Of a stretch of 64,000 nucleotides of DNA, positions 1-64,000 are shown piece after piece. Every line of letters begins with the position of its first letter. Position 1 is the first letter of the stretch. A program made the translations under genes and the position numbers. Under the pieces are notes generated by a model, which was not told where the DNA came from, ran no database searches, and saw nothing but the letters and a program-made list of their open reading frames with translations. Origin of the DNA: Mesoplasma sp. JKS002658 (GTDB taxonomy: Bacteria > Bacillota_I > Bacilli_A > Mycoplasmatales > Mycoplasmataceae); contig NZ_JAKNSW010000002.1 in the NCBI RefSeq assembly GCF_023566355.1, positions 151,559 through 215,558 of the forward strand, read 5' to 3'.

Positions 1-344
1 CTTTATTAGAACAAACAAAAGGCAACCTACCACTTTGATTAGCGCCAATTCAAATCGAAATTATTCCTGTTGGTGACGAGGAAAGTGAAAAGTATGCTAA
101 AAGAATTCAAAAGAATTTAAAAACTGATTATATTCGTACGCATTTAGATAATCGTGATGAAAGATTAAGTTATAAAATTCGCGATGCTCAAATTCATAAA
201 ATTCCTTATCAATTAGTTTTAGGAAAAAAAGAGATTTCAGATAATACTATCACTTATCGAAAATATAATAGTGAAGAGCAGATTACTGTTTCTTGTGACG
301 AGTTTTATTTACTAATTAATCAAGAAATTAAAGAGAAAATGTAA
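1..344 (+). CDS. thrS: Threonyl-tRNA synthetase, C-terminal part (gene cut by window start)
   Basis: The last 113 codons of threonyl-tRNA synthetase, which charges tRNA-Thr in the cytoplasm. The visible part is the anticodon-binding domain: LPLWLAPIQI, then IIPVGD, DNRDERLSYKIRDAQ and KIPYQLVLGKKE, the usual class IIa signatures, ending near the family's normal C terminus. One in-frame TGA (bases 36-38) sits where a Trp is conserved, an early sign of the UGA=Trp code. The catalytic domain lies upstream of the window. The gene ends at TAA 342-344 and converges with the recombinase gene on the other strand. The family assignment is firm; nothing can be said of the start or regulation. Confidence 0.93.
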
Positions 345-376
345 GAAAAAAATCAGCAGTTGATGTTGATTTTTTT
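345..376. terminator. Bidirectional terminator between thrS and the recombinase
   Basis: An A/T-rich hairpin: AAAAAATCA (346-354) pairs with TGATTTTTT (367-375). It gives a T-tract on both strands and lies between two convergent genes. Confidence 0.55.
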
Positions 377-1108
377 CTAGTCGAAGTGATTTTCTAATTC
401 TTTAATGATATCACTGCTCGTAAAGTGTAAATATCGAGCTGTGGTTTCTATTTTTGAATGACCCATAATCATGCTTACAATCTTGATGTTTGCCCCCTTA
501 CGAATTAAATTAGTACAAAAAGATCTTCTGAAAGTATGAGGAGTTACTCAATTTGGTCAATAATCTTTAATTAGTTGATAAATCTGTTTCTTACTATATT
601 TATTATATTTTTCAAAATTAATATTATTAATTGGTTTTAAAATTGGTATTTCTCGATATTTCATTCCTTTACCAAAGATAATTAAAGAATTTTTATTCTT
701 ATTGTACTTTAATTGTTTTAATTCAGAAATTCTTATACCGGTATAATAAAGAATTTTGAATAGATCTTTAACTTCTTGTTTTTTTACTGTTTCCACTATT
801 GTCTCAAACATTTGATTATTGATTGTATTAAAGAAGACATTGCTTATTGAAGGTATTTTTATAGATTCAATTTCGTCTAAGAATTTACATTTACTATAAC
901 GTAAATAACTTAAAATAACATGCTTTTTAAATTGAACTGTTGCTGGTTTATATTTACTTACTTGTGATTTTAAATATTTTGATGTGTTGAATAAAGTGAT
1001 CGTTTTTCCTCCTAAAAACTTAAAAAAATCGGTTAAAGCATATCTGTAACTATAGATTGTGTTCTTTGAATAATTTTGTTTTTCTAAATATCTGATAAAT
1101 TTTTCCAT
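377..1108 (-). CDS. Tyrosine recombinase (XerC/D-like), predicted DNA invertase
   Basis: A 243-residue site-specific tyrosine recombinase. The N-terminal SAM-like DNA-binding domain (about residues 1-90) is followed by the catalytic domain. All six catalytic residues are visible: Arg126 in YTGIRISEL, Lys147 in FGKGMK, His191 and Arg194 in HTFRRS, His217 in MGHSKIET and the Tyr226 nucleophile in TARYLHF. Two TGA codons near residues 184-187 are read as Trp. It is shorter than typical XerC/XerD (about 300 aa), closer to the small mollicute and phage invertases. It lies directly downstream of the methyltransferase on the same strand, and about 100 bp from a 28-bp inverted repeat with a Xer-like 9-6-9 core, so its likely job is flipping 1205-2592. 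GAGG lies four bases before the ATG. A role as the chromosomal Xer protein cannot be excluded. Confidence 0.9.
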
Positions 1109-1201
1109 GGCGCCTCATCGATAGAATAGGAAAATTTATGCATTTTTTCCCATCATCTTTTCTTAAAATAATTTTTTTAGCTTTTTAGGTAGAATATATT
1201 T

Positions 1202-2383
1202 CTAAAGAAATCTATAATGCATCTTATAGATTCAATTGATATTTTTTAGTGAGATATTTGGCCTACCATTTTTATCTAAAACGCTGATAATTCCAGCGTT
1301 TGGATGCCGATCCTGCTTAGTGGTTAATGTAGCACTCAAAATTGCGCAATTTTCTTTAAATTGACTTTTTTTGTTTTTATGTTTATAAATATCACGTTCT
1401 GTTTTACATTCGGAAAATAGTAGAGGATTGTTTTCATACATCTTTATTCTAGAACTTGTTCGACGAGGAATTGAATCGATAGCTTCGTGGTTATATTTCG
1501 AATTTTTATAGTTTGTTTTCAAAATTTTATTTAAATCTTTTTTAGGAAAATAAGTTAATCGGTCGTATTCTTCTTTTAGTGCTTTGGCTTCGGAAATAAT
1601 TTTTTCTCTTAATTCGAGATTGCTTTTTTCTCGTTCTTTAAAGGTGTCAATAAAGTTAATTTTTGAACCTTCATAAACACTTAAAGCGATTACACGCTTT
1701 CTTTTTTGAGGAATTCCAAAATCTTCACTAGATAAAATATAAGTTTGTGTGCAATAGTTTAATTTTTTTAGTTCTTCTAATCATTTTTTATAGTTTTCAA
1801 TATGTTCTGGGGAAAGAATATTTGTCACGTTTTCTAAGATTAAAAATTTGGGTTTAATATCTAAGGCATTTAATTCAATTAAGATTCTTTCAACTTCTCA
1901 AAGTAAACTTGATCTTGAACCCGATCCTTTGGTCATTCCTTGACTCGGATGGTGCAAAGAACTAGCGGATGACAAATCTTGACATGGAAAAGAATAAGTT
2001 ATTACATCAATATTTTCAGCGATGCCAATTAAATTTCTTCCTGTTATTTTGGTGATGTTACCTAGATTATTATTAGACACGTAACTTTCATATAAAAGCG
2101 AGACAAATCTATCACCTTTTTTAACTATTTTTTGAATATCAATTGATTCTTTGGAATCTAATGAATGAATAAAATTCGATAAATAATCAATTTTCTCTTC
2201 TAATGATTTCTTGGACTTGTCTTTTTTATTTTTCATTGCATTGTATGAAATATTAGCAAAGCAATCTCATTCACTTGTTGCCACTATTTCAAAATCAAAA
2301 TTTTCAATTAATTCAGAGAGCGTTTCAAGTGCTTTTCTTTGTGAACCAATTCCAGCAAATGCCTCAAAAACTTTAAATTTCAT
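1202..2383 (-). CDS. DNA C5-cytosine methyltransferase, truncated (OFF) form in an invertible segment
   Basis: A Dcm/M.SssI-like C5-cytosine DNA methyltransferase, 393 residues in this orientation. Motif I is FEAFAGIGSQ (residues 6-15), motif IV with the catalytic Cys is YSFPCQDLS (Cys near 134), motif VI is LENVTN (about 183), motif VIII is PQKRKRV (about 226). The variable target-recognition region follows. After the Trp (TGA) codon at the left repeat it runs IYKMHYRFL and stops at TAG 1202-1204, so motifs IX (LTPRE) and X (GNS) are missing. They are encoded on the plus strand at 2593-2772 beyond the right repeat. Inverting 1205-2592 would give an in-frame protein of 452 residues. The present form is predicted inactive because motif X forms part of the AdoMet pocket. 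The start at 2383 matches the family N terminus; an in-frame ATG at 2422 is an alternative. Target sequence unknown. Confidence 0.9.
1205..1232. repeat. Left 28-bp inverted repeat with recombinase core site
   Basis: Perfect reverse complement of 2565-2592; the match stops abruptly on both sides (1204 and 1233 mismatch). Inside are two 9-base arms, AATCTATAA (1209-1217) and TTATAGATT (1224-1232), perfect inverted copies around the 6-base spacer TGCATC (1218-1223). This is the geometry of a tyrosine-recombinase crossover site. On the minus strand it is translated as IYKMHYRFL within the methyltransferase. Confidence 0.93.
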
Positions 2384-2564
2384 AATAAAATTATTGACTG
2401 ATTTCTTTTGGAGAACAATCATTCCCTTTCTACGAAAAACTTTTATTTTGTTTACTGGATAAATTAATTAGGTTAAAAAAGAATTATTTTTCGAATTGTA
2501 ATGATATGAAATGAAGGTAGAAATTTTTGAAATTTATCTGTAAAATGATAATTAGTTTTTTAGT
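2384..2564 (-). promoter_or_regulatory. Leader/promoter region of the methyltransferase inside the invertible segment
   Basis: About 180 bp between the methyltransferase start and the right repeat. It should carry the methyltransferase promoter, reading leftwards at present. TATCAT and TACAAT boxes occur near 2500 on the minus strand but no -35 is convincing. Because it flips with the gene, it would point away from the recombinase after inversion. Confidence 0.4.
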
Positions 2565-2592
2565 AATCTATAAGATGCATTATAGATTTCTT
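2565..2592. repeat. Right 28-bp inverted repeat with recombinase core site
   Basis: Exact reverse complement of 1205-1232. Core arms AATCTATAA (2565-2573) and TTATAGATT (2580-2588) surround the spacer GATGCA. On the plus strand it is in frame with the following methyltransferase 3' fragment. Confidence 0.93.
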
Positions 2593-2772
2593 ACTCCTAG
2601 GGAATGTTATTTATTGATGGGTTTTTCAGAAAAAGATTATGAATGCATTAAAAGTACTGATTTAGTCTCTAAGCCCGTTATGTATCGTCAGGCGGGCAAT
2701 TCAATTGTGGTTAATGTTTTGGTCGCTGTTTTTAATTACATTTATGTGTTAACACAAAAAAACCAGCTTTAA
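2565..2772 (+). CDS. Detached 3' end of the C5-methyltransferase (motifs IX and X)
   Basis: The silent C-terminal piece of the methyltransferase. From the repeat it reads IYKMHYRFL then TPRECYLLMGF (motif IX, with the repeat supplying the start of the motif), a short linker, and YRQAGNSIVVNVLVAVF (motif X), ending at TAA 2770-2772. It lacks its own obvious start and ribosome-binding site. The plus-strand reading frame is open upstream only to about 2527, through unrelated sequence. It has exactly the parts missing from the minus-strand methyltransferase and shares its reading frame through the repeat, so it becomes the gene's 3' end after inversion. It is not a decayed relic: there is no stop or frameshift in its 59 codons. 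Confidence 0.88.
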
Positions 2773-2790
2773 AAAGCTGGTGTTGTTTTT
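2762..2790. terminator. Bidirectional terminator
   Basis: ACCAGCTT (2762-2769) pairs with AAGCTGGT (2774-2781) around TAAA. A-tract before and T-rich tract after serve both strands. It overlaps the stop codons of the two convergent reading frames. Confidence 0.8.
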
Positions 2791-3701
2791 AAGATTGGAA
2801 AATCAACAAATTCTTTAACACTATCAAGTTGAAATTTTTGAAGACTTTTCCTTAAGTGAGGATTAGGTGTAAGTTTGAATGATATATTTTCTTTCTCTTG
2901 ATTAAGTTTGAAATTTGAAATGATGAATTCATTCACATCAATTCTACTTATTTTACTTATTTCTCGAGTGAGTTGTGCTTCGTTAAGAGCAGATATCGGA
3001 TTTTTATAATTTTCAAAAGGTTGTGCAATTGAACCTTGGTAAAAATCTAGTTGAAAAACTTTTTCTCAATTCAATGACGGATCTGAAATATTTTCATTTT
3101 TTAATCGCAATAATTGATTGTTTAAAATAACTCTAGTTGTGGGTCAATCACGTTCAAAATAATAACTAAGACCATTTGTTTCGGCAAAATCTTTTATTAA
3201 CATGGAACAATAGTTAATTTTTTCTTCTGTAGACCAAGTGCTAATTTGTCAGCGTGAGAAAATTTTAGGTTGATTAATGAAGGGGTAATCCATTTCCTGT
3301 TTGAGAGAAAGTTCACGTTTAAAGACTGCGTTAACAACTCCTTTAAATTTCGAATTTTTTCCATTATTAGCGTTTAATTCTACAGTTAGTCAGTCTTTAT
3401 CATATGAGAGTAAATTTACTGCAATCCCTTTTAAATCCGGATAATGATAAAACATTAATTTTTCAAAAGCATTGCCAATTACTTCTTTGAAGTTGGATTC
3501 GTTGGCTTTCTTATATATTTGTCAATCAATTGGAAATAAGATAACCGCTCCATTAGTTTGTAATGTATTCTTGAAATAAGTTTTTAATTCTATTCGATTA
3601 TCCTTTTTTACTATTTGATTAGAAGTAAAACTAACTATATTTGTGAGTGAAGTGGTCATAATTGTTACAATTAGCAAGTTTTGTAAAAGTTTTCTAAACA
3701 T
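2769..3701 (-). CDS. Putative exported protein of unknown function
   Basis: A 310-residue protein I do not recognise. The N terminus (MFRKLLQNLLIV...TSLTNIVSF) is a short basic stretch followed by a hydrophobic segment to about residue 27, so it is probably secreted or anchored in the membrane. There is no lipobox cysteine, unlike the lipoproteins elsewhere in the window. Several TGA codons are read as Trp. AAGGA lies about eight bases before the ATG. It converges with the methyltransferase fragment (stop codons overlap by three bases) and is divergent from ptsI. It sits at the edge of the accessory island and may belong to it. No enzyme motif was found. Confidence 0.72.
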
Positions 3702-3829
3702 GTTTGAATTCCTTTCTTTTATAAGAATCGGTGAGTTTTAAAAATTTGTTTCAATAAAAAATAAAAAAGTTTAAGGAAATATTTATATTATTGTAAAATC
3801 AAGATAATAAAAAGAGGAGGTTTATAATC

Positions 3830-5557
3830 TTGGCTAAAGTATTAAAAGGGATTGGAGCAAGTCGCGGCATTGCTTTAGGAAAAGTTTTACTTTTAAAAGA
3901 AGAACAATTGGTTATTCCTAACGATAAAATCAAAGATGTTGAAGGAGAGGTTCAAAAATTTAAACAAGGCGTTCAAGCCAGTTTGAAAGATTTAGAAAAC
4001 TTAGTAGAAATCACTACTACCAAATTAGGTGCTGAAAAAGCAGCAATTTTTGGTGCACATGAAGAAATTGTTCAAGATCCTGCAATTGCTCAGGATGTTG
4101 AAGAATTAATTAAAAATGAACAAAAAAATGCTATACAAGCTGTAAAACAGGTTTTTGATAAGTATCATCAATTGTTCTTGAAGATGGATGATCCCTACTT
4201 TAAAGAACGAGCAAGTGATGTGAACGATGTTGCTAATCGTTTAATTAAACACCTCTTAGGAGTTAATATTGTTGATCTTTCTACAATTAATGAGGAAGTC
4301 ATCATTGTCAGTGATGACTTGACCCCTTCTCAAACTGCTCAATTGGATAAAAAGTTTGTTAAAGGTTTTGTTACTAACATTGGAGGAAGAACTTCGCATG
4401 CAGCAATTATGGCGCGTAGTTTGGAACTTCCGGCTGTTTTGGGTTTAAAAAATATCACCGAAATTGTTACTGATGGAGCGATGATTAGTGCTAATGGAAC
4501 CACTGGAGAGGTGATGATTGAATTAGATACTGATGATATTGCTGTTATCAAAAAAAACCAAGTTGAGTTTGAAAAAAACGAAGCTTTATTAAAAACTTAT
4601 GTTAACCAACCAACCATCACTCGTGATCAACATAAAGTATTGGTGGAAGCGAATATTGGTAAGCCAGCTGATTGTGAGGCAGTTTTAAAAAACGGTGGAG
4701 AAGGTATTGGTTTATTCCGTTCTGAATTCTTGTATATGGAAAATGATCACTTTCCTACTGAAGAAGAACAATTTCAAGCTTACAAGGAAGTTATCGACCA
4801 AATGCATGGAAATTTAGTGATAATTCGTACCCTGGATATTGGTGGTGATAAAAGACTATCTTATTATCAATTTCCTTCAGAGATGAATCCCTTTTTAGGT
4901 TATCGGGCAATTCGTTTTTGTTTAGATCATCCAGATATTTTTAAAACTCAATTGCGTGCATTATTACGGGCTTCAGCTTTTGGGTCGTTAGGAATTATGT
5001 TTCCAATGATTGCTACAATTGAAGAGTTTAACCAAGCCAAGGCTTTGGTTGAAGAATGTAAGGCAGAATTAATTGCAGCAAATATCAAGTTTGATCAACA
5101 AGTGCAAGTAGGAATGATGGTTGAAATTCCAGCCGCAGCAGTGAATGCAAAAAACTTTGCTAAAGTGGCGGATTTCTTTTCGATTGGTACTAATGACTTG
5201 ATTCAATATTCAATGGCTGCTGATCGAATGAATCAATCGGTTGCCTATTTATATCAACCACTAAATCCTTCGCTTTTAAATTTGATTAAAATGACTATTG
5301 ATGGTGCTCATACAGAAAATAAATGAGTAGGGATGTGTGGAGAAATGGCTGGTGATCAATTGGCGATTCCTTTATTACTAGGAATGGGATTGGATGCATT
5401 TTCAATGAGTGCTACTTCAATTTTAAAAACACGTTCAATTATTAATAATCTAGATTATCAAACTGCTCAAACTTTGTCCAATCAAGCATTAATGCTTTCT
5501 ACAAGTAAAGAAATTGAAAGTTTGGTTCAAGCCTTTCTAAAGAAAAATAATCTTTAA
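3830..5557 (+). CDS. ptsI: Phosphoenolpyruvate-protein phosphotransferase, enzyme I of the PTS
   Basis: Enzyme I takes phosphate from PEP and passes it to HPr, starting PTS sugar uptake in the cytoplasm. It has 575 residues, the normal family length. The phospho-accepting His is at about residue 190 in [13 protein letters not shown]. The PEP-binding barrel shows [34 protein letters not shown] and, after a TGA-encoded Trp (5324-5326), the C-terminal active-site motif GMCGEMAGD. The start is TTG at 3830, nine bases after a strong GAGGAGG, giving the usual N terminus [13 protein letters not shown]. ptsH and crr are not adjacent, so it appears to be transcribed alone. The following gene has its own promoter. 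Confidence 0.96.
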
Positions 5558-5564
5558 GAAAGTT

Positions 5565-5593
5565 TTGCAATTTAAATTGAGATTAGTTATAAT
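5565..5593 (+). promoter_or_regulatory. Promoter of infC-rpmI-rplT
   Basis: TTGCAA (5565-5570), a 17-base spacer and TATAAT (5588-5593). Transcription would start near 5600, giving a leader of about 125 nt. Confidence 0.8.
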
Positions 5594-5599
5594 CTTAGA

Positions 5600-5727
5600 G
5601 TTAGAAAAGAAGCACAAAGCTCACCGCCAGTGAATAAACAAAACGGTTAAATACTTAAGATTGAAAATGTATTTAAAGATGTGCTGATTGTTTTTTAACG
5701 GCACATTTTTTATTTCAGGAGGAATTG
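5600..5727 (+). promoter_or_regulatory. L20-type 5' leader with attenuating terminator
   Basis: The leader between the promoter and infC ends in a hairpin, ATGTGC (5679-5684) with GCACAT (5701-5706), followed by six T, just before the infC ribosome-binding site. In Firmicutes this operon is controlled by binding of L20 to its own leader. The position and terminator fit that; the pseudoknot itself was not modelled. Confidence 0.7.
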
Positions 5728-6270
5728 ATGAATCAAAATAGATCGCAACAAAAAAGACAACCAGAGGATGCTATTAACCATGATATTCGGGCAAAAGAAA
5801 TTTTAATTATTACTGAAGATGGTCGAAGAATTGGACCAATTTCAAAAAAAGCAGCTATTGAAATGGCAGAAAGTGCTAACCTTGATTTATTGCAAGTTGG
5901 CCAACAAGAAAGTGTTGCTATTGCCAAAATTGTCGACTATGGAAAATATAAGTATGAGCAACAAAAAAGGGCAAAAGAGGTTAAAAAGCATCAAGTTGAA
6001 ACTCAAAATAAAGAAATACGTTTGACAGTGAAAATTGGTGAACACGATTTGGATACAAAAGCTCGTAAAGCTCGTGAGTTTATTCAAAATGGTGATCGAG
6101 TGAAGGTTTCTTTGAAGTTCAAGGGAAGAGAAATTGTTTATTTGAATCAAGGTCAAGACACTTTAATGCGATTTTATGAGAAATTAGCTGATATTGCTCA
6201 AATTGAGAAAGAACCAAAATTAAATACTAGGTTTTTAGATATGTACATTGTGCCTAAAAAGAAAAATTAG
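5728..6270 (+). CDS. infC: Translation initiation factor IF-3
   Basis: IF-3 (180 residues) binds the 30S subunit, prevents premature 50S joining and checks the start codon. The N-terminal domain contains NHDIRAKEILIITEDGRRIG; the C-terminal domain contains KEIRLTVKIGEHDLDTKARKA and VKVSLKFKGRE, typical of the family. The ATG at 5728 is five bases after AGGAGG. A TTG one codon earlier would also be in frame; IF-3 genes often use rare starts for autoregulation, so this alternative remains. It is the first gene of infC-rpmI-rplT, downstream of the L20-type leader. A basic, Gln-rich N-terminal extension of about 15 residues precedes the conserved part. Confidence 0.96.
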   Translation: MNQNRSQQKRQPEDAINHDIRAKEILIITEDGRRIGPISKKAAIEMAESANLDLLQVGQQESVAIAKIVDYGKYKYEQQKRAKEVKKHQVETQNKEIRLTVKIGEHDLDTKARKAREFIQNGDRVKVSLKFKGREIVYLNQGQDTLMRFYEKLADIAQIEKEPKLNTRFLDMYIVPKKKN

Positions 6271-6296
6271 TCAAAAATAGGGAAGGGAAATAAATT

Positions 6297-6491
6297 ATGC
6301 CAAAAATGAAAACCAAAAAAGCATTAGCAAAAAGAGTTAACAAAAATGCTAGTGGAAAACTAAAAAGAGCCCATGCTTATCGTTCTCACCGTGCTACTGG
6401 GAAGACTACTAAGCAAAAAAGACATTTAAAGAAAGCAACTTACATTAAAAAAGTAGATGCTAAACGTTTAGAAAGTTTGTTGCAAGATTAA
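6297..6491 (+). CDS. rpmI: 50S ribosomal protein L35
   Basis: A 64-residue, strongly basic protein ([13 protein letters not shown] at the start, then [19 protein letters not shown]). It matches L35 in length and sequence. It is a late-assembling component of the large subunit, the middle gene of infC-rpmI-rplT and probably co-regulated by L20. GGAAGGGAAA precedes the ATG. Confidence 0.96.
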
Positions 6492-6521
6492 AACTTGTAG
6501 GATAGAAAGAGGTATAAAAAA

Positions 6522-6881
6522 ATGGCTAGAGTAAAATATGGTAAAACTACCAGAGCAAGAAGAAAACGTTGAATTAAGCGTGCAAAGGGATATTACGGAA
6601 CTAAAAGCACAAACTTTAAAAAGGCTCGTGAACAAGTGATTCGTTCAATGGCATATGCTTTTGTTGGTCGTAAGCAAAAGAAGCGTGACTTTAGAAAATT
6701 ATGAATTATGCGAATTAATGCTGCTGTTCGTCCTTATGGGTTAAATTATTCACAATTTATGAACGGAATAAAATTAACTGGTTTAGATTTAAACCGCAAA
6801 ATGCTTTCTGAATTAGCAATTAATCAACCCCAAGAATTTGCCAAGGTAGTTGAAGCAGTAAAAAAAACTTTAAGTAAATAA
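6522..6881 (+). CDS. rplT: 50S ribosomal protein L20
   Basis: A 119-residue protein that binds 23S rRNA early in 50S assembly and, in Firmicutes, represses its own operon. It starts [15 protein letters not shown], the extended basic arm, and continues [28 protein letters not shown] and [12 protein letters not shown]. Two TGA codons fall at conserved Trp positions, which breaks the gene under the standard code. AGAAAGAGG lies before the ATG. It is the last gene of its operon and is followed by a hairpin. Confidence 0.96.
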
Positions 6882-6892
6882 TCATTAACAAA

Positions 6893-6917
6893 GCTAGGTT
6901 TTACCTAGTTTCTTTTA
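6893..6917 (+). terminator. Terminator of infC-rpmI-rplT
   Basis: CTAGGT (6894-6899) pairs with ACCTAG (6903-6908), followed by TTTCTTTT. Confidence 0.65.
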
Positions 6918-6954
6918 TATTAATTATTTTAAGAACGAAAGAGGGGAGAAGAAA

Positions 6955-7302
6955 ATGGCTTATTTAAATGAACAAACTAATGAAATTATTTTTAATAAAA
7001 CCGATCTGATTAATGCTTGAGCAAATGCACCTAAGATTAGTGATGCTAATCCTGATGAGTTTCGAGTATGTATGTACTGCCAATTTCCGATGAAGAAAAA
7101 GCATTATGTTGCTAACCATCGCTTGAAACATCCTACCGATGCTTGAGCAATTGATTTAATTAATTTAAAGAAACCAAAATTGGTTGGGAAAAATCTTTTC
7201 GCTATTCATGCTGGGTGTTTTGGTTTACGTCGACAAGAAAATCAAACTCGGAGATTGAAACGCTATAATCGCACAAAATGATTGATGCCCAAGAATGAGT
7301 AA
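6955..7302 (+). CDS. Small conserved-looking protein with a possible zinc site
   Basis: A 115-residue basic protein I cannot name. The central part reads RVCMYCQFPMKKKHYVANH, with a CxxC pair followed by several His, and later HAGCFGLRRQ. The spacing suggests a metal-binding knuckle, but this is an inference. Two TGA codons are read as Trp. A very strong GAGGGGAG lies before the ATG, so it is probably well expressed. It lies between rplT and glpF with about 70-90 bp on each side. Its size and basic C terminus (RRLKRYNRTKW) would fit a nucleic-acid or ribosome-associated role. Confidence 0.65.
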
Positions 7303-7394
7303 TTACTTCTTTTAGAGCAGAGAAATTTCTTTGATTTTAGTACAATATAAAAAGTTAGACAAAAAGCTCTAACAAGTAGAAAGGAGGAGAAGAT

Positions 7395-8225
7395 ATGTCG
7401 TGAGGATTTCAAGACGTGGGCAGTACCACATCTTATATTGGGTGAATCTTTCTTTCAGAAATGTTAGGAAGTATGCTTTTAGTCATGCTGGGAAACGGAG
7501 TCGTTGCTGCTGTTAATTTAAAAACAAGTAAAGCAAGGGGTGCTGGTTGGTCAGCAATTGCAATTGGTTGAGGATTAGCGGTTTTTGTAGGAGCGATTAC
7601 TTCTCAATATTCAGGAGCCCATTTAAACTTTGCGGTTACCTTAAGTGTATTAATTCAATCAGCTAGTAATAATGCTGGTAATAATCCTTTTGCAAATGGT
7701 CACCAATGGTTGATTGTGATTTATTTGGTAGCTCAATTTACAGGGATGATTATTGGTCAATTATTGTTAGATTTAGTTTATTGGTTACAGATTGAAAAAT
7801 CTGATGCTGGTGAAGTTTTAGGTTTTCATTGTACGGCTCCAGCTCAAAAAGAACGTAGCAAAAAAACCTATGCTTTTAATACATTTGCCGAATTTATGGC
7901 AACTTTTGTATTAGTGCTTGGTCTTGGTGCCGCTAGTTTGTATACTGGTACTGGTCATAACTTTGGAAGTTTTAATCTTCCTGCATCAAGTTTAATTGGT
8001 GTAGGAATTGCGATGGCAGTAGTTGCGGGAGTTGGTTATGGCTTAGGTGGTCCTACTGGGTTTGCCATTAACCCTACTCGTGATTTGGCTCCAAGAATCG
8101 TTCACCATTTTCTTCCTTTGCCTAATAAGGGTTCATCTGATTGGGCATATAGCTGAGTTCCAGTAGTTGGTCCAGTTTTAGGTGGAATTGTTGGTGGCGC
8201 ACTTATTTTAGCAATGATGCATTAA
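7395..8225 (+). CDS. glpF: Glycerol uptake facilitator (MIP/aquaporin family)
   Basis: A 276-residue membrane channel of the aquaglyceroporin family, which lets glycerol cross the membrane for lipid synthesis or ATP generation. About six transmembrane segments are visible, with two re-entrant loops. Both NPA boxes are altered: the first is [10 protein letters not shown] (Asn78-Phe79-Ala80), the second is [12 protein letters not shown] (Asn226-Pro227-Thr228). Aquaglyceroporins often keep the Asp in the second loop, seen here as RDLAPR. AAGGAGGAG precedes the ATG. The gene is alone, followed by a perfect palindromic terminator. A six-base inverted repeat (GTTAGA/TCTAAC) lies in the 5' leader near 7353-7372, of unknown role. 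Confidence 0.9.
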
Positions 8226-8244
8226 TACTCCACAATAGTCTAAG

Positions 8245-8275
8245 AAAAAAGTTAGGAATATTCCTAACTTTTTTG
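8245..8275. terminator. Bidirectional terminator between glpF and trpS
   Basis: An 18-base perfect palindrome (8251-8268, half GTTAGGAAT) with A6 before and T6 after. It serves both convergent genes. Confidence 0.9.
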
Positions 8276-8278
8276 TTT

Positions 8279-9292
8279 TTATTTACGCTTATAATTTAAT
8301 CCCATTGTATTTTGAACTTTCTGCAGTTTTTTATAGGCAATTTTTTGAGCTTTTAATGCACCTTCTTTTAATCATTGATCCAAATCATCACCACTTTTTA
8401 AAAGTTGGTAACGTTCCTGAATTGGGGATAATTCCTTAATTAGAACATCACTAACTGCAGTTTTAAATTCTTGGTAGTTTTTATTTAAGAATTGCTGTTC
8501 GATTTCGGGATGAGTCAAACCAGTAATAGCAGAATAAATTGTCATTAAATTAGAAATTCCTGGTTTAGTTTTCAGATTGTAATAGACCTTATCCTCACTA
8601 TCAGTTAAAGCGCTGTTGATTTTCTTCCGAATAAGATCAGGTTGATCAAGAATTCGAATGAAGGCTTTTTCATTAGTGCTTGATTTCGACATTTTCTTTG
8701 TTGGATCTTGTAAATCCATAATTTTAGGAGTTTTAGTTGGTATCAAGGCTTCTGGTAAAACAAAGAGATCTTGTTGATAAGTTTTATTCATTCGTTCGGC
8801 TAAAGTTCTAGTTAATTCCACGTGTTGTACTTGATCGATTCCTACTGGAACATAATTAGCATCATATAAAAGAATGTCAGCGGCCATTAGGGTTGGATAG
8901 GTCAATAAACCACTAGGGATATAACTGGTTTTGTTCCCTGCTTTTAAAGATTTATCTTTATATTGAGTCATTCTTTCTAATTCACCCATGTTAGTTTGAG
9001 TGTTTAAAATTCATCCCAACTGCGCGTGCTCTAAAACATCAGATTGAATAAAGACTGTGGTTAGTTGTGGGTCGATTCCACAAGCAATATAAAGAGTTGC
9101 CATCGTTTTAATATTTTCTTTTAACTTGGTTTTGTCTTGAGGAGTGGTGATTGCGTGGAGGTTGGCAATAAAAAGAAATAAATCATAGTCTTGTTGGTAA
9201 CTAACAATTTGTTTAATCACGCCAAAATAGTTACCAATTGTCATGTTTCCACTAGAAGCTATTGCAGTTACCATGCGCTTTTTTTCGCTCAT
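8279..9292 (-). CDS. trpS: Tryptophanyl-tRNA synthetase
   Basis: A 337-residue class I synthetase, normal length. The HIGH-type motif appears as NMTIGNYFG near residue 20 and the KMSKS loop as PTKKMSKS near residue 199. Other family blocks are LTYPTLMAADILLYD and VPVGIDQVQHVELTR. It charges tRNA-Trp; in this organism Trp is read from both UGG and UGA, so the enzyme serves two tRNA isoacceptors. Two Trp codons in the gene itself are TGA. It is transcribed away from nadK, with no obvious T-box or attenuator in the short upstream region. Confidence 0.96.
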
Positions 9293-9411
9293 TTTCGAAC
9301 CTCATCTCTGGATTGATAATATTTTTATTGTACCTTTATTTAAAACTAAACAACATAAAAGCTAAAAAACATTATAATGAGAGTAATATTTTCTTTTAAG
9401 GAGCAATGTGT

Positions 9412-10203
9412 GTGAAGTATAGTATTGTCAAAAATGATTATCCTGAAAGTTTAGATTTAGCTAATCAATTAACTGAGCAACTAACATCAGATCAAGCGTG
9501 AGTGGTTGATGATGAAAATCCTGATTATGTTTTTGTAATTGGTGGTGATGGTACTTTTTTAAAAGCAGTTAAGCAGTTTAATCATTTATTAGCACAAATT
9601 AAATTCTATCCGATTAAAAAAGGCGGTATTGGTTTTTATACTAATCGTAACCTTTTTGATCCTAAGGAATTGAAAACTAACCTTAATTTAAATGAATGTC
9701 AAATTAATAAATATCCCCTTTTGGAGGTAAAAATTGATGAGAAAACGTTTTTTGTCATTAACGAACTGAAAGTTTTAAATGATGTGGTGCCTCAGCAATT
9801 TAGTATTTTTGTCAATGATGAAAAATTAGAAAATTTCAAGGGGACAGGAGTGGTTTTTGCTACTCCGAGTGGATCGACAGGATATTTAAAGTCAATCAAT
9901 GGAGCCATTATCTATCCAACCAGTCAAGAATTATTTGAGATGCAAGAAGTGGCTCCAGTTTCTACGGTGTTGTTTCATACAATCAATGCTCCAATTATCT
10001 TCTGTCATGAAGAAACTATTAGATTAACTCAGATTAACTCACTTAAAGTAAATGATGCTTTAACCGTAGTTGGCGATGCTAGAATTATTGCTACAACTTT
10101 TGCTACCATTGAGGTTAAAATTAGTGCGATTAAGTTAAAAATTATTACCACCAATAAAATTAATCACGCCGCTTTACTAAAAGATATCTTTGTTGGTAAC
10201 TAA
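9412..10203 (+). CDS. nadK: NAD kinase
   Basis: A 263-residue ATP/polyphosphate-dependent NAD kinase that makes NADP. The nucleotide-binding GGDGT motif (residues 44-48, in VFVIGGDGTFLKA) and the substrate motif FATPSGSTGYLKS are intact; FVINELKV matches the NE-containing block. The GTG at 9412 is chosen because it is eight bases after AAGGAG. An in-frame ATG at 9406 is only two bases away from that site. One TGA is read as Trp. A short protein for the family, as usual in mollicutes. Confidence 0.93.
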
Positions 10204-10429
10204 ACCCTTTTCTTGTTAAATTTAACTTATTATTTTATAGTAAAGATCCATCTACTTTTAAACCGTCTATTTTGGTTGCTAAACGTTAACAAAACCAGTA
10301 AAATATAGTTAATTAATTCCTTTTAAAAATCATTATATACTCTTTGCTAAGAATGAATAATTTGTTTTTTTATGAGGAAAATAGTGTTTTTAACAGTAAA
10401 AATAAGAGGAAAAAGATTGGAGTTAAAAA

Positions 10430-12274
10430 ATGGCTGAAATAAAGTTTATGGCCTTAGGGGGTCAAGATGAACGGGGGAAAAACCTTTTTGTCGTTCAAGT
10501 TGACGAGGATTTGTTTGTCTTTGATTGTGGGATTAAGTACCCTGAAAAAGGAATTCTAGGTGTTGATGTTGTAATTCCAAACTTTGATTTTTTAATTAAC
10601 AATGCCCAACATGTTAAAGGAATTTTCTTATCCAATTCTGCTTCTTATAATGCTGGAGCAGTACAATTTTTATTAAAAGATTTAGATGTTCCTATTTATT
10701 GTAATGAAATCACCCAAACAATTCTAAGAATTAAATTAGAACGTTCTGTGTTAAAAAACAAAACCGCTAATTTTAAAATTATTGATGATAAGCAAATTAT
10801 TGATTTTGGTAAAAACAAACTTGAAACCTTTCGTTTAACTGCTTCTTCACCAAAATCTCTTGGGTTTGCACTGCACACTAGTGAAGGGGTAATTGTTTAT
10901 GCTGGAGATTACATCATTGATGGGCAAGAGACTTCTTACTTTTCAACTGATTTTAATCACTTAAACAAAATTGCTGATCAAAAAGTTTTAGCTTTAATTG
11001 CTGATACTGAGTTTGCTTCAAGAATGTCTTACACAGTGCCAAATCATAAGATTGAGCGTTATATTGCCAGTTCGTTTAAAGAAAAGAAAATCCGGATTGC
11101 TATTGGTATTTTTGAAGAAGATATTTTTAAACTTGGTGAAATTGTCAGTCAAGCCAAGCTAAATAACCGAAAAATTGCTATTTATGGTCGAACAATGGCA
11201 ACAATTTTACAAAATGATATGATTCATGATGATTTTAAAATCACTAATGATGACTTAATGAGTGTTGAAGATTATATGAATTCTGATGATGGTGTTTTAA
11301 TCATTTCAGGAACTGGTGATGTTCTTTATTCAAAGTTAGCTAAAATTGCGATGGGCAATGATAGTGTAATTGAACTTAGTGAGAAAGATTTAGTCATTCT
11401 AGCCACTCCTCCAGCAGCAGGAGTCGAAAAGCGTCACGCTGAAATTTTAGATGAATTAGCAAGAACTGATGCAAAATTAATTGCGTTGAGTGATAAGAAT
11501 ATTTGATCAATGCATGCTAGTTATGAAGATGTGAAGATGTTAAATAACTTGTTTCATCCAAAATACTTTATTCCTGTTAAAGGATTATACAAAGAGTTTT
11601 TAAAAGGCGAAGCAGCAGCAGTTGAGGCTGGGATTAAGCCTGAAAATGTGGGAATTATTGACAATGGTCAAGTTTTAAAAATTAGTAGTAAACATTTAGC
11701 AATTATGGATAAAACAATTCCTTGTGGCGATAGTTATGTTGATGGATCAGGAATTGGTGATATTGGTAATGTCGTTTTAAATGAACGAAAATTACTTGCT
11801 GGGGATGGTGTAGTGATTATTGGGGCCACAATTGATAGCAAGAGCAAAGCTTCGGTTTCTTTAGTTGATATTCAGATGCGCGGAGTGCTTTATATTAGTG
11901 AAGATAATCCAGTTACAAAAATCATGCAAAAAGAAGTTAATCAAATTCTTGATCAATCAACAGAGTTGTTTAGAAAGAATCCTAATAAATATAGTTTAGA
12001 TGATGTTAAACGTGAGATTGTTAATAAAGTAAAGGCGTTGGTTAAACAAGAATCTGGGAAAAATCCGATGATTTTGTGTATTGTTAATGAAATTAATGGT
12101 AATTTCAACTTGAAAGCAGTCTTGGCACGTTCACAGAAGTCTCGAAATTATGTCCATAAAGCAACAATTCCACCAGGAAAAGATGCTAAAAAGCACCAAA
12201 TTAAATCAGGAAAGAATCGTCATCAATCTTCTAAAAATAATCCTAAAACAAAAATTGAGTCAAAAAATAAGTAA
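10430..12274 (+). CDS. RNase J-family protein with lost catalytic residues
   Basis: A 614-residue metallo-beta-lactamase/beta-CASP protein of the RNase J family. The order is MBL part (1-200), beta-CASP domain (about 200-350), return to MBL, and C-terminal domain (about 450-560) with a basic tail. The metal motif HxHxDH is replaced: in FLSNSASYNAGAV the aligned positions are Asn69, Ala71, Tyr73 and Asn74. The motif-3 histidine is also missing (TASSPKSLG), and HGE near the end reads VKGLYKEF. GDYIIDG and MHASYED are kept. It should not cleave RNA itself. In Bacillus the J2 paralogue is weakly active and partners J1, so a structural role beside an active RNase J elsewhere is likely. A TGA at 11504-11506 is Trp. 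Confidence 0.85.
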
Positions 12275-12304
12275 AATATTGGTTTTCAACCAATATTTTT
12301 TTTC
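12273..12304 (+). terminator. Terminator of the RNase J-like gene
   Basis: AATATTGGTT pairs with AACCAATATT around TTC, followed by a run of T. Confidence 0.85.
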
Positions 12305-12370
12305 TTAAAATTTATCGTTAAATAATAAAATTGTCTTATAATAAAACTAAAAAAGTAAGGATGGTTAAAT

Positions 12371-13162
12371 ATTAAAAAAATATTGAGTATTTTAGCTACT
12401 TTAGGAATGGATTCAACTGCTATTGGTATCATAATCGCTTGTGGAAAATTAAGTCAAGATGAAGTTGGTCATCAACCTCCTAAAGTGCCTTTAACTTCTT
12501 CAAGAATCAAAATTATCAAAAAGGAAGCTTTCGACCTAAGTAATTATATCGATCTTGATCCTGGTTATAAACGAGTTAGTATTCTACCTCTCGATCCCCA
12601 CCAATTTGTTTATTCGCTTGTTCATGATCAAAAAAATAATGCCACCGCCCAGTACTGAACCGATCCAAAAACTGGTGCAGAGTATTCTTTAATTAATGGA
12701 CAATGAGGTTTTTCTACTATTAGTGCTACAACTAGTTTTTCTATCACCTTAATGGTTTCTGTAACGGGATATGAAAGTAGTTATTTAACGATTAATTATC
12801 TCGCTCATCCTGATGAAGAGGTGTTGGTCAACGTTGAGTTACGAGATTATGTGATTCCTCAAACAATGATTGACCAATGATATGCTGACCTTGGTTCTGA
12901 TACTGATACTTTACTTGTTCATGCCTGAGCAAAAATTGGTGACCAGACTGTTGTTTTTGGTCCTAATTATGGAGCTGAACCAGGAACTGATTTAATTGCC
13001 ACTTGGTTTCAAGAAGACGAACAATTACGTTTTAGTCTTGATCAAATTGAAAATGTTACTATTCATTTTGAAGTTTTAGATCAAAAACCTGGTCAAAAAA
13101 GACAGAAAATTATAACTTTTACCCAGGTGGTTTCAAATTTAGATATTGCCACAATTGAATAA
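12371..13162 (+). CDS. Lipoprotein with an ATT start codon
   Basis: A 263-residue predicted surface lipoprotein of unknown function. The signal peptide KKILSILATLG...GIIIACGK has the usual mollicute form with a lipobox Cys near residue 24. The full signal requires an ATT start at 12371, about nine bases after AAGGA. The first standard start, TTG at 12383, would remove the positively charged KK of the signal. The mature part is rich in beta-type patterns, for example SFSITLMVSVTGYESSYLTINY. Several TGA codons are Trp. A degraded copy of its C-terminal repeat follows (13165-13380). No homologue of known function is recognised. Confidence 0.75.
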
Positions 13163-13164
13163 TT

Positions 13165-13380
13165 TTTCTTCTGTTTTTTATCTTTGAAGGTCCTCTGATT
13201 ACTTGGGGAAGCAATGGAGCAGAAACCGATCTTTGAACCAATAGTAAAATTGGTGTTAGTCTTAGCAAAACTGCCATCTCATTCATAATTAAATTAATAG
13301 TTAAAGCTCCTGATTATATCCCTGGAATCCTCACTATTTCTTATCAACCTACAAAATTAAATATCAAAAAACTAGGATTT
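13165..13380 (+). pseudogene. Remnant of a second lipoprotein domain
   Basis: An open stretch without a start, reading GPLITWGSNGAETDLW, then SKTAISFIIKLIVKAPDY and GILTISYQP. It follows the same pattern (W..S...SFxIxLxV...Y...LTIxY) as the domain in the preceding lipoprotein. It is probably what is left of a tandem duplicate after loss of its 5' part. Confidence 0.6.
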
Positions 13381-13397
13381 ATCCTAGTTTTTTTAGG
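13366..13397. terminator. Bidirectional terminator
   Basis: AACTAGGAT pairs with ATCCTAGTT, A-tract before and seven T after, between convergent genes. Confidence 0.85.
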
Positions 13398-13905
13398 GTT
13401 GAAAAACCACATTGGTCACAATTACAGTAATACTTAAAAGCACAATTGCCAGGAAAATAATTTTTAAAACCAATAATTGCTTGGCTTCGACAAACGAAAG
13501 TATGCGTTGATATCTTCTTCGTTTATCATGAAAATACTTTTCTGCATTACGATTTTTGTTATAGTTAATTACCATAAATAAAAGGATTAATAAAAAAACA
13601 AAACCTAAACTAGCCCACCCTGCAGCTTGATAGTCAGGAGCTTTGTTACTATTTTTAGTTAAATACCCAATTAAAAAACTAATCCCAGTAAAAAAAAACG
13701 CTACACCAAAACTAATTAAATAGTGTCATCATTGCATTTTTTTTGCTTGATTATAGGTTACAAGTCGGTGATAAGCTTCGTTTTCTTCATAAGTTTGTTG
13801 AATAATTTCATCAACTTCTTGATTGAAATAATCATTTTTTGCTTGATCGAGATTTTTTAACTGTTGTTGTCACTTCTCAGGATGTTGACCTTTTTTTTTA
13901 CTCAT
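13393..13905 (-). CDS. Small membrane protein of unknown function
   Basis: A 170-residue protein with a charged, Gln/Asn-rich N-terminal part (to about residue 58) and three hydrophobic segments: LISFGVAFFFTGISFLIGY, AGWASLGFVFLLILLFMVI and, at the C terminus, LVLKIIFLAIVLLSITVIV. A basic loop (KRRRYQRILSF) lies between the last two. TGA codons are Trp. It is divergent from oppA1. No family was recognised. Confidence 0.7.
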
Positions 13906-14003
13906 CAATTTTTAGTTACCCTTTTTCTAATTATAATTTGGTTTTAATGTGATTACAAACAAAGTTGAAGGGAGAAAAAAGGAGTTGATTTTTATTTATT
14001 TTG

Positions 14004-14009
14004 TATAAT
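14004..14009 (+). promoter_or_regulatory. Likely -10 box of oppA1
   Basis: A consensus TATAAT about 30 bases before the GTG start. No -35 at proper distance was found. Confidence 0.5.
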
Positions 14010-14040
14010 AATTTTTTAAAAGAAATGGGAGATTAAACTT

Positions 14041-16269
14041 GTGTTAAAAAAACTACTTATCATGATTTTAAGTTTAATCGTGCTTATCACCATTCCGATT
14101 AACGTGCTTGCTTGTGGGCCTGTTACTACCCAAAAATTATTAAATCGCAAGGTTGACACCAATATCTTTAAAACCTATTATTCTGCTTCTCCTACTACGT
14201 GAAATCCAGTAGCTACAATGCAAACTAATGATATTCTTTTACTTGCCAACCTTCACGACACTTTATTAGAAAACAATCGGGATGGTGATTTAATTCCTGA
14301 TTTGTTAACTGATATAGGAAGTTTAAGTGATGATAGTACCACTTATTCTTTTACCTTTCGTGATGATGCGGCATTCTTTGACGAGTTAGGAACAAAAGTT
14401 AAGGCTATTGATGGTAAAGATTTTTTAAATACGGCAATGTATGTATTGAACCCAATGAATGTTTCTCAAGTGATAAGTACGTGAACCTCTGTGGTTCTTA
14501 ATGCTCAAACAGTGAGTGATATTTATCAACTTGACCACGAACAAAACCAAAATAAAAGTGCTTATGATGTAAGTAATAATCCGCAAGCTTTAATGTTGTT
14601 GGAGGAAGCGATTATTATTGATGAAGATAATCCTAAAACTGTTAGTTTAAAATTAGCGCAACCAACCCCCTACTTTCGCTCTTATTTAACTTCGTTTGCT
14701 TTTTCGCCCACGCCAACCAAAGCATTATTTGCAAGTTATAATTATGGAATTAAAGCTAAAGAAGTTTGAACGACTGGACCTTATTTAATTAAAAGTTATC
14801 AAACATCTTATTTATTGAAACTGGTGAAAAATCCTGCTTATTTTGCTGTTAATCAAGTTTTTATTAATCAAATATGATTTCAGTTCTTAGCAAACCTTGA
14901 TATTGCTCGTCCGCGTTTATTGTTTGAAACTGGTGATTATAGTGAAGTGTGGTTACAACCAAGTGATCATTATGGGTGAAAGAAGTATGTGGGAACAGAT
15001 TTTAATCATCCTAAATTTAGTGGTTTGACCAACATCTTAAACCCAACTTTAGGAACTAGATACTTGTCGTTTAACTTTTTTAACACCGAAACCGCGCTTG
15101 ATAACGAGAAATATCAAGGAAGAAATAACATTAAATACCAACAAGGAGTGGAATCGAATTTTGCTTTGAGTTTGGATTCGGTACGGACTTTAATTGCTTT
15201 TGCGATGAACCGTAGTCTTTTTGTTCGTTATTTTTCAGAACCTTTTGATAATGGATTACCTTATTCAAAATTTTTAAGAAACACTTTTAATCCCGGGGGT
15301 CATTTAAAAGGAAATGATGGACTAGATTATCAAGATTATTTACAAGATGCATACAACCAGTTGTTTAACAGCACCGCGGTTTCTTTAGTTGATGGTCAAG
15401 AAATTTTTTATCAAAACTCACAATTATTATCGCCAAGTGGTAATGAAATCATCACTGATGTTACTGCTAGAAGTCTTTTAGCACAAGCAAAACCCTTTGA
15501 AGCGTTGATTCAACAAGTACGAAGTGATTTGACTGGGTCTGGTTATGAGAAAGGAGTTAGTTTAACGATGTTGATGAGTGGAGTTTACAACTCGACTTGA
15601 AATATTTATCTTCAAGATATGATTGATACTTTTAACGTTATCACAAACAATCTAGTTAAAATTAATGCCAAAAGAACAATGAATGATTCTGATTATCAAG
15701 CAAGTCAATTGCAGGGAAACTTTAGTATGTTTCTAACAGGATGAGGACCAGGTTTTCTTGATCCGTTAGCTTTTTTAAGAACTTATATAATTCAAGGTGA
15801 TATGGCGAACTATTTTGGTTTGAGTCGAATTATTAATCAAGTTAATTTTAATAAGCAAAACCAAACCAGTCTTGACCAATTGGTGATTAATTCTAATTAT
15901 TTAAATAGTTTTTTCGATCAAAGTTATGCTTATAAACTATTAGCACATTTTGTAGATTACACCAATCAGGTTAATGCTGCTGATCAAATTGCTGATTCTG
16001 CGCAAAAAACCATAAGATATCAACAGTTTGCCACAGCAGAAGCCAATCTTTTATACAGTTATAAATTATTGATGCCTTTTTATGTTCCTGATGGAACTAC
16101 AAAAACTCTGCTAACTTATATTGACGAATCTACCCGTAGTCATGTTGGTTTTGGCAATAGTGATAAACGTTATGTCGGGGTAAAAATGTTGCATAGTCTA
16201 AAAGAAGTGAAGATAAATTTGTTGTCAGTTATTGAAGTCAATATTGTTTTAAATAATAAAGAAAATTAA
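14041..16269 (+). CDS. oppA: Oligopeptide-binding lipoprotein, first copy (OppA-like)
   Basis: A 742-residue extracellular solute-binding protein (SBP_bac_5 type) for an oligopeptide ABC importer. The signal peptide LLIMILSLIVLITIPINVLAC ends in a lipobox with Cys near residue 25. The mature start VDTNIFKTYYSASPTTWNP and the later DYSEVWLQPSDHYGWKKYVG block resemble the second OppA of the window (22477-24894). Similar length and order suggest an old duplication with strong divergence. The start is GTG after GGGAG. Many TGA codons are Trp. It is separated from oppB by a 255-bp region with its own promoter, so the two can be expressed independently. Confidence 0.85.
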
Positions 16270-16311
16270 ATTCAATTTGGGTTGATGAAAGTTAATTTTG
16301 CACTTATAACC

Positions 16312-16340
16312 TTGTTTTTATTGGTGTTTTTTGGTATGAT
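16312..16340 (+). promoter_or_regulatory. Promoter of the oppBCDFA operon
   Basis: TTGTTT (16312-16317), a 17-base spacer and TATGAT (16335-16340). It leaves a leader of about 180 nt before oppB. Confidence 0.7.
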
Positions 16341-16344
16341 AAGT

Positions 16345-16450
16345 GTCAACGCAGAAAAGAGTTAGCGTGTGATTGAAGACACCAGAAACTAACTTTTCCT
16401 CTGTTGTAATGCTAATGCAGGAGCGATTCTTAGTTTTGGCATTATAATTT
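16345..16450 (+). promoter_or_regulatory. Structured 5' leader upstream of oppB
   Basis: Two consecutive foldable elements in the leader. The first (16347-16406) is a long imperfect hairpin: CAAC/AGA with TCTGTTG at its base, AGTTAG with CTAACT further in, and GTGT with ACAC at the tip. The second pairs TTGTAATGC (16404-16412) with GCATTATAA (16439-16447), nine pairs with one G-U. The bases 16404-16406 are shared, so the two compete. No known riboswitch consensus was recognised. Confidence 0.5.
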
Positions 16451-16524
16451 AATTTATACATTAAGTTAAGGTAATAGTTAACAACAATTCAATTGATGCT
16501 TAAAGGGAAAGGAATACCAGAGTT

Positions 16525-17787
16525 ATGGCTAAAAAAACACCAATCGATGCCGAGCAGCAGTACCATGATGTTTCTAACCCGATTAGTTTAGAAGATTTAA
16601 ATTCTCCCCAATTTAGTTTAAATGATGAGTTAATCTTTGCTCATGACAGTTGATATACTATTTTGCGTCATAAGTGAGCAGATTTCAGTGCTAATGTTTA
16701 TAAATTTTATATTAATCACCCCTTGTTAAATTATTCATTGCGTCGAATTATTTATGGTTTAGCAACTTTATTAATAGCCATTATTGTTGTTTTTCTCTTG
16801 GTGCGTTATGTCACTGATGATAACCAGTATTTACCAAGTAATATTAGTAACTTGCACTTAACTGAGGAACAAACCCAAGCCTTATTGATTAACCGGATGA
16901 AAGTGTTTGGAGTTTATGGACCTTTAGGACAACAATTAGCAAACTATTTAAAGAACATCTTTCCTTTAATTCCCAAAACAGTTGTCATTGACCAGTTGTG
17001 AGAAAGTGGTGCTAATGGAGCTATATTGATAAGTGAAACCACGAAGGAAGTTTATGTTTTTCTTGGTTTAGTTTCTTCAGAAGCAATTGCTAGTCCTGGA
17101 ACTCCGGTAATGGATATTTTCAACAGAGCCATTCCTTACTCATTTGGATTTGGATCAGTGGCAGTGGTGATTTCTTATTTGGTGGCTCTACCATTAGGAA
17201 TTCATGCAGCAAAGAAAAAAGAGAAGGTTTCTGATCAGACGATTAACGGAATAAGTGTCTTTTTAACTGCTGTACCAGCAGTGGTAATTGTTTTAGGTTT
17301 ATATCTTTTAGCGATTGCTGGTTTAGGAACTTCGGGATTGTTTACTTCGGGATCATTTTGAACTAAGTTTTGACCAGTTGTTACCTTGATTGTGATGATT
17401 ATGCCTACCAACATTATTATGACCAGAAGATATGTCATTGACGAGATGACTAACGATTATACTCGTTTTGCTTATTCGCAAGGGCTAAGTACTAATCGTG
17501 TCTTCTATATTCAAATCTTTAGGAATGCAGGGATTCGAATTATTCGTCAGTTCCCTGTTGATATTGCAGCGACGCTATTTGGTTCATCAATGTTAGTCGA
17601 GCAACAATGATCCATTCCAGGAATGAGTCGTTATATCGTCTCAGCAATTGGAGGCCAAAAAGATAGTTTTGTTATTCTTGGGTTTGTCTCATTTGCTGCT
17701 TTTATCCAAATTTTTGCTTCTTTGCTTTCAGACTTAATGATTGTGTGAACTGATCCTCGAACTAGTTTAGGGCAAAGAACTAACTAA
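16525..17787 (+). CDS. oppB: Oligopeptide ABC transporter permease OppB
   Basis: A 420-residue integral membrane subunit that forms one half of the peptide channel. After a cytoplasmic N-terminal extension of about 65 residues, the first membrane helix is RIIYGLATLLIAIIVVFLLV, followed by a large external loop and five more helices. The permease coupling motif appears near DYTRFAYSQGLSTNRV, with the ABC-contact glycine in RNAGIRII. The end TDPRTSLGQRTN fits DppB/OppB, whose C terminus is usually DPR. Six TGA codons are Trp. It is the first gene of oppB-C-D-F-A. Confidence 0.93.
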
Positions 17788-17813
17788 TATTTTTTTAGAA
17801 AGGAAATTACAAA

Positions 17814-18809
17814 ATGTCAAAATTAGATCAACAACAGATTAAAAACTTTGATGATAATCATGATGTCAAATACCACGATCTTGACAAAGATTTGTTTGTT
17901 GTTGCGGGTGAAGAAACTGCTGAAAACGAACGTTTGTCTTCAAAACCATATAGTTATTGAAAATCTGTGGCTAAACTTTTGTTTAAGTCAAAAGTTTTTC
18001 TTGTCTGCTTAGTATTGTTGATTACTTTTATTGTTTTGATGTTTGTTGTTCCTGCAGGAAAAATTGTTAATCCAATTGTTTCTGATGCTCCTGGTCATGG
18101 AAGTCCAGCAGCCCCCAGCACCCGTTATGTTTTTGGTTTAGGGTTACAAGGTGAAGATTATTGAATCCAAATTTGAGCAGGAATGAAAACAACTCTGTTA
18201 TTTGCTTTCTTGATTACTGTAATTCAGTTGGTTTTAGGAATTGTGCTTGGTTCAATTTGGGGTTACTACCGTAAATCCGACCTATTCTTTATTCAAATTA
18301 CCAATTTATTATCAATTGTTCCTTCTTTGATTATGCTTTTGTTTGTAATCTTCTTATTAAAGCCTGGTTATTGACCAGTGATTTTAGGAGTCAGCATTCA
18401 AGCTTGAATTACAATGGCTTCAACGATTCGAGTACAGATTATCTTGGTTAAAAATACTGATTATAATACTGCTTCAATGGCGTTAGGAAGTAGTTCACAA
18501 AAGATTATTCGCCGCAACATTTTACCAAAAATCTTACCAGTAATCGTTCAAACTGGAACTTTTGCTATTCCTAACGCAATTAGTTTAGATGCGACACTGT
18601 CTTTCTTAGGATTTGGTTATATTAATTTAGCTGACCGGAAAAAAACTAGTTTAGGAACAATTATTAATAATGTGATGGCAGGATCACAATGACAAGAATA
18701 TCCGCATTTAATCATTTTACCAGTAGTTTTAATTACTGCAGTTTCAGTAATCTTCTTCTTGGTGGGTAAAGTTTTTGCCGACTCTTTGGATCCAAAGAAT
18801 CATCGCTAG
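17814..18809 (+). CDS. oppC: Oligopeptide ABC transporter permease OppC
   Basis: A 331-residue partner permease. A hydrophilic N-terminal tail (about 60 residues) precedes the first helix FLVCLVLLITFIVLMFVV. The conserved GLGLQGEDYW block corresponds to the usual GTDxxGRD motif. The coupling helix lies around DYNTASMALGSSSQKII, then LPKILPVIVQTG. The C terminus SLDPKNHR matches the family's DP(R/K) ending. AGAAAGGA precedes the ATG, 26 bases after the oppB stop. TGA codons are Trp. Confidence 0.93.
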
Positions 18810-18830
18810 AAAGTAATTGAGGGAAAAAAT

Positions 18831-20549
18831 ATGCCAAAAAAACAAAGAGTTGTTCTTTCAATTCAAGATTTAGTTGTTAAGTTTCGGGTACGAGGAAGAA
18901 GTTTGACTGCGATTCGAAACATTAGTTTTGATATTTATGAGGGTGAGACTGTAGCGATTGTAGGAGAATCAGGATCAGGAAAGTCTGTGTTAACTAAAAC
19001 TTTAACTGATATGTTAGAAGCAAATGGTTATATTGCTCAAGGCAGTATTGGGTATTATCCATCGATGGCAACTAAACAAGATTTGAACGCAGAAATTCGC
19101 CAAGATGTCGATTTAGTTCAATATCATCGCAACGCTTTAGATAGTGTTAGTCGAACAATTATCCGTCGAGCAAATAAAAGAAATATCCGCGACTTAAAAA
19201 AACAATTAGCAACTTTAATGAAACGAAATCCTCGTAGTGAACTTTTAAAACTTCAAGTGGTTGATAATCGAAAAAAACTTGTCTTTCAATCTCAAGAAGA
19301 AAATAAAGGGTTGGTTGAACCTGAAGAAGGTACTTTTGAAGCTTTAGAAGAACTTGAATTACAAGTTAATCAGGTTGATCCTCAAAAAATGTTTCAAATT
19401 CAAACCCTAGAAAAACAAATTCAAACTTTAGAGCAAGAAAGTTATAATTTTGAACCTTTGAAACCAAAAAAACATCACTTCATTCAACAAGGAGTTGATT
19501 TGTTGGTCGAAGCTTTTAGTGAACAAAGCGAGAATAAACTTTCTTCATCAACCCGAGATTTAATTCAAGATTATTATGAAAAACTTATAAATTTGAAGCT
19601 GTTAAAAACTACTGAAGTCTACTTAAAACGTGCTTTTGAGAAAATTTTAGCAACCAAAAAAGCTAAATTAAGCGTTGAAGAAGTTGACTTTATTTCTGAA
19701 ACTTGAAGTTTAGAAAAACGACGTTTATGAACCAAGAAAATTAAATCAGAAGGTGATTTAAAACGATTAAGAGGAGGAACAATCGCTACAGTCTTTCAAG
19801 ACCCGATGACAAGTCTAAACCCTTTATTAACAATTGGATATCAATTGATCGAAGCGATTCTTGCTCATCAAGATGTGTCTCATCAACAAGCAAAACTCCA
19901 AGCGATTTCTTTATTAGAAAAAGTCGGAATTCCTAATGCTGAAAAACGGATGAAAGATATTCCTGGGCAATATTCTGGAGGAATGCGTCAACGGGTGGTA
20001 ATTGCCATTGCTTTGGCATGTAAACCAAAAATTCTAATTTGTGATGAACCAACCACTGCTCTGGATGTAACTATTCAAGCGCAAATTTTAAATCTGATTA
20101 AAGATTTAAAAAAAGAATACGGTTTCACAGTTCTTTTCATTACTCACGATTTAGGAGTTGTTGCCAACATTGCTGATCGCGTAGCAGTTGTGTATGCAGG
20201 ACAAATTATTGAGTATGGTTTAACTAAAGAGATTTTTGAAGATCCAAAACACCCTTATACTTGAGCCTTACTTTCTTCTTTGCCACAGTTGGGAAAAGCT
20301 GGTGAAGATTTATTTGCAATTGATGGAACCCCACCCTCTTTATTTAATAAAATTCATGGCGATGCGTTTGCACCAAGAAATAAATATGCTTTAAGTATTG
20401 ATTATTTATATGAACCACCATTTTTCAAAGTGAGTTCGACCCACTTTGCTAAAACTTGATTATTAGATTCTCGGGCTCCTGAAATTAACAAGCCTGTGGA
20501 GCTAAACCGGTTAAAAGAAGCAATTCAAGCACAGAAGGTAGGTGATTAG
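18831..20549 (+). CDS. oppD: Oligopeptide ABC transporter ATPase OppD, with a large insertion
   Basis: A 572-residue ABC ATPase, much longer than the usual 330. The Walker A motif GESGSGKS is near residue 45-52, the Q-loop FQDPMTSLNP near 323, the signature YSGGMRQR near 382, Walker B ILICDEPTTALD near 402 and the switch His in FITHDLG. Between Walker A and the Q-loop lie about 250 extra, mostly helical, charged residues with coiled-coil character (KQIQTLEQE and similar). Such inserts are known from mollicute Opp ATPases. The C-terminal oligopeptide/dipeptide extension follows. It is four genes from oppA2 in one operon; its stop is one base before the oppF ATG. Confidence 0.92.
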
Positions 20550-20550
20550 G

Positions 20551-22461
20551 ATGGAATCAAAAAAACAAAAATCATCTACTCAGAGTAAAAAAACCACTTC
20601 TAAGCTGAAGAGTAAAAAAAACCAAGAACCATTGATTCGAGTTCGTAATGTAGCAATTCAATTTGGGACTGGTCGAAAAGTAAATAAGGCTGTTCGTGAT
20701 GTTACTTTTGATGTTTACAAGGGTGAAACTTTTGGTTTGGTTGGCGAATCAGGATCAGGAAAAACCACTATTGGTCGAGCAATCATGGGAATTCAACCAA
20801 TTCACGAAGGAACAATTTATTTCAAAAATCGCGTTGCTCGCGGGAGTGTTTTAAAACTTGACCAAGCAACTTTGAAGATTGAACATAATATTGAAGTTAT
20901 GCTTAATAATCAAAATGCAGCAACAATCAAGATTAATAATTACTTAGAAGAGTATAAACGGGTTTATCACAAGTACTTGTATTCAAAGTATTATGATTTT
21001 AAAACCCAAACTTTATCTGATTATCCTGATGGTGTTGACCGCTCAATCGCTGAAGGGGTTAACATTAAAGACACGAAGTTAGTAAAAGTTAAAAAAGAAG
21101 CAAACATTAAGTTTATCACTACAACAATTAAGGATAACTTAAAGCGTTTAATTACTACGATTCGTTTATTACAAAAGACCTTAAAATTTGTTGATAATTT
21201 AGATGCTTATGTGCCTATTAAGCATGAATTAGTAGCAACATTAACCAGCGAGTTAAAAACGATTGAAACTAAGATTTTAGCAATTAAGGATTTGGAGAAT
21301 GAAATTTACTACCGTTTAGAAGCGATGAATAAAATTCGTAGTGATGCTGTCAATGGTAAGTATACTAGTATTTCTCGGTTCATGAATGAGTTGGGTGCTC
21401 AACTAAAAGAAATTATTTCAACTCATAAGTCAATCTCCGCTTTAATCGTTACGATGATTGGTGATGCTAAAATCATTAGTGCGCTTTGTGCTCGTTCTCA
21501 ACATAAACAAAAATATCTTCGTTATGTTAGTGGACAAATTAAAAAAAATGAAGAAATTGACAATAAATTACTGGTTGAAAAGTTCACTAAGATTAAAAAA
21601 CTTTTAAAAGAACCATCAATTACTCAAATAGTAGAACAAACTCCAATTTTTAAAGATCCTATTCGAAAAGAAACTAGAAACTTAAAAAAATCAATGCAAA
21701 TGATTTTTCAAGACCCAGCATCTAGTTTAAATGATCATTTACCAGTTGAACAAATTATTGGTGAGGGATTGGCTAACTTTCCCGAATTATATAAAAATCA
21801 GGAGGTTAAAGATGCTTATCTTAAGTGATACAATCACGATAAGCCAGAAGAATCCCAACTAAGTGCTGATCAAGTCAAGAGTAGTGATTTAAAACACTTT
21901 TTAGTCAAACAAACCTTAACTTCAGTGGGAATGCTTCCTGAACACTTGTCACGTTATCCTCACGAGTTTTCTGGGGGTCAACGTCAACGGATTGGGATTG
22001 CTCGGGCTTTAGTGATGCGTCCTGAATTTATTGTTGCTGATGAACCAATTTCAGCTTTGGATGCTTCAATCAGAGCTCAAGTGATTAACTTGTTAACACG
22101 TTTTCAAAAAGAATACGATTTAACTTATATTTTTATCGCTCACGATTTGAGTATTGTTCACTTCATTGCCGACCGGATTGCGGTCTTATATCATGGTGAT
22201 ATTGTTGAGCTTGCTCCTGCTGATACATTGTTTGATCATCCTTTGCATCCTTATACTAAGAGTTTGCTAAGTGCGGTTCCTTTACCAGATCCAGAACAAG
22301 AAAAAAAGAAAGTTCATTTTGTTTATAATCCACAAAAAGAACACCACGATTACCTGGTTGATTTTCCAGTTTGACAAGAAGTTCAACCAAACCACTTTGT
22401 TTTTGCCAATAATCGCGAATTCAAAGCGATGCAAAAACAATTAAAGAAAAGAAAAAAATAA
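20551..22461 (+). CDS. oppF: Oligopeptide ABC transporter ATPase OppF, with a large insertion
   Basis: A 636-residue ABC ATPase, second nucleotide-binding subunit of the importer. A Lys-rich N-terminal tail precedes the domain. Walker A GESGSGKT is at residues 65-72, the Q-loop [11 protein letters not shown] near 384, the signature FSGGQRQR near 472, Walker [13 protein letters not shown] near 492 and the switch in FIAHDLS. About 300 residues of helical sequence separate Walker A and Q-loop, in the same place as in OppD but not similar in sequence. ATG 20551 follows the oppD stop by one base, so translation is probably coupled; a GTG three codons earlier is possible. TGA codons are Trp. Confidence 0.92.
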
Positions 22462-22476
22462 AAGGAGGGCAGAATA

Positions 22477-24894
22477 ATGTTAAAAAGAAGTTTATCAGTT
22501 TTAAGTGCACTTGGTTTAACTACAATGACAACTGCAACCGTTGTTAGTTGTGGACCGATGACTTTTGGCAAGTTAATGAATCGAGCAGTTGACACTTCTG
22601 TTTACAAGACATATTATGCTGCACCAATGTCTTCGTGATCAACAGGAGTGACGATGCAAAACGAAGATTTAAAAATCCTTGCTAATTTACAAGAAACACT
22701 TTTAAAAGCTAATGTTAATAAAGAGGTTGAGGGAAATTTAGCAACTGAATTTGATGGAAGTGATGCTGACAAGACTTGAACCTTGACTTTGAAAAATGAT
22801 GCTCATTGGTTTGATTATAAGGGGAATGTTGCAGAGCAGAAATGAATTAAGGCAAGCGATGTTGCCAATACGTTACGTTATATTTATAATCCTTCAACCA
22901 CTTCACAAATTAACGGGTTATGAGGAGTGGTTATGAGTCGTGCTGATGAGTTGTCTAACGCAATTACAACTGCAACAGGAGCTGATTATCAGTATGAAAA
23001 TGAGGCGAGTCAGAACTTTGCTTTGGATGAGATTATCAAACATTACATTCAAATTACTAAAAATGGTTCAACAGTTGATATGCCCGGGTTTTGAACCGAA
23101 GGTAAGGCTGGAACTAGTGAAGCATTACCATCAATCAGTGACAAAACTGCCACTTATCCAGATTCACCAATGTTAACTGTTGAGGATGGAGTTAATGATG
23201 AGGGTGAAGTGGCAGGAGGAACAGTTATTTTTCATTTAGCTTCAACTGCACCTTACTTTCCAACCATGTTAACTTATTTAGCTTTTTCACCCTTACCAGA
23301 TATAGCAGTTGACTATACAAAATCAATGACTGCTGGGTATAGTTATGGAAATGCTGCGAATAACTCTAGAGGATATGATCACGTTTATTATTCTGGTGCT
23401 TATGTTCCTAGAGATGTCAATATTTCTGTAGGAATGAAGTTAGTGGCTAATAAAAACTATTTTGATTATGATCAAACTTCAATTAAAGAAATTATTTATA
23501 ATTACCCAAAAAATCAGAGTCCTTCTAATTTAGTCTTCTTGTTTGAAACTGGTGATCTTTCTGAAACGCCAATTTCACCAACTGATGCTCGAAGTTGAAG
23601 TAAGTATGTTGGAAGCGACCTGACAAATCCTAAATTTAAAGGGTTAAAAGATGTTTATGCAGGAACTCCAGCCACTTGAATGATTACTTATAATTTTGGT
23701 TATCGTCCCGAAGGCACTAGTTCAGGAGCTGATATTTCTGGTTTAGATGAAAATAAACTTTTAGCCCAAAATTCAACCCGGGCATTGATTTCTTATGCAA
23801 TTAACCGAAGTACAGCAGCACACTATTATTCAAGTGCCTTGGACCCTCAAGGTGCGGTCAAATCTTCATTGTTAAGAAACATTTATACTGCTAATGACTT
23901 GGCTTTAGATGTTAATGAAAAAGATTATACTGATTATATTAAAACAAGTTATGGTGCTAAAGTGCAAGATGTTGCTACTCAAATGGGTCAAACTTTGACA
24001 GATGATGAACTTGCTGAGCAAGAAGCGTTGACTGATAATGGTCAAGACTTGTACTTGCAAAATGATTACTTAGCTTATTCTGCTCTAACTGATGAGAGTT
24101 TAAAACAAGAATTTATCAACGATCAAAGTGTGGAAGCAAAAATTCAGACTTTAATTAAGCAAGTTAATCTGGATCGGGATGCCAACGAGATTAAAAATAA
24201 CGTTAAGTTTCGGTTCTTAGAAAACGGAGCGTTAAAAACTACTTTCCTCCCTTGACTTAATAGTATGATTGATGAATTTGATCAAATTCCTAACCTTCCA
24301 TTTAGTATTACTTATAACGATTCTCAGAGTATTGACCAAGCTGATTTTGCACAAAAACAACGTCAAAGTGCTTATAGTATGAACATTACGGGATGAAGTC
24401 CTGACTATGCTGATCCTTCAACTTATTTAAATACTATTAGATATAAGGGTGATTATGATGCATATAACAACTTTAGTAAAGTTATTGATAGTACCACCAG
24501 TGATGGACAAGAAACTTTAAAAGGAAAAAATAGTAGTTATGATGATTTAGCAACTAAGCTAAGTGCTTATGGTAAACTGCTTGATGAAGCCAGTCAACAA
24601 GCAGATACCATTTCTCGTTATCAACAATTTTCTCAAGCAGAAATGAGTGCTTTGTATGAGACGCAAGTGATTTTACCACTTTACACCAGAACTCCTGAAA
24701 CTCTACCTACCTTAACTTACTTGGATCACAGTACTGTTCCGTCGGTTGCTTATGGAACAAGTAACTACCGTTTTACTGGTGTTAAGATGATTAAGAAGTT
24801 AAGCGATGGTGTTGTTGAAACACAATCTTGACAAGAGCAATTAGTTAATAAGTTAATTAACATAAATTTTAAAGAGAAAGTTACAGATAGTTAG
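22477..24894 (+). CDS. oppA: Oligopeptide-binding lipoprotein, second copy (OppA)
   Basis: An 805-residue solute-binding lipoprotein, last gene of the opp operon. The signal SLSVLSALGLTTMTTATVVSC has its lipobox Cys at about residue 25. The mature protein starts GPMTFGKLMNRAVDTSVYKT, clearly similar to the first copy (GPVTTQKLLNRKVDTNIFKT). Other shared blocks are TAPYFPTMLTYLAFSPLP and the C-terminal YGTSNYRFTGVKMI. It captures peptides outside the cell and passes them to OppBC. AAGGAGGG lies six bases before the ATG. Many TGA codons are Trp. Confidence 0.9.
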
Positions 24895-25290
24895 GTGTTT
24901 GGAATAAATTCCAAAATAAAACATAAAAAACAGAACTTTTTATTATTAATAGTTTTTTATCAAAACTTTTTCAAAATGAGAATATTATGTAAATGTGGTT
25001 GTTAATCACATGTTAATTTATTTCATAATTTTATACTAAATGTTGGGCGATAATTATATTTAAAATAATATTTTTGTCTTTGTGATATAAAACTCATTTT
25101 ATAACTTGTTAACTATTTCCCTTAAAATTAAACGATTAAATCGTTCTTATCCATGTCCAATATTTAGTACCAAAGAACAGTTCTTTTCCCGACTGTTCTT
25201 TTTTTGTAAATTTTTAGTTTTAATATGAAACATGAAAATTAGTTAAAATAAGGTAGAATATAAAAAATAGTCTTGAAGAAGAGAGAAGCT
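24895..25290. other. Intergenic region after the opp operon
   Basis: 396 bp without a gene. It holds a small palindrome (TTTGGAAT/ATTCCAAA, 24898-24915) that could be the opp terminator, A/T-rich sequence, and the clear hairpin terminator at 25172-25206. No tRNA-like or conserved RNA was seen. Confidence 0.6.
25172..25206 (+). terminator. Intrinsic terminator
   Basis: AAAGAACAG pairs with CTGTTCTTT, followed by seven T. It ends any transcript that runs through the region after oppA2. Confidence 0.8.
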
Positions 25291-26736
25291 ATGAACAAAA
25301 AAATTAAAGAGTTTGTTAGTGACACTGATCAGAGCACAGTGTTATCAACCAAAAACTACAACGAAAACCGGACGATTATTTTTGAAACTAATAAAAAGGT
25401 TCACAAGAGCGATTCAATTGCTTGAGTGGTCGGGTCAGTGACCTTTTTCTTATTTTTAATTCTATCTGCAGGAAGGTTTTTAACCATCGGTGCTTTTTTT
25501 GACGATGTATTTTTCAACTTTATTTTCGGTTGATTAAAATATCCTATCTATTTAGTCTTAATGTTTATTGACCTTTCGATTTTATTTGGTTTACAACTTA
25601 AGGCTAAAAAACGATTTTTAGGAATGCTACTAGCGCTTGGTTTAGCAGTTGCCTGAATTTGTTCTGCGGCTTTATTAATTGGTTTAAAAGTTCACCACTT
25701 AGATGGGATTAAGTTATGACAAAAAAACATTTTTGTTAAATCAATGACGATTTATACTAGTAACTGGTTAGAAAACAGTCTTTTTAGTAGTAAGTTTAAT
25801 AATGTCAGCGGTCACGCCAAGTTCTTAATTTACCCATTATTTGGTTATCTTAACTTATATCAAGGTGGTGGCTTTCTTGGTAATTTCTTTGCAGGAATTT
25901 TTGCTTATACTTCACTTCCGATTAGTTTAGTCTTGGGTGTTGTTGCTTTGTTTTTAAGTATTATCTGGACTTTAACTGGAAATCCACTTTTCTTATTCTT
26001 GCCTAAAGCAAAAAGAAAAGGAAAAAAAGTGAGGGTGCTTGCTTTAAGAAGTAATAACAATCCTCACGATCAAAAAAAACCGTTGTTTAATTTAACTAAC
26101 CATAAAGACTCATCTACTAAAGTGTTATCTTGAGCAGAAGAATCAGAAGCGCCTTTACTAGATGTTGTTTCGCCTCCTGCTCAAGAATCACCATTGGTAA
26201 TTAAAAAGGATTTTAGTGAAATTAATTGAAATGAACCAGAAGATGAGTACGAGACTTTTACGATGTTTGATGAGGAACAAGATATTGATCTAAAATATCA
26301 TCAAGTTGAACCAACACAAACCTTAATAGACACTGGTGTAAAAATTGATCCTCAGCTTGGGGTCTATGGTTTTAAACCATTAAGAGAACCAAGCATGGAA
26401 ACTTTTATAAACAATGATGGTCAAGAAGTTGATGATTCTTTATTCTTTGAAGAAATTTTAAAACCATCTCTTGATGGAAAAACTCAAACAGATGGGATGG
26501 TTAAATCATTGGTTTCTCTTCCTGATTCTGTAAATTTAAACCAAAAAGATTTGTTGTACAAACAAGCATTAGCAGAAGTTTTAAAAACCAGAAAGGCTAG
26601 TGCCTCATTTTTAAAACGTCAGTTAAAGATTTCTTTTAGTGAAGCAAGTGAAATTATTAACCGAATGGAAGCAGAGGGTCTAATTGGTCCTGATAACGGT
26701 TGAAAAACCCGAGAAATCTACTATAAACCAAAATAA
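25291..26736 (+). CDS. Motor-less FtsK-like protein: membrane domain plus gamma domain
   Basis: A 481-residue protein with four hydrophobic segments between about residues 45 and 225, a linker rich in acidic residues, and a C-terminal winged-helix that matches the FtsK/SpoIIIE gamma domain: LLYKQALAEVLKTRKASAS, FLKRQLKISFSEASEIINRM and EAEGLIGPDNG (about 417-470). The gamma domain of FtsK recognises KOPS and activates Xer recombination. The alpha/beta motor, with its Walker A and B, is absent: nothing in 225-415 resembles an ATPase. So it cannot pump DNA by itself. Three TGA codons are Trp. It stands alone, with terminators on both sides. A true FtsK is expected elsewhere in the genome. Confidence 0.8.
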
Positions 26737-26741
26737 AGTCG

Positions 26742-26781
26742 AAAAAAAATCAAACCAAAAGTAAAGGTTTGATTTTTTTAA
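26742..26781. terminator. Terminator after the FtsK-gamma protein
   Basis: AAATCAAACC pairs with GGTTTGATTT across a nine-base loop, with A and T tracts outside. Confidence 0.85.
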
Positions 26782-26824
26782 ATTTATAGCATATATTTTA
26801 TTTAAAATAAAGCGGGTAAAGAAT

Positions 26825-27415
26825 ATGCAAATGGAACAAATTAGCTTAACTTGATCAGTGATAAACGATGAAAAAGCTGCTTTGACTTTTTTTAAGGAAT
26901 TGGATCAAAAAGAAAAGAGTTTTAACCTTAATTTTCAAAAATCAGATGGGTTTGAAGCGGGTTTCAAAGAAAGTTTTACTAACTTTAAAAATGATTCTGA
27001 TTTAAAATGAGATCAAGTCCAACCTTTAGTAATTTGCTGATCATTACGCTTAAACTTGAATAAACCAATCAAAGATATTTTAATTGATAAAACTGATAGT
27101 ATTAGTGCAAGTTACGAACAATATATGAAAGAAGAAGATCACTTTGATTATTCTTTGGTTGATGAAATTGTTAACCGTTTAAAAGAACTAATTATTGAAG
27201 TTTATGAAACTCATATCCCCTTTAATTTCAACGAATTGTTTGAAACTTTTTTTGATCAAGAAGAAAGCTTTGGTTTTGACTTATACCAACTTAATGCTAC
27301 TAATACAAGTGAAGATGAAATTTTTATTATTGATGTTGATTCAGCACAAAGTAATGGGGTCTTTCCATTAATTATTGATGAAGTGGTTAAACGAATCAAA
27401 CTTCGTCGACGTTAA
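26825..27415 (+). CDS. Unknown acidic protein
   Basis: A 196-residue, acidic, soluble-looking protein with no signal peptide or membrane segment. No known motif was seen. Blocks such as EDHFDYSLVDEIVNRLKELI and DVDSAQSNGVFPLIIDEVVK suggest a compact alpha/beta or helical fold, ending in KRIKLRRR. TGA codons are Trp. It lies eight bases before the next membrane protein, so the two are probably one operon with uvrC. The ribosome-binding site is weak; an in-frame ATG two codons later is possible. Confidence 0.65.
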
Positions 27416-27422
27416 GGTGTTT

Positions 27423-28157
27423 ATGAACAAAAGTGATTTAAAGAGTTATTTACATATCCAATCCAAGAAGTTTTCCAATACGCTTTTAATTAACCTAGTT
27501 TTTTTCTTGGGTTTAATGATTTTTTGAGCAATTAACCTTTATTCTTCAATTAAAAATGTTAATAATTCCCGACCAAATCAGATTTTAATTTATGATGGTT
27601 TAGTTTTTTTTACAGTTTGAGTGCTTTACACAATAGTTAAAAACTATCTTGGTTATTCCAAACTGCAACAATTGATTAAAATAGTTTCTCAAGATTATAA
27701 TCTTGAAGTTTTGAGGTTGATTAATTTTCCCTTATATTGAACCTTTTATGGTGGTTATTATCATTTAATCGAACAGGAGTTGAGTGGTTTAGTTCCTCCC
27801 CAATATCTGTTTCATCAATTGAAGGTAAAATCAAACTTGAAGCATTTAAATTGAAAATCAGTAGTTTTAATGCTTGCTCTTTTATTGAGTGGTTTGGGGT
27901 TTTTTCTTTCAATGGTAATTTATTTTCCGACCCTTAACTTCAAGAGTCATTGACAACTGGTTTTTACTCTTTGCCTTCTTCTTGTTTTTTGTTTAGGAGT
28001 TTTTTGTTTTCTTCTTCCTCGTCAAGTTATTTTAAATTTGAAGGTAAAATTAAACCAAACAGCCCAAATTAGTCAAGATGCCTATTTTAATAATAATCGT
28101 TATTTTGGTTTAACCAATACTTTAACTAAACTTTGAATTCCGCCTCTAAAACACTAA
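27423..28157 (+). CDS. Membrane protein of unknown function
   Basis: A 244-residue protein with two pairs of membrane segments, NTLLINLVFFLGLMIFWAI with LIYDGLVFFTVWVLYTIV in the first half, and VVLMLALLLSGLGFFLSMV with LVFTLCLLLVFCLGVFCFL in the second. The middle region is soluble (residues about 75-145). Six TGA codons are Trp. The stop is 17 bases before uvrC, so co-transcription with uvrC is likely. I do not recognise the family. Confidence 0.68.
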
Positions 28158-28174
28158 CTTGTCAGGAGAAACTC

Positions 28175-29965
28175 ATGGATAAAACTTATTTTAATAACCA
28201 AACCCTAGAAGATAAAGTTAAAAACCTCCCTCATAAACCTGGATGTTATCTTTATTATAACAATGAAGGAAAGGTCATTTATGTTGGAAAAGCTAAAGAT
28301 TTACGTAAACGGGTAATTTCGTATTTTAATCGTGCTCACAACATTAAAACTACTCGATTAGTTCGTGACATTCAGGATTTAGACTTTTTTGTGGTTAGTA
28401 ATGAAGCAGAATCATTTCTATTAGAACAAAACCTGATTAAAAAATACCACCCTCGCTACAACATCATCTTAAATGATGATAAAGCTTATCCTTATATTAT
28501 TATTACCAATGAAAGGGACCCCCAGTATAAATACGTTCGCAAGTATAACAAAAAAGCGCTTCGCAATTACGGTCCTTTACCACAAGGAAGTAATGCTCGA
28601 AACCTTTTAAGGGTGATGGAACGTTTATTTCCTTTGCGTCGGTGCAAGGGATATCAAGGAAAACCGTGTATTTACTACCACCTTCACCAGTGTTCTGGTG
28701 CTTGTTTTAAAGTAGTTGACCCCCAATATTACCAAGAACAAATTCGTCATGTTGACCGCTTTTTTAAGGGAAAAACTACCGAGGTTCGGACTGATTTATT
28801 AGAAAAAATGGATTATGCTGCTTCTAATTTACAGTTTGAAGAAGCAGGAAGGTTGAAAGAGTTGTTAGAATCACTTGATTATGCGCTTTCACGCCAAGAA
28901 GTAACCATTGATGATGAGGCTAATCGCGATGTGATTGCTTATGAAGTTGATGATGAACATCTTGTTTTTGTGACCTTGTTTTATCGGGCAGGAAGATTGT
29001 TGTATAAAGACCAGTTAGTCAGTGTTTATCATGATCAGGATTTAGAAGAATTAGTAATTAATTATGTGAGTCAAATCTATGAAAAAAACATCTTACCAGA
29101 CCAAATCATTCTTCCTAAAGACATTGATTTATTTCAATTAGAAGATAAAGTTAAACCTTTGGCAACCCACCCGTTAAATCCTCAAGAACAGGCACTTTAT
29201 CAATTAGCCCAAGAAAATGCAATTGAGGCTTTAAACCAAGTTAATCTTCAAAGTCAAAGTGTTAATGATAAAGAGAGTGAAGTTTTAAAGCAACTCCAAA
29301 TTCTTTTGAACTTGCCAACCTTTCCAGAACATATTGAAATGTTTGATATTTCCAATTTGGGTGATGAGTTTGTTACTGGAAGTTGTGTCGTTTATTATAA
29401 TGGTAAGCCTTCCCGGAATGATTTTCGGAAATATAACATTGAAATCGAAGCTCGTGATGATGCGAGTCGGTTAGAAAATTTGGTTTACCGTCGGTACCAA
29501 AAGAGTTTAGTCGAGCATCGTCCGCTCCCTGATCTTGTGATTATGGATGGAGGCTTAAAACAAGTTCACGCCGCTAAAAAGGTGCTTTCAGCCTTAGGTT
29601 TAGAACAAATTCCTGTGATTGGTTTGATTAAAAATAGCCATCATAATACAGAAAAAATTCTTGATTTAACCCAAAGCGAACAAGTTTTAGATAAACATTC
29701 AGGGTTGTATAACTTTTTAGCGAGCATGCAGTTAAGGGTTGATAGTTATGCTAAATCTGGTTTTAGACAAAAACAAAATCGTGCCTTTCTAACTAACGAG
29801 TTGTTGACAATTAAAGGGTTAGGATTAAAAAAGATTCAGGAGTTAAATAAGCATTACCAAACTAAAGGTGATTTAAAAAGAGCTAGTTTTGAAGAACTGG
29901 ACCTGATTATTAAAAATCGGCAAACGACAATGAAACTTTATCATTATCTTCATGATGATGATTAA
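28175..29965 (+). CDS. uvrC: Excinuclease ABC subunit C
   Basis: A 596-residue UvrC, which makes both cuts around bulky DNA lesions in nucleotide excision repair. The GIY-YIG nuclease is at the N terminus (GCYLYYNNEGKVIYVGKAK). A UVR motif that binds UvrB lies around MDYAASNLQFEEAGRLKELL. The RNase H-like C-terminal nuclease contains EMFDISNLGDEFVTGSCVV and LPDLVIMDGG, and helix-hairpin-helix motifs are at the end (IKGLGLKKIQELNKHY). Length and domain order are normal. The ATG at 28175 follows CAGGAGAA; the frame is open further upstream but overlaps the previous gene. No internal TGA was needed. Confidence 0.97.
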   Translation: MDKTYFNNQTLEDKVKNLPHKPGCYLYYNNEGKVIYVGKAKDLRKRVISYFNRAHNIKTTRLVRDIQDLDFFVVSNEAESFLLEQNLIKKYHPRYNIILNDDKAYPYIIITNERDPQYKYVRKYNKKALRNYGPLPQGSNARNLLRVMERLFPLRRCKGYQGKPCIYYHLHQCSGACFKVVDPQYYQEQIRHVDRFFKGKTTEVRTDLLEKMDYAASNLQFEEAGRLKELLESLDYALSRQEVTIDDEANRDVIAYEVDDEHLVFVTLFYRAGRLLYKDQLVSVYHDQDLEELVINYVSQIYEKNILPDQIILPKDIDLFQLEDKVKPLATHPLNPQEQALYQLAQENAIEALNQVNLQSQSVNDKESEVLKQLQILLNLPTFPEHIEMFDISNLGDEFVTGSCVVYYNGKPSRNDFRKYNIEIEARDDASRLENLVYRRYQKSLVEHRPLPDLVIMDGGLKQVHAAKKVLSALGLEQIPVIGLIKNSHHNTEKILDLTQSEQVLDKHSGLYNFLASMQLRVDSYAKSGFRQKQNRAFLTNELLTIKGLGLKKIQELNKHYQTKGDLKRASFEELDLIIKNRQTTMKLYHYLHDDD

Positions 29966-30042
29966 AATTTCGTAGTTTTGTGCTAAAATGGCAGAAAAAT
30001 TAAGTTATAATGTAAAAATCAAAACGGAGGTAGTGAAAACTG

Positions 30043-30510
30043 ATGGCAGAAGAGATTATTTTAACTAAAGAGGGGTTAGAAGAAAAAAGAAAGGAACTAC
30101 GACATTTAATCGATGTAATTCGTCCCCAAGTAATTGATGAATTGGTAGAAGCAAGAAACCAAGGTGACTTGTCTGAAAATGCTGATTATGATGCAGCAAG
30201 AAACAAACAAGCAGAAATTGAAAGTCGGATTAAAGAATTAGAATCAGTAATTTCCAAAGCAAAAGTAATTAATACTGGTGGTAAAAAAGGGGAAGTGAAG
30301 ATTGGTTCTCAAGTTGAATATCAAGATTTGAAAACTCAAAAAATTCATACGGTTAAAATTGTTGGTGCGATTGAAGCTGATCCGTTTGCAGGGTTAATCT
30401 CAAACGAGTCTCCCCTTGCTAAAGCAATGCTTGGTCACAAGAGCGAAGAGGTTTTAGAAGTTAGAGAAGTTAATGTTCCTTACAAAGTAAAAGTTGTCAG
30501 TGTTAAATAG
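30043..30510 (+). CDS. greA: Transcription elongation factor GreA
   Basis: A 155-residue factor that enters the secondary channel of RNA polymerase and stimulates cleavage of backtracked transcripts. The N-terminal coiled coil contains LTKEGLEEKRKEL and the acidic tip QGDLSENADYDAA with the catalytic acidic residues; the C-terminal FKBP-like domain contains EYQDLKTQKIHTVKIVG. Full length. ACGGAGG lies before the ATG and TATAAT at 30006-30011. It is a single-gene unit with a strong terminator. Confidence 0.96.
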   Translation: MAEEIILTKEGLEEKRKELRHLIDVIRPQVIDELVEARNQGDLSENADYDAARNKQAEIESRIKELESVISKAKVINTGGKKGEVKIGSQVEYQDLKTQKIHTVKIVGAIEADPFAGLISNESPLAKAMLGHKSEEVLEVREVNVPYKVKVVSVK

Positions 30511-30516
30511 TTTATT

Positions 30517-30549
30517 AAACCCAAAAACAAGTTTTGTTTTTGGGTTTTT
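30517..30549 (+). terminator. Terminator of greA
   Basis: AACCCAAAAACAA pairs with TTGTTTTTGGGTT around a short loop, then a T-rich tail. Confidence 0.9.
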
Positions 30550-30568
30550 CTAAGATAGAAAGGTTAAG

Positions 30569-31465
30569 ATGTGAGTTCAACAAACGTTTAAAAACAGTTT
30601 ACCAACCATTTATGTGGTCGGAACACCGATTGGTAACTTAAACGATTTTAGTCTTCGAGCGATTGAAACGTTAAAAGCAGTAGATTATATTCTTTGTGAA
30701 GATACCAGAACTAGTCAAATCCTTTTGCAGCACTTTCAGATTAATAAACCCTTAATTTCCTTGCATAAATACAACGAATTAGAACGTAGTAAGCGAGTTA
30801 AAGAATATTTAAATCAAGGTTGTGATTTGGCAATTATTAGTGATGCTGGAATCCCGACCATTAGCGATCCAGGGTCATGATTACTAGCGTCTTTGGTAAA
30901 TGAAGAAATGCTGAAGTTCAATCTTAGCGGACTTAACTGTGGTCCTGCTTATATTCATGCTTTGGTTGCTAGTGCTTTGGTAGCGAAAAGCAATTACTTT
31001 CACGGTTTTTTAACTAGTAAAAATCAAGTAGCAAAGGTTCATGAATTGACAAAGATTGTGCACAATTATTCTGATACTTTAATTTGTTTTTATGAATCAG
31101 TACACCGAATAAAAGAAACTATCTTAGCTTTGGACCAAGTATTAATTAACCAACCCCAAACACTTGTAGTCATTGCTCGAGAATTAACTAAGATGAATGA
31201 AGAAATTATTCGGGGAACGATTCGCGAAGTTGCTGAGTTTATTCAGAGTCCTGAATTTGTTTTCAAGGGTGAATTTGTAATTTGCTTTGCTAATTCTTCT
31301 TTTAAGTTAGTTTTGTCAAAACAAGAACAAATTGCTTTAATTCAAGAACAAATTAATCAAGGATTAAAATTAAAAGCTGCTTGTCGAGTGGTCAGTGTTC
31401 AAACTGGTTTACCAATCAACGAACTTTATGCAGTATTTTTAAAAGAAAGTGGTAAAAAAACCTAA
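30569..31465 (+). CDS. rsmI: 16S rRNA 2'-O-ribose C1402 methyltransferase
   Basis: A 298-residue SAM-dependent methyltransferase of the tetrapyrrole-methylase fold, which modifies C1402 of 16S rRNA in the decoding centre. Signatures: YVVGTPIGNLNDFSLRAIETL, CEDTRTSQILLQHF, AIISDAGIPTISDPGS. The usual PGPSA loop is NCGPAYIHALV. AGAAAGG precedes the ATG at 30569; the second codon is TGA (Trp), and another TGA is at the end of the GIPTISDPGS block. Both are needed to join the gene. Confidence 0.93.
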
Positions 31466-31496
31466 AACCTTCCTTATTCTTTAGGGGAGGAAGAAA

Positions 31497-31874
31497 ATGA
31501 AAAAATTAACAATTCAAGCAAAAAAACAAATTAAGGCAGGAAAGGGTGTCAGTGGGAGTTTTCTTAGTGGTCTTGGTAGTATTTTTAAAGCAATCGGAGG
31601 GTTTATTACTGATACAATTTCAACGATTGCAACAACAGTTTTTATGTTTAATGATCATCAACACCACGATAAGGTCACTTATAAGTTAGGAAACAATCAA
31701 ATCAGTATTGATGATAGCAAAAGTAATAGTTTAAACCATGATAATCACTCTGATGATGATCATCAAGTTAAACTTGCCCACACCACTCCGACTACTCAAT
31801 TGCACTTAGAAGACCCTTACCAATTGGGTCAGGAAATAACAGGAGGAGATTATGGTGGTCCTGATTTTACCTAG
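31497..31874 (+). CDS. Small protein with Gly-rich hydrophobic core and His/Asp-rich tail
   Basis: A 125-residue protein I do not recognise. A basic N terminus (KKLTIQAKKQIKAGK) is followed by a glycine/alanine-rich hydrophobic stretch (GSFLSGLGSIFKAIGGFI, DTISTIATTVFMF, about residues 20-51), then an unusual tail full of His, Asp, Ser and Asn (NDHQHHD, DNHSDDDHQ). The first half has the look of an amphipathic, membrane-active peptide; the tail could bind metal. Both ideas are inference. A strong GGGGAGGAAG and short distance to rsmI suggest good translation from the rsmI transcript. Confidence 0.6.
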   Translation: MKKLTIQAKKQIKAGKGVSGSFLSGLGSIFKAIGGFITDTISTIATTVFMFNDHQHHDKVTYKLGNNQISIDDSKSNSLNHDNHSDDDHQVKLAHTTPTTQLHLEDPYQLGQEITGGDYGGPDFT

Positions 31875-31911
31875 ATTTATTTAGGTGTAGAATTCTTGGT
31901 AATCTTTTTTA

Positions 31912-31940
31912 TTGAATCAGATGGTGAAATTAGTTATAAT
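31912..31940 (+). promoter_or_regulatory. Promoter of rplU-prp-rpmA
   Basis: TTGAAT (31912-31917), a 17-base spacer and TATAAT (31935-31940). Confidence 0.8.
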
Positions 31941-31945
31941 AACTA

Positions 31946-32036
31946 ACGTTGAAATGAGTTTCAACCGCTCTTTTTTGTGTCAAAAAGTTGGTGAAAACCC
32001 ACGCAATAAGGCGAGTCTAGACTGGAGGAAATAGAA
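31946..32036 (+). promoter_or_regulatory. L21-type ribosomal protein leader
   Basis: A leader of about 90 nt between promoter and rplU. It contains GTTGAAATGAGTTTCAAC, a hairpin right at the transcript start, followed by GTGAAAACCCACGC and AAGGCGAGTCTAGACTGG. Firmicute rplU operons carry an L21 leader of this place and size; the identification rests on that and on the hairpin. Confidence 0.6.
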
Positions 32037-32417
32037 ATGTTTGCGATTATTAGAACTGGTGGAAAACAAGTTAAAGTTGAAATCGGATCAGAAATTTATG
32101 TGGAAAAAATTTCTGGAGAAGCAAATGACAAAGTAACTTTTGAAGAAGTCTTGATGATTGATGGTCACTTAGGGAACCCAATTGTTAAAGATGGAGTTGT
32201 CAAAGGAACGGTGATTAAACAAGGTAAAGGAAAGAAACTTCGCGTTGTTCGTTATCATCCCAAAAAAAACATTCGAAAGGTTTATGGGCACCGTCAACCT
32301 TATACCAAAGTGCGAATTGATGAAATTTCGATTGCTAAAAATAAGGTGGTTAAAGAAATTCCTGCCGCAACTAAAACTGCTAAAAGTAAACCAGCAGTTA
32401 AAAGTGAAGGGAAATAA
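32037..32417 (+). CDS. rplU: 50S ribosomal protein L21
   Basis: A 126-residue L21, slightly longer than the usual 100 because of a Lys/Ala-rich C-terminal tail (AATKTAKSKPAVKSEGK). The core MFAIIRTGGKQVKVE, GKGKKLRVVRYHPKKNIRK and GHRQPYTKVRIDEI is typical. It binds 23S rRNA. First gene of rplU-prp-rpmA, two bases from prp. Confidence 0.96.
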   Translation: MFAIIRTGGKQVKVEIGSEIYVEKISGEANDKVTFEEVLMIDGHLGNPIVKDGVVKGTVIKQGKGKKLRVVRYHPKKNIRKVYGHRQPYTKVRIDEISIAKNKVVKEIPAATKTAKSKPAVKSEGK

Positions 32418-32419
32418 GA

Positions 32420-32734
32420 ATGGTTAAGGTGGAATTAACCAAACAAAATGGTCAGTTTTTAGAGTTAAAGATGAGCGGACATGCTAATGGTGGTGATTAT
32501 GGTCATGATTTAGTTTGTGCAGCTTTAACAGGAATCATGAGCGGCGCTTTAAATGCTTATGATGCTGAATATCGTGATGATGTAATCTTGATGGTGAAAG
32601 ATAACTCTATCAGTATTAAGGTGAAAAACTTGGCGAACAAGGATGTACAAAAAACTTTTGGGTTTCTTGTTTACCAAATCAAAACCATTTTGGTGCAATA
32701 TCCACAAAATGTTACTTTAAAGGAGGTCGGATAA
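32420..32734 (+). CDS. prp: Ribosomal-processing cysteine protease Prp
   Basis: A 104-residue cysteine protease that removes the N-terminal extension of L27. The catalytic pair is seen in [21 protein letters not shown] (His near 21, Cys near 33; shown here as MSGHAN and DLVCAALTG). It lies, as in Firmicutes, exactly between rplU and rpmA, with its stop one base from the rpmA ATG. The neighbouring L27 has the cleavage sequence that this enzyme needs, so the pair is functionally coherent. Confidence 0.93.
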
Positions 32735-32735
32735 A

Positions 32736-33026
32736 ATGCGTTTTTTATTAGGATTACAATTTTTTGCTTCTAAAAAAGGAGTTGGATCAACTAAAAATGG
32801 TCGTGACTCAGAATCAAAACGTTTAGGAGCAAAAAAAGCAGACGGTCAATTTGCTAATGCTGGTTCAATCATTTTTCGTCAACGAGGAACTAAAATTCAC
32901 CCTGGTGAAAATGTTGGTCGTGGAGGCGATGATACTTTATTTGCGTTAGTGAGTGGTGTTGTTAAATACGAAAAGTTCGGGAAGAACCGTACAAGAGTAA
33001 GAGTAATTGCTCAAGAAGCTAAATAA
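32736..33026 (+). CDS. rpmA: 50S ribosomal protein L27 with cleavable N-terminal extension
   Basis: A 96-residue L27 that reaches the peptidyl-transferase centre. It begins RFLLGLQFF then [15 protein letters not shown]. In Firmicutes the protein is cut after LQFF by Prp, exposing the functional N terminus; without cutting, the extension blocks the active centre. The body [20 protein letters not shown] is normal. AAAGGAGG lies within the end of prp. Confidence 0.97.
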
Positions 33027-33065
33027 AAAATTAAAAAGCGCTTAATTGGCGCTTTTTAATTTTTC
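33026..33065. terminator. Bidirectional terminator after rpmA
   Basis: TTAAAAAGCGC pairs with GCGCTTTTTAA, with A and T tracts, between convergent genes. Confidence 0.9.
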
Positions 33066-33740
33066 TAAATAATCACTAATTCCCTGATAGTTATCAGTGG
33101 TACTATCATTAGCTAGTGTTTTTACTTCATCAATAGCATTTTTCATGGCTATACAATAAACTTCAGGATCACTGAAAACAAGAAGATCGTTAAGATTATC
33201 ACCAAAGTAAATAATGTTTTTCTTTGCCAATGAAACTTGATCAAAATGATTAATTAAGAGCAAACAACTTTCTAGACCTAAAATTTTGTTATTGTTCTTT
33301 TCTAAAGAAAGATAAATTTCAAAAACTAACTTATATCAAGTCTCAAAATTATGAACAATAAAGTGAAGAAAACTTCGGTTTTGAAGGTTAATGATTTCAT
33401 AATTTTTAAAGTTCAATTTTTCAAAAACTTCCTTAATTTTGGTTTTATTTTGAGTATTTATTTGGAAATAACTATCGTTGGTCAAAAAATTATAGATAAC
33501 TATTCCGTTTAACCCAATAAACCATTTTGTATAATTATCAATACCAATACTTGTGTTAGTCAGGATGTTATATCCATCTTTTGGTAATGCACCAGTATTC
33601 ATCACAAGATAAATTTTTTGTTCACTCAAACCACTAAGAGTTTTTTGGTTAGCTTCACTCATATTGTGGTAGTTATCTAATAAAGTACCATCAACATCAA
33701 CCATTATCATTCTGATGGTTTCTTTGATTTTTTTTATCAT
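33042..33740 (-). CDS. HAD-superfamily phosphatase, Cof type
   Basis: A 232-residue Cof/YidA-type hydrolase, likely acting on sugar phosphates or nucleotides such as FMN. Motif I is IMVDVDGTLLDN (Asp nucleophile and the second Asp), motif IV is IYFGDNLNDLLVF. The cap lies between and is shorter than the usual 270-residue members. The stop lies inside the rpmA terminator. Two TGA codons are Trp. Substrate cannot be told from sequence. Confidence 0.85.
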
Positions 33741-33867
33741 GATTCAAGTCTCACTTTACTTAGATTTTAGCATTGAAACAGTTGAGAAACGACAAGAAAA
33801 TTTTTGTTAGCTTTCTTCTTAAATATAAAGCGATAAGATACAATAAAAGTAAGGCAGGTTGAAAAAA

Positions 33868-34911
33868 ATGAAAACAACAGGGGTTATTATCACAATCGTC
33901 GTCATCGTTGCTTTACTAATCTTCGGGTTTTTAATTCAAAGTGTTCGACATAAAAAAAGTCAGAAAAAACGTGAAAAAGAGTTCAACCAAAAACATAATA
34001 ATGCTTCAAGTTCAACTAAGAATCAATCCAGAAATTATTCTGCTTATAATCAACACTTGCGTGATCAGTTTTCAGCAAAACGAAAGATATGATTTACTAA
34101 CATCCACCATCAAGTAGAAATTCCAGGACTTAATTATCAAGAGTTTATTCAAGTTTTCCCATTTTTTTCTAATTTAGAAGCTACTAAAAAGTATTTAGAA
34201 ACTCGAAATTTAAGTAGTGAAAAACTTCGTGAAACCATGTTTTTTTTAGAAAAAGCACAAATAAAATTTAATAAAGTATGTCTTAGTGCTGATGATCGTT
34301 TATTAGGTCAATTTCAAAACTTAGTTACTTATCTTGATGCTAATGCGATTGAATTTTTTAGTAAATATTATCTTGAATTTTTAGGTTTTAACGCCTATTC
34401 ATTGGTAAGTTTTTGATACGAAGAAGTTCTTGCTCATACTGTTAATTTAGCTGTAAGTAATCAAACTCCTGATCATAATTATCTAAAAGCAGGTTTGAAA
34501 AGTTATGAAAAGAGTTTAAATAGTTCTATTGACCAATTAGTGCAAAGAATGCGCTCAGATTTATATCAACAAACCAGAACTTCTTATGAAGAATTTATCA
34601 GCGAGTTCTTAAACCAGTTTTTCCACCAAGGTTCAAACTATAATCGCACTAAATTCAATTCTGGAGGTTATAATGGTTATCAAGGTGAGGAAAGTGAATA
34701 TTTTTCTCATCAGGATAAGGTTGCTTTAAACGCTGCTTATAAAGAATTGGGTGTTGAATTGGATGCAAGTGATGAGCAGGTGAAAAGTGCTTATCGTCAA
34801 TTGGCAAAAACTTATCATCCTGACAAAAACCCTTCCGTGCAAGCTCGAGAAAAGATGAGTCAAATTAACGCTGCTTACTCGCTGATTAAAGAACAAAGAA
34901 ATATTAAATAA
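33868..34911 (+). CDS. Membrane-anchored protein with C-terminal J-domain
   Basis: A 347-residue protein with one N-terminal membrane helix (GVIITIVVIVALLIFGFLI) and a J-domain at the very end (about 279-345: LNAAYKELGVELDASDEQV, YRQLAKTYHPDKNP, with HPD at 317-319). Normal DnaJ has the J-domain first and zinc fingers after; here neither the zinc fingers nor the G/F region exist. The J-domain would recruit DnaK to the inner membrane face. The middle 200 residues are unknown. ATG 33868 has better spacing to the Shine-Dalgarno than the in-frame TTG 33859. The gene lies 19 bases before the aldo/keto reductase. Confidence 0.85.
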
Positions 34912-34930
34912 AATAAGGAGAAGACAGATT

Positions 34931-35764
34931 ATGGAAAAATTTTTAAACAAAAATGTCAAACTAAATAATGGAGTAGAAATGCCTATGGTTGGTTTTGGTA
35001 CTTATAAAATTACTGATCCAGTTCAAGGAGAAGAAGCAATTGTTGAAGCAATTAATTTTGGATATCGAATGATTGACACAGCTGATATTTATCAAAACCA
35101 TGCAATTGTAAAAAAAGCAATTGCCAAATCAACTAAAACTCGTCAGGATCTTTTTATTACTTCAAAGATCTGAAACACTGACCAAAGTCGTGATAAAACC
35201 CTTGCATCATTTAACCGCATTTTAACCGAATTAGATACTGATTATTTGGATCTTGTTTTAGTACATTGACCAGCAAAAAGTGGAAACGAATGTTATCATG
35301 CTTTAGAAGAACTATATAAAGAGGGAAAAGTTCGTGCGATTGGAGTTTCGAACTACTTAGTTGATGATTTAAAAGGTTTAATTGCTGAAAGCGAAATTAA
35401 ACCAATGGTTGACCAAGTGGAAATGCACCCAATGTATCCTGTTTTAGACTTACAAGTTTTTGCTAAAGAAAATGACATCCAAATTGAAAGTTGAAGAACA
35501 ATGATGGGTGGTCAGTTTGATGATGCGTCTTACATCGTGGAATTGAGTGAAAAATATCATGTGCAACCTTCATCAATTGCTTTGCGTTGAGCATTACAAA
35601 GTGGAGTTGTAATTATTCCTAAATCAGTTCATGTTGACCGTATTAAAACTAATGCTTCGCAAATTGATGAGTTCGTGTTAACTGATGAAGAGATGGAAAA
35701 AATCAACGTCCTGGAACCTTCTAAACGTCTTGGACCAGACCCTTTAGTTTATGATCGTAAATAA
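34931..35764 (+). CDS. Aldo/keto reductase
   Basis: A 277-residue NADPH-dependent aldo/keto reductase of the 2,5-diketo-gluconate/YtbE group. The catalytic tetrad is present: Asp49 (MIDTAD), Tyr54 (IYQN), Lys79 (TSKIW), His112 (LVHWP). The NADPH site includes IPKSVHVDRIKTNA. Typical length. TAAGGAGAA before the ATG. Probably in one unit with the J-domain gene. Substrate unknown; these enzymes remove toxic aldehydes or reduce metabolites. Confidence 0.92.
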
Positions 35765-35840
35765 TTTGCTTTAAAATTGTTTGTAATCTAGACTAAATGC
35801 TTTGCAGTTTTGATTAAAAAATAACAAATTGAATGATGGT

Positions 35841-35871
35841 TAACTTGTCTTAGTAGGCAAGTTTTCTTTTC
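35841..35871 (+). terminator. Terminator between the reductase and rpsB
   Basis: AACTTGTC pairs with GGCAAGTT, then TTTTCTTTT. Confidence 0.65.
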
Positions 35872-35882
35872 TGGTTTCTTGG

Positions 35883-36052
35883 TTGAAATTAAGGCATTTC
35901 TTCTTTAAAATAAAAGAGTTATATGATCGTTAAAGAGAAATAACAAGACACATTAGGGAATGACATACCACGTGCTCAAGCTTTTAATATTTGAGTGGAA
36001 CTGTTTCGAACCTTCTGGAAGTTTAACAAATAAATTAGAAAAGGGAAAAATA
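35883..36052 (+). promoter_or_regulatory. Promoter and leader of rpsB-tsf
   Basis: TTGAAA (35883-35888), a 17-base spacer and TAAAAT (35906-35911), leaving a leader of about 130 nt. The leader can form CTCAA/TTGAG (around 35977-35997) and other small stems. A ribosomal-protein leader is plausible from its position but no known consensus was recognised. Confidence 0.5.
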
Positions 36053-36898
36053 ATGGCAAAAGAATTAACACGCGAAGAGTTATGAGATGCAGGAGTTCAA
36101 TACGGACACCAAACCAAAAGATGAAATCCAAAGATGAAGTCTTATATTTATGGGGTTAAAAATAAAAACCATATCATTGATTTACAACAAACAATGAAGG
36201 CATTGGATGATGCAAAAAAAATTGTTGAAGAAATCGGAAAAAACGAAGGGAAAATTCTTTTTGTAGGAACAAAGAGAAATGCTAAGTTAGCGGTTAAAGA
36301 AGCTGCTTTAAGAAGTCAAAACTTCTATGTTAACACTCGTTGATTGGGTGGAACATTGACTAACATGAAAACGATTTCTTTAAGAATTCGTGCTTTATGA
36401 AACATTGAACAAGAAGAAAAATCTGGACAATTGGCTTTAAGACCAAAAAAAGAACAAATTTTAATCTTAAAAGAAAAGGCTAAGTTAGAGAAAAACTTAG
36501 GTGGAATTAAGCAAATGCATAAACTTCCTCAAGCCTTGTTTATCACTGACCCAATCATTGATGAAATTGCTGTGAAAGAAGCTAAGAAACTTGGTATTCC
36601 TGTGATTGCAATTTGTGATACAAACGCTGATCCAGACTTAATTGACTTAGTGATTCCAGCAAATGATGATTTAACTGAATCAATTAATTTAATCGTGAAT
36701 AATATCGTAGAAGCTTATGCTGAAGGCGCTAATTTGACGATGGCTCCAAGTGTTTTGAGAACCAAAATTGTTAAACGTGAACCACGTGAGGGTGAAAATC
36801 GTTATCCTCGTCGTCGTTTTAATAATGATGAAGTTGAATCTCGACCACAAAGCGAAACTCAAAACCAAGTTCCTAATGAAACTAAAGATAAAGAATAA
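36053..36898 (+). CDS. rpsB: 30S ribosomal protein S2
   Basis: A 281-residue S2, longer than usual because of an acidic/polar C-terminal tail after residue 245 ([14 protein letters not shown] and on). The core shows [44 protein letters not shown] and [20 protein letters not shown]2 binds the 30S neck late in assembly and recruits S1 in other bacteria. Four TGA codons are Trp. It is followed by tsf after 17 bases, the standard arrangement. Confidence 0.96.
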
Positions 36899-36915
36899 GA
36901 AAGGAAACAAGAAAA

Positions 36916-37803
36916 ATGGCAATTGATGCAAAATTAGTAAAACAGTTAAGAGACATTACTCAAGCAGGAATTGTGGATTGTAAAAAAGCTTTGGAAGCCA
37001 CTGATGGTGATATTGATCAAGCAATTCTTTGATTAAGAGAAAACGGTTTGGCAAAAGCAGCTAAGAAATCTGATCGTGTTGCAGCTGAAGGAGTTACTTT
37101 GGCTAAGCAAGATGCTAAAAGTGTCGTGATTATGGAGGTTAACTCTGAAACTGACTTTGTGGCTAAAAACAAAGAGTTTATGAAGTTGATTGATGATTTG
37201 GCTGATGCTTTTTTAGCGCAAAATGTTGAAAGTTTAGAAGCTGCTAAAGGAATCAAACTTACTAGTGGTGAAACTGTTGAACAAGCGTTAGTTAATGCTA
37301 CAGCAAAAATTGGTGAAAAAATTGATTTACGTAGATTAGAGGTGCGTACTAAAAATGATAACCAAACAGTTAGTGTTTATAACCATGCTAACAACCGGGT
37401 TTCAGTACTATTAATTTTTGAAGGAAAGATTAGTGATGCTGATGCTTATAATGTGGCTATGCATGTGGCAGCAATGAATCCTCAATATAAATCAAGAGCA
37501 GAAATTCCTGCTGAATTCATTGATCAAGAAGCAAAAATTATTGCTGAAACCACTGATGTTGAAGGAAAACCAGAAAATATTAAAGAAAATATCTTAAAGG
37601 GAAGATTAAACAAACGTTTAGCAGAAGTAAATCTTTTAGACCAAGACTTTGTTGTTGATGAAAAATATAAGGTTGGTGATTTTATTAAAGCAAAAGGTGC
37701 TACCTTAAAAGAAATGATTCGTTATGAGGTTGGTGAAGGAATTATCAAAATTGAAACTGACTTTGCTTCAGAAGTGGCAGCACAAGTTAAGGGTGGAAAC
37801 TAA
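36916..37803 (+). CDS. tsf: Translation elongation factor Ts
   Basis: A 295-residue nucleotide exchange factor for EF-Tu. Blocks: [20 protein letters not shown] with a TGA-coded Trp later, the TDFVAKN signature ([12 protein letters not shown]) that contacts EF-Tu, and [11 protein letters not shown] near the end. Normal length. AAAGGAAA before the ATG. Its stop TAA overlaps the ATG of the next membrane protein. Confidence 0.97.
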
Positions 37804-38546
37804 TGATGTCGCTTACTTGAACCATTGATGCTGATAAGAATCAGTTACAAAACAACGGTCAAACAGTCACTCAGTTTCTAGTCTTGGCAGTGGTTTTAGC
37901 GATTGTTTGAGCAATTCTTAGTGCAATGTTTAGTTACTATTTTTCACGCTTTAGAAAGCTTCCCGCCAAAGAAAAAATTTATGGAAAAGCATCATTGCTA
38001 ACTACGCTTAGTTTAGGTGTGGTTGTTTTAATTGCTTGAATTCTGGTTTTGGTATTCTATACCCAGCCATCAGCAATTTTTAAAACAGATGGAGTAACTG
38101 CTCAAGGGGCGATAATTGCAGTAATTGTGATCGGATTTGTGGCTTTAGTGGCAGTTATGTTGATGATGTGATTCTTTTTGCCTTATTATGGTATTGCTTT
38201 TGATGATGAAAGTATTGTGTTTATGGGAGAAGCGATTCCTTATTACAAGATTACAAAAATTATTAAAGATACAAAAACTAGTAATGTTTATGTTAACTAT
38301 GCTCAAGGGAAACGTACCCATAAAAAGCAAAAATTCCGTAGCACTTCAGTTTTTGGCCAATTTATTTTAGCGAATGCTGCTCTAACAGGAGTTGAGGTAA
38401 CTCACGAAGACGAACTTGTTTATTATAAGAGTTTGATTCAAGGTCATAAAGTTGAACAAAAACTTGATGATGTAGTGGTTGATCAAAAACTTAAAAGTAA
38501 AACTACAAAAACCACTTCTAATGAGAATGAAAAAAATAAAGAATAA
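37803..38546 (+). CDS. Membrane protein co-translated with tsf
   Basis: A 247-residue protein with three hydrophobic segments: FLVLAVVLAIVWAILSAMF, TLSLGVVVLIAWILVLVFY and GAIIAVIVIGFVALVAVMLM. A soluble C-terminal domain follows (AFDDESIVFMGEAIPYYKI) and a Lys/Thr-rich tail. The domain after the membrane part resembles a small PH-like fold (FMGEAIPYYKITKIIKDTK), but this is a guess. TGA codons are Trp. The start overlaps the tsf stop (TAATG), so translation is probably coupled. No named family recognised. Confidence 0.7.
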
Positions 38547-38569
38547 CCTTAAGGTTATTTTTTTTATCT
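38543..38569 (+). terminator. Terminator before the TPP riboswitch
   Basis: Perfect palindrome AATAACCTTAAGGTTATT followed by T8. Confidence 0.88.
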
Positions 38570-38594
38570 AATATAATGATTATAATCAAAAGAA

Positions 38595-38690
38595 GATGAA
38601 CAAGGGAGCTGGTAAACCAGCTGAGAGTTAGATGCAATCTAAGACCTTTGACCTGATGTGGATAATGCCAACGGAGGAAAGTTTATTTAC
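38595..38690 (+). promoter_or_regulatory. TPP (thiamine pyrophosphate) riboswitch
   Basis: Matches the THI-box consensus: AAGGGAGCTGG, then the CTGAGAG core, a short variable stem, ACCTTTGACCTGATGTGG, and ATAATGCCAACGGAGGAAAG. TPP binding lowers expression of thiamine genes. The gene after it starts about 50 bases downstream. No T-run terminator is obvious in between, so control may be at translation: CCTGA in the riboswitch could pair with TCAGG of the ribosome-binding site. Confidence 0.95.
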
Positions 38691-38737
38691 TTTTTTTGTC
38701 TGCCTCTGGTTAAAAATGCGATTATGTCAGGAGTTAG

Positions 38738-39712
38738 ATGAGTAAAATGTTTAATCAAAGAGAAAAAATTTTTCAAATTTTTGAACAAAAACGCAAAGCG
38801 TTTTTCATTTATTCAATACTTTGAACACTGGGAATTGGTAGTGCTTTTGTTTTTGGCGTAATTTTTTTAAACCTTCGCTTTAGCACTAATTTAAAAATTA
38901 ATGGTCAAATAACCGTCTTTATTTTATGATTGGTGGTAGAAGTTTTTGCCACTTTAGTTTATTTAGCATTACTTATGATTAGTCTTTTCAGTCTTAATTA
39001 TTCCTGAAATGCTTGAAAAGAGCGACTTTTTTATGCTTGTATTAGTTTTAATTTTTATGAAATAGTCAATATCTTAATTTATAGTTTTTCTCATCACTTT
39101 TTTAGCTGATCTCACCAAAAGTGAACGACTTATGATTTTTTAATTATCGCTTTAAGTTATGCAGTTTATCTTCTTTTAGTTTTACTTTTTAAACAATTAT
39201 TAGGAATGGTACCTACAGTTTTTCTTAGTTTTAGTTTTGAATATTTAACCTTATTTTTTGTAGCCTATCTTACCAATTCTTTTGCTAAGACTTTTCTTAC
39301 CGGATTATTAAGTGGCAGTTCGCTCTTATTCTTTCCTTCAACCTTTTTTATTAACTTCTTCCAGTTTAGTTTTGATTATTTAATTCCTAATTTAATGGTT
39401 AGTTTAGCAACGATTGTTTATTTTAACCAGACAAAGCCATCACGAAGTAAATGAATTACTTTCTTCATTTTACCTTATTTAGGAATTTACTTATCTAGAG
39501 TAATTGGCGGGGTATTGTTTTATCAAAACTTCACTTACCCTGGTTTTCCTTTATTTTTATATTCTTTAATGATTAATGGTTTAAATACTTTTTTTGATTT
39601 TCTTTGTGTTGGTTTAATTGGTGAAATGATCTTTTTACGCTTAGAAGTCTTGAAAAAACGTTATGATCAAAAAAAGAAGCGTTATAAAATGGATTATTCA
39701 ATTTACAAGTAA
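38738..39712 (+). CDS. Predicted thiamine (precursor) transporter, ThiT-like
   Basis: A 324-residue membrane protein with eight or more hydrophobic segments. The block KTFLTGLLSGSSLLFF followed by FFQFSFDYLIPNLMVSLATI resembles the GxxxGLLxG...QxxxDY pattern of the ECF S component ThiT. ThiT is about 200 residues; here an N-terminal extension of about 120 residues with three helices is added. The riboswitch upstream makes thiamine, HMP or TPP the likely substrate. It would need the shared ECF module (EcfA, EcfA', EcfT), not seen in this window. TGA codons are Trp. CAGGAG precedes the ATG; an ATG three codons later is also possible. Confidence 0.75.
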
Positions 39713-39757
39713 AGTTATTTTTTTTATAATCAAGGAAAAGAAGGCGAGGATTAAGTT

Positions 39758-40468
39758 TTGAAATATCAACGGGTTTTACTAAAGTTAAGTGGGGAGGCTT
39801 TGAAAGATCAAGATAATATTTATGACGGTCAAAAACTTAACCAAACTGCTGACCAATTAATTTCGATGGTTAAAGATGGCTTACAATTAGGAATTGTTGT
39901 TGGTGGAGGAAACATCTGAAGAGGAAAATTATCAGATGAGTTAGGTATCGAACAAATCAGCGGTGACTATATGGGAATGATGGCAACAGTCATGAATGCT
40001 TTGGCCTTGCAAGCGGTTATTAACCAGAAGGGTTATGCTAAAGTAGTTGTTTATTCTGCTTTAAAGATTGAAAACTTAACCAAGGATTATAATTTTTATG
40101 AAGCACGAGATTTGTTAGCTCAGGGTTATATTGTCATTTTTGCTAGTGGAACTGGATATGCTTATTTCACAACTGATACTACTGCGATAATTCGAGGTAT
40201 TGAAGTTAAAGCTGATGCGATTTTGATGGCCAAAAACGGGGTAAGTGGTGTTTATGACTCTGATCCCAAACAAAACCCTGAGGCGAAACTTTTTACTAAG
40301 TTATCTTATGATGATATCATTGCTAAAAACTTACATGTGATGGATCAAAGTGCTGCTTTGATGGCTAAACAAGCAAAAATGAAAATTGTTGTGTTTGATA
40401 TGCAACAACCAGATAGTCTGACTAAGATTATTCAAGGAAGTTTAACTTCAACAATTATTGAAGAATAG
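39758..40468 (+). CDS. pyrH: UMP kinase
   Basis: A 236-residue amino-acid-kinase-fold enzyme that makes UDP from UMP. Signatures: VLLKLSGEALKD at the N terminus, IVVGGGNIWRG, DYMGMMATVMNALALQ, FASGTGYAYFTTDTTA and KNGVSGVYDSDP. The start is TTG 39758, downstream of GGCGAGGA. One TGA is Trp (GNIWRG). It is followed by frr after 11 bases, the conserved pyrH-frr order. Confidence 0.95.
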
Positions 40469-40479
40469 GAATTAATGAG

Positions 40480-41031
40480 ATGAGTATCGAAGAGACAACA
40501 GTGCAAACTAAGCACGCAATGGAAGACACAATTCAAGGGTTTAAACAACACTTGAATCAAATTCGGACAGGAAGAGCAAATGCTAATATGTTAAGTAGCG
40601 TGATGGTTGAAGCTTATGGTGTTTTAACTCCAATTAACCAAACTGCTTCAGTTGGTGCCCCAGAACCACAATTATTAGTAGTTAAACCTTATGACAAATC
40701 CCAAGTTGACAACATTATTCAAGGAATTAATCGTGCCGATTTAGGATTTAATCCAATTTTGGATGGAGAAATTATTCGGATTAATATTCCGAGTTTAACT
40801 GAAGACATTCGTAAAGATATTGTGAAAAAGATGTACAAGGAGTTAGAAAACTTTAAAGTAAGAATTCGCAATAATCGTCGTAGTGCACTTGACCAAGTGA
40901 AAAAGAATAGTGAAATTTCTGAAGATGTTCTCAAAGGATTTGAAAAAGATGTTCAAACTTGAACTGATGAAGCAATCAAACAACTTGATCAATTAGCAAA
41001 ACAAAAAGAAAAAGAATTAATGACAATTTAA
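40480..41031 (+). CDS. frr: Ribosome recycling factor
   Basis: A 183-residue factor that, with EF-G, splits the post-termination ribosome. Blocks: LNQIRTGRANANML, VMVEAYGVLTPINQTASV, LVVKPYDKSQ, IPSLTEDIRKDIVKKM. Standard length of 185. A TGA at 40960-40962 encodes a Trp near the C terminus. GGAAT lies upstream of the ATG, with translation probably coupled to pyrH. Confidence 0.96.
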
Positions 41032-41270
41032 CCTTCAAAAGAAGGTCTTAAGCAGAATTCATATAGGATTCTAAACTGGTAACTACTTCAAGTGTTTATC
41101 AAAATGGTGGTAATTAAACCAAGAGTTTAACCACCCCTGCTTCTTGCTGATGGTTGGTATAAAAAATTAGTAAGCATCAAAGAAAAAATAAGCAAGAAGA
41201 CATTGTCGAAAAGAACAATGTTCTTTTTGTTTTCTGGTTTAAAATTAAAAGAAAAGAGAGTGAAAAAGCA
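41032..41270 (+). promoter_or_regulatory. argS leader with competing hairpins
   Basis: A 239-bp gap with regulatory signs. GGTGGT...TAAAC (41106-41119) pairs with GTTTAACCACC (41125-41135). Near the end, AAAAGAAC (41209-41216) pairs with GTTCTTTT (41220-41227) as a terminator followed by TGTTTTC, while CATTGT (41201-41206) can pair with ACAATG (41215-41220) as a competing hairpin. The terminator is about 35 bases before argS. The T-box consensus was not found. Confidence 0.5.
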
Positions 41271-42950
41271 ATGACTACCAAAACAATTTATCAAAACTTT
41301 AAAGAGATGCTGATCAAAACTGCAACTAAACTTGGGATTGATGAACCCCGCCCTCAAATCGAATTAAATAAAACTGGCATTGATGCTCATTTTTCAACTA
41401 CGGTTGCTTTAACAAACGCCAAGAAAAAACGTGTTGCTCCTCAAGTTTTAGCATCAGAATTTCGTGATCAACTTTTAGCTGATTATCAAGAAGTCTTTGC
41501 TGATATTAGTATTGCTGGACCAGGATTTATTAATGTTACTTTTAATCCGAGTTATCTTTCAAAAGTTACTGGTCAAATCAATACTGCAAAACTTGATTAT
41601 GGAAGAGTAGAAAAGAATCACCAAATTGTTAGTCTTGAAGAAGTTTCAGTTAATCCGACTGGTTATTTGCACGTTGGTCATGCTAGAAATGCAGTGATTG
41701 GAGATTCTTTAAAACGTTTATTTGAATTTACTGGTTATGATGTTTTGACTGAATACTATGTCAATGATGCGGGAAACCAAATTAACATTTTAGCAGTAAC
41801 GGTTTTTGTTTATTATTTAAATCAGCTAGGGATTAAAACTTCTTTACCTGAAGAAGCTTATAAAGGTGAAGGTTATGAATTAGTAGCTCATCGATTAGTC
41901 GAAGAGTATGGTGATAAGTTTAAAGATGTCACTTTTACTAGTAACCAAATTGATGATGAAAAAGTAAATGAAATCTTCCGCAAAAAAGCGACTGCTTATT
42001 TTTTAGAAATTATCAAAAGTCAATTAAAAAGTATTGGTGTAGAAATTGGTTATTACAATAGTGAGCAAAAAATGTATGACGACCACGAAATTGAAAAAGT
42101 CTTGGCACTTTATGAACAAAAAAAAGCGACTTATTATCAAGAAGGAGCCCTGTTCTTAAAAACAACTCAGTATGGGGATGACAAAGACCGAGTATTGGTT
42201 AAAAGTGATGGTAAGACTTATACTTATCTCACTCCAGATTTAGCTTCTCACAACGTTCGAATTAACCGTACCAAAGCAAATAAACTAATTAATGTCTGAG
42301 GTGGTGATCACCACGGGTATATTGCGCGGATGAAAGCAGGGTTAACATGATTGGGTAACGATCCTGATATTTTAGAAATTCAGATGATTCAAATGGTTCG
42401 AGTTATTAAAAATGGTACTGAATTTAAAATGTCAAAACGAAAAGGAACCGCAATTTGAATGATTGATTTAGTCGAAATGATTGGTAAAGATGCCCTTCGT
42501 TATATGCTTGCTGCTAAAGATGCTAATTCGCATATGGATTTGGATATCGACTTGGTTCAACAAAAGAACGCTTCTAATCCGGTTTATTATGCTCAATACG
42601 CCACTGCTAGATTACACTCTATTCTTCAACAAGCTAATGATCGTGATTTAGCACCAGACTTTAATCAAACTGCTTTATTAAAAGAAGAAAAAGAAACTAC
42701 CCTGTTAATTACTTTAGATAATTTTCAAGAAGTGGTTAAACAAGCGACAAAACAACGTTCTCCCCACTTAATTACTGACTACATCCAGGTAGTTGCTCGC
42801 CAGTTTCATTCTTATTATGCTGAATTTAAAATCATTGATATCAGTCAGTTGGAACTAACTAAGGTTCGCTTGGGTTTAATTGTGAGTGTCTTACAAGTTT
42901 TAACTAACGCTTTTGCTTTAATTGGTCTTGATGTAATTGAAGAAATGTAA
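41271..42950 (+). CDS. argS: Arginyl-tRNA synthetase
   Basis: A 559-residue class I synthetase, normal length. An N-terminal Add-1 domain is followed by the HIGH-type motif in [19 protein letters not shown] (near residue 134), the [14 protein letters not shown] block and the KMSK-like loop [11 protein letters not shown], then the helical anticodon-binding domain ([15 protein letters not shown]). Three TGA codons between 42297 and 42460 are Trp. GAAAAGAGAG precedes the ATG. The upstream leader with terminator suggests attenuation. Confidence 0.96.
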
Positions 42951-43019
42951 TTTCTTAATGATTAGGGTAAAATAAAATTATTAGTTGTTAATTGAGACTT
43001 TAACTCAAGGAGGTTAAGT

Positions 43020-44555
43020 GTGGCGCAAAACTGAGATTTGTATTTACTTGACCCCTTGTTGGTACTTTTTGGTTTTCTTAGCATTATTTTTGTTATTTAT
43101 AAAGAGCGCTTAAGTTTGAAGTGAATTGCTTTTGGAGTTGAAACGATTCTTTTTTGGGTTGCTTGTGGGATTATTATCCAATGAAACACCGCCCAGTTGG
43201 GGTGAAAAGTTTTTTCTACACCAGTACAGATAACCTTACTCTTTTTTGGAACAAACTCTCTCTTTTTAGTGTTTCTTAAACCCTTAGCAACTTTTTTAAC
43301 CGGAAAGATTCATCATCGTCGGGTGTGAATGTACTTTGCAGGAATAATGCTCTTTTTAGCAACAATTTTTACCTTTGTTAATAAAAATGGTTCTTCGATT
43401 GCTCTGTTTGTAGTCATTGCCTTATTTTTAGCTCTTGCACTTTCAGCAAATTCGTTATTTTTCTTGTTTGAAAATGAACAGTTTTATTATCGAGCTGCTC
43501 CCACTTTGAGTGTGACTGTGATTTCGGTTTTTATTTTATTTGGTACTTTTTTTGGTAGTTATTTAGCAGGATTAGAAATTAATTTAACCCAGCAAAAATC
43601 TGGTTATAACCATGTTGTTCTTTATAGTTTAACAAGTTTTTTCCTAGTTTTAAGTGCGTTATTTTCGCTTGTCAATTTTAAAGAAGATGTCCATTATGTC
43701 AGTGATTTAGATGATCGGCTTCTTGCTGAATTACCTCAGTTTAACTGGAAAATTCTTGTTTGGTTAATCGGGGTTGTCTTTGCTTTTAGTTTAATTTTTG
43801 CTACCACCCAGTCAGATTTAATCACAACATACCTTACTACCAGGTTGTTGAACCGGACTAATTTCAACCTGATGAGGATAAGTGCTTTTTTACGTACTTA
43901 TCAAGTTTTCTTTGTTGCCCCTCAGTTTTTGTTTGGATATTTAATTTACAAGTTCTTCATTGAAAAGTTTGGCTTTCGAAGTTTAATTGTCAATAGTATT
44001 GGAATTTGCTTTGCGGCTTTGATTGTCAGTCTTTTTGCTGATGAACCGATTGTTTATTTAATCTTTAACTTCTTTTTAGGGATGGGTAGTGCACAAATTT
44101 TCTACGCTTGTTTTGCTATGGCAATTTTATGGAATTACCGAACCCAAGGAATTCCTGCTACTGGTTTAGTGAGTGCTGCTCAAACTTTTGCTCAATTTAT
44201 TATCAATACAGTTATTAAAGCATTAAAATTAGGAGGGGTAGGAATCTTTAACGTTTATCAATCGATTTGAAAAGATTCCACTCTTGATGTAGATAAAATT
44301 AACCAATATAACAACGAGGGCGGAAGGGTTGTAGTGATTCTGTTGTCTGTAATGTGTGGACTTTTGATTGCAATGACGTTAGTTTCTTTTTTTAGTATGA
44401 AACTTTACTTTGCTGATACTTTAAACATTAACGAAGCCAGAGCAAATGCTAAACGTTTATTAAAAACAGATTTACAAGCCAGAATCAACCACCGCTCTTC
44501 AGTTGAAGAATTAAATAGTTATGGAGCGAAGCGTTATGAATTTAGAAACCATTAA
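43020..44555 (+). CDS. Large multi-pass membrane transporter, MFS-like
   Basis: A 511-residue membrane protein with about twelve hydrophobic helices in two halves, ending in a cytoplasmic tail after residue 465 rich in Arg and Lys. Patterns such as LVWLIGVVFAFSLIFATTQ, FGYLIYKFFIEKFGFRS and FNFFLGMGSAQIFYACFAM fit the mollicute MFS transporter group. The start GTG 43020 is six bases after AAGGAGG; the GTG two bases earlier is out of frame. Many TGA codons are Trp. Substrate unknown. Its last 20 bases overlap the next gene. Confidence 0.72.
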
Positions 44556-45219
44556 TCAAGAGCAATTAACTGATTTAATGACTAATAATAAAACCTTTAA
44601 GTTGATTGATGCTGATGTACAAGCTAGATTGCAACAAATGATTGTTGATCAACCACAACCACTTGATCTGACTAGTGTAGATGATCAAAGGGTCGGGATT
44701 GAATTTTTAAAGTATCTTTTTAAAAAGAATAACTTTGATCCAACTGATTATTATGAAGATTTGTTAATGTTTTTAAAAATTTGTGCAGGAGTTAATCATC
44801 GTCACAATATTACCCAGTCTGATTTGGTTTTCCTAAGTCAAATTAGTTTACCTATTGCTAACTGGAAGACGGTTTTAATTGATACACTAAAATCGACGAT
44901 GTTCAAGGAGTTGTATCAACAAATGGATCTTAATGGGGATTATAAAGACCAGTTAGTTTTTAAAATAACTGATAACAACCAGATAAGTGAGAAAGATTAT
45001 CAACAAGCTCAAAAAAATATCACTTGAGGACAAAATGAGATTTTATCATTAACTGCAAGTTTGACCACTTTTCAAACCAATCCCCAAATGGTGAATGAAA
45101 TTAACCAAACGGTTGTGAATGATTATTATCAAACATCAGTTGATCTAATTTTGCGTCGATTAAAATTTCAAACTTTAGGGTTTCAAGTTTTTTTAAAAAG
45201 CGCCTCAATAACAAAATAA
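44536..45219 (+). CDS. Unknown soluble protein
   Basis: A 227-residue protein with no membrane segment or known motif. It starts NLETINQEQLTDLM, followed by mixed helical sequence with many Asp, Gln and Asn, for example QRVGIEFLKYLFKKNNFDP. ATG 44536 lies nine bases after GGAG; an in-frame ATG at 44521 lacks a site. It overlaps the end of the transporter gene by 20 bases, suggesting coupled translation. One TGA is Trp. Confidence 0.65.
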
Positions 45220-45311
45220 TTCTTTTATTTCTTCATTGTGTTATAATACAACTATATATTAGTGTGTATAATTTCTATGTACACAAAATTTTATAGATAG
45301 GAGATTATCTT

Positions 45312-45797
45312 GTGCAAAATACAAATATTAAACTACGAAGATTTTTAGCTTCTTTAGTTAACTGAGCGATTGTTATTCCGTTTGTTAACCTTGTCTTTTG
45401 AATTTTAAACAAAGAACCATTAGGACAAAAGCTTTTCAAAACTGAAGGGTTTCAAGGAAAGCCAAAAGGTGAACGTGCTGTTTTTGGACTTTTAACTTTG
45501 GTTTGTTTCATGACTTTAATTGGTTTATTAGCAAATATTTACTTCTGATTAAAAGAAGAAGATTCAATTCCAGTAATGTTAACTAAAATGATCTACAAGG
45601 ATTCAACTAACACCACAACTCCTGGAGCAACTGGACCTAGTTCACAACCCACTCAAAGTGGATCTACCTCAACAACCAGTAGTGCTGGTACTTCAAGTTC
45701 AACAACTGCTTCAAAGACAACTTCAACTGCTAAACCCGCAAGTACTAGTCGACAAACTACTAGTTCTTCAGCAACAACCAGTAGTCCTAAAAACTAG
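45312..45797 (+). CDS. RDD-like membrane protein with Ser/Thr-rich tail
   Basis: A 161-residue protein. The N-terminal half has two membrane helices, ASLVNWAIVIPFVNLVFWIL and RAVFGLLTLVCFMTLIGLLA. The first part (LRRFLASLVNWAIVIP ... LGQKLFKTEGF) resembles an RDD domain, whose central Asp is Asn here. The last 60 residues are almost only Thr, Ser, Gly, Pro and Ala (for example TSTTSSAGTSSSTTASKTT), a low-complexity extension. The start GTG follows AGGAG by eight bases. TGA codons are Trp. Function unknown. Confidence 0.68.
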
Positions 45798-45812
45798 TTT
45801 GATAAACATCGA

Positions 45813-45848
45813 AGAAAAAAATACTTGTGAAAACGAGTATTTTTTGTT
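45813..45848 (+). terminator. Terminator before guaA
   Basis: AAATACTTG pairs with CGAGTATTT (one G-U), then six T. Confidence 0.8.
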
Positions 45849-45862
45849 TTCTAAGAGTTATC

Positions 45863-45891
45863 TTGACTTTAGTTTTTGAAAAAACTATAAT
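45863..45891 (+). promoter_or_regulatory. Promoter of guaA-guaB
   Basis: TTGACT (45863-45868), a 17-base spacer and TATAAT (45886-45891), the best promoter in the window apart from that at 63207. Transcription should start near 45898. Confidence 0.85.
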
Positions 45892-45923
45892 TAGTACAAT
45901 TAAAAAAGATGACAAAACCTAGT

Positions 45924-45966
45924 GTATAAAGTATCAGATGAGAGGGATGCTTTATACCTTTTTTAA
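45924..45966 (+). promoter_or_regulatory. Attenuator-like terminator in the guaA leader
   Basis: Between the promoter and guaA, GTATAAAGTATC (45924-45935) pairs with GATGCTTTATAC (45946-45957), followed by CTTTTTT. An intact terminator in an 85-nt leader implies conditional readthrough. The purine riboswitch consensus was not found. Confidence 0.65.
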
Positions 45967-45981
45967 AATAACGGGAGAAAA

Positions 45982-47523
45982 ATGAAACAAACACAAATCA
46001 TCATTTTAGATTATGGGAGTCAGTATACCCAATTACTGGCACGAAGAATCCGGGATTTGCATGTTTATGCAGAAGTTGTCAACCATAGGTTAACTTGATT
46101 AGAAATGCACCAACAATATCCTGATCTAAAGGGAATTGTGCTTTCTGGAGGACCAGCGTCGATTTATGATGCCGATGCTTATTTGGTTGATCCTGCCATT
46201 TTTGATAGTGGTTTACCAATCTTTGGGGTTTGTTATGGTCTCCAATTAATTACCCATCTTTATCACGGGAGTGTAGAACGTGCTTCAAAACAAGAATTTG
46301 GTCAGGCAAAGTTAAAAATTCTGCACCCAACTAAACTTTTTACTGATGTACCAGATAATCAGGATGTATGAATGAGTCATGCTGATCATATTACTAAAAT
46401 GCCTGATACTTTTGAGAAACTAGCAACTTCAGAACATTCGATTGCCGCAATTAAACATCACAGCAAGGAAATTTATGGAATTCAGTTTCATGCTGAAGTG
46501 ACTCACACCTTGTATGGGGAGCAAATTATTAAGAACTTCTTGTTTTTGATTTGTAACTCTACTCAAGATTGGTTTATGAGTGAGTTTATTAGTGCTAAAG
46601 TTGAAGAAATTAGAACATTGGTACGTGATCAAGAAGTTATTCTTGGTTTAAGCGGAGGAGTTGATTCTTCAGTTGCAGCAGCGCTAATCAGTAAAGCGAT
46701 TGGTGACCAGTTGACTTGTATTTTTGTAGATACAGGGTTATTGCGCTTAAATGAAAGTGAAAAAGTGATGCATGCTTATGAGCAAAACTTTATGATGAAA
46801 ATTATTAAAGTTGATGCTGCTGACCAGTTTTATCAAGCCTTGAAAGGGGTTGAAGAACCAGAAACCAAGCGAAAAATTATTGGTAAAGTGTTTACTGATA
46901 TTTTCAGTGATCAAGCAGCCAAACTTCAACACGCCCACTTTTTAGCTCAAGGAACAATTTATCCTGATGTAATTGAATCCTCAACGATTAGTGGGACTTC
47001 AAAAGTAATTAAATCTCATCACAACGTGGGAGGTTTACCTGATGATTTAAATTTTAAACTTCTTGAACCGTTACGTACTTTATTTAAAGATGAGGTTCGT
47101 AAAGTTGGGGTTGAACTCGGGCTACCTGAATCAATGATTTATCGTCATCCTTTCCCTGGACCAGGATTAGGGATTCGAGTAATTGGTGAAGTTACCAAAG
47201 AGAAGTGTGATATTTTAAGATTAGTTGATGATATCTTTTTATCAATGATGGTTGAGCACGATTTATATCACCAAGCTTCGCAATCTTTTGCCACTTTGCT
47301 TCCAGTAAAAACTGTTGGAGTTATGGGAGATAACCGGACTTATGACTATGTTTGTGCTTTAAGAAGTGTCCAAAGTGTTGATTTTATGACCGCAACAATT
47401 AGTCATTTTGATTGAGAGTTTTTAGAAAAGGTTACTACAAGGATTATTAACGAAGTTGATGGGGTTAACCGGGTAGTTTATGATATTACCTCAAAACCCC
47501 CAGGAACAATTGAATGGGAGTAG
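45982..47523 (+). CDS. guaA: GMP synthase (glutamine-hydrolysing)
   Basis: A 513-residue enzyme that aminates XMP to GMP. The class I glutamine amidotransferase domain has the nucleophile in GVCYGLQL and the His/Glu pair in FHAEV; the synthetase domain has the PP-loop [13 protein letters not shown]; the dimerisation domain ends PPGTIEWE. Normal length. TGA codons are Trp. CGGGAGAAA precedes the ATG. It forms an operon with guaB, so IMP is turned to GMP by this pair. Confidence 0.97.
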
Positions 47524-47527
47524 AATA

Positions 47528-48661
47528 ATGAGTGCAATTGAAGAAAAAATTATAAGTGAAGGAATTACTTTTGATGATGTTTTATTAGTTCCTGCAAAAA
47601 GCGACATCCTCCCTGGTGATGTTTCTTTAAAGACAACTTTAACTAAAAACATTCAACTAAATATTCCTGTTCTTTCAGCAGCGATGGATACTGTAACTGA
47701 AAGTGAAATGGCTAAAGAAATGGCAATTCTGGGAGGAGCAGGAGTTATTCATAAAAATCTGACCCCTGACCAACAAGCTTTAGAAGTGAGCAAGGTTAAA
47801 AAAATTAAGGTTCGGAAAACTGATAGTCAAACTGCAGCAATTGATCAGGAGGGGAGCTTGGTTGTTGGAGCGGCGGTTTCCACTGGTGAGGACACTTTAA
47901 AACGAGTAGAGGCTTTGGTGAAGGCAAAAGTCAATTTTATTGTGGTTGACTCTGCGCATGGTCATTCTGATGGAATTTTAAAAACAGTTCGATCAATTCG
48001 TGAAATTTATCCTGATTTAGATATTATTGCAGGAAATATCGCTACCAAACAAGCAGCTCAAGACTTGGTTGAAGCAGGAGCTAATTGTGTTAAAGTTGGA
48101 ATTGGACCAGGAAGTATTTGTACTACTAGGGTAGTTTCAGGAGTTGGAGTACCCCAAATTTCAGCAATTATGGAAGTTTATGATTATTGTCAAACTCACA
48201 ACATTCCTTTTATTGCTGATGGTGGAATCAAGTATTCAGGTGATGTAGTCAAAGCTTTGGGAGCTGGAGCGAACGTCGTGATGCTTGGAAGCTTATTGGC
48301 AGGAACTAAAGAAGCGCCAGGAGAAAGCATCGAACTTGATGGAAAACTTTATAAGACTTATGTGGGAATGGGATCACTTGCAGCGATGAACCGTGGGTCA
48401 AGTGACCGTTATTTTCAAAAAGGAAATCAAAAACTTGTCCCTGAAGGAATTGAATCAATTGTGGAATATAAAGGTTTAGTAAGTGAAGTTATCTTTCAAA
48501 TTATGGGAGGATTACGTTCAGGGATGGGTTATACTGGATCACACAATATTGACCAATTGCGCACCCAAGCCCGTTTTGTGAAGATTACTAATGCAGGGTT
48601 GGTTGAGTCACATCCTCACGATGTAAGAATGTTTAAACAAGCACCAAACTATAGAAAGTAA
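47528..48661 (+). CDS. guaB: IMP dehydrogenase lacking the CBS pair
   Basis: A 377-residue IMP dehydrogenase, which oxidises IMP to XMP. The catalytic Cys198 is in [13 protein letters not shown], the flap is [15 protein letters not shown] and the N terminus is [16 protein letters not shown]. Most bacterial enzymes have about 488 residues with two CBS domains inserted after about residue 95. Here the barrel runs directly from [18 protein letters not shown] to [13 protein letters not shown], so the regulatory insert is missing. Borrelia has a similar short form. The ATG is five bases after the guaA stop. Confidence 0.95.
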
Positions 48662-48698
48662 ACAAAGAGCATAAAAAAGTCTGCTCTTTTTTCTTTGA
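48662..48698 (+). terminator. Terminator of guaA-guaB
   Basis: AAAGAGCA pairs with TGCTCTTT, then TTTTCTTT. Confidence 0.8.
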
Positions 48699-48865
48699 TT
48701 TAACTATAATTAAAGAAACTGGATGAATGGAAAAGAAGTTAGAAAATAATAATTTCAAAATAATACTATTAATTAATTTTTGTGATTAAAATTAAAGTAT
48801 CAATATTAAACCAACAAGAGTTAGAGAAATTAAGGTTTGGCCACCTTAAAAGGAGCATTAAGTTC

Positions 48866-49708
48866 GTGCAACGTTGAGAAGAAGTGCAGATTAGTAACTT
48901 TTCTGGACCTTTAGATTTATTATTAAATTTGGTCCGTGAAAAGAAACTAAACATTTTAGAGTTAAATTTAATTGAATTAACTCATCAGTATTTAGATTAT
49001 TTAAATCACCAGCAAGAATTAGACATCGAGATTGCTTCTGAATATTTATTGATGGCAGCGACTTTGATTGAAATGAAATCACGATTGTTAATTCCTCAAG
49101 AAACCTTGGTGTCTGATCAAAATGATTATTCTTATGAAGATTTTGTTGAGCAATTATCTCGTTATGAACAATTTCGGACAGTTAGTGATTTTTTCACTCG
49201 TGCTCAAGAAGACTATTTCACCACTCGTTCGCCTAAAAAAAGTCAACGAAAATACCAGTTTGACTTTGCTCAATCATCCCAAGAACTTGATGCTGATGAA
49301 TTTTTATCATTTAATTTAGAAACTCTAAGTAAGGTTTATGCTCGTGTTGCTCAAAAATATCAAAAAAATGTTCTAACGTTTAGTGATGAGGATATCAATA
49401 TTGATGAAGAAGAGTACCATTTGATTGAAACTAACCTCCTTTCTCCTCGTCAAGTTAGTGATTTGATTTTAGAAAAAATGCAAACCCGTCGCTTGGAAGA
49501 GTGGTCGATGTTTGATTTACTAAGTTTTGAAATGATAAATTTAACTAATTTAATTTCAGTTTTTCTCGCAACCTTGGATTTAGTAAAATATCAGATTGTG
49601 AGCGTTCGTCAAAATCAAGAACAAACTGATTTATACTTACGTTTTACCAAATATGCATTAGAAAATCCCGATCAATTGAACGGGCTGGAGGTTGAGAATT
49701 ATGAATAA
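48866..49708 (+). CDS. scpA: Segregation and condensation protein A
   Basis: A 280-residue kleisin that bridges the SMC heads in the condensin complex. The N-terminal part VQISNFSGPLDLLLNLVREK and AATLIEMKSRLLIP are typical; the C-terminal winged helix binds the SMC cap side. The start GTG 48866 lies 11 bases after AAAAGGAG and gives the family's usual N terminus; the frame is open as far as GTG 48782. One TGA is Trp. Its stop overlaps the start of scpB by eight bases. Confidence 0.93.
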
Positions 49709-50303
49709 TCAAGAACTACAAGCAATTATTGAAGGTTTGCTTTTTATTAGTGGTGATGACGGGATTGAATTGGGTCAAATTGCTCAAGTTTTAAGTGAGG
49801 AAAAACCCTCAGTAATCAAAAAAACGATTAAAGCATTAGAAGATAAATACAATCAAGACGAAGCGTCGATTTTCTCAATTCAAAAATTTAATCAGAATAA
49901 ATACCGTTTACAAACAAAATCGAAGTATAATAATTATCTAGCGAGATTAAAAACTATCGACCAACCTCATAGACTTACTCCTGCTGCAATTGAAGTGCTT
50001 TCAATTATTGCTTATGATGGGCCAATTTCTCGTCATGAAATTGACTTAGTGCGCAAAAGTGATTCTACTTATCAAGTTCAACGCTTAAAAGAAAAACACT
50101 TAATTAAAGTGGTTGCTAGGGACAGAATAAATCGTTCTGCATTTTATGAAGTTACTGATAATTTTTATAAAATCTTTAATTTGACCAACGGAAAAGCTGA
50201 TTTACCATCCCTTAATTTTGATGACTCATCTCTTGAAGATGAAACCTTAATTAGTAATGATTCGACTGGTCAAAATATTTTTAAAGGAGATCTTAATGAG
50301 TAG
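49701..50303 (+). CDS. scpB: Segregation and condensation protein B
   Basis: A 200-residue double winged-helix protein that dimerises and binds ScpA. NQELQAIIEGLLFISGDDG starts the first wing, and LTPAAIEVLSIIAYDGPISR is the family's hallmark block. An acidic tail of about 35 residues follows. ATG 49701 lies nine bases after GGAGG and overlaps scpA. Standard scpA-scpB-rluB arrangement. Confidence 0.95.
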   Translation: MNNQELQAIIEGLLFISGDDGIELGQIAQVLSEEKPSVIKKTIKALEDKYNQDEASIFSIQKFNQNKYRLQTKSKYNNYLARLKTIDQPHRLTPAAIEVLSIIAYDGPISRHEIDLVRKSDSTYQVQRLKEKHLIKVVARDRINRSAFYEVTDNFYKIFNLTNGKADLPSLNFDDSSLEDETLISNDSTGQNIFKGDLNE

Positions 50304-51060
50304 TCATCAGATTGAACGGGTTCAAAAAATTATTGCCAATCGTGGTTATGTTTCACGTCGGAAGGCTGAAAAATTAATTAGTGAACACCGGGTAAAAGTA
50401 AATGGAGAAGTGGTTCAAGATTTAGGAACTAAAGTTTCAGTTGATGCCCAAATTATGGTTGATAACCATCTGGTTGAACCTGCAGCCCAAAAGTATTACT
50501 TCATTTTTTATAAACCCCGAAATGTAGTTTCCACAATGTATGATCCCAAACACCGTAAAACGATTGCTGATTATTTTAAAGCAGTGCCAACCAGAGTTTA
50601 TCCTGTGGGAAGGTTAGATTATGATGTTTCTGGATTAATTTTGGTTACTAATGATGGTGAAATGGCCAACTTTGTAATGCACCCTAGATATGAATTTATT
50701 AAAACTTATCAAGCATTAGTTAATGGTAAAACTAGTAAACAAACAGTTAACCAACTTTTAAAGGGAGTGACTATTGATGATGATAATTACTTCACTAAAG
50801 CTTTAACAGCTCGCATTGTGAACTACAATCCTGATAAAAATGAATCAATTATTGAATTAAGCATTGCTGAAGGACGTAAGCATCATGTTAAAAAAATGCT
50901 TGCCGCTGCTGAAATTGATTTGAAAAAATTAATGCGAACTAAAATTGAGAATATTGAACTTGACCAATTAAAACCAGGTGAATACCGTTCTTTGACCCCA
51001 TACGAAGTGCGAAGTTTTTATGGAACTTATAAAGCTGTGCGTCGAAAAACTGATTCCTAA
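50296..51060 (+). CDS. rluB: 23S rRNA pseudouridine synthase, RluB family
   Basis: A 254-residue enzyme that converts a uridine of 23S rRNA helix 89/90 region to pseudouridine (RluB/RsuA family). An S4 RNA-binding domain comes first (ERVQKIIANRGYVSRRKAEK), followed by the catalytic domain with Asp in VGRLDYDVSGLIL (near residue 110) and the EGRKHHVKKML block. AAAGGAG precedes ATG 50296, which overlaps the end of scpB by eight bases. Whether it acts as RluB or a close relative cannot be told with certainty. Confidence 0.92.
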   Translation: MSSHQIERVQKIIANRGYVSRRKAEKLISEHRVKVNGEVVQDLGTKVSVDAQIMVDNHLVEPAAQKYYFIFYKPRNVVSTMYDPKHRKTIADYFKAVPTRVYPVGRLDYDVSGLILVTNDGEMANFVMHPRYEFIKTYQALVNGKTSKQTVNQLLKGVTIDDDNYFTKALTARIVNYNPDKNESIIELSIAEGRKHHVKKMLAAAEIDLKKLMRTKIENIELDQLKPGEYRSLTPYEVRSFYGTYKAVRRKTDS

Positions 51061-51080
51061 GCTTAAAAAAATCTCATTTT

Positions 51081-51117
51081 TAAAAAGGATCAAAAAGGTC
51101 CTTTTTTTGTGGTTTTT
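51081..51117 (+). terminator. Terminator of scpA-scpB-rluB
   Basis: AAAAAGGA pairs with TCCTTTTT around a nine-base loop, followed by T. Confidence 0.8.
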
Positions 51118-51227
51118 CCTTAATGAAACTTGTTAAAGAACAGGTCTTATCCAAACGGTTTTATTATGAAACAAAATTATATAAGATATAATAAATTTAT
51201 TAATCTAATTAAAAGGGGTTTTAGAGG

Positions 51228-51857
51228 ATGCGAATCGCAATTTTTGGAACGGTTGGAGCAGGTAAATCAACAGTATCTAATGAAATTAGTAAAAGATTAG
51301 GGTACGAAGTTTTTCCTGAACCAATTGATGATAATCCTTATTTTGACGACTACTACAAAGACTTAAAAAACACAGTTTTTAAGATGCAAATCTACATGTT
51401 GGCAGCCAGAAGTAAACAACTAAAGCAAGCCCAAAACTTAAAAAACATTATTTTTGACCGAACTATTTTAGAAGATCCGATTTTTATGCAAGTCAATCAC
51501 GATTTAGGAAACGTTAATGATACTGATTTTAAAACTTATAATGACTTTTATGAAAACGTTATCTTAGAAAATTTAAAAATTCCTGATGAACGGGTAAAGT
51601 TTGATATTGTTATTTACTTGAAGGTTTCAACTAAAAAGGCTAAGGAAAGAATTGCTAAACGAGGAAGAGCATCAGAAATGTTGGTTGATGATGATTATTG
51701 AGAAAAGCTTAATAAACGTTATGTAGATTTTTATGAAAAGCATAAAAATGATTTCTCTTTTGCTTTAATTGATGCTGAAAATGATGACTTTGACCAAGAA
51801 ATGCACGATGTCATGGAAGCAATTTATGCTAAAGAACCATCTCTACGTGGTAAATAA
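51228..51857 (+). CDS. Deoxynucleoside kinase (deoxyadenosine/deoxyguanosine kinase type)
   Basis: A 209-residue dNK-family enzyme that phosphorylates imported deoxynucleosides, important in organisms that cannot make nucleotides from scratch. P-loop IFGTVGAGKSTVS, the substrate block EPIDDNPYFDDYYKD, FDRTILEDPIFM with the ERS/DRT-type motif, and the lid RIAKRGRASE. A TGA near residue 159 is Trp. Typical for dAK/dGK in Lactobacillus and mollicutes. AAGGGG precedes the ATG. Which base it prefers cannot be decided. Confidence 0.92.
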
Positions 51858-51865
51858 AATCAAGA

Positions 51866-51897
51866 AGAACACAGTTTAATTTGTGTTTTTTTATTTT
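51866..51897 (+). terminator. Terminator of the deoxynucleoside kinase gene
   Basis: AACACA pairs with TGTGTT, then T7. Confidence 0.65.
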
Positions 51898-51944
51898 TTT
51901 TATAAAATTAGTTTGTTGAAAAACTTTAACATACAGGAGGAATT

Positions 51945-52661
51945 ATGGGAAGAGCACACGAAGTTCGCGCCGCTTCAATGGCTAAGACAGCAGCAAAAAA
52001 ATCAGCAGCAAACGGAAGAGCAGCTAAAGAGATTTATATGTTAGCTAAACAAGGAGGAGCTGATGTGACTGCGAATTTGGCTTTGCGAGCTGCAATTGAT
52101 AAAGCAAAATCAAATCAAATCCCCACTGATGTTATTAATAGAGCAATCAAACGTGCTGAAGGTGGAGATGCGGAGAATTATGTGGAGAATCGCTACGAGG
52201 GTTATGGACCTGGATCAGTTGCAATTATTGTTGATTCTTTAACTAGTAATGTCAACCGTGCCATTGCTGAGATTCGCGATACCTTCAATAAAAAGCACGG
52301 AAAGTTGGGTTCAACTGGTTCAGTTTCTTTCTTATTTCAAAATGTGGCCTTATTTAGTTTTGAGGGAAACCAAGAAGAGATTTTGATGGATTTGTTAGAC
52401 CGTGATGTTGATGTTTTAGATGTTAGTCAAGATGATGATGTTGTGGTAGTAAAAGCGCCATTCACTAGTTTTGCCTTAGTGAAACAAGCATTAGATGAAA
52501 TTGGTATAAAAGAATACTTGGTAGCTGAAATTAGAATGGTACCAGACGAGGTGGTTGTGATTAATGATCAAGAAACCAAAGATCAACTAAACCAACTTTT
52601 AGATAAACTTGATGAGTTAGAAGATGTTCAAGCTGTGTATCATAATGCTAAATTAGACTAA
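51945..52661 (+). CDS. YebC/PmpR (TACO1) family protein
   Basis: A 238-residue member of the YebC family, described as transcription regulators or, more recently, as factors that help ribosomes at proline stretches. The start GRAHEVRAASMAKTAAKKSA corresponds to the usual AGHSKW...K start but lacks the SKW. DVINRAIKRAEGG, YEGYGPGSVAIIVDSLTSN and KHGKLGSTGSVSFLF are all conserved. AGGAGGA precedes the ATG. Single gene. Confidence 0.93.
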   Translation: MGRAHEVRAASMAKTAAKKSAANGRAAKEIYMLAKQGGADVTANLALRAAIDKAKSNQIPTDVINRAIKRAEGGDAENYVENRYEGYGPGSVAIIVDSLTSNVNRAIAEIRDTFNKKHGKLGSTGSVSFLFQNVALFSFEGNQEEILMDLLDRDVDVLDVSQDDDVVVVKAPFTSFALVKQALDEIGIKEYLVAEIRMVPDEVVVINDQETKDQLNQLLDKLDELEDVQAVYHNAKLD

Positions 52662-52717
52662 AATGACAATCATTGGATGGTGATTTTGTTTAAAATTAAA
52701 CACTGAAAAGAGGACTT

Positions 52718-53506
52718 ATGAATTATTGAATAACAGTTAATCTCGTCTTTATTCTTTTGCTCTTATTTGGTTTAATAATCTATCTTACTGTTTGTTTAGT
52801 TTTTACTAAAGCGTATCAGCGATATCATGTTCTTAAAATTAATTCAACTAAAGAAACGATAAGCGGTGATGAGAAGCAAGCAATGATTAGTTTTTTTGCT
52901 CAACAATGAGAATTGACTGATTATGAAGTGATTTTAACAAAAGCGAAGTTTTTAAATATCGGTAAAAGCTTAAAAAGAGGTTCGCATAAAATCATTCTTT
53001 CGCACCAAAACTTTATTTCTCTTGGCTATGAAATTGACTACTTTTTGAGTCGCTTGTGATTTTCTTCCCAACAATTAAAGAAGAATCGTCAGGTGAAAAT
53101 TTATGCTTTGATTATGAATTATTTAGTTTTGCTTTTGATAGTTTTATATTGTTTGTGTTTTTTTCTTCAAGTCGTGTTCTTTGTTGTCATGATTGTAATT
53201 AATCCCAATTCGGTCCACGATAATTTCTTCTTATTCTTATGAAAAGTCCCTTTATTAACGATTATTGCTTTATTTAGTGGTGGATTAATCATTGGTTTAG
53301 TTTACTTTTTAAACCAATTAAAAAAAGTTCTTGAATTAAACTATACCTATGATACTTTGACTTTACTTAAAACAAATTTTTTGGCTTATGTTGATGATTT
53401 TAAAATTGCTCGCCAATATGCAAGTGAGAATAAAATTGCTTATAATTTTGCTTTTAAAACAAAAACTCATTTCTTAAAATGATTGGGTCCATTTGTAAAG
53501 TATTAA
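52718..53506 (+). CDS. Membrane protein, possibly a degenerate YugP-like peptidase relative
   Basis: A 262-residue protein with one N-terminal helix (VNLVFILLLLFGLIIYLTV) and two more in the second half (IMNYLVLLLIVLYCLCFFL and WKVPLLTIIALFSGGLIIG). The layout, helix, about 110 soluble residues, two helices and a cytoplasmic tail, recalls the YugP zinc peptidases, but the HExxH metal motif is absent, so peptidase activity is not expected. The similarity is only suggestive. Six TGA codons are Trp. A perfect palindromic terminator follows. Confidence 0.6.
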
Positions 53507-53541
53507 AAAAGACCAGTTTAGCTAAACTGGTCTTTTTTAAC
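53505..53541. terminator. Bidirectional terminator between convergent genes
   Basis: AAAAGACCAGTTTAG pairs with CTAAACTGGTCTTTT, nearly perfect, with A and T tracts. Confidence 0.93.
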
Positions 53542-53544
53542 GAA

Positions 53545-54111
53545 TTATTTTCCTAAACCCAAACCTTTTTGATGTCATTCTTCAACAATTGAATCTTTTT
53601 CACCTTTAAGAATTCTATCCTTGTATTCTTCATAACGTTCATAGCATTCTTTTAACTCTTTAAGAGCTTGTGCTTGATCGCCTCACCCATCAATTTTTAC
53701 AGTCTTGTTTTGAAGTTGCTTGTATTGTAAGAAGAAGTTTTCAATTTCTTGACGCCAATGCAAAGGAACATCATTTAAGTTCTGGTAAGTATCAAAACGA
53801 GGATCGTTAGCAAAAACCCCAAATAATTTTGTATCAATTTCTCCATCATCAATCATGTTAATTGTTCCTAAAATTCGAACATTTACTTGAACGCCTGGTA
53901 GAGTTGGGTATGTTGCTAAAGCGATAACATCCAAAGGATCGCCATCTCAATCTAAAGTGTTTTCTACCATTCCATATTCGCCAGGATAAAAGTTCGCTCC
54001 GTACAATACTCGGTCTAAAATAATCCGGTTAGTGATAGCATCAACTTCGTATTTATTTGATGAACCTTTTGGGATTTCAACAATCATGGGAATTACATTT
54101 TCTTTTTTCAT
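53545..54111 (-). CDS. ppa: Inorganic pyrophosphatase (soluble, family I)
   Basis: A 188-residue enzyme that hydrolyses pyrophosphate from biosynthetic reactions. The metal-binding signature is DWDGDPLDVIALA (with Trp encoded by TGA); GSSNKYEVDAITNRI, YPGEYGMVENTL and FFLQYKQLQNK are other family blocks. Length is normal (about 180). Divergent from the following membrane protein. Confidence 0.96.
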
Positions 54112-54194
54112 CTTCTGAAACCTAATCCTTTCTTGTTAATTTTATAATAGGAATAAAGAAAAACATATTATACTTTTATAAAAAAGGACGCAGG

Positions 54195-54965
54195 ATGAAA
54201 AAGAAGCAAAAGCGGGTAGAAAAAGAGCACTTTAATCAAGATTACCAAATCAAGACAAAATCTGCTTCTGGATTAGTTTATAAAATTTGAAAAAATCATT
54301 TTGATATTGCAGAAATTAATCACAGTAATTATCACCAGTTGAAAAAACAATTTAAACTAACAACTAGAAAGATTAGTTTTTTAGCAATGTTACTGGTTGT
54401 TAATGTTGTCTTTTCAGTCATTTCTTTTTTTGCTTTAGGACTACTTCCAATTGGTGGATTTTTGACTTTTAATATTACCTTTTGAATTTATTTAATTAGT
54501 TATATGGGTGTGGGGTTTTTTTATACAGTATTTCTTTTAGAAATTGGTACTTGGTTTAGAATGGCTTTGGGAACCGATGCAATTAGTTGCTTAGCGATTA
54601 ATTTAAGTGATTTAACGATGCTAATTGTTTTTTTTCTGGTGTGCTTTTTAATTAATTATCTACGGATTAGAGTAATGGAGATTAAAACTCCACAATCACG
54701 AGTGCTTGGTTATTTATTTTCAATTATCATAAGTTATCTTTTTGCAAGTTTAATTGCTGCTGGTTTTGATGTGCTATACAATAAATATTTTCTTATTGAT
54801 GTGTTCTATTCAAATGGGGGGGGTAGACCAACTGAAATCAAACCTTTATTGATCATTGTTTTTTGGTTTAATCTTGTCCAGTATTTAATTAACCTATTAA
54901 TTTTTCTACCAACCTTTAAAGTTGATTACGTACTTTTAAACCGGTATTATCAAAAACCAAGTTAG
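54195..54965 (+). CDS. Multi-pass membrane protein, possible ECF-type substrate component
   Basis: A 256-residue protein with six hydrophobic segments, from KISFLAMLLVVNVVFSVI to FWFNLVQYLINLLIFLPTF. It has a charged N-terminal tail (about 55 residues). The size, six helices and the position just before a second, clearer ECF-like protein suggest a substrate-binding S component, but no specific family motif was recognised. Two TGA codons are Trp. A run of six G (54819-54824) is notable in this AT-rich gene and could be a slippage spot. CAGG directly precedes the ATG. Confidence 0.6.
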
Positions 54966-55023
54966 AAAGAATAGATTTTTATTAACTTTTTATTTATAAT
55001 TTTTATAAATAAGTGAGAAAACA

Positions 55024-55881
55024 ATGTTTAAGAAAAAAAAGATTAAAGAAGCAAAAACGCAATTGAACGAAGCGTTAAAACCATCAGAACAGTTACAAAT
55101 TAAGGATAATCAACAAGAGCATTTTCAAGAAGAAGTTTTGCTTGACCAAGAACACCATCATCAGGTAGATCATTATCACGGAGTTCACCATTTTGACCGG
55201 TATGGAAATCATGATGATGTCCAAGCAACAGACTTTTCATTAAAAAAACAGTTTTCTCATTCTCGAAAATCAGAAATTTTTCGAATTAGTATTGCTGCAA
55301 TTATTTTGGCCTTATCAATAGGATTAAGTGCTCTTGATGGTTTGTTAGAAAAATTTCAAGTTAACATTGGTGGAGTTATCATTGAAATGCGTGTCTTTGA
55401 TATTCTGATAATCATTTTAGCCATACCTTTAACTGGACTGTGGTATTCAATGTTAATTGCTATGGTTGAACCTTGGTTTCATTTTTTAATTGATGGTGAT
55501 CATTCGCCGATTCAAATTGGGTTTGATAGTCTTGGTTATTTAATTGCAGTGTTAATGTTTTTCTTTATTTTTTATGGATTATTCCATAACTCTCCTTTTC
55601 ACGAGAGTCCAAATAAACACCAACGTCGATTGAAGATGTGATTGCCTGGCTTGATTATTGTGCCTAGTTTGGCTGTTATTTTTACCTTAATCTTTGTTTT
55701 ATCTTTATACTTAACTTTTAAATCGGGTTATCAAAATACTAATTGAAATGATTTTAAAAAGGATGGCATCGGAATCTTTTTTGCTGCTTTTGGTATTCAA
55801 GCGGCACGTTTCTTGGTCTTTTATTTACTTTTTGCTTTGGTTCAAAAGAAATTAAAACCGATTAATCACCGTTATCGTTAA
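55024..55881 (+). CDS. ECF transporter S component-like protein with His-rich N terminus
   Basis: A 285-residue membrane protein. The membrane part starts near residue 88 (ISIAAIILALSIGLSAL) and contains GGVIIEMRVFDILIIILAIPL and GLWYSMLIAMVEPWFHFLI, in the style of ECF S components (RIFDI, then a GPxxG-like region and P-H). The N-terminal 80 residues are very polar, with a His cluster (EHHHQVDHYHGVHHFDRYG). The vitamin or metal carried is unknown; the His cluster might chelate metal. Two TGA codons are Trp. Confidence 0.72.
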
Positions 55882-55981
55882 CAAATCCTTTTCAATTATC
55901 TTAATGCAATCAATTAGAGAAACATTTATAATCAAGTTGTTATCATCAGTGTTGTGATTAAGGAATGGGGTTGCTTTTTAA

Positions 55982-56653
55982 ATGGCAGAATCAAGAACTA
56001 AACGAAATCAGGAGCTTTACGAAGCTTTAGCAGAAGATAAAGTTCGCCAAGAGAACCAATGGACACAAAAAACTAACCAGTTAAAGAATAATTTGTTATC
56101 AATTAACTTCGCTTTTTTTAATAATGTTTATGAGAATGTTGATGCTGATACAAAGATTGATAACTTTTATAACATTAATTCTTTAACTTATAAAGAAAAA
56201 CTTGTCGCCATCAAGCATGAATTAAGAGAACTTTACTTAGAGTTAGTTGAAATTAATGACCTAAATCCTGATATAAATCTATTAGCAGAAAATAACTACA
56301 GCTTAAAACCAAATCAAAATGCTTTGGTAATTGAAACTAAATTAGAAGAGATTAATCGTGATTTAGATAATCTTCCTTCGTTTGGCAAGCTAAAGAAAGA
56401 TTTTGAAACTGATTTTCGTGCGATGATTGGTGAATTGCGTGATAGTGTGATTATTCACGATAAAATATTGAATAAGGATAAAGCTGACTTTAAACAAAAA
56501 GTTGATTTACAAAATAAAACTAACAAAGAAAGTATTTCTGAAATTAAAAGATCGTTGAATGCTTATCGATTGAAATGGATTTGGTATTTAGTAGTCAGCG
56601 TTTGTTGTGTGATAGGTACCATTTTAGCGATTGTGATTCCATCAGTGTTGTAG
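55982..56653 (+). CDS. Coiled-coil protein with C-terminal membrane anchor
   Basis: A 223-residue protein: soluble, charged, mostly helical sequence (for example TKLEEINRDLDNLPSFGKL and SISEIKRSLNAYRLK), then one membrane helix at the very end (WYLVVSVCCVIGTILAIVI). A tail-anchored layout. No family recognised. No TGA codon is needed. Its stop is 11 bases before cmk, so the two may share a transcript. Confidence 0.7.
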   Translation: MAESRTKRNQELYEALAEDKVRQENQWTQKTNQLKNNLLSINFAFFNNVYENVDADTKIDNFYNINSLTYKEKLVAIKHELRELYLELVEINDLNPDINLLAENNYSLKPNQNALVIETKLEEINRDLDNLPSFGKLKKDFETDFRAMIGELRDSVIIHDKILNKDKADFKQKVDLQNKTNKESISEIKRSLNAYRLKWIWYLVVSVCCVIGTILAIVIPSVL

Positions 56654-56664
56654 GGGAGATAAAT

Positions 56665-57339
56665 ATGAAAAAAATTTGTATTGCTGTAGATGGTACTGCT
56701 GGATCGGGAAAGACATTCATTTTTAACCAAATAGCAAATATTCTAGATTATGATCTTTTTGATACTGGGCAACTTTATCGTGCGTTTACCTACTATCTTC
56801 ATTTGATTAAAACCAATTTCGATAATCAAGAATCAATTATTGCAGGATTAACAAACTTTAGTTTCAATATTAAAGATAAACGTGTTTTGATTAACAATGA
56901 TTTAGATGTTACTGATAGTTTAAACGGCAGTATGGTTACAGATAATATTAACCAAGTAACTGTTATTGCTCAAGTGCGTGATTATATGACTAAAATTGAA
57001 CGAGAAATTGGTTATCGAGAGGGAATGATTGAATTGGGACGTGATATTACAAGTGTAGTTCTTCCTGATGCTGATTTAAAAATTTATTTAGATTCACCCA
57101 TAGAGATACGCGCTCAGCGTCGGTATGAGCAGAATATGAACGAGGGGATTGATGAATCTTATCAAGCTGTGCTTAAAAAAATTGAAGCTCGAGATACAAA
57201 TGATAAAACCAGATTAGTTGGACCATTGGTTCAAACTAAAGATTCTTGATACCTTGATTCTTCTCAATATGAGCGAGTAGAAGATTTGGTTAATGTGATT
57301 GTGCAACGGGTACGAGAATTGGAAAAGGAAAAGAAATAA
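56665..57339 (+). CDS. cmk: Cytidylate kinase
   Basis: A 224-residue kinase that converts CMP and dCMP to diphosphates. The P-loop is [15 protein letters not shown], and [19 protein letters not shown] and [13 protein letters not shown] are family blocks. One TGA near the C terminus (57247-57249) is Trp. GGGGAG precedes ATG 56665. Its stop overlaps the der ATG (TAATG), the usual cmk-der neighbourhood. Confidence 0.95.
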
Positions 57340-58652
57340 TGGCAAAGCAAAAAGGCATCGTGGCGATTGTTGGTCGTCCCAATACTGGTAAGTCATCGTT
57401 ATTTAACCGAATTATCCAAGAAAAAAAAGCAATTGTTGAAGATAAAAGCGGAGTGACTAGAGACCGGATTTATGGCCATAGTGAGTGATTAACACGTCAG
57501 TTTATGGTAATTGACACAGGAGGAATCACCCTATCAGATCAGCCTTTTGCTCAAGAAATAAGAATACAAGCAGAAATTGCGATGCAAGAAGCTGATGTCA
57601 TTATTTTTGTTTTAGACTATAAAACCGGGATTACTCCTGATGATGAAATGGTTGCTAAAATTTTATATCGTACTCATAAACCAGTCATTTTGGCAGTCAA
57701 TAAGTATGACCACCATACTAATGACTATCAAGGGTATGAATATTTGAGTTTAGGATTTGATGAACCGATTTTAATTTCTTCGACTCATGGAATTGGAATT
57801 GGGGATTTGTTAGATAAAGTTGTGCACCAGTTGCCAACTGGAGAAGAAAAAACCGATGAGAATCAAACTCGAATAGCAATTATTGGTAAACCAAATGTTG
57901 GTAAATCTTCGTTGGTTAATTCAATTCTTGGTCAAGAACGAATGATTGTTTCTGATGTGGCAGGAACAACTAGGGATGCAGTCGATAGTGTAATTAAAAG
58001 AGATGGCAAAGAATATGTTTTGATTGATACAGCTGGTTTGAGACGTAAAGGAAAAATTTATGAAGATATAGAAAAGTACAGTTACTTAAGAACAGCTGCA
58101 GCAATTAATAGTGCTGATATTGTTCTTTTAATTTTAGATTTGTCAGTAAAAATTAGTGATCAAGATACCAATATTGGAGGGATTGCTTTTGATGAAAAAA
58201 AACCAATTATTATCATTGGAAATAAATGGGATTTAATCCCTGATAAAGAAAAAGCTATCAACCACCAAACTGAAGAAATTCGTGCTTATTTTAAATACTT
58301 ACAGTATGCTAAAATTATTTTCGTTTCTGCTACGGAAAAAACTCGGGTTTATAAAATTTTTGATGCAGTTGATGAAGTTAACAACGCTTTAAAACGTAAG
58401 ATTAGAACTAGTGTTTTAAATGAGGTTTTGAATAAAGCTCAATTACTAAATCCTGCTCCTAATCATAATGGTGGTAGATTGAAGATTTATTATGGTTCGC
58501 AAGTACAAGCTTATTTACCAACCTTTGTAATGTTTGTAAATGATCCTGCTTATGTTCATTTTTCTTATAAACGTTATCTTGAGAATCAAATTCGGTTACA
58601 GTTTGGTTTCGAGGGCGTTCCTATTAATATTATTTTTCGAGAAAGGAAATAA
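57339..58652 (+). CDS. der: Ribosome-assembly GTPase Der (EngA)
   Basis: A 437-residue protein with two G domains in tandem, needed for 50S maturation. G1 motifs: [11 protein letters not shown] and [12 protein letters not shown]3 motifs DTGGIT and [10 protein letters not shown]4 motifs NKYD and NKWD. The KH-like C-terminal domain includes [19 protein letters not shown]. One TGA near residue 50 is Trp. Normal length. Translation is coupled to cmk, followed by gpsA. Confidence 0.97.
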
Positions 58653-58657
58653 CAAAA

Positions 58658-59650
58658 ATGAAAAAAACGATTGCTATCATTGGAACAGGAGCTTATGGAA
58701 CTGCTCTTGCCAATGTTCTTGCTGATAAGGGTCATCAAGTAATTATGTACGGAATTGTTTCATCTCAAGTTGATGATTTGAATTTAAATCATGAAAATGG
58801 ACAATTTTTTCCTGGAGTTAAATTAAATAAAAATATTAAAGCAACAACAGATTTGGTCGCTTGTTTGGAAAACGCCCAATATATTATTCTAGGAGTGCCA
58901 ACCAAAGCATTATCAAATGTTCTTGATGAAATTAATAAATATTTAAAACATGAAGTTGTCGTTATTAATACTGCAAAAGGATTTGACGATCAAAACGTTG
59001 ATTTATTAAGTAAGATGATTGTAGATAAGTTGAAAAAATCTGGTTATTTAAAAGGTTATTGTGGTTTGTATGGTCCAAGTATTGCTAGTGAGATTGTTGA
59101 TCGCAAACCAACCTTTGTTAATGTTGCTTCAGATCGATTCGAGTTAGCTGAACAAATTGCTGAAGAGTTTTCTAATGAATACTTTTTTGCCAAACCATCT
59201 GATGACTTACCAGGGTGTGAAGTTTCAGCGGCCTTGAAAAATGTGATTGCCATTTGTGCGGGAATGTTTGATGGAATGGAACTTGGTGATAATGCTCACG
59301 CTAGTTTATTGTGTTTGGGATTAAATGAAATCATGATTATGGCTGAACAATTTGGTGCCAAAACTGACACGTTTACAAACTTTGCAACGATGGGAGATTT
59401 GATTTTGACCGCTTCTACAAAGAAATCACGAAATTTTACCTTCGGAAAAATGATTATTGAAACTGGTTCGACCACGCAAGCTCAAGAGCGTTACGGACTG
59501 ACTGTTGAAGGGGTACAAAGTGCCGAAGTAGCACATAAAATCTGTCTTAAATACCAAATTTCTTCGCCTTTGTTTAGGTCTATTTATGAGATAATTTATA
59601 AGAATAAGAACCCACACACGTTATTAAATACACTTTTTGTCTTATATTAA
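58658..59650 (+). CDS. gpsA: Glycerol-3-phosphate dehydrogenase [NAD(P)+]
   Basis: A 330-residue enzyme that reduces dihydroxyacetone phosphate to glycerol-3-phosphate for membrane lipids. The Rossmann motif is IIGTGAYGTALANVL, the catalytic Lys lies in VSAALKNVIAI, and GLYGPSIASEI and RNFTFGKMI are family blocks. Normal length. Five bases after der, continuing the conserved der-gpsA-hup order. It is complementary to glpF, which supplies glycerol. Confidence 0.96.
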   Translation: MKKTIAIIGTGAYGTALANVLADKGHQVIMYGIVSSQVDDLNLNHENGQFFPGVKLNKNIKATTDLVACLENAQYIILGVPTKALSNVLDEINKYLKHEVVVINTAKGFDDQNVDLLSKMIVDKLKKSGYLKGYCGLYGPSIASEIVDRKPTFVNVASDRFELAEQIAEEFSNEYFFAKPSDDLPGCEVSAALKNVIAICAGMFDGMELGDNAHASLLCLGLNEIMIMAEQFGAKTDTFTNFATMGDLILTASTKKSRNFTFGKMIIETGSTTQAQERYGLTVEGVQSAEVAHKICLKYQISSPLFRSIYEIIYKNKNPHTLLNTLFVLY

Positions 59651-59716
59651 TATAAATGTAATTTGAAAATGTTATAATGTGAAAGAATACTTATTAAATA
59701 GAAAGTGGTAAATATT

Positions 59717-59992
59717 ATGACTAAAAAAGAATTAGCTGAAAAAATTGCTGAAACTCATGATTTAAGTAAAGCAGAATCAGAAAAAATTATCAGTTCAGTT
59801 TTTGATGAAATTAGTGCTGCTCTAAAAAGCAATACTGAAGTAGCTATTCCTGGTTTTGGAAAATTTAGCGTTAGCCAAAGAGCTGCACGTCAAGGTTTAA
59901 ATCCTCGTACTAGAGAAAAAATTACTATTCCTGCTTCAAAATCTGCGAAATTTAAATCTGCTAAACAACTAAAAGAAACTATTAATAATTAA
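59717..59992 (+). CDS. hup: HU family nucleoid protein
   Basis: A 91-residue DNA-binding protein that bends and compacts DNA. TKKELAEKIAETHDLSKAES, the IPGFGKFSVSQRAARQGLN arm start, then NPRTREKITIPASK, the flexible DNA-binding arm, match HU (often named hup or hbs). ATG 59717 is the best start. TATAAT-like sequence lies at 59674-59679 (TATAATG). A small terminator follows. Confidence 0.96.
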   Translation: MTKKELAEKIAETHDLSKAESEKIISSVFDEISAALKSNTEVAIPGFGKFSVSQRAARQGLNPRTREKITIPASKSAKFKSAKQLKETINN

Positions 59993-60021
59993 TTAATCGG
60001 TTTTTATTTATTAGTTAATTA

Positions 60022-60048
60022 AGGTGCTTTCAAGAGCATCTTTTTTAT
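60022..60048 (+). terminator. Terminator of hup
   Basis: GGTGCT (60023-60028) pairs with AGCATC (60035-60040) with one G-U, then T6. Confidence 0.7.
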
Positions 60049-60084
60049 GTAAGAATATTGGTGTATAGAAAATGGGTAAACTTG

Positions 60085-60642
60085 ATGATTGTTGAATTAT
60101 TAAAGAAAAATTTGATTGATAAAAAAACCTTTTTGTTAATGAATTATCAAAAGGTTGATCTGAATGAATTACAGTTAACGATTGTTTTATTAACTTTAGA
60201 ACTGTCTGGTCAAAATGGTGGCAAAAAAGTTGTTACTTCTGGAGATCTTGGTTTGTACATGAGCCTTTCACCAAGTCAAATTGATAATGAAATGGATGAT
60301 TTAATTCAAAAGGGATTAGTAAAAATTACGTCAAAAAGCATTGATTTTACGAGTTTGTTTTTAAGTATCGCTGTTTGTTTAGATAATCTTGAGGTTGAAA
60401 AATTCCAGAATACTCAGCAAGATTTTTTCTCGCAAATTAGTCAAGATTTAGGCGAAAATTTAACCTTTGAACAAATTAGTTTTTTAAGTCAAACAATTTA
60501 TGAAGATTTAACTTTAGAACAAGTGCTTGGTTTTTCTCATCAAAAGAACATTAATAACTTTGATGATTTAAGAACTAAAATTAATCAAGAAATTAGTAAA
60601 AAACCAAAAGCGTTATTTAAATACAATTGATTAAATAGTTAA
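60085..60642 (+). CDS. DnaD N-terminal-domain-like protein
   Basis: A 185-residue protein. The first 110 residues resemble the winged-helix N-terminal domain of DnaD, a replication restart/initiation factor: FLLMNYQKVDLNELQLTIVL, then SGDLGLYMSLSPSQIDNEMD and LIQKGLVKITSK. The C-terminal DnaD/DnaB2 domain is poorly conserved or replaced. The start is uncertain: ATG 60085 gives the family N terminus but has a weak ribosome-binding site; GTG 60061 is in frame upstream. One TGA near the C terminus is Trp. The end overlaps the convergent recU gene by 26 bases. Confidence 0.75.
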
Positions 60643-61123
60643 GTGCTGGTAAATAATCAAGGCATAGATGGTGATCAAGTTTTAATTCATGTCCAAATTG
60701 TGTGAACCATTCTCAGGGAATGGTTTTTTTAGTTTTTGAAAAGTGTGTTTTTAAAACTCGTCAATCAATTAAAAAAAATTTTTCAACAATATCAAAATAA
60801 ATAATCACAAAAGCTAATCCACGATGGTTAATGACTTGATCTAGTTCGTTAATTTGGTTCTTGCGCAGATTTTGATATTTAAAAACCGAATCATAAGTTT
60901 CTTTAGCTTCAAATTCTAAATAAACTCCGTGATAAATTCCTACATAATCACAATTACTTCCTGGACTAAAAACTGCTTGATGAATAATGTCTCCTGTCTT
61001 TTTGAACATTTTAATATTGGTAGGAATTTTATTTACTAATGCTTGGTTAGTTTGTAAATAATGATTATGGGTTAAATTCAAAATCTCTTCTAAAAATAAA
61101 CCTTTGTTTTTTAGTGGTAACAT
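60617..61123 (-). CDS. recU: Holliday junction resolvase RecU
   Basis: A 168-residue endonuclease that cuts four-way junctions during recombination and segregation. NKGLFLEEILNLTHNHYLQT, then VNKIPTNIK, the active-site region CDYVGIYHGVYLEFEAKE (Asp and Glu/Lys) and LRKNQINELDQVINHRGLAF with the His replaced by Asn-Gln, follow the family layout. Three TGA codons near the C terminus are Trp. GGGGAG precedes the ATG. It is divergent from gpsB, similar to the recU/gpsB neighbourhood in Firmicutes. Confidence 0.9.
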
Positions 61124-61199
61124 GTTATTTTCTCCCCACTATACTATAAGAAGAAAAAGAAAAAAGAGTATCATTAAATTAAAAAAAGTGAAGGTGATA

Positions 61200-61583
61200 A
61201 TGATGGCTAAAACGTTGAACTATGATAAAGAAGAGATTTTGAATAAGGATTTTCAAGTTGTAAACAAAGGATACAACCCTCAAGAAGTGGACTTGTTTTT
61301 AGATGAAATTGCAATTGATTATGAGTATTATCAAAATCAAATTGATAGTTTAACCAGTACTTTAAACGAGGCTAACCAAACTAATAGTGATCTAACAGCT
61401 CAAGTTGAAGAGTTAAAGAATTCCTTCACTCAAAAAATTCAAAAAGAAAATAAACAAACTCGCGAAAATTTTGGGAACATTGATATGGTTAAACGGATCG
61501 CTTCAATTGAGAAGGAACTTTTTGATTTAAAGAGCGAAATTCAAACTTTAGTAAAAGGTCTTGACCAAAGTTTAACCCGTTAA
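61200..61583 (+). CDS. gpsB: GpsB/DivIVA-domain cell-division protein
   Basis: A 127-residue protein with the DivIVA/GpsB N-terminal coiled-coil domain: YDKEEILNKDFQVVNKGYNP followed by EVDLFLDEIAIDYEYY, then a coiled coil and a C-terminal helical part. In walled bacteria GpsB links division and wall enzymes; without a wall it may act only as a membrane-curvature or division scaffold. AAGGTGA lies five bases before ATG 61200; ATG 61203 is equally possible. Divergent from recU. Confidence 0.88.
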   Translation: MMAKTLNYDKEEILNKDFQVVNKGYNPQEVDLFLDEIAIDYEYYQNQIDSLTSTLNEANQTNSDLTAQVEELKNSFTQKIQKENKQTRENFGNIDMVKRIASIEKELFDLKSEIQTLVKGLDQSLTR

Positions 61584-61713
61584 ATTATTAGTTTCATTTT
61601 ATTACTTTTCTGGTTTAATATAATATAATCGTTTTGAGACAATGGAAACATGCTCAATTTTATTACTTATAAAAAATATTTTGATTAAACTTAGAAAGGA
61701 AAACTGTTTGTTA

Positions 61714-62133
61714 ATGAAAAAATTTTTAGTGATGCTTAATGTTTTTGGTTTAAGTCGTATTACCATTCCTAATATCTTTTCTTCTTCCACCATTAGTTTA
61801 AATTCTGATAATGTAATTCTAACTATTGATCATAAAAGTGCAGTCGTTGATTTGACTTATTCTCAGGCAGAAAAACTTGCTTTGTGTACAAAAGATAGCA
61901 ATGGTATTTATCAAAAAGGACGAACTTTTAATCAAAGTATTGATGCGCAAGGATTAGTAGATGGTGTTTTAATTTCTGCTTTACTTTCTCCTCCAGACCT
62001 TAATGGTCGGGTACGATTAGTGATTAGTACCACCAGAGCTATGAAAAAACCATCAAAAGTAACCTTTAAATTTGGTACTCAAAGTCTAACGATTAAAGAA
62101 TTGCATCTTGATTGAAAATTTGAACAAAATTAA
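61714..62133 (+). CDS. Secreted protein related to lipoproteins but without lipobox Cys
   Basis: A 139-residue protein with an N terminus like the lipoprotein signals of this genome (KKFLVMLNVFGLSRITIP) but no cysteine where the lipobox should be (NIFSSSTIS), so it is not expected to be lipidated. The mature part has one domain with beta-type pattern (VRLVISTTRAMKKPSKVTFK). The pattern, SYxxAE-like start and 'V.F.....SL.I' end, resembles single repeats in the lipoprotein at 63355. AGAAAGGA lies 12 bases before the ATG; TTG 61708 is an alternative. One TGA is Trp. Confidence 0.62.
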
Positions 62134-62176
62134 GGACATCTTAAAAAAGAAGGCTCTTGCTTAAAACTTCAAAAAT

Positions 62177-62213
62177 TAAAAAAAGTTAAGAAAAAAATCT
62201 TAACTTTTTTTAT
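62177..62213. terminator. Terminator
   Basis: AAAAGTTAAGA pairs with TCTTAACTTTT, with A and T tracts. Confidence 0.88.
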
Positions 62214-62558
62214 CTTGTTGATAACTTTATTTGACTGTTTATTTATACAGGCTTTTTTATTTTTTCAAACTATTTGTTCGCTGTGGTCGAAACAAAAACT
62301 TTTAAAAACTATATTCTTTTCAAGTTAATTTTTTTATAATCAAAGCAAGAAGTAAACATCCGAAAACTTTGCTTCTGCTTTTAATGAAAAGTTCACTAGT
62401 AGTGGTTTTCTAGTTTTTGCACTTATGGATGAAGTGCAAAGAATTACTAATAAACTTTAATAAAGTTATCAAAGAAAGAATAGATTAACATCGTCTCATC
62501 CTAACCCTTCCAAGTCAGGATTACACTTAGCCTTTAACAACCCAACCCAATCAAATTA

Positions 62559-62592
62559 TTAGTTCTCAACTACTGCTTTAGTTGAGAACTAA
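62559..62592. repeat. 14-bp perfect hairpin
   Basis: TTAGTTCTCAACTA (62559-62572) and TAGTTGAGAACTAA (62579-62592) around CTGCTT. No T-run on either side, so not a standard terminator. Confidence 0.8.
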
Positions 62593-63098
62593 TGGTCAAT
62601 TAAATAATTTTTATAAGTAATAAAATTTTTAAAAGATAATTCAAAAGGTTAAATTTTCGACTATTGTTAGTTAAACTTACTTTCTTAGTTTAGTAAGCAA
62701 GATCACGCTAGCTTAATAGTCATTTTTTAACCATAATTAATTTTTTGGTGAGCAATCAGTTTAAGTCATCTTTTTAATTATCATTAGACTTATTTTCAAT
62801 CAATTCTAAACAATCAGAAGTTTGGGTAGTAATTAATCTTTAAGTAGTTTCATTTGATTAATAATAGCCATGTTTAAAGATTTGCGTGTTTACTGTCTAA
62901 ATGTTTTAGGAAACATAAGTCATATAAAATTAGCACAAACTTAATTTTAAAGTTCTTAAACTTTCACCTTTTGAAAAATGACTTGGTTCTGCAAAAGAAA
63001 AACAATTCGTCTTGATGTTTTATTCTTTTTGGAAACTAATTAAATAAAAGATATTTTCAAAATTATTGTTTCTGTCAAACGTTGAAATATTTTTAACC

Positions 63099-63134
63099 AA
63101 AACCCCAGTTATTAACCCTGACTGGGGTTTTATT
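63099..63134. terminator. Strong terminator in the gene-poor region
   Basis: AAAACCCCAGT (63099-63109) pairs with ACTGGGGTTTT (63121-63131). It is unusually GC-rich for this sequence and has no gene directly before it, hinting at a transcribed non-coding RNA upstream. Confidence 0.8.
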
Positions 63135-63206
63135 ATGGCAAAAATCAAGTCATGATTCAGGGGTAAAAATGACATTTTAAGAAAGCGATAATTTCTTCTT
63201 AAAAGA

Positions 63207-63235
63207 TTGACACCTTATGGATATAGATATATAAA
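63207..63235 (+). promoter_or_regulatory. Promoter of the terminal lipoprotein gene
   Basis: Consensus TTGACA (63207-63212), a 17-base spacer and TATAAA (63230-63235). It leaves a leader of about 110 nt before the ATG, with possible small stems (AGTC/GACT near 63318-63334). Strong expression is expected. Confidence 0.85.
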
Positions 63236-63354
63236 TACTGTGGTGTGAGTTTGTCAAAAGAGCATCCGATTTATCTTTGGAGGCAAACATTCTTTTTTGG
63301 CGACCACTCTAATAGAGTCTCTTAAAAGACTATAGGAAAGAAGGATAAATAATA

Positions 63355-64000
63355 ATGAGAAAAATTTTATCAGTTTTAGCAGCGATAGGATTAACTTCGA
63401 CTGCTGCAAGTGCTGTGGTTGCTTGTGGGAACAAAGATAGTTCTGAAGTAACCAAAACAGATTTAAGTTCAGTGCCGATGATTAAAGCGCTTGAAAGCAA
63501 ATTGACGATTAATGGTACTGCAGATATGGGAGTGGATGATGCCTATGCTTCATTTTCAAACATTTCTGGTGTTAAAGAAGCTTTAGCGTTTGTTAATTTG
63601 GGAGAAGCAGATTTTGAATTTGTTCTTACTGTACCAAGTTATGTTGCAGATGGTTCATTAAAGATTACAGTTAAAAGTGAGAATTCTAAATACTCAGGAA
63701 GTCTTAATGTAAAAATTAGCCAGCTTGTAAAAGCAGAATTAAGTTCTGTATCAGGATTGATCACAACAATCAGTGGTAGTTCAGACATGAATGAAACTAA
63801 TGTTCTTAACACTTTCTTAGCAGTCGAAGGTAATCAAGGATTGCAAGGTGAAGTTGAGGTTAAAGCTGGTAGTTTTGAAGCTCCAGGAACTGAAACAGAA
63901 GGTTCATTTATTCTTGAAGCCATTGCAGGTAACCATAAATATACTGGATCTATTACTGTGGTTATTGAAAAATTGAGTGACAACAGCACAAAAGTCAAGT
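63355..64000 (+). CDS. Repeat-containing surface lipoprotein (cut by window end)
   Basis: The first 215 residues of a lipoprotein. The signal RKILSVLAAIGL ... ASAVVAC ends in a lipobox Cys near residue 24. The mature part consists of repeats of about 85-90 residues: the first runs from DLSSVPMIKALESKLTIN to the KYSGSLNVKI motif, the second from AELSSVSGLITTISGS to HKYTGSITVVI. The layout, lipid anchor plus tandem beta-rich repeats, recalls spiralin and related Spiroplasma surface lipoproteins; direct homology cannot be shown here. A strong promoter and AAAGAAGGA precede the ATG. The end lies beyond the window. Confidence 0.8.
   Translation, partial: MRKILSVLAAIGLTSTAASAVVACGNKDSSEVTKTDLSSVPMIKALESKLTINGTADMGVDDAYASFSNISGVKEALAFVNLGEADFEFVLTVPSYVADGSLKITVKSENSKYSGSLNVKISQLVKAELSSVSGLITTISGSSDMNETNVLNTFLAVEGNQGLQGEVEVKAGSFEAPGTETEGSFILEAIAGNHKYTGSITVVIEKLSDNSTKVK

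Follow-up and report, generated by a model that had tools for sequence, protein, structure and literature searches.

Inversion switches driven by Xer-family recombinases are already known in the Mollicutes, acting either on surface proteins (PMC3599477, PMC2268961) or on type I hsdS genes (PMC9465063). In Ureaplasma parvum, XerC binds the repeats and inverts the mba locus; the same report describes dif as a 28-nt motif that is often palindromic around a central hexanucleotide (PMC3599477). The locus analysed here resembles the mba/UU172 system in that a mollicute, short inverted repeats and a tyrosine recombinase are involved, and, as at UU172, where the 5' part of the gene contains one of the repeats, a repeat lies within coding sequence (PMC3599477). 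It resembles the Mycoplasma agalactiae vpma locus in encoding its own Xer-type recombinase, which at vpma is Xer1 and is required for inversion switching, and it resembles the vsa and hsd systems of M. pulmonis, which are switched by inversion through the Xer-type recombinase HvsR (PMC2268961). Phase variation of the methyltransferase PglX is also cited in the literature (PMC7513527).

The window, by which we mean the whole 64,000-nucleotide stretch of DNA that was analysed, very likely derives from a small wall-less bacterium living as an ant-gut symbiont, as judged from sequence. The truncated methyltransferase (MTase) encoded in it differs at 1 of 406 residues from a protein assigned by NCBI name to Mesoplasma whartonense (P0001). 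Assignment of the window to this species is based on that single protein. M. whartonense has been cultured from the guts of the ant Trachymyrmex septentrionalis, in a study that covers eight sequenced isolates and eleven MAGs (PMC12239587). We propose, with a probability of roughly 0.78, that a C5-MTase gene in the window is split at inverted dif-like sites and that the neighbouring Xer-type recombinase flips the 1.39-kb piece between an ON and an OFF orientation, the latter being the one seen. The features of the locus and of its counterpart in Mesoplasma lactucae are collected in the table.

Table. Coordinates of the split MTase locus in the window and of the related locus in M. lactucae (positions in the fetched locus L040).
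Feature	Position	Strand	Remarks
Xer-type tyrosine recombinase, 243 aa	377..1108	-	PF00589, E = 3.1e-20; predicted catalyst of inversion
C5-MTase N-part, OFF form	1202..2422	-	406 codons, 393 from the second ATG at 2383; without the last conserved blocks
Predicted invertible segment, including both repeats	1205..2592		1388 bp; exact inverted repeats at the ends, in-frame computed join
Left inverted repeat	1205..1232	-	dif-like core AATCTATAA-GATGCA-TTATAGATT at 1209-1232, minus-strand reading
Detached MTase C-part frame	2527..2772	+	open frame; MTase-specific post-repeat sequence 2593-2772
Right inverted repeat	2565..2592	+	identical core at 2565-2588; central hexamer 2574-2579
Terminator-like hairpin overlapping the C-part end	2762..2781	+	listed on both strands; consensus match only
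M. lactucae recombinase	L040 5339-6070	-	63% identical to the window recombinase
M. lactucae MTase N-part	L040 6134-7297	-	about 50% identical; upstream of the recombinase; same end missing
M. lactucae sites ATAAGATGTATTATA	L040 6169-6183 / 10033-10047	minus / plus	share ATAA-GATGYA-TTAT with the window sites

Translation table 4 (TGA = Trp) was needed for the N-terminal part of the MTase (N-part) and the recombinase each to read as a single frame. By its profile matches, the whole gene is a C5-cytosine DNA methyltransferase: the N-part matches PF00145 (DNA_methylase; E = 2.4e-37) up to position 252 of 324 and scores just over the TIGR00675 cut-off, the detached C-terminal part (C-part) matches PF00145 at positions 272-322 of 324 (E = 5.5e-9), and both halves exceed the curated PF00145 cut-off for C5 MTases. 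Because the N-part match ends at 252 and that of the C-part covers 272-322, the last conserved blocks, which we take to be motifs IX and X, are missing from the N-part. In the present orientation its TAG stop is the codon directly after the repeat. Promoter-like sites were fewer than in shuffled sequence both in the window (15 vs 21.2) and in M. lactucae (27 vs 33.5), and no promoter is therefore claimed. When the window was searched for a cognate restriction enzyme, the neighbouring gene at 2769-3701 (minus strand, convergent with the C-part) was found to encode a 310-aa protein that matched no Pfam, NCBIfam or PADLOC model.

The inverted repeat that separates the halves is exact (28/28 bp). 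For comparison, the longest exact repeats of this kind measured 12-17 bp when positions 1-9000 were shuffled 50 times by a first-order Markov model, and 17-18 bp in eight such shuffles of the whole 64 kb. Each repeat has a dif-like layout, with 9-bp inverted arms flanking a 6-bp centre (AATCTATAA-GATGCA-TTATAGATT), and contains ATAA-N6-TTAT, the heart of Xer sites such as E. coli dif. With up to three mismatches allowed, the 24-mer core has two copies in the 767,909-b, four-contig genome, and both are at the locus. Read on the other strand, the sites at 1209-1232 and 2565-2588 contain TATAAT, which is -10-like and is absent from the promoter scan list.

Computed inversion of 1205-2592 generated a single frame of 465 codons that reads ...NWIYKMHYRFL-TPRECYLLMGF... 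across the join. The geometry set out in the original prediction was thus reproduced: an exact 28-bp inverted repeat splits the C5-MTase gene, the missing end is located on the opposite strand in the same frame without stops (the plus-strand frame is open until it ends at 2772), and flipping joins codon to codon, IYKMHYRFL continuing into TPREC. Its figure of 452 residues with all motifs holds when the count starts at the second ATG, short of the full frame. It was also right that motifs IX and X are missing, but it had placed the cut inside motif IX, and the cut falls just before that block (between YRFL and TPRE).

The product of the adjacent gene carries the complete tyrosine recombinase catalytic set (R126, K147, H191, R194, H217 and Y226), which is likewise present in the proteins P0121, P0122 and P0124. 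It resembles XerA/C/D yet scores under all 13 listed NCBIfam cut-offs, the top XerA/C/D equivalog score reaching 118 bits where 220 are required, and for this reason we label it Xer-type rather than XerC or XerD. A second tyrosine recombinase encoded in the same genome (G000:C2:69082-69768) is 38% identical and is possibly the housekeeping Xer.

Scanning genome contigs with the single MTase sequence returned no relative, and scanning with an eight-row alignment led to M. lactucae ATCC 49193 (NZ_CP023668.1, 837,471 b), the nearest genome compared. Its MTase is cut at the same residues as the window gene, and the C-part is located 3.9 kb away on the plus strand, in a frame stopping at 10232 of L040. 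Of the 58 C-part residues that can be aligned downstream of the site, 33 are the same in both species. The sequence ATAA-GATGYA-TTAT, two arms around a 6-bp centre, is common to all four sites in the two species, and the inner site arms in M. lactucae are weakly or not palindromic. A 20-base version of the site, searched with up to three mismatches, occurs at only two places in the M. lactucae genome, both without mismatch; the same search found one additional place, at three mismatches, in the window's genome, and a reversed control pattern gave one and three places in the two genomes. Computed inversion of the M. lactucae segment yields an open frame of 441 codons, 437 from the ATG. In both species, computed exchange between the inverted sites therefore alters the gene product.

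The M. lactucae segment is larger (∼3.9 kb) and its additional genes, the MTase neighbours within the predicted invertible piece (L040:7310-10034), encode on the N-part strand a 680-aa protein in which GmrSD_N and GmrSD_C domains are recognized, and a protein of 230 aa assigned to no family. PADLOC likens the 680-aa protein to several defence proteins, and the start codon of its gene overlaps the M. lactucae site. A hairpin is present at the C-part end in both species; in the window it scores as a terminator-like element on the strand that carries the C-part, in M. lactucae solely on the opposite one.

Splitting of this kind is rare among homologues. In an alignment of 17 homologues, which excludes the fetched loci L054, L056, L058 and L059, the remaining 15 all stay in a single frame across the TPRE-type and QAGNS-type blocks. 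A continuous MTase is present at 94 of 101 loci with a match, a count of loci and not of species because several genomes were fetched twice, and an opposite-strand C-part was found only in the window and in M. lactucae. These account for three of the seven non-continuous loci, M. lactucae being represented twice by a single locus (L040 and L091). The other four were rejected as split C5 MTases: L054 is a partial match only, L058 has pieces in several frames on one strand, L059 carries other, distant MTases of the window's genome, and L097 has two frames on one strand. At L059:7019-9270 (C1) this genome encodes two more C5 MTases in back-to-back genes, each covering nearly the whole PF00145 profile. 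Separate C-terminal C5-MTase pieces also occur as P0133 (Spiroplasma clarkii, 107 aa) and P0134 (106 aa); both start upstream of the TTKQDR block, and their break point therefore differs from that of the window.

Every close copy found is OFF: the protein clusters P0001, P0002 and P0003, which all terminate in MHYRFL, and M. lactucae. No ON form was found among the 120 best hits (of 2,481; 7,997 candidates scored), the 117 beyond these three clusters being at most 48% identical, in a search at the level of clusters, within which an ON minority would be invisible. Because only OFF forms are among the proteins found, the claim for a switch rests on the anatomy of the locus. The uniform orientation would also be expected of a locked relic, in which an old inversion split the MTase and the gene has been OFF ever since, its halves kept by chance or slowly decaying. 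Of 2000 runs of a crude neutral model, 123-197 (6-10%) kept a frame of 59 codons open by chance. Yet the halves, sites and recombinase are intact in two species whose proteins are ∼50-63% identical, a third relative, from a metagenome, retains 45 of 51 C-part residues, and pN/pS between the window and M. lactucae is 0.45 for the C-part, much like the 0.46 of the N-part (recombinase, 0.35). Since dS is near saturation (1.5-1.9) and 6-10% of the neutral runs stayed open, the conservation of the C-part is moderate evidence only. On balance we consider a locked relic unlikely.

Alternatively, the N-part and a separately made C-part could assemble into an active MTase, the split being permanent and functional. 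A two-piece enzyme has precedents among C5 MTases in the heterodimers AquI and EcoHK31I. An in-frame ATG is located within the site centre in both species, gene callers list the C-parts as proteins (P0130 and P0132; P0131 is a further separately listed C-part of this group), and residues 15-97 resemble the N-terminal subunit of a C5 MTase as modelled in NCBIfam, albeit with 48.8 bits, below the cut-off of 93. On the other hand, no ribosome-binding site was seen by eye upstream of the C-part, and assembly from two pieces leaves the paired dif-like sites, the adjoining recombinase and their joint presence in both species unexplained. We regard such an enzyme as very unlikely.

Use of the recombinase for something else, for instance to integrate a mobile island, with the inverted sites as a by-product, is the least probable of the three alternatives: enzymes of the tyrosine recombinase family are widespread in the order, matches at E ≤ 1e-10 being present in 57 of 320 genomes, and the M. 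lactucae copy is surrounded by restriction-type genes, but the close form of this recombinase was confined in the protein search to this group (91, 90, 79 and 63% identity, then 39%), the next of the 320 genomes by E-value after M. lactucae has a recombinase 37% identical, and the site occurs at this locus alone in both genomes. Viral contigs yielded only two distant relatives of the recombinase, at 34% and 28% identity, and a phage origin was rejected.

We consider these three explanations less likely than the switch, which, as far as sequence can tell, is well supported by an exact 28-bp repeat where shuffles give 12-18 bp, by the in-frame join and by an adjacent recombinase with the R-K-H-R-H-Y set. 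The confinement of the site to the locus in both genomes and the similar arrangement in M. lactucae likewise support it well. Against it stand the OFF orientation of all close copies, the listing of this group's C-parts as proteins in their own right, a predicted feedback that would favour ON (see below) and the non-palindromic inner arms in M. lactucae. The original prediction of an invertible ON/OFF MTase caught in the OFF state therefore gains from the anatomy and from a second species, and is weakened by the finding that every close copy is OFF. Frameshifts in the joined gene of a relative, which it had named as evidence to the contrary, are absent in M. lactucae, where the joined frame is open. 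The adjoining recombinase, the dif-like layout of the repeats and the M. lactucae counterpart go beyond it. Its mention of CpG-type methylation found no support: the CpG enzyme M.MpeI matches only residues 13-309, and CpG specificity was rejected as unsupported, the CpG observed/expected ratio of the window (0.76) being just mildly low and lying inside the 0.35-0.93 of eleven relatives' loci.

If the switch operates as proposed, the recombinase would pair both sites and exchange strands within the central hexamer GATGCA. The crossover would fall within codons common to both sites, so that ON would encode the full MTase and OFF a product that lacks the last conserved blocks and is probably inactive for that reason. 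The recombinase gene lies downstream of the N-part on the same strand, and no terminator-like hairpin is listed between them in either species; for these reasons the recombinase would be co-transcribed with the truncated MTase in OFF, and it would be uncoupled from it in ON. Because such feedback would favour ON and yet all the data are OFF, selection may act against ON cells, or a separate promoter may drive the recombinase.

A broader proposal is that in one mollicute lineage an Xer recombinase has been recruited as a dedicated epigenetic switch that contains its own feedback, the recombinase ending the MTase operon in OFF and being detached from it in ON. Under the same proposal, the M. lactucae flip would also swap the upstream region of the GmrSD-type nuclease operon: because inversion exchanges this region and the GmrSD-type start codon overlaps the site, a single event could toggle between a methylating and a nuclease state. 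We regard this extended scheme as speculative and rather doubtful.

If the proposed switch is real, a single gene would act as an epigenetic switch, its solitary C5 MTase being completed or cut short by a recombinase of its own, in organisms of a kind that has few transcription factors. Cells would likely flip this DNA mark on and off, provided that the recombinase acts as predicted. M. whartonense has been cultured (PMC12239587), and the M. lactucae record is that of an ATCC strain.

Comparison with the described systems sets the locus apart in several respects. In U. parvum the targets are surface proteins, and the available part of that report describes no recombinase gene within the locus, whereas here an MTase adjoins its recombinase (PMC3599477). 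At vpma the sites are located upstream of start codons and a promoter is shuffled among surface genes, and the hsd inversion of M. pulmonis swaps type I specificity (PMC2268961). Type I hsdS genes of Streptococcus and other bacteria share with the window inverted repeats in methyltransferase-related genes, often with a recombinase at the locus, but there the specificity subunits of N6-adenine type I systems are swapped, whereas the C5 MTase would be whole or truncated (PMC7394358). The pglX genes of Lactobacillus rhamnosus, with a full and a partial methyltransferase copy around an integrase, are similar in layout; PglX, however, is an N6-adenine enzyme within a BREX defence cassette and not a solitary C5 MTase (PMC7513527). 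ON/OFF methylation in a mollicute is also described for type II and III systems of M. agalactiae, by frameshifts in a homopolymer or GA tract and without recombination (PMC9465063). An inverting solitary C5 MTase was not met in the titles and abstract openings of the literature searched, which includes few subscription papers, and absence from print is not claimed. Taken together, Xer-driven inversion is familiar in the Mollicutes for surface proteins and type I hsdS, and what the locus is predicted to add is an intragenic inversion switch acting on a solitary C5 MTase.
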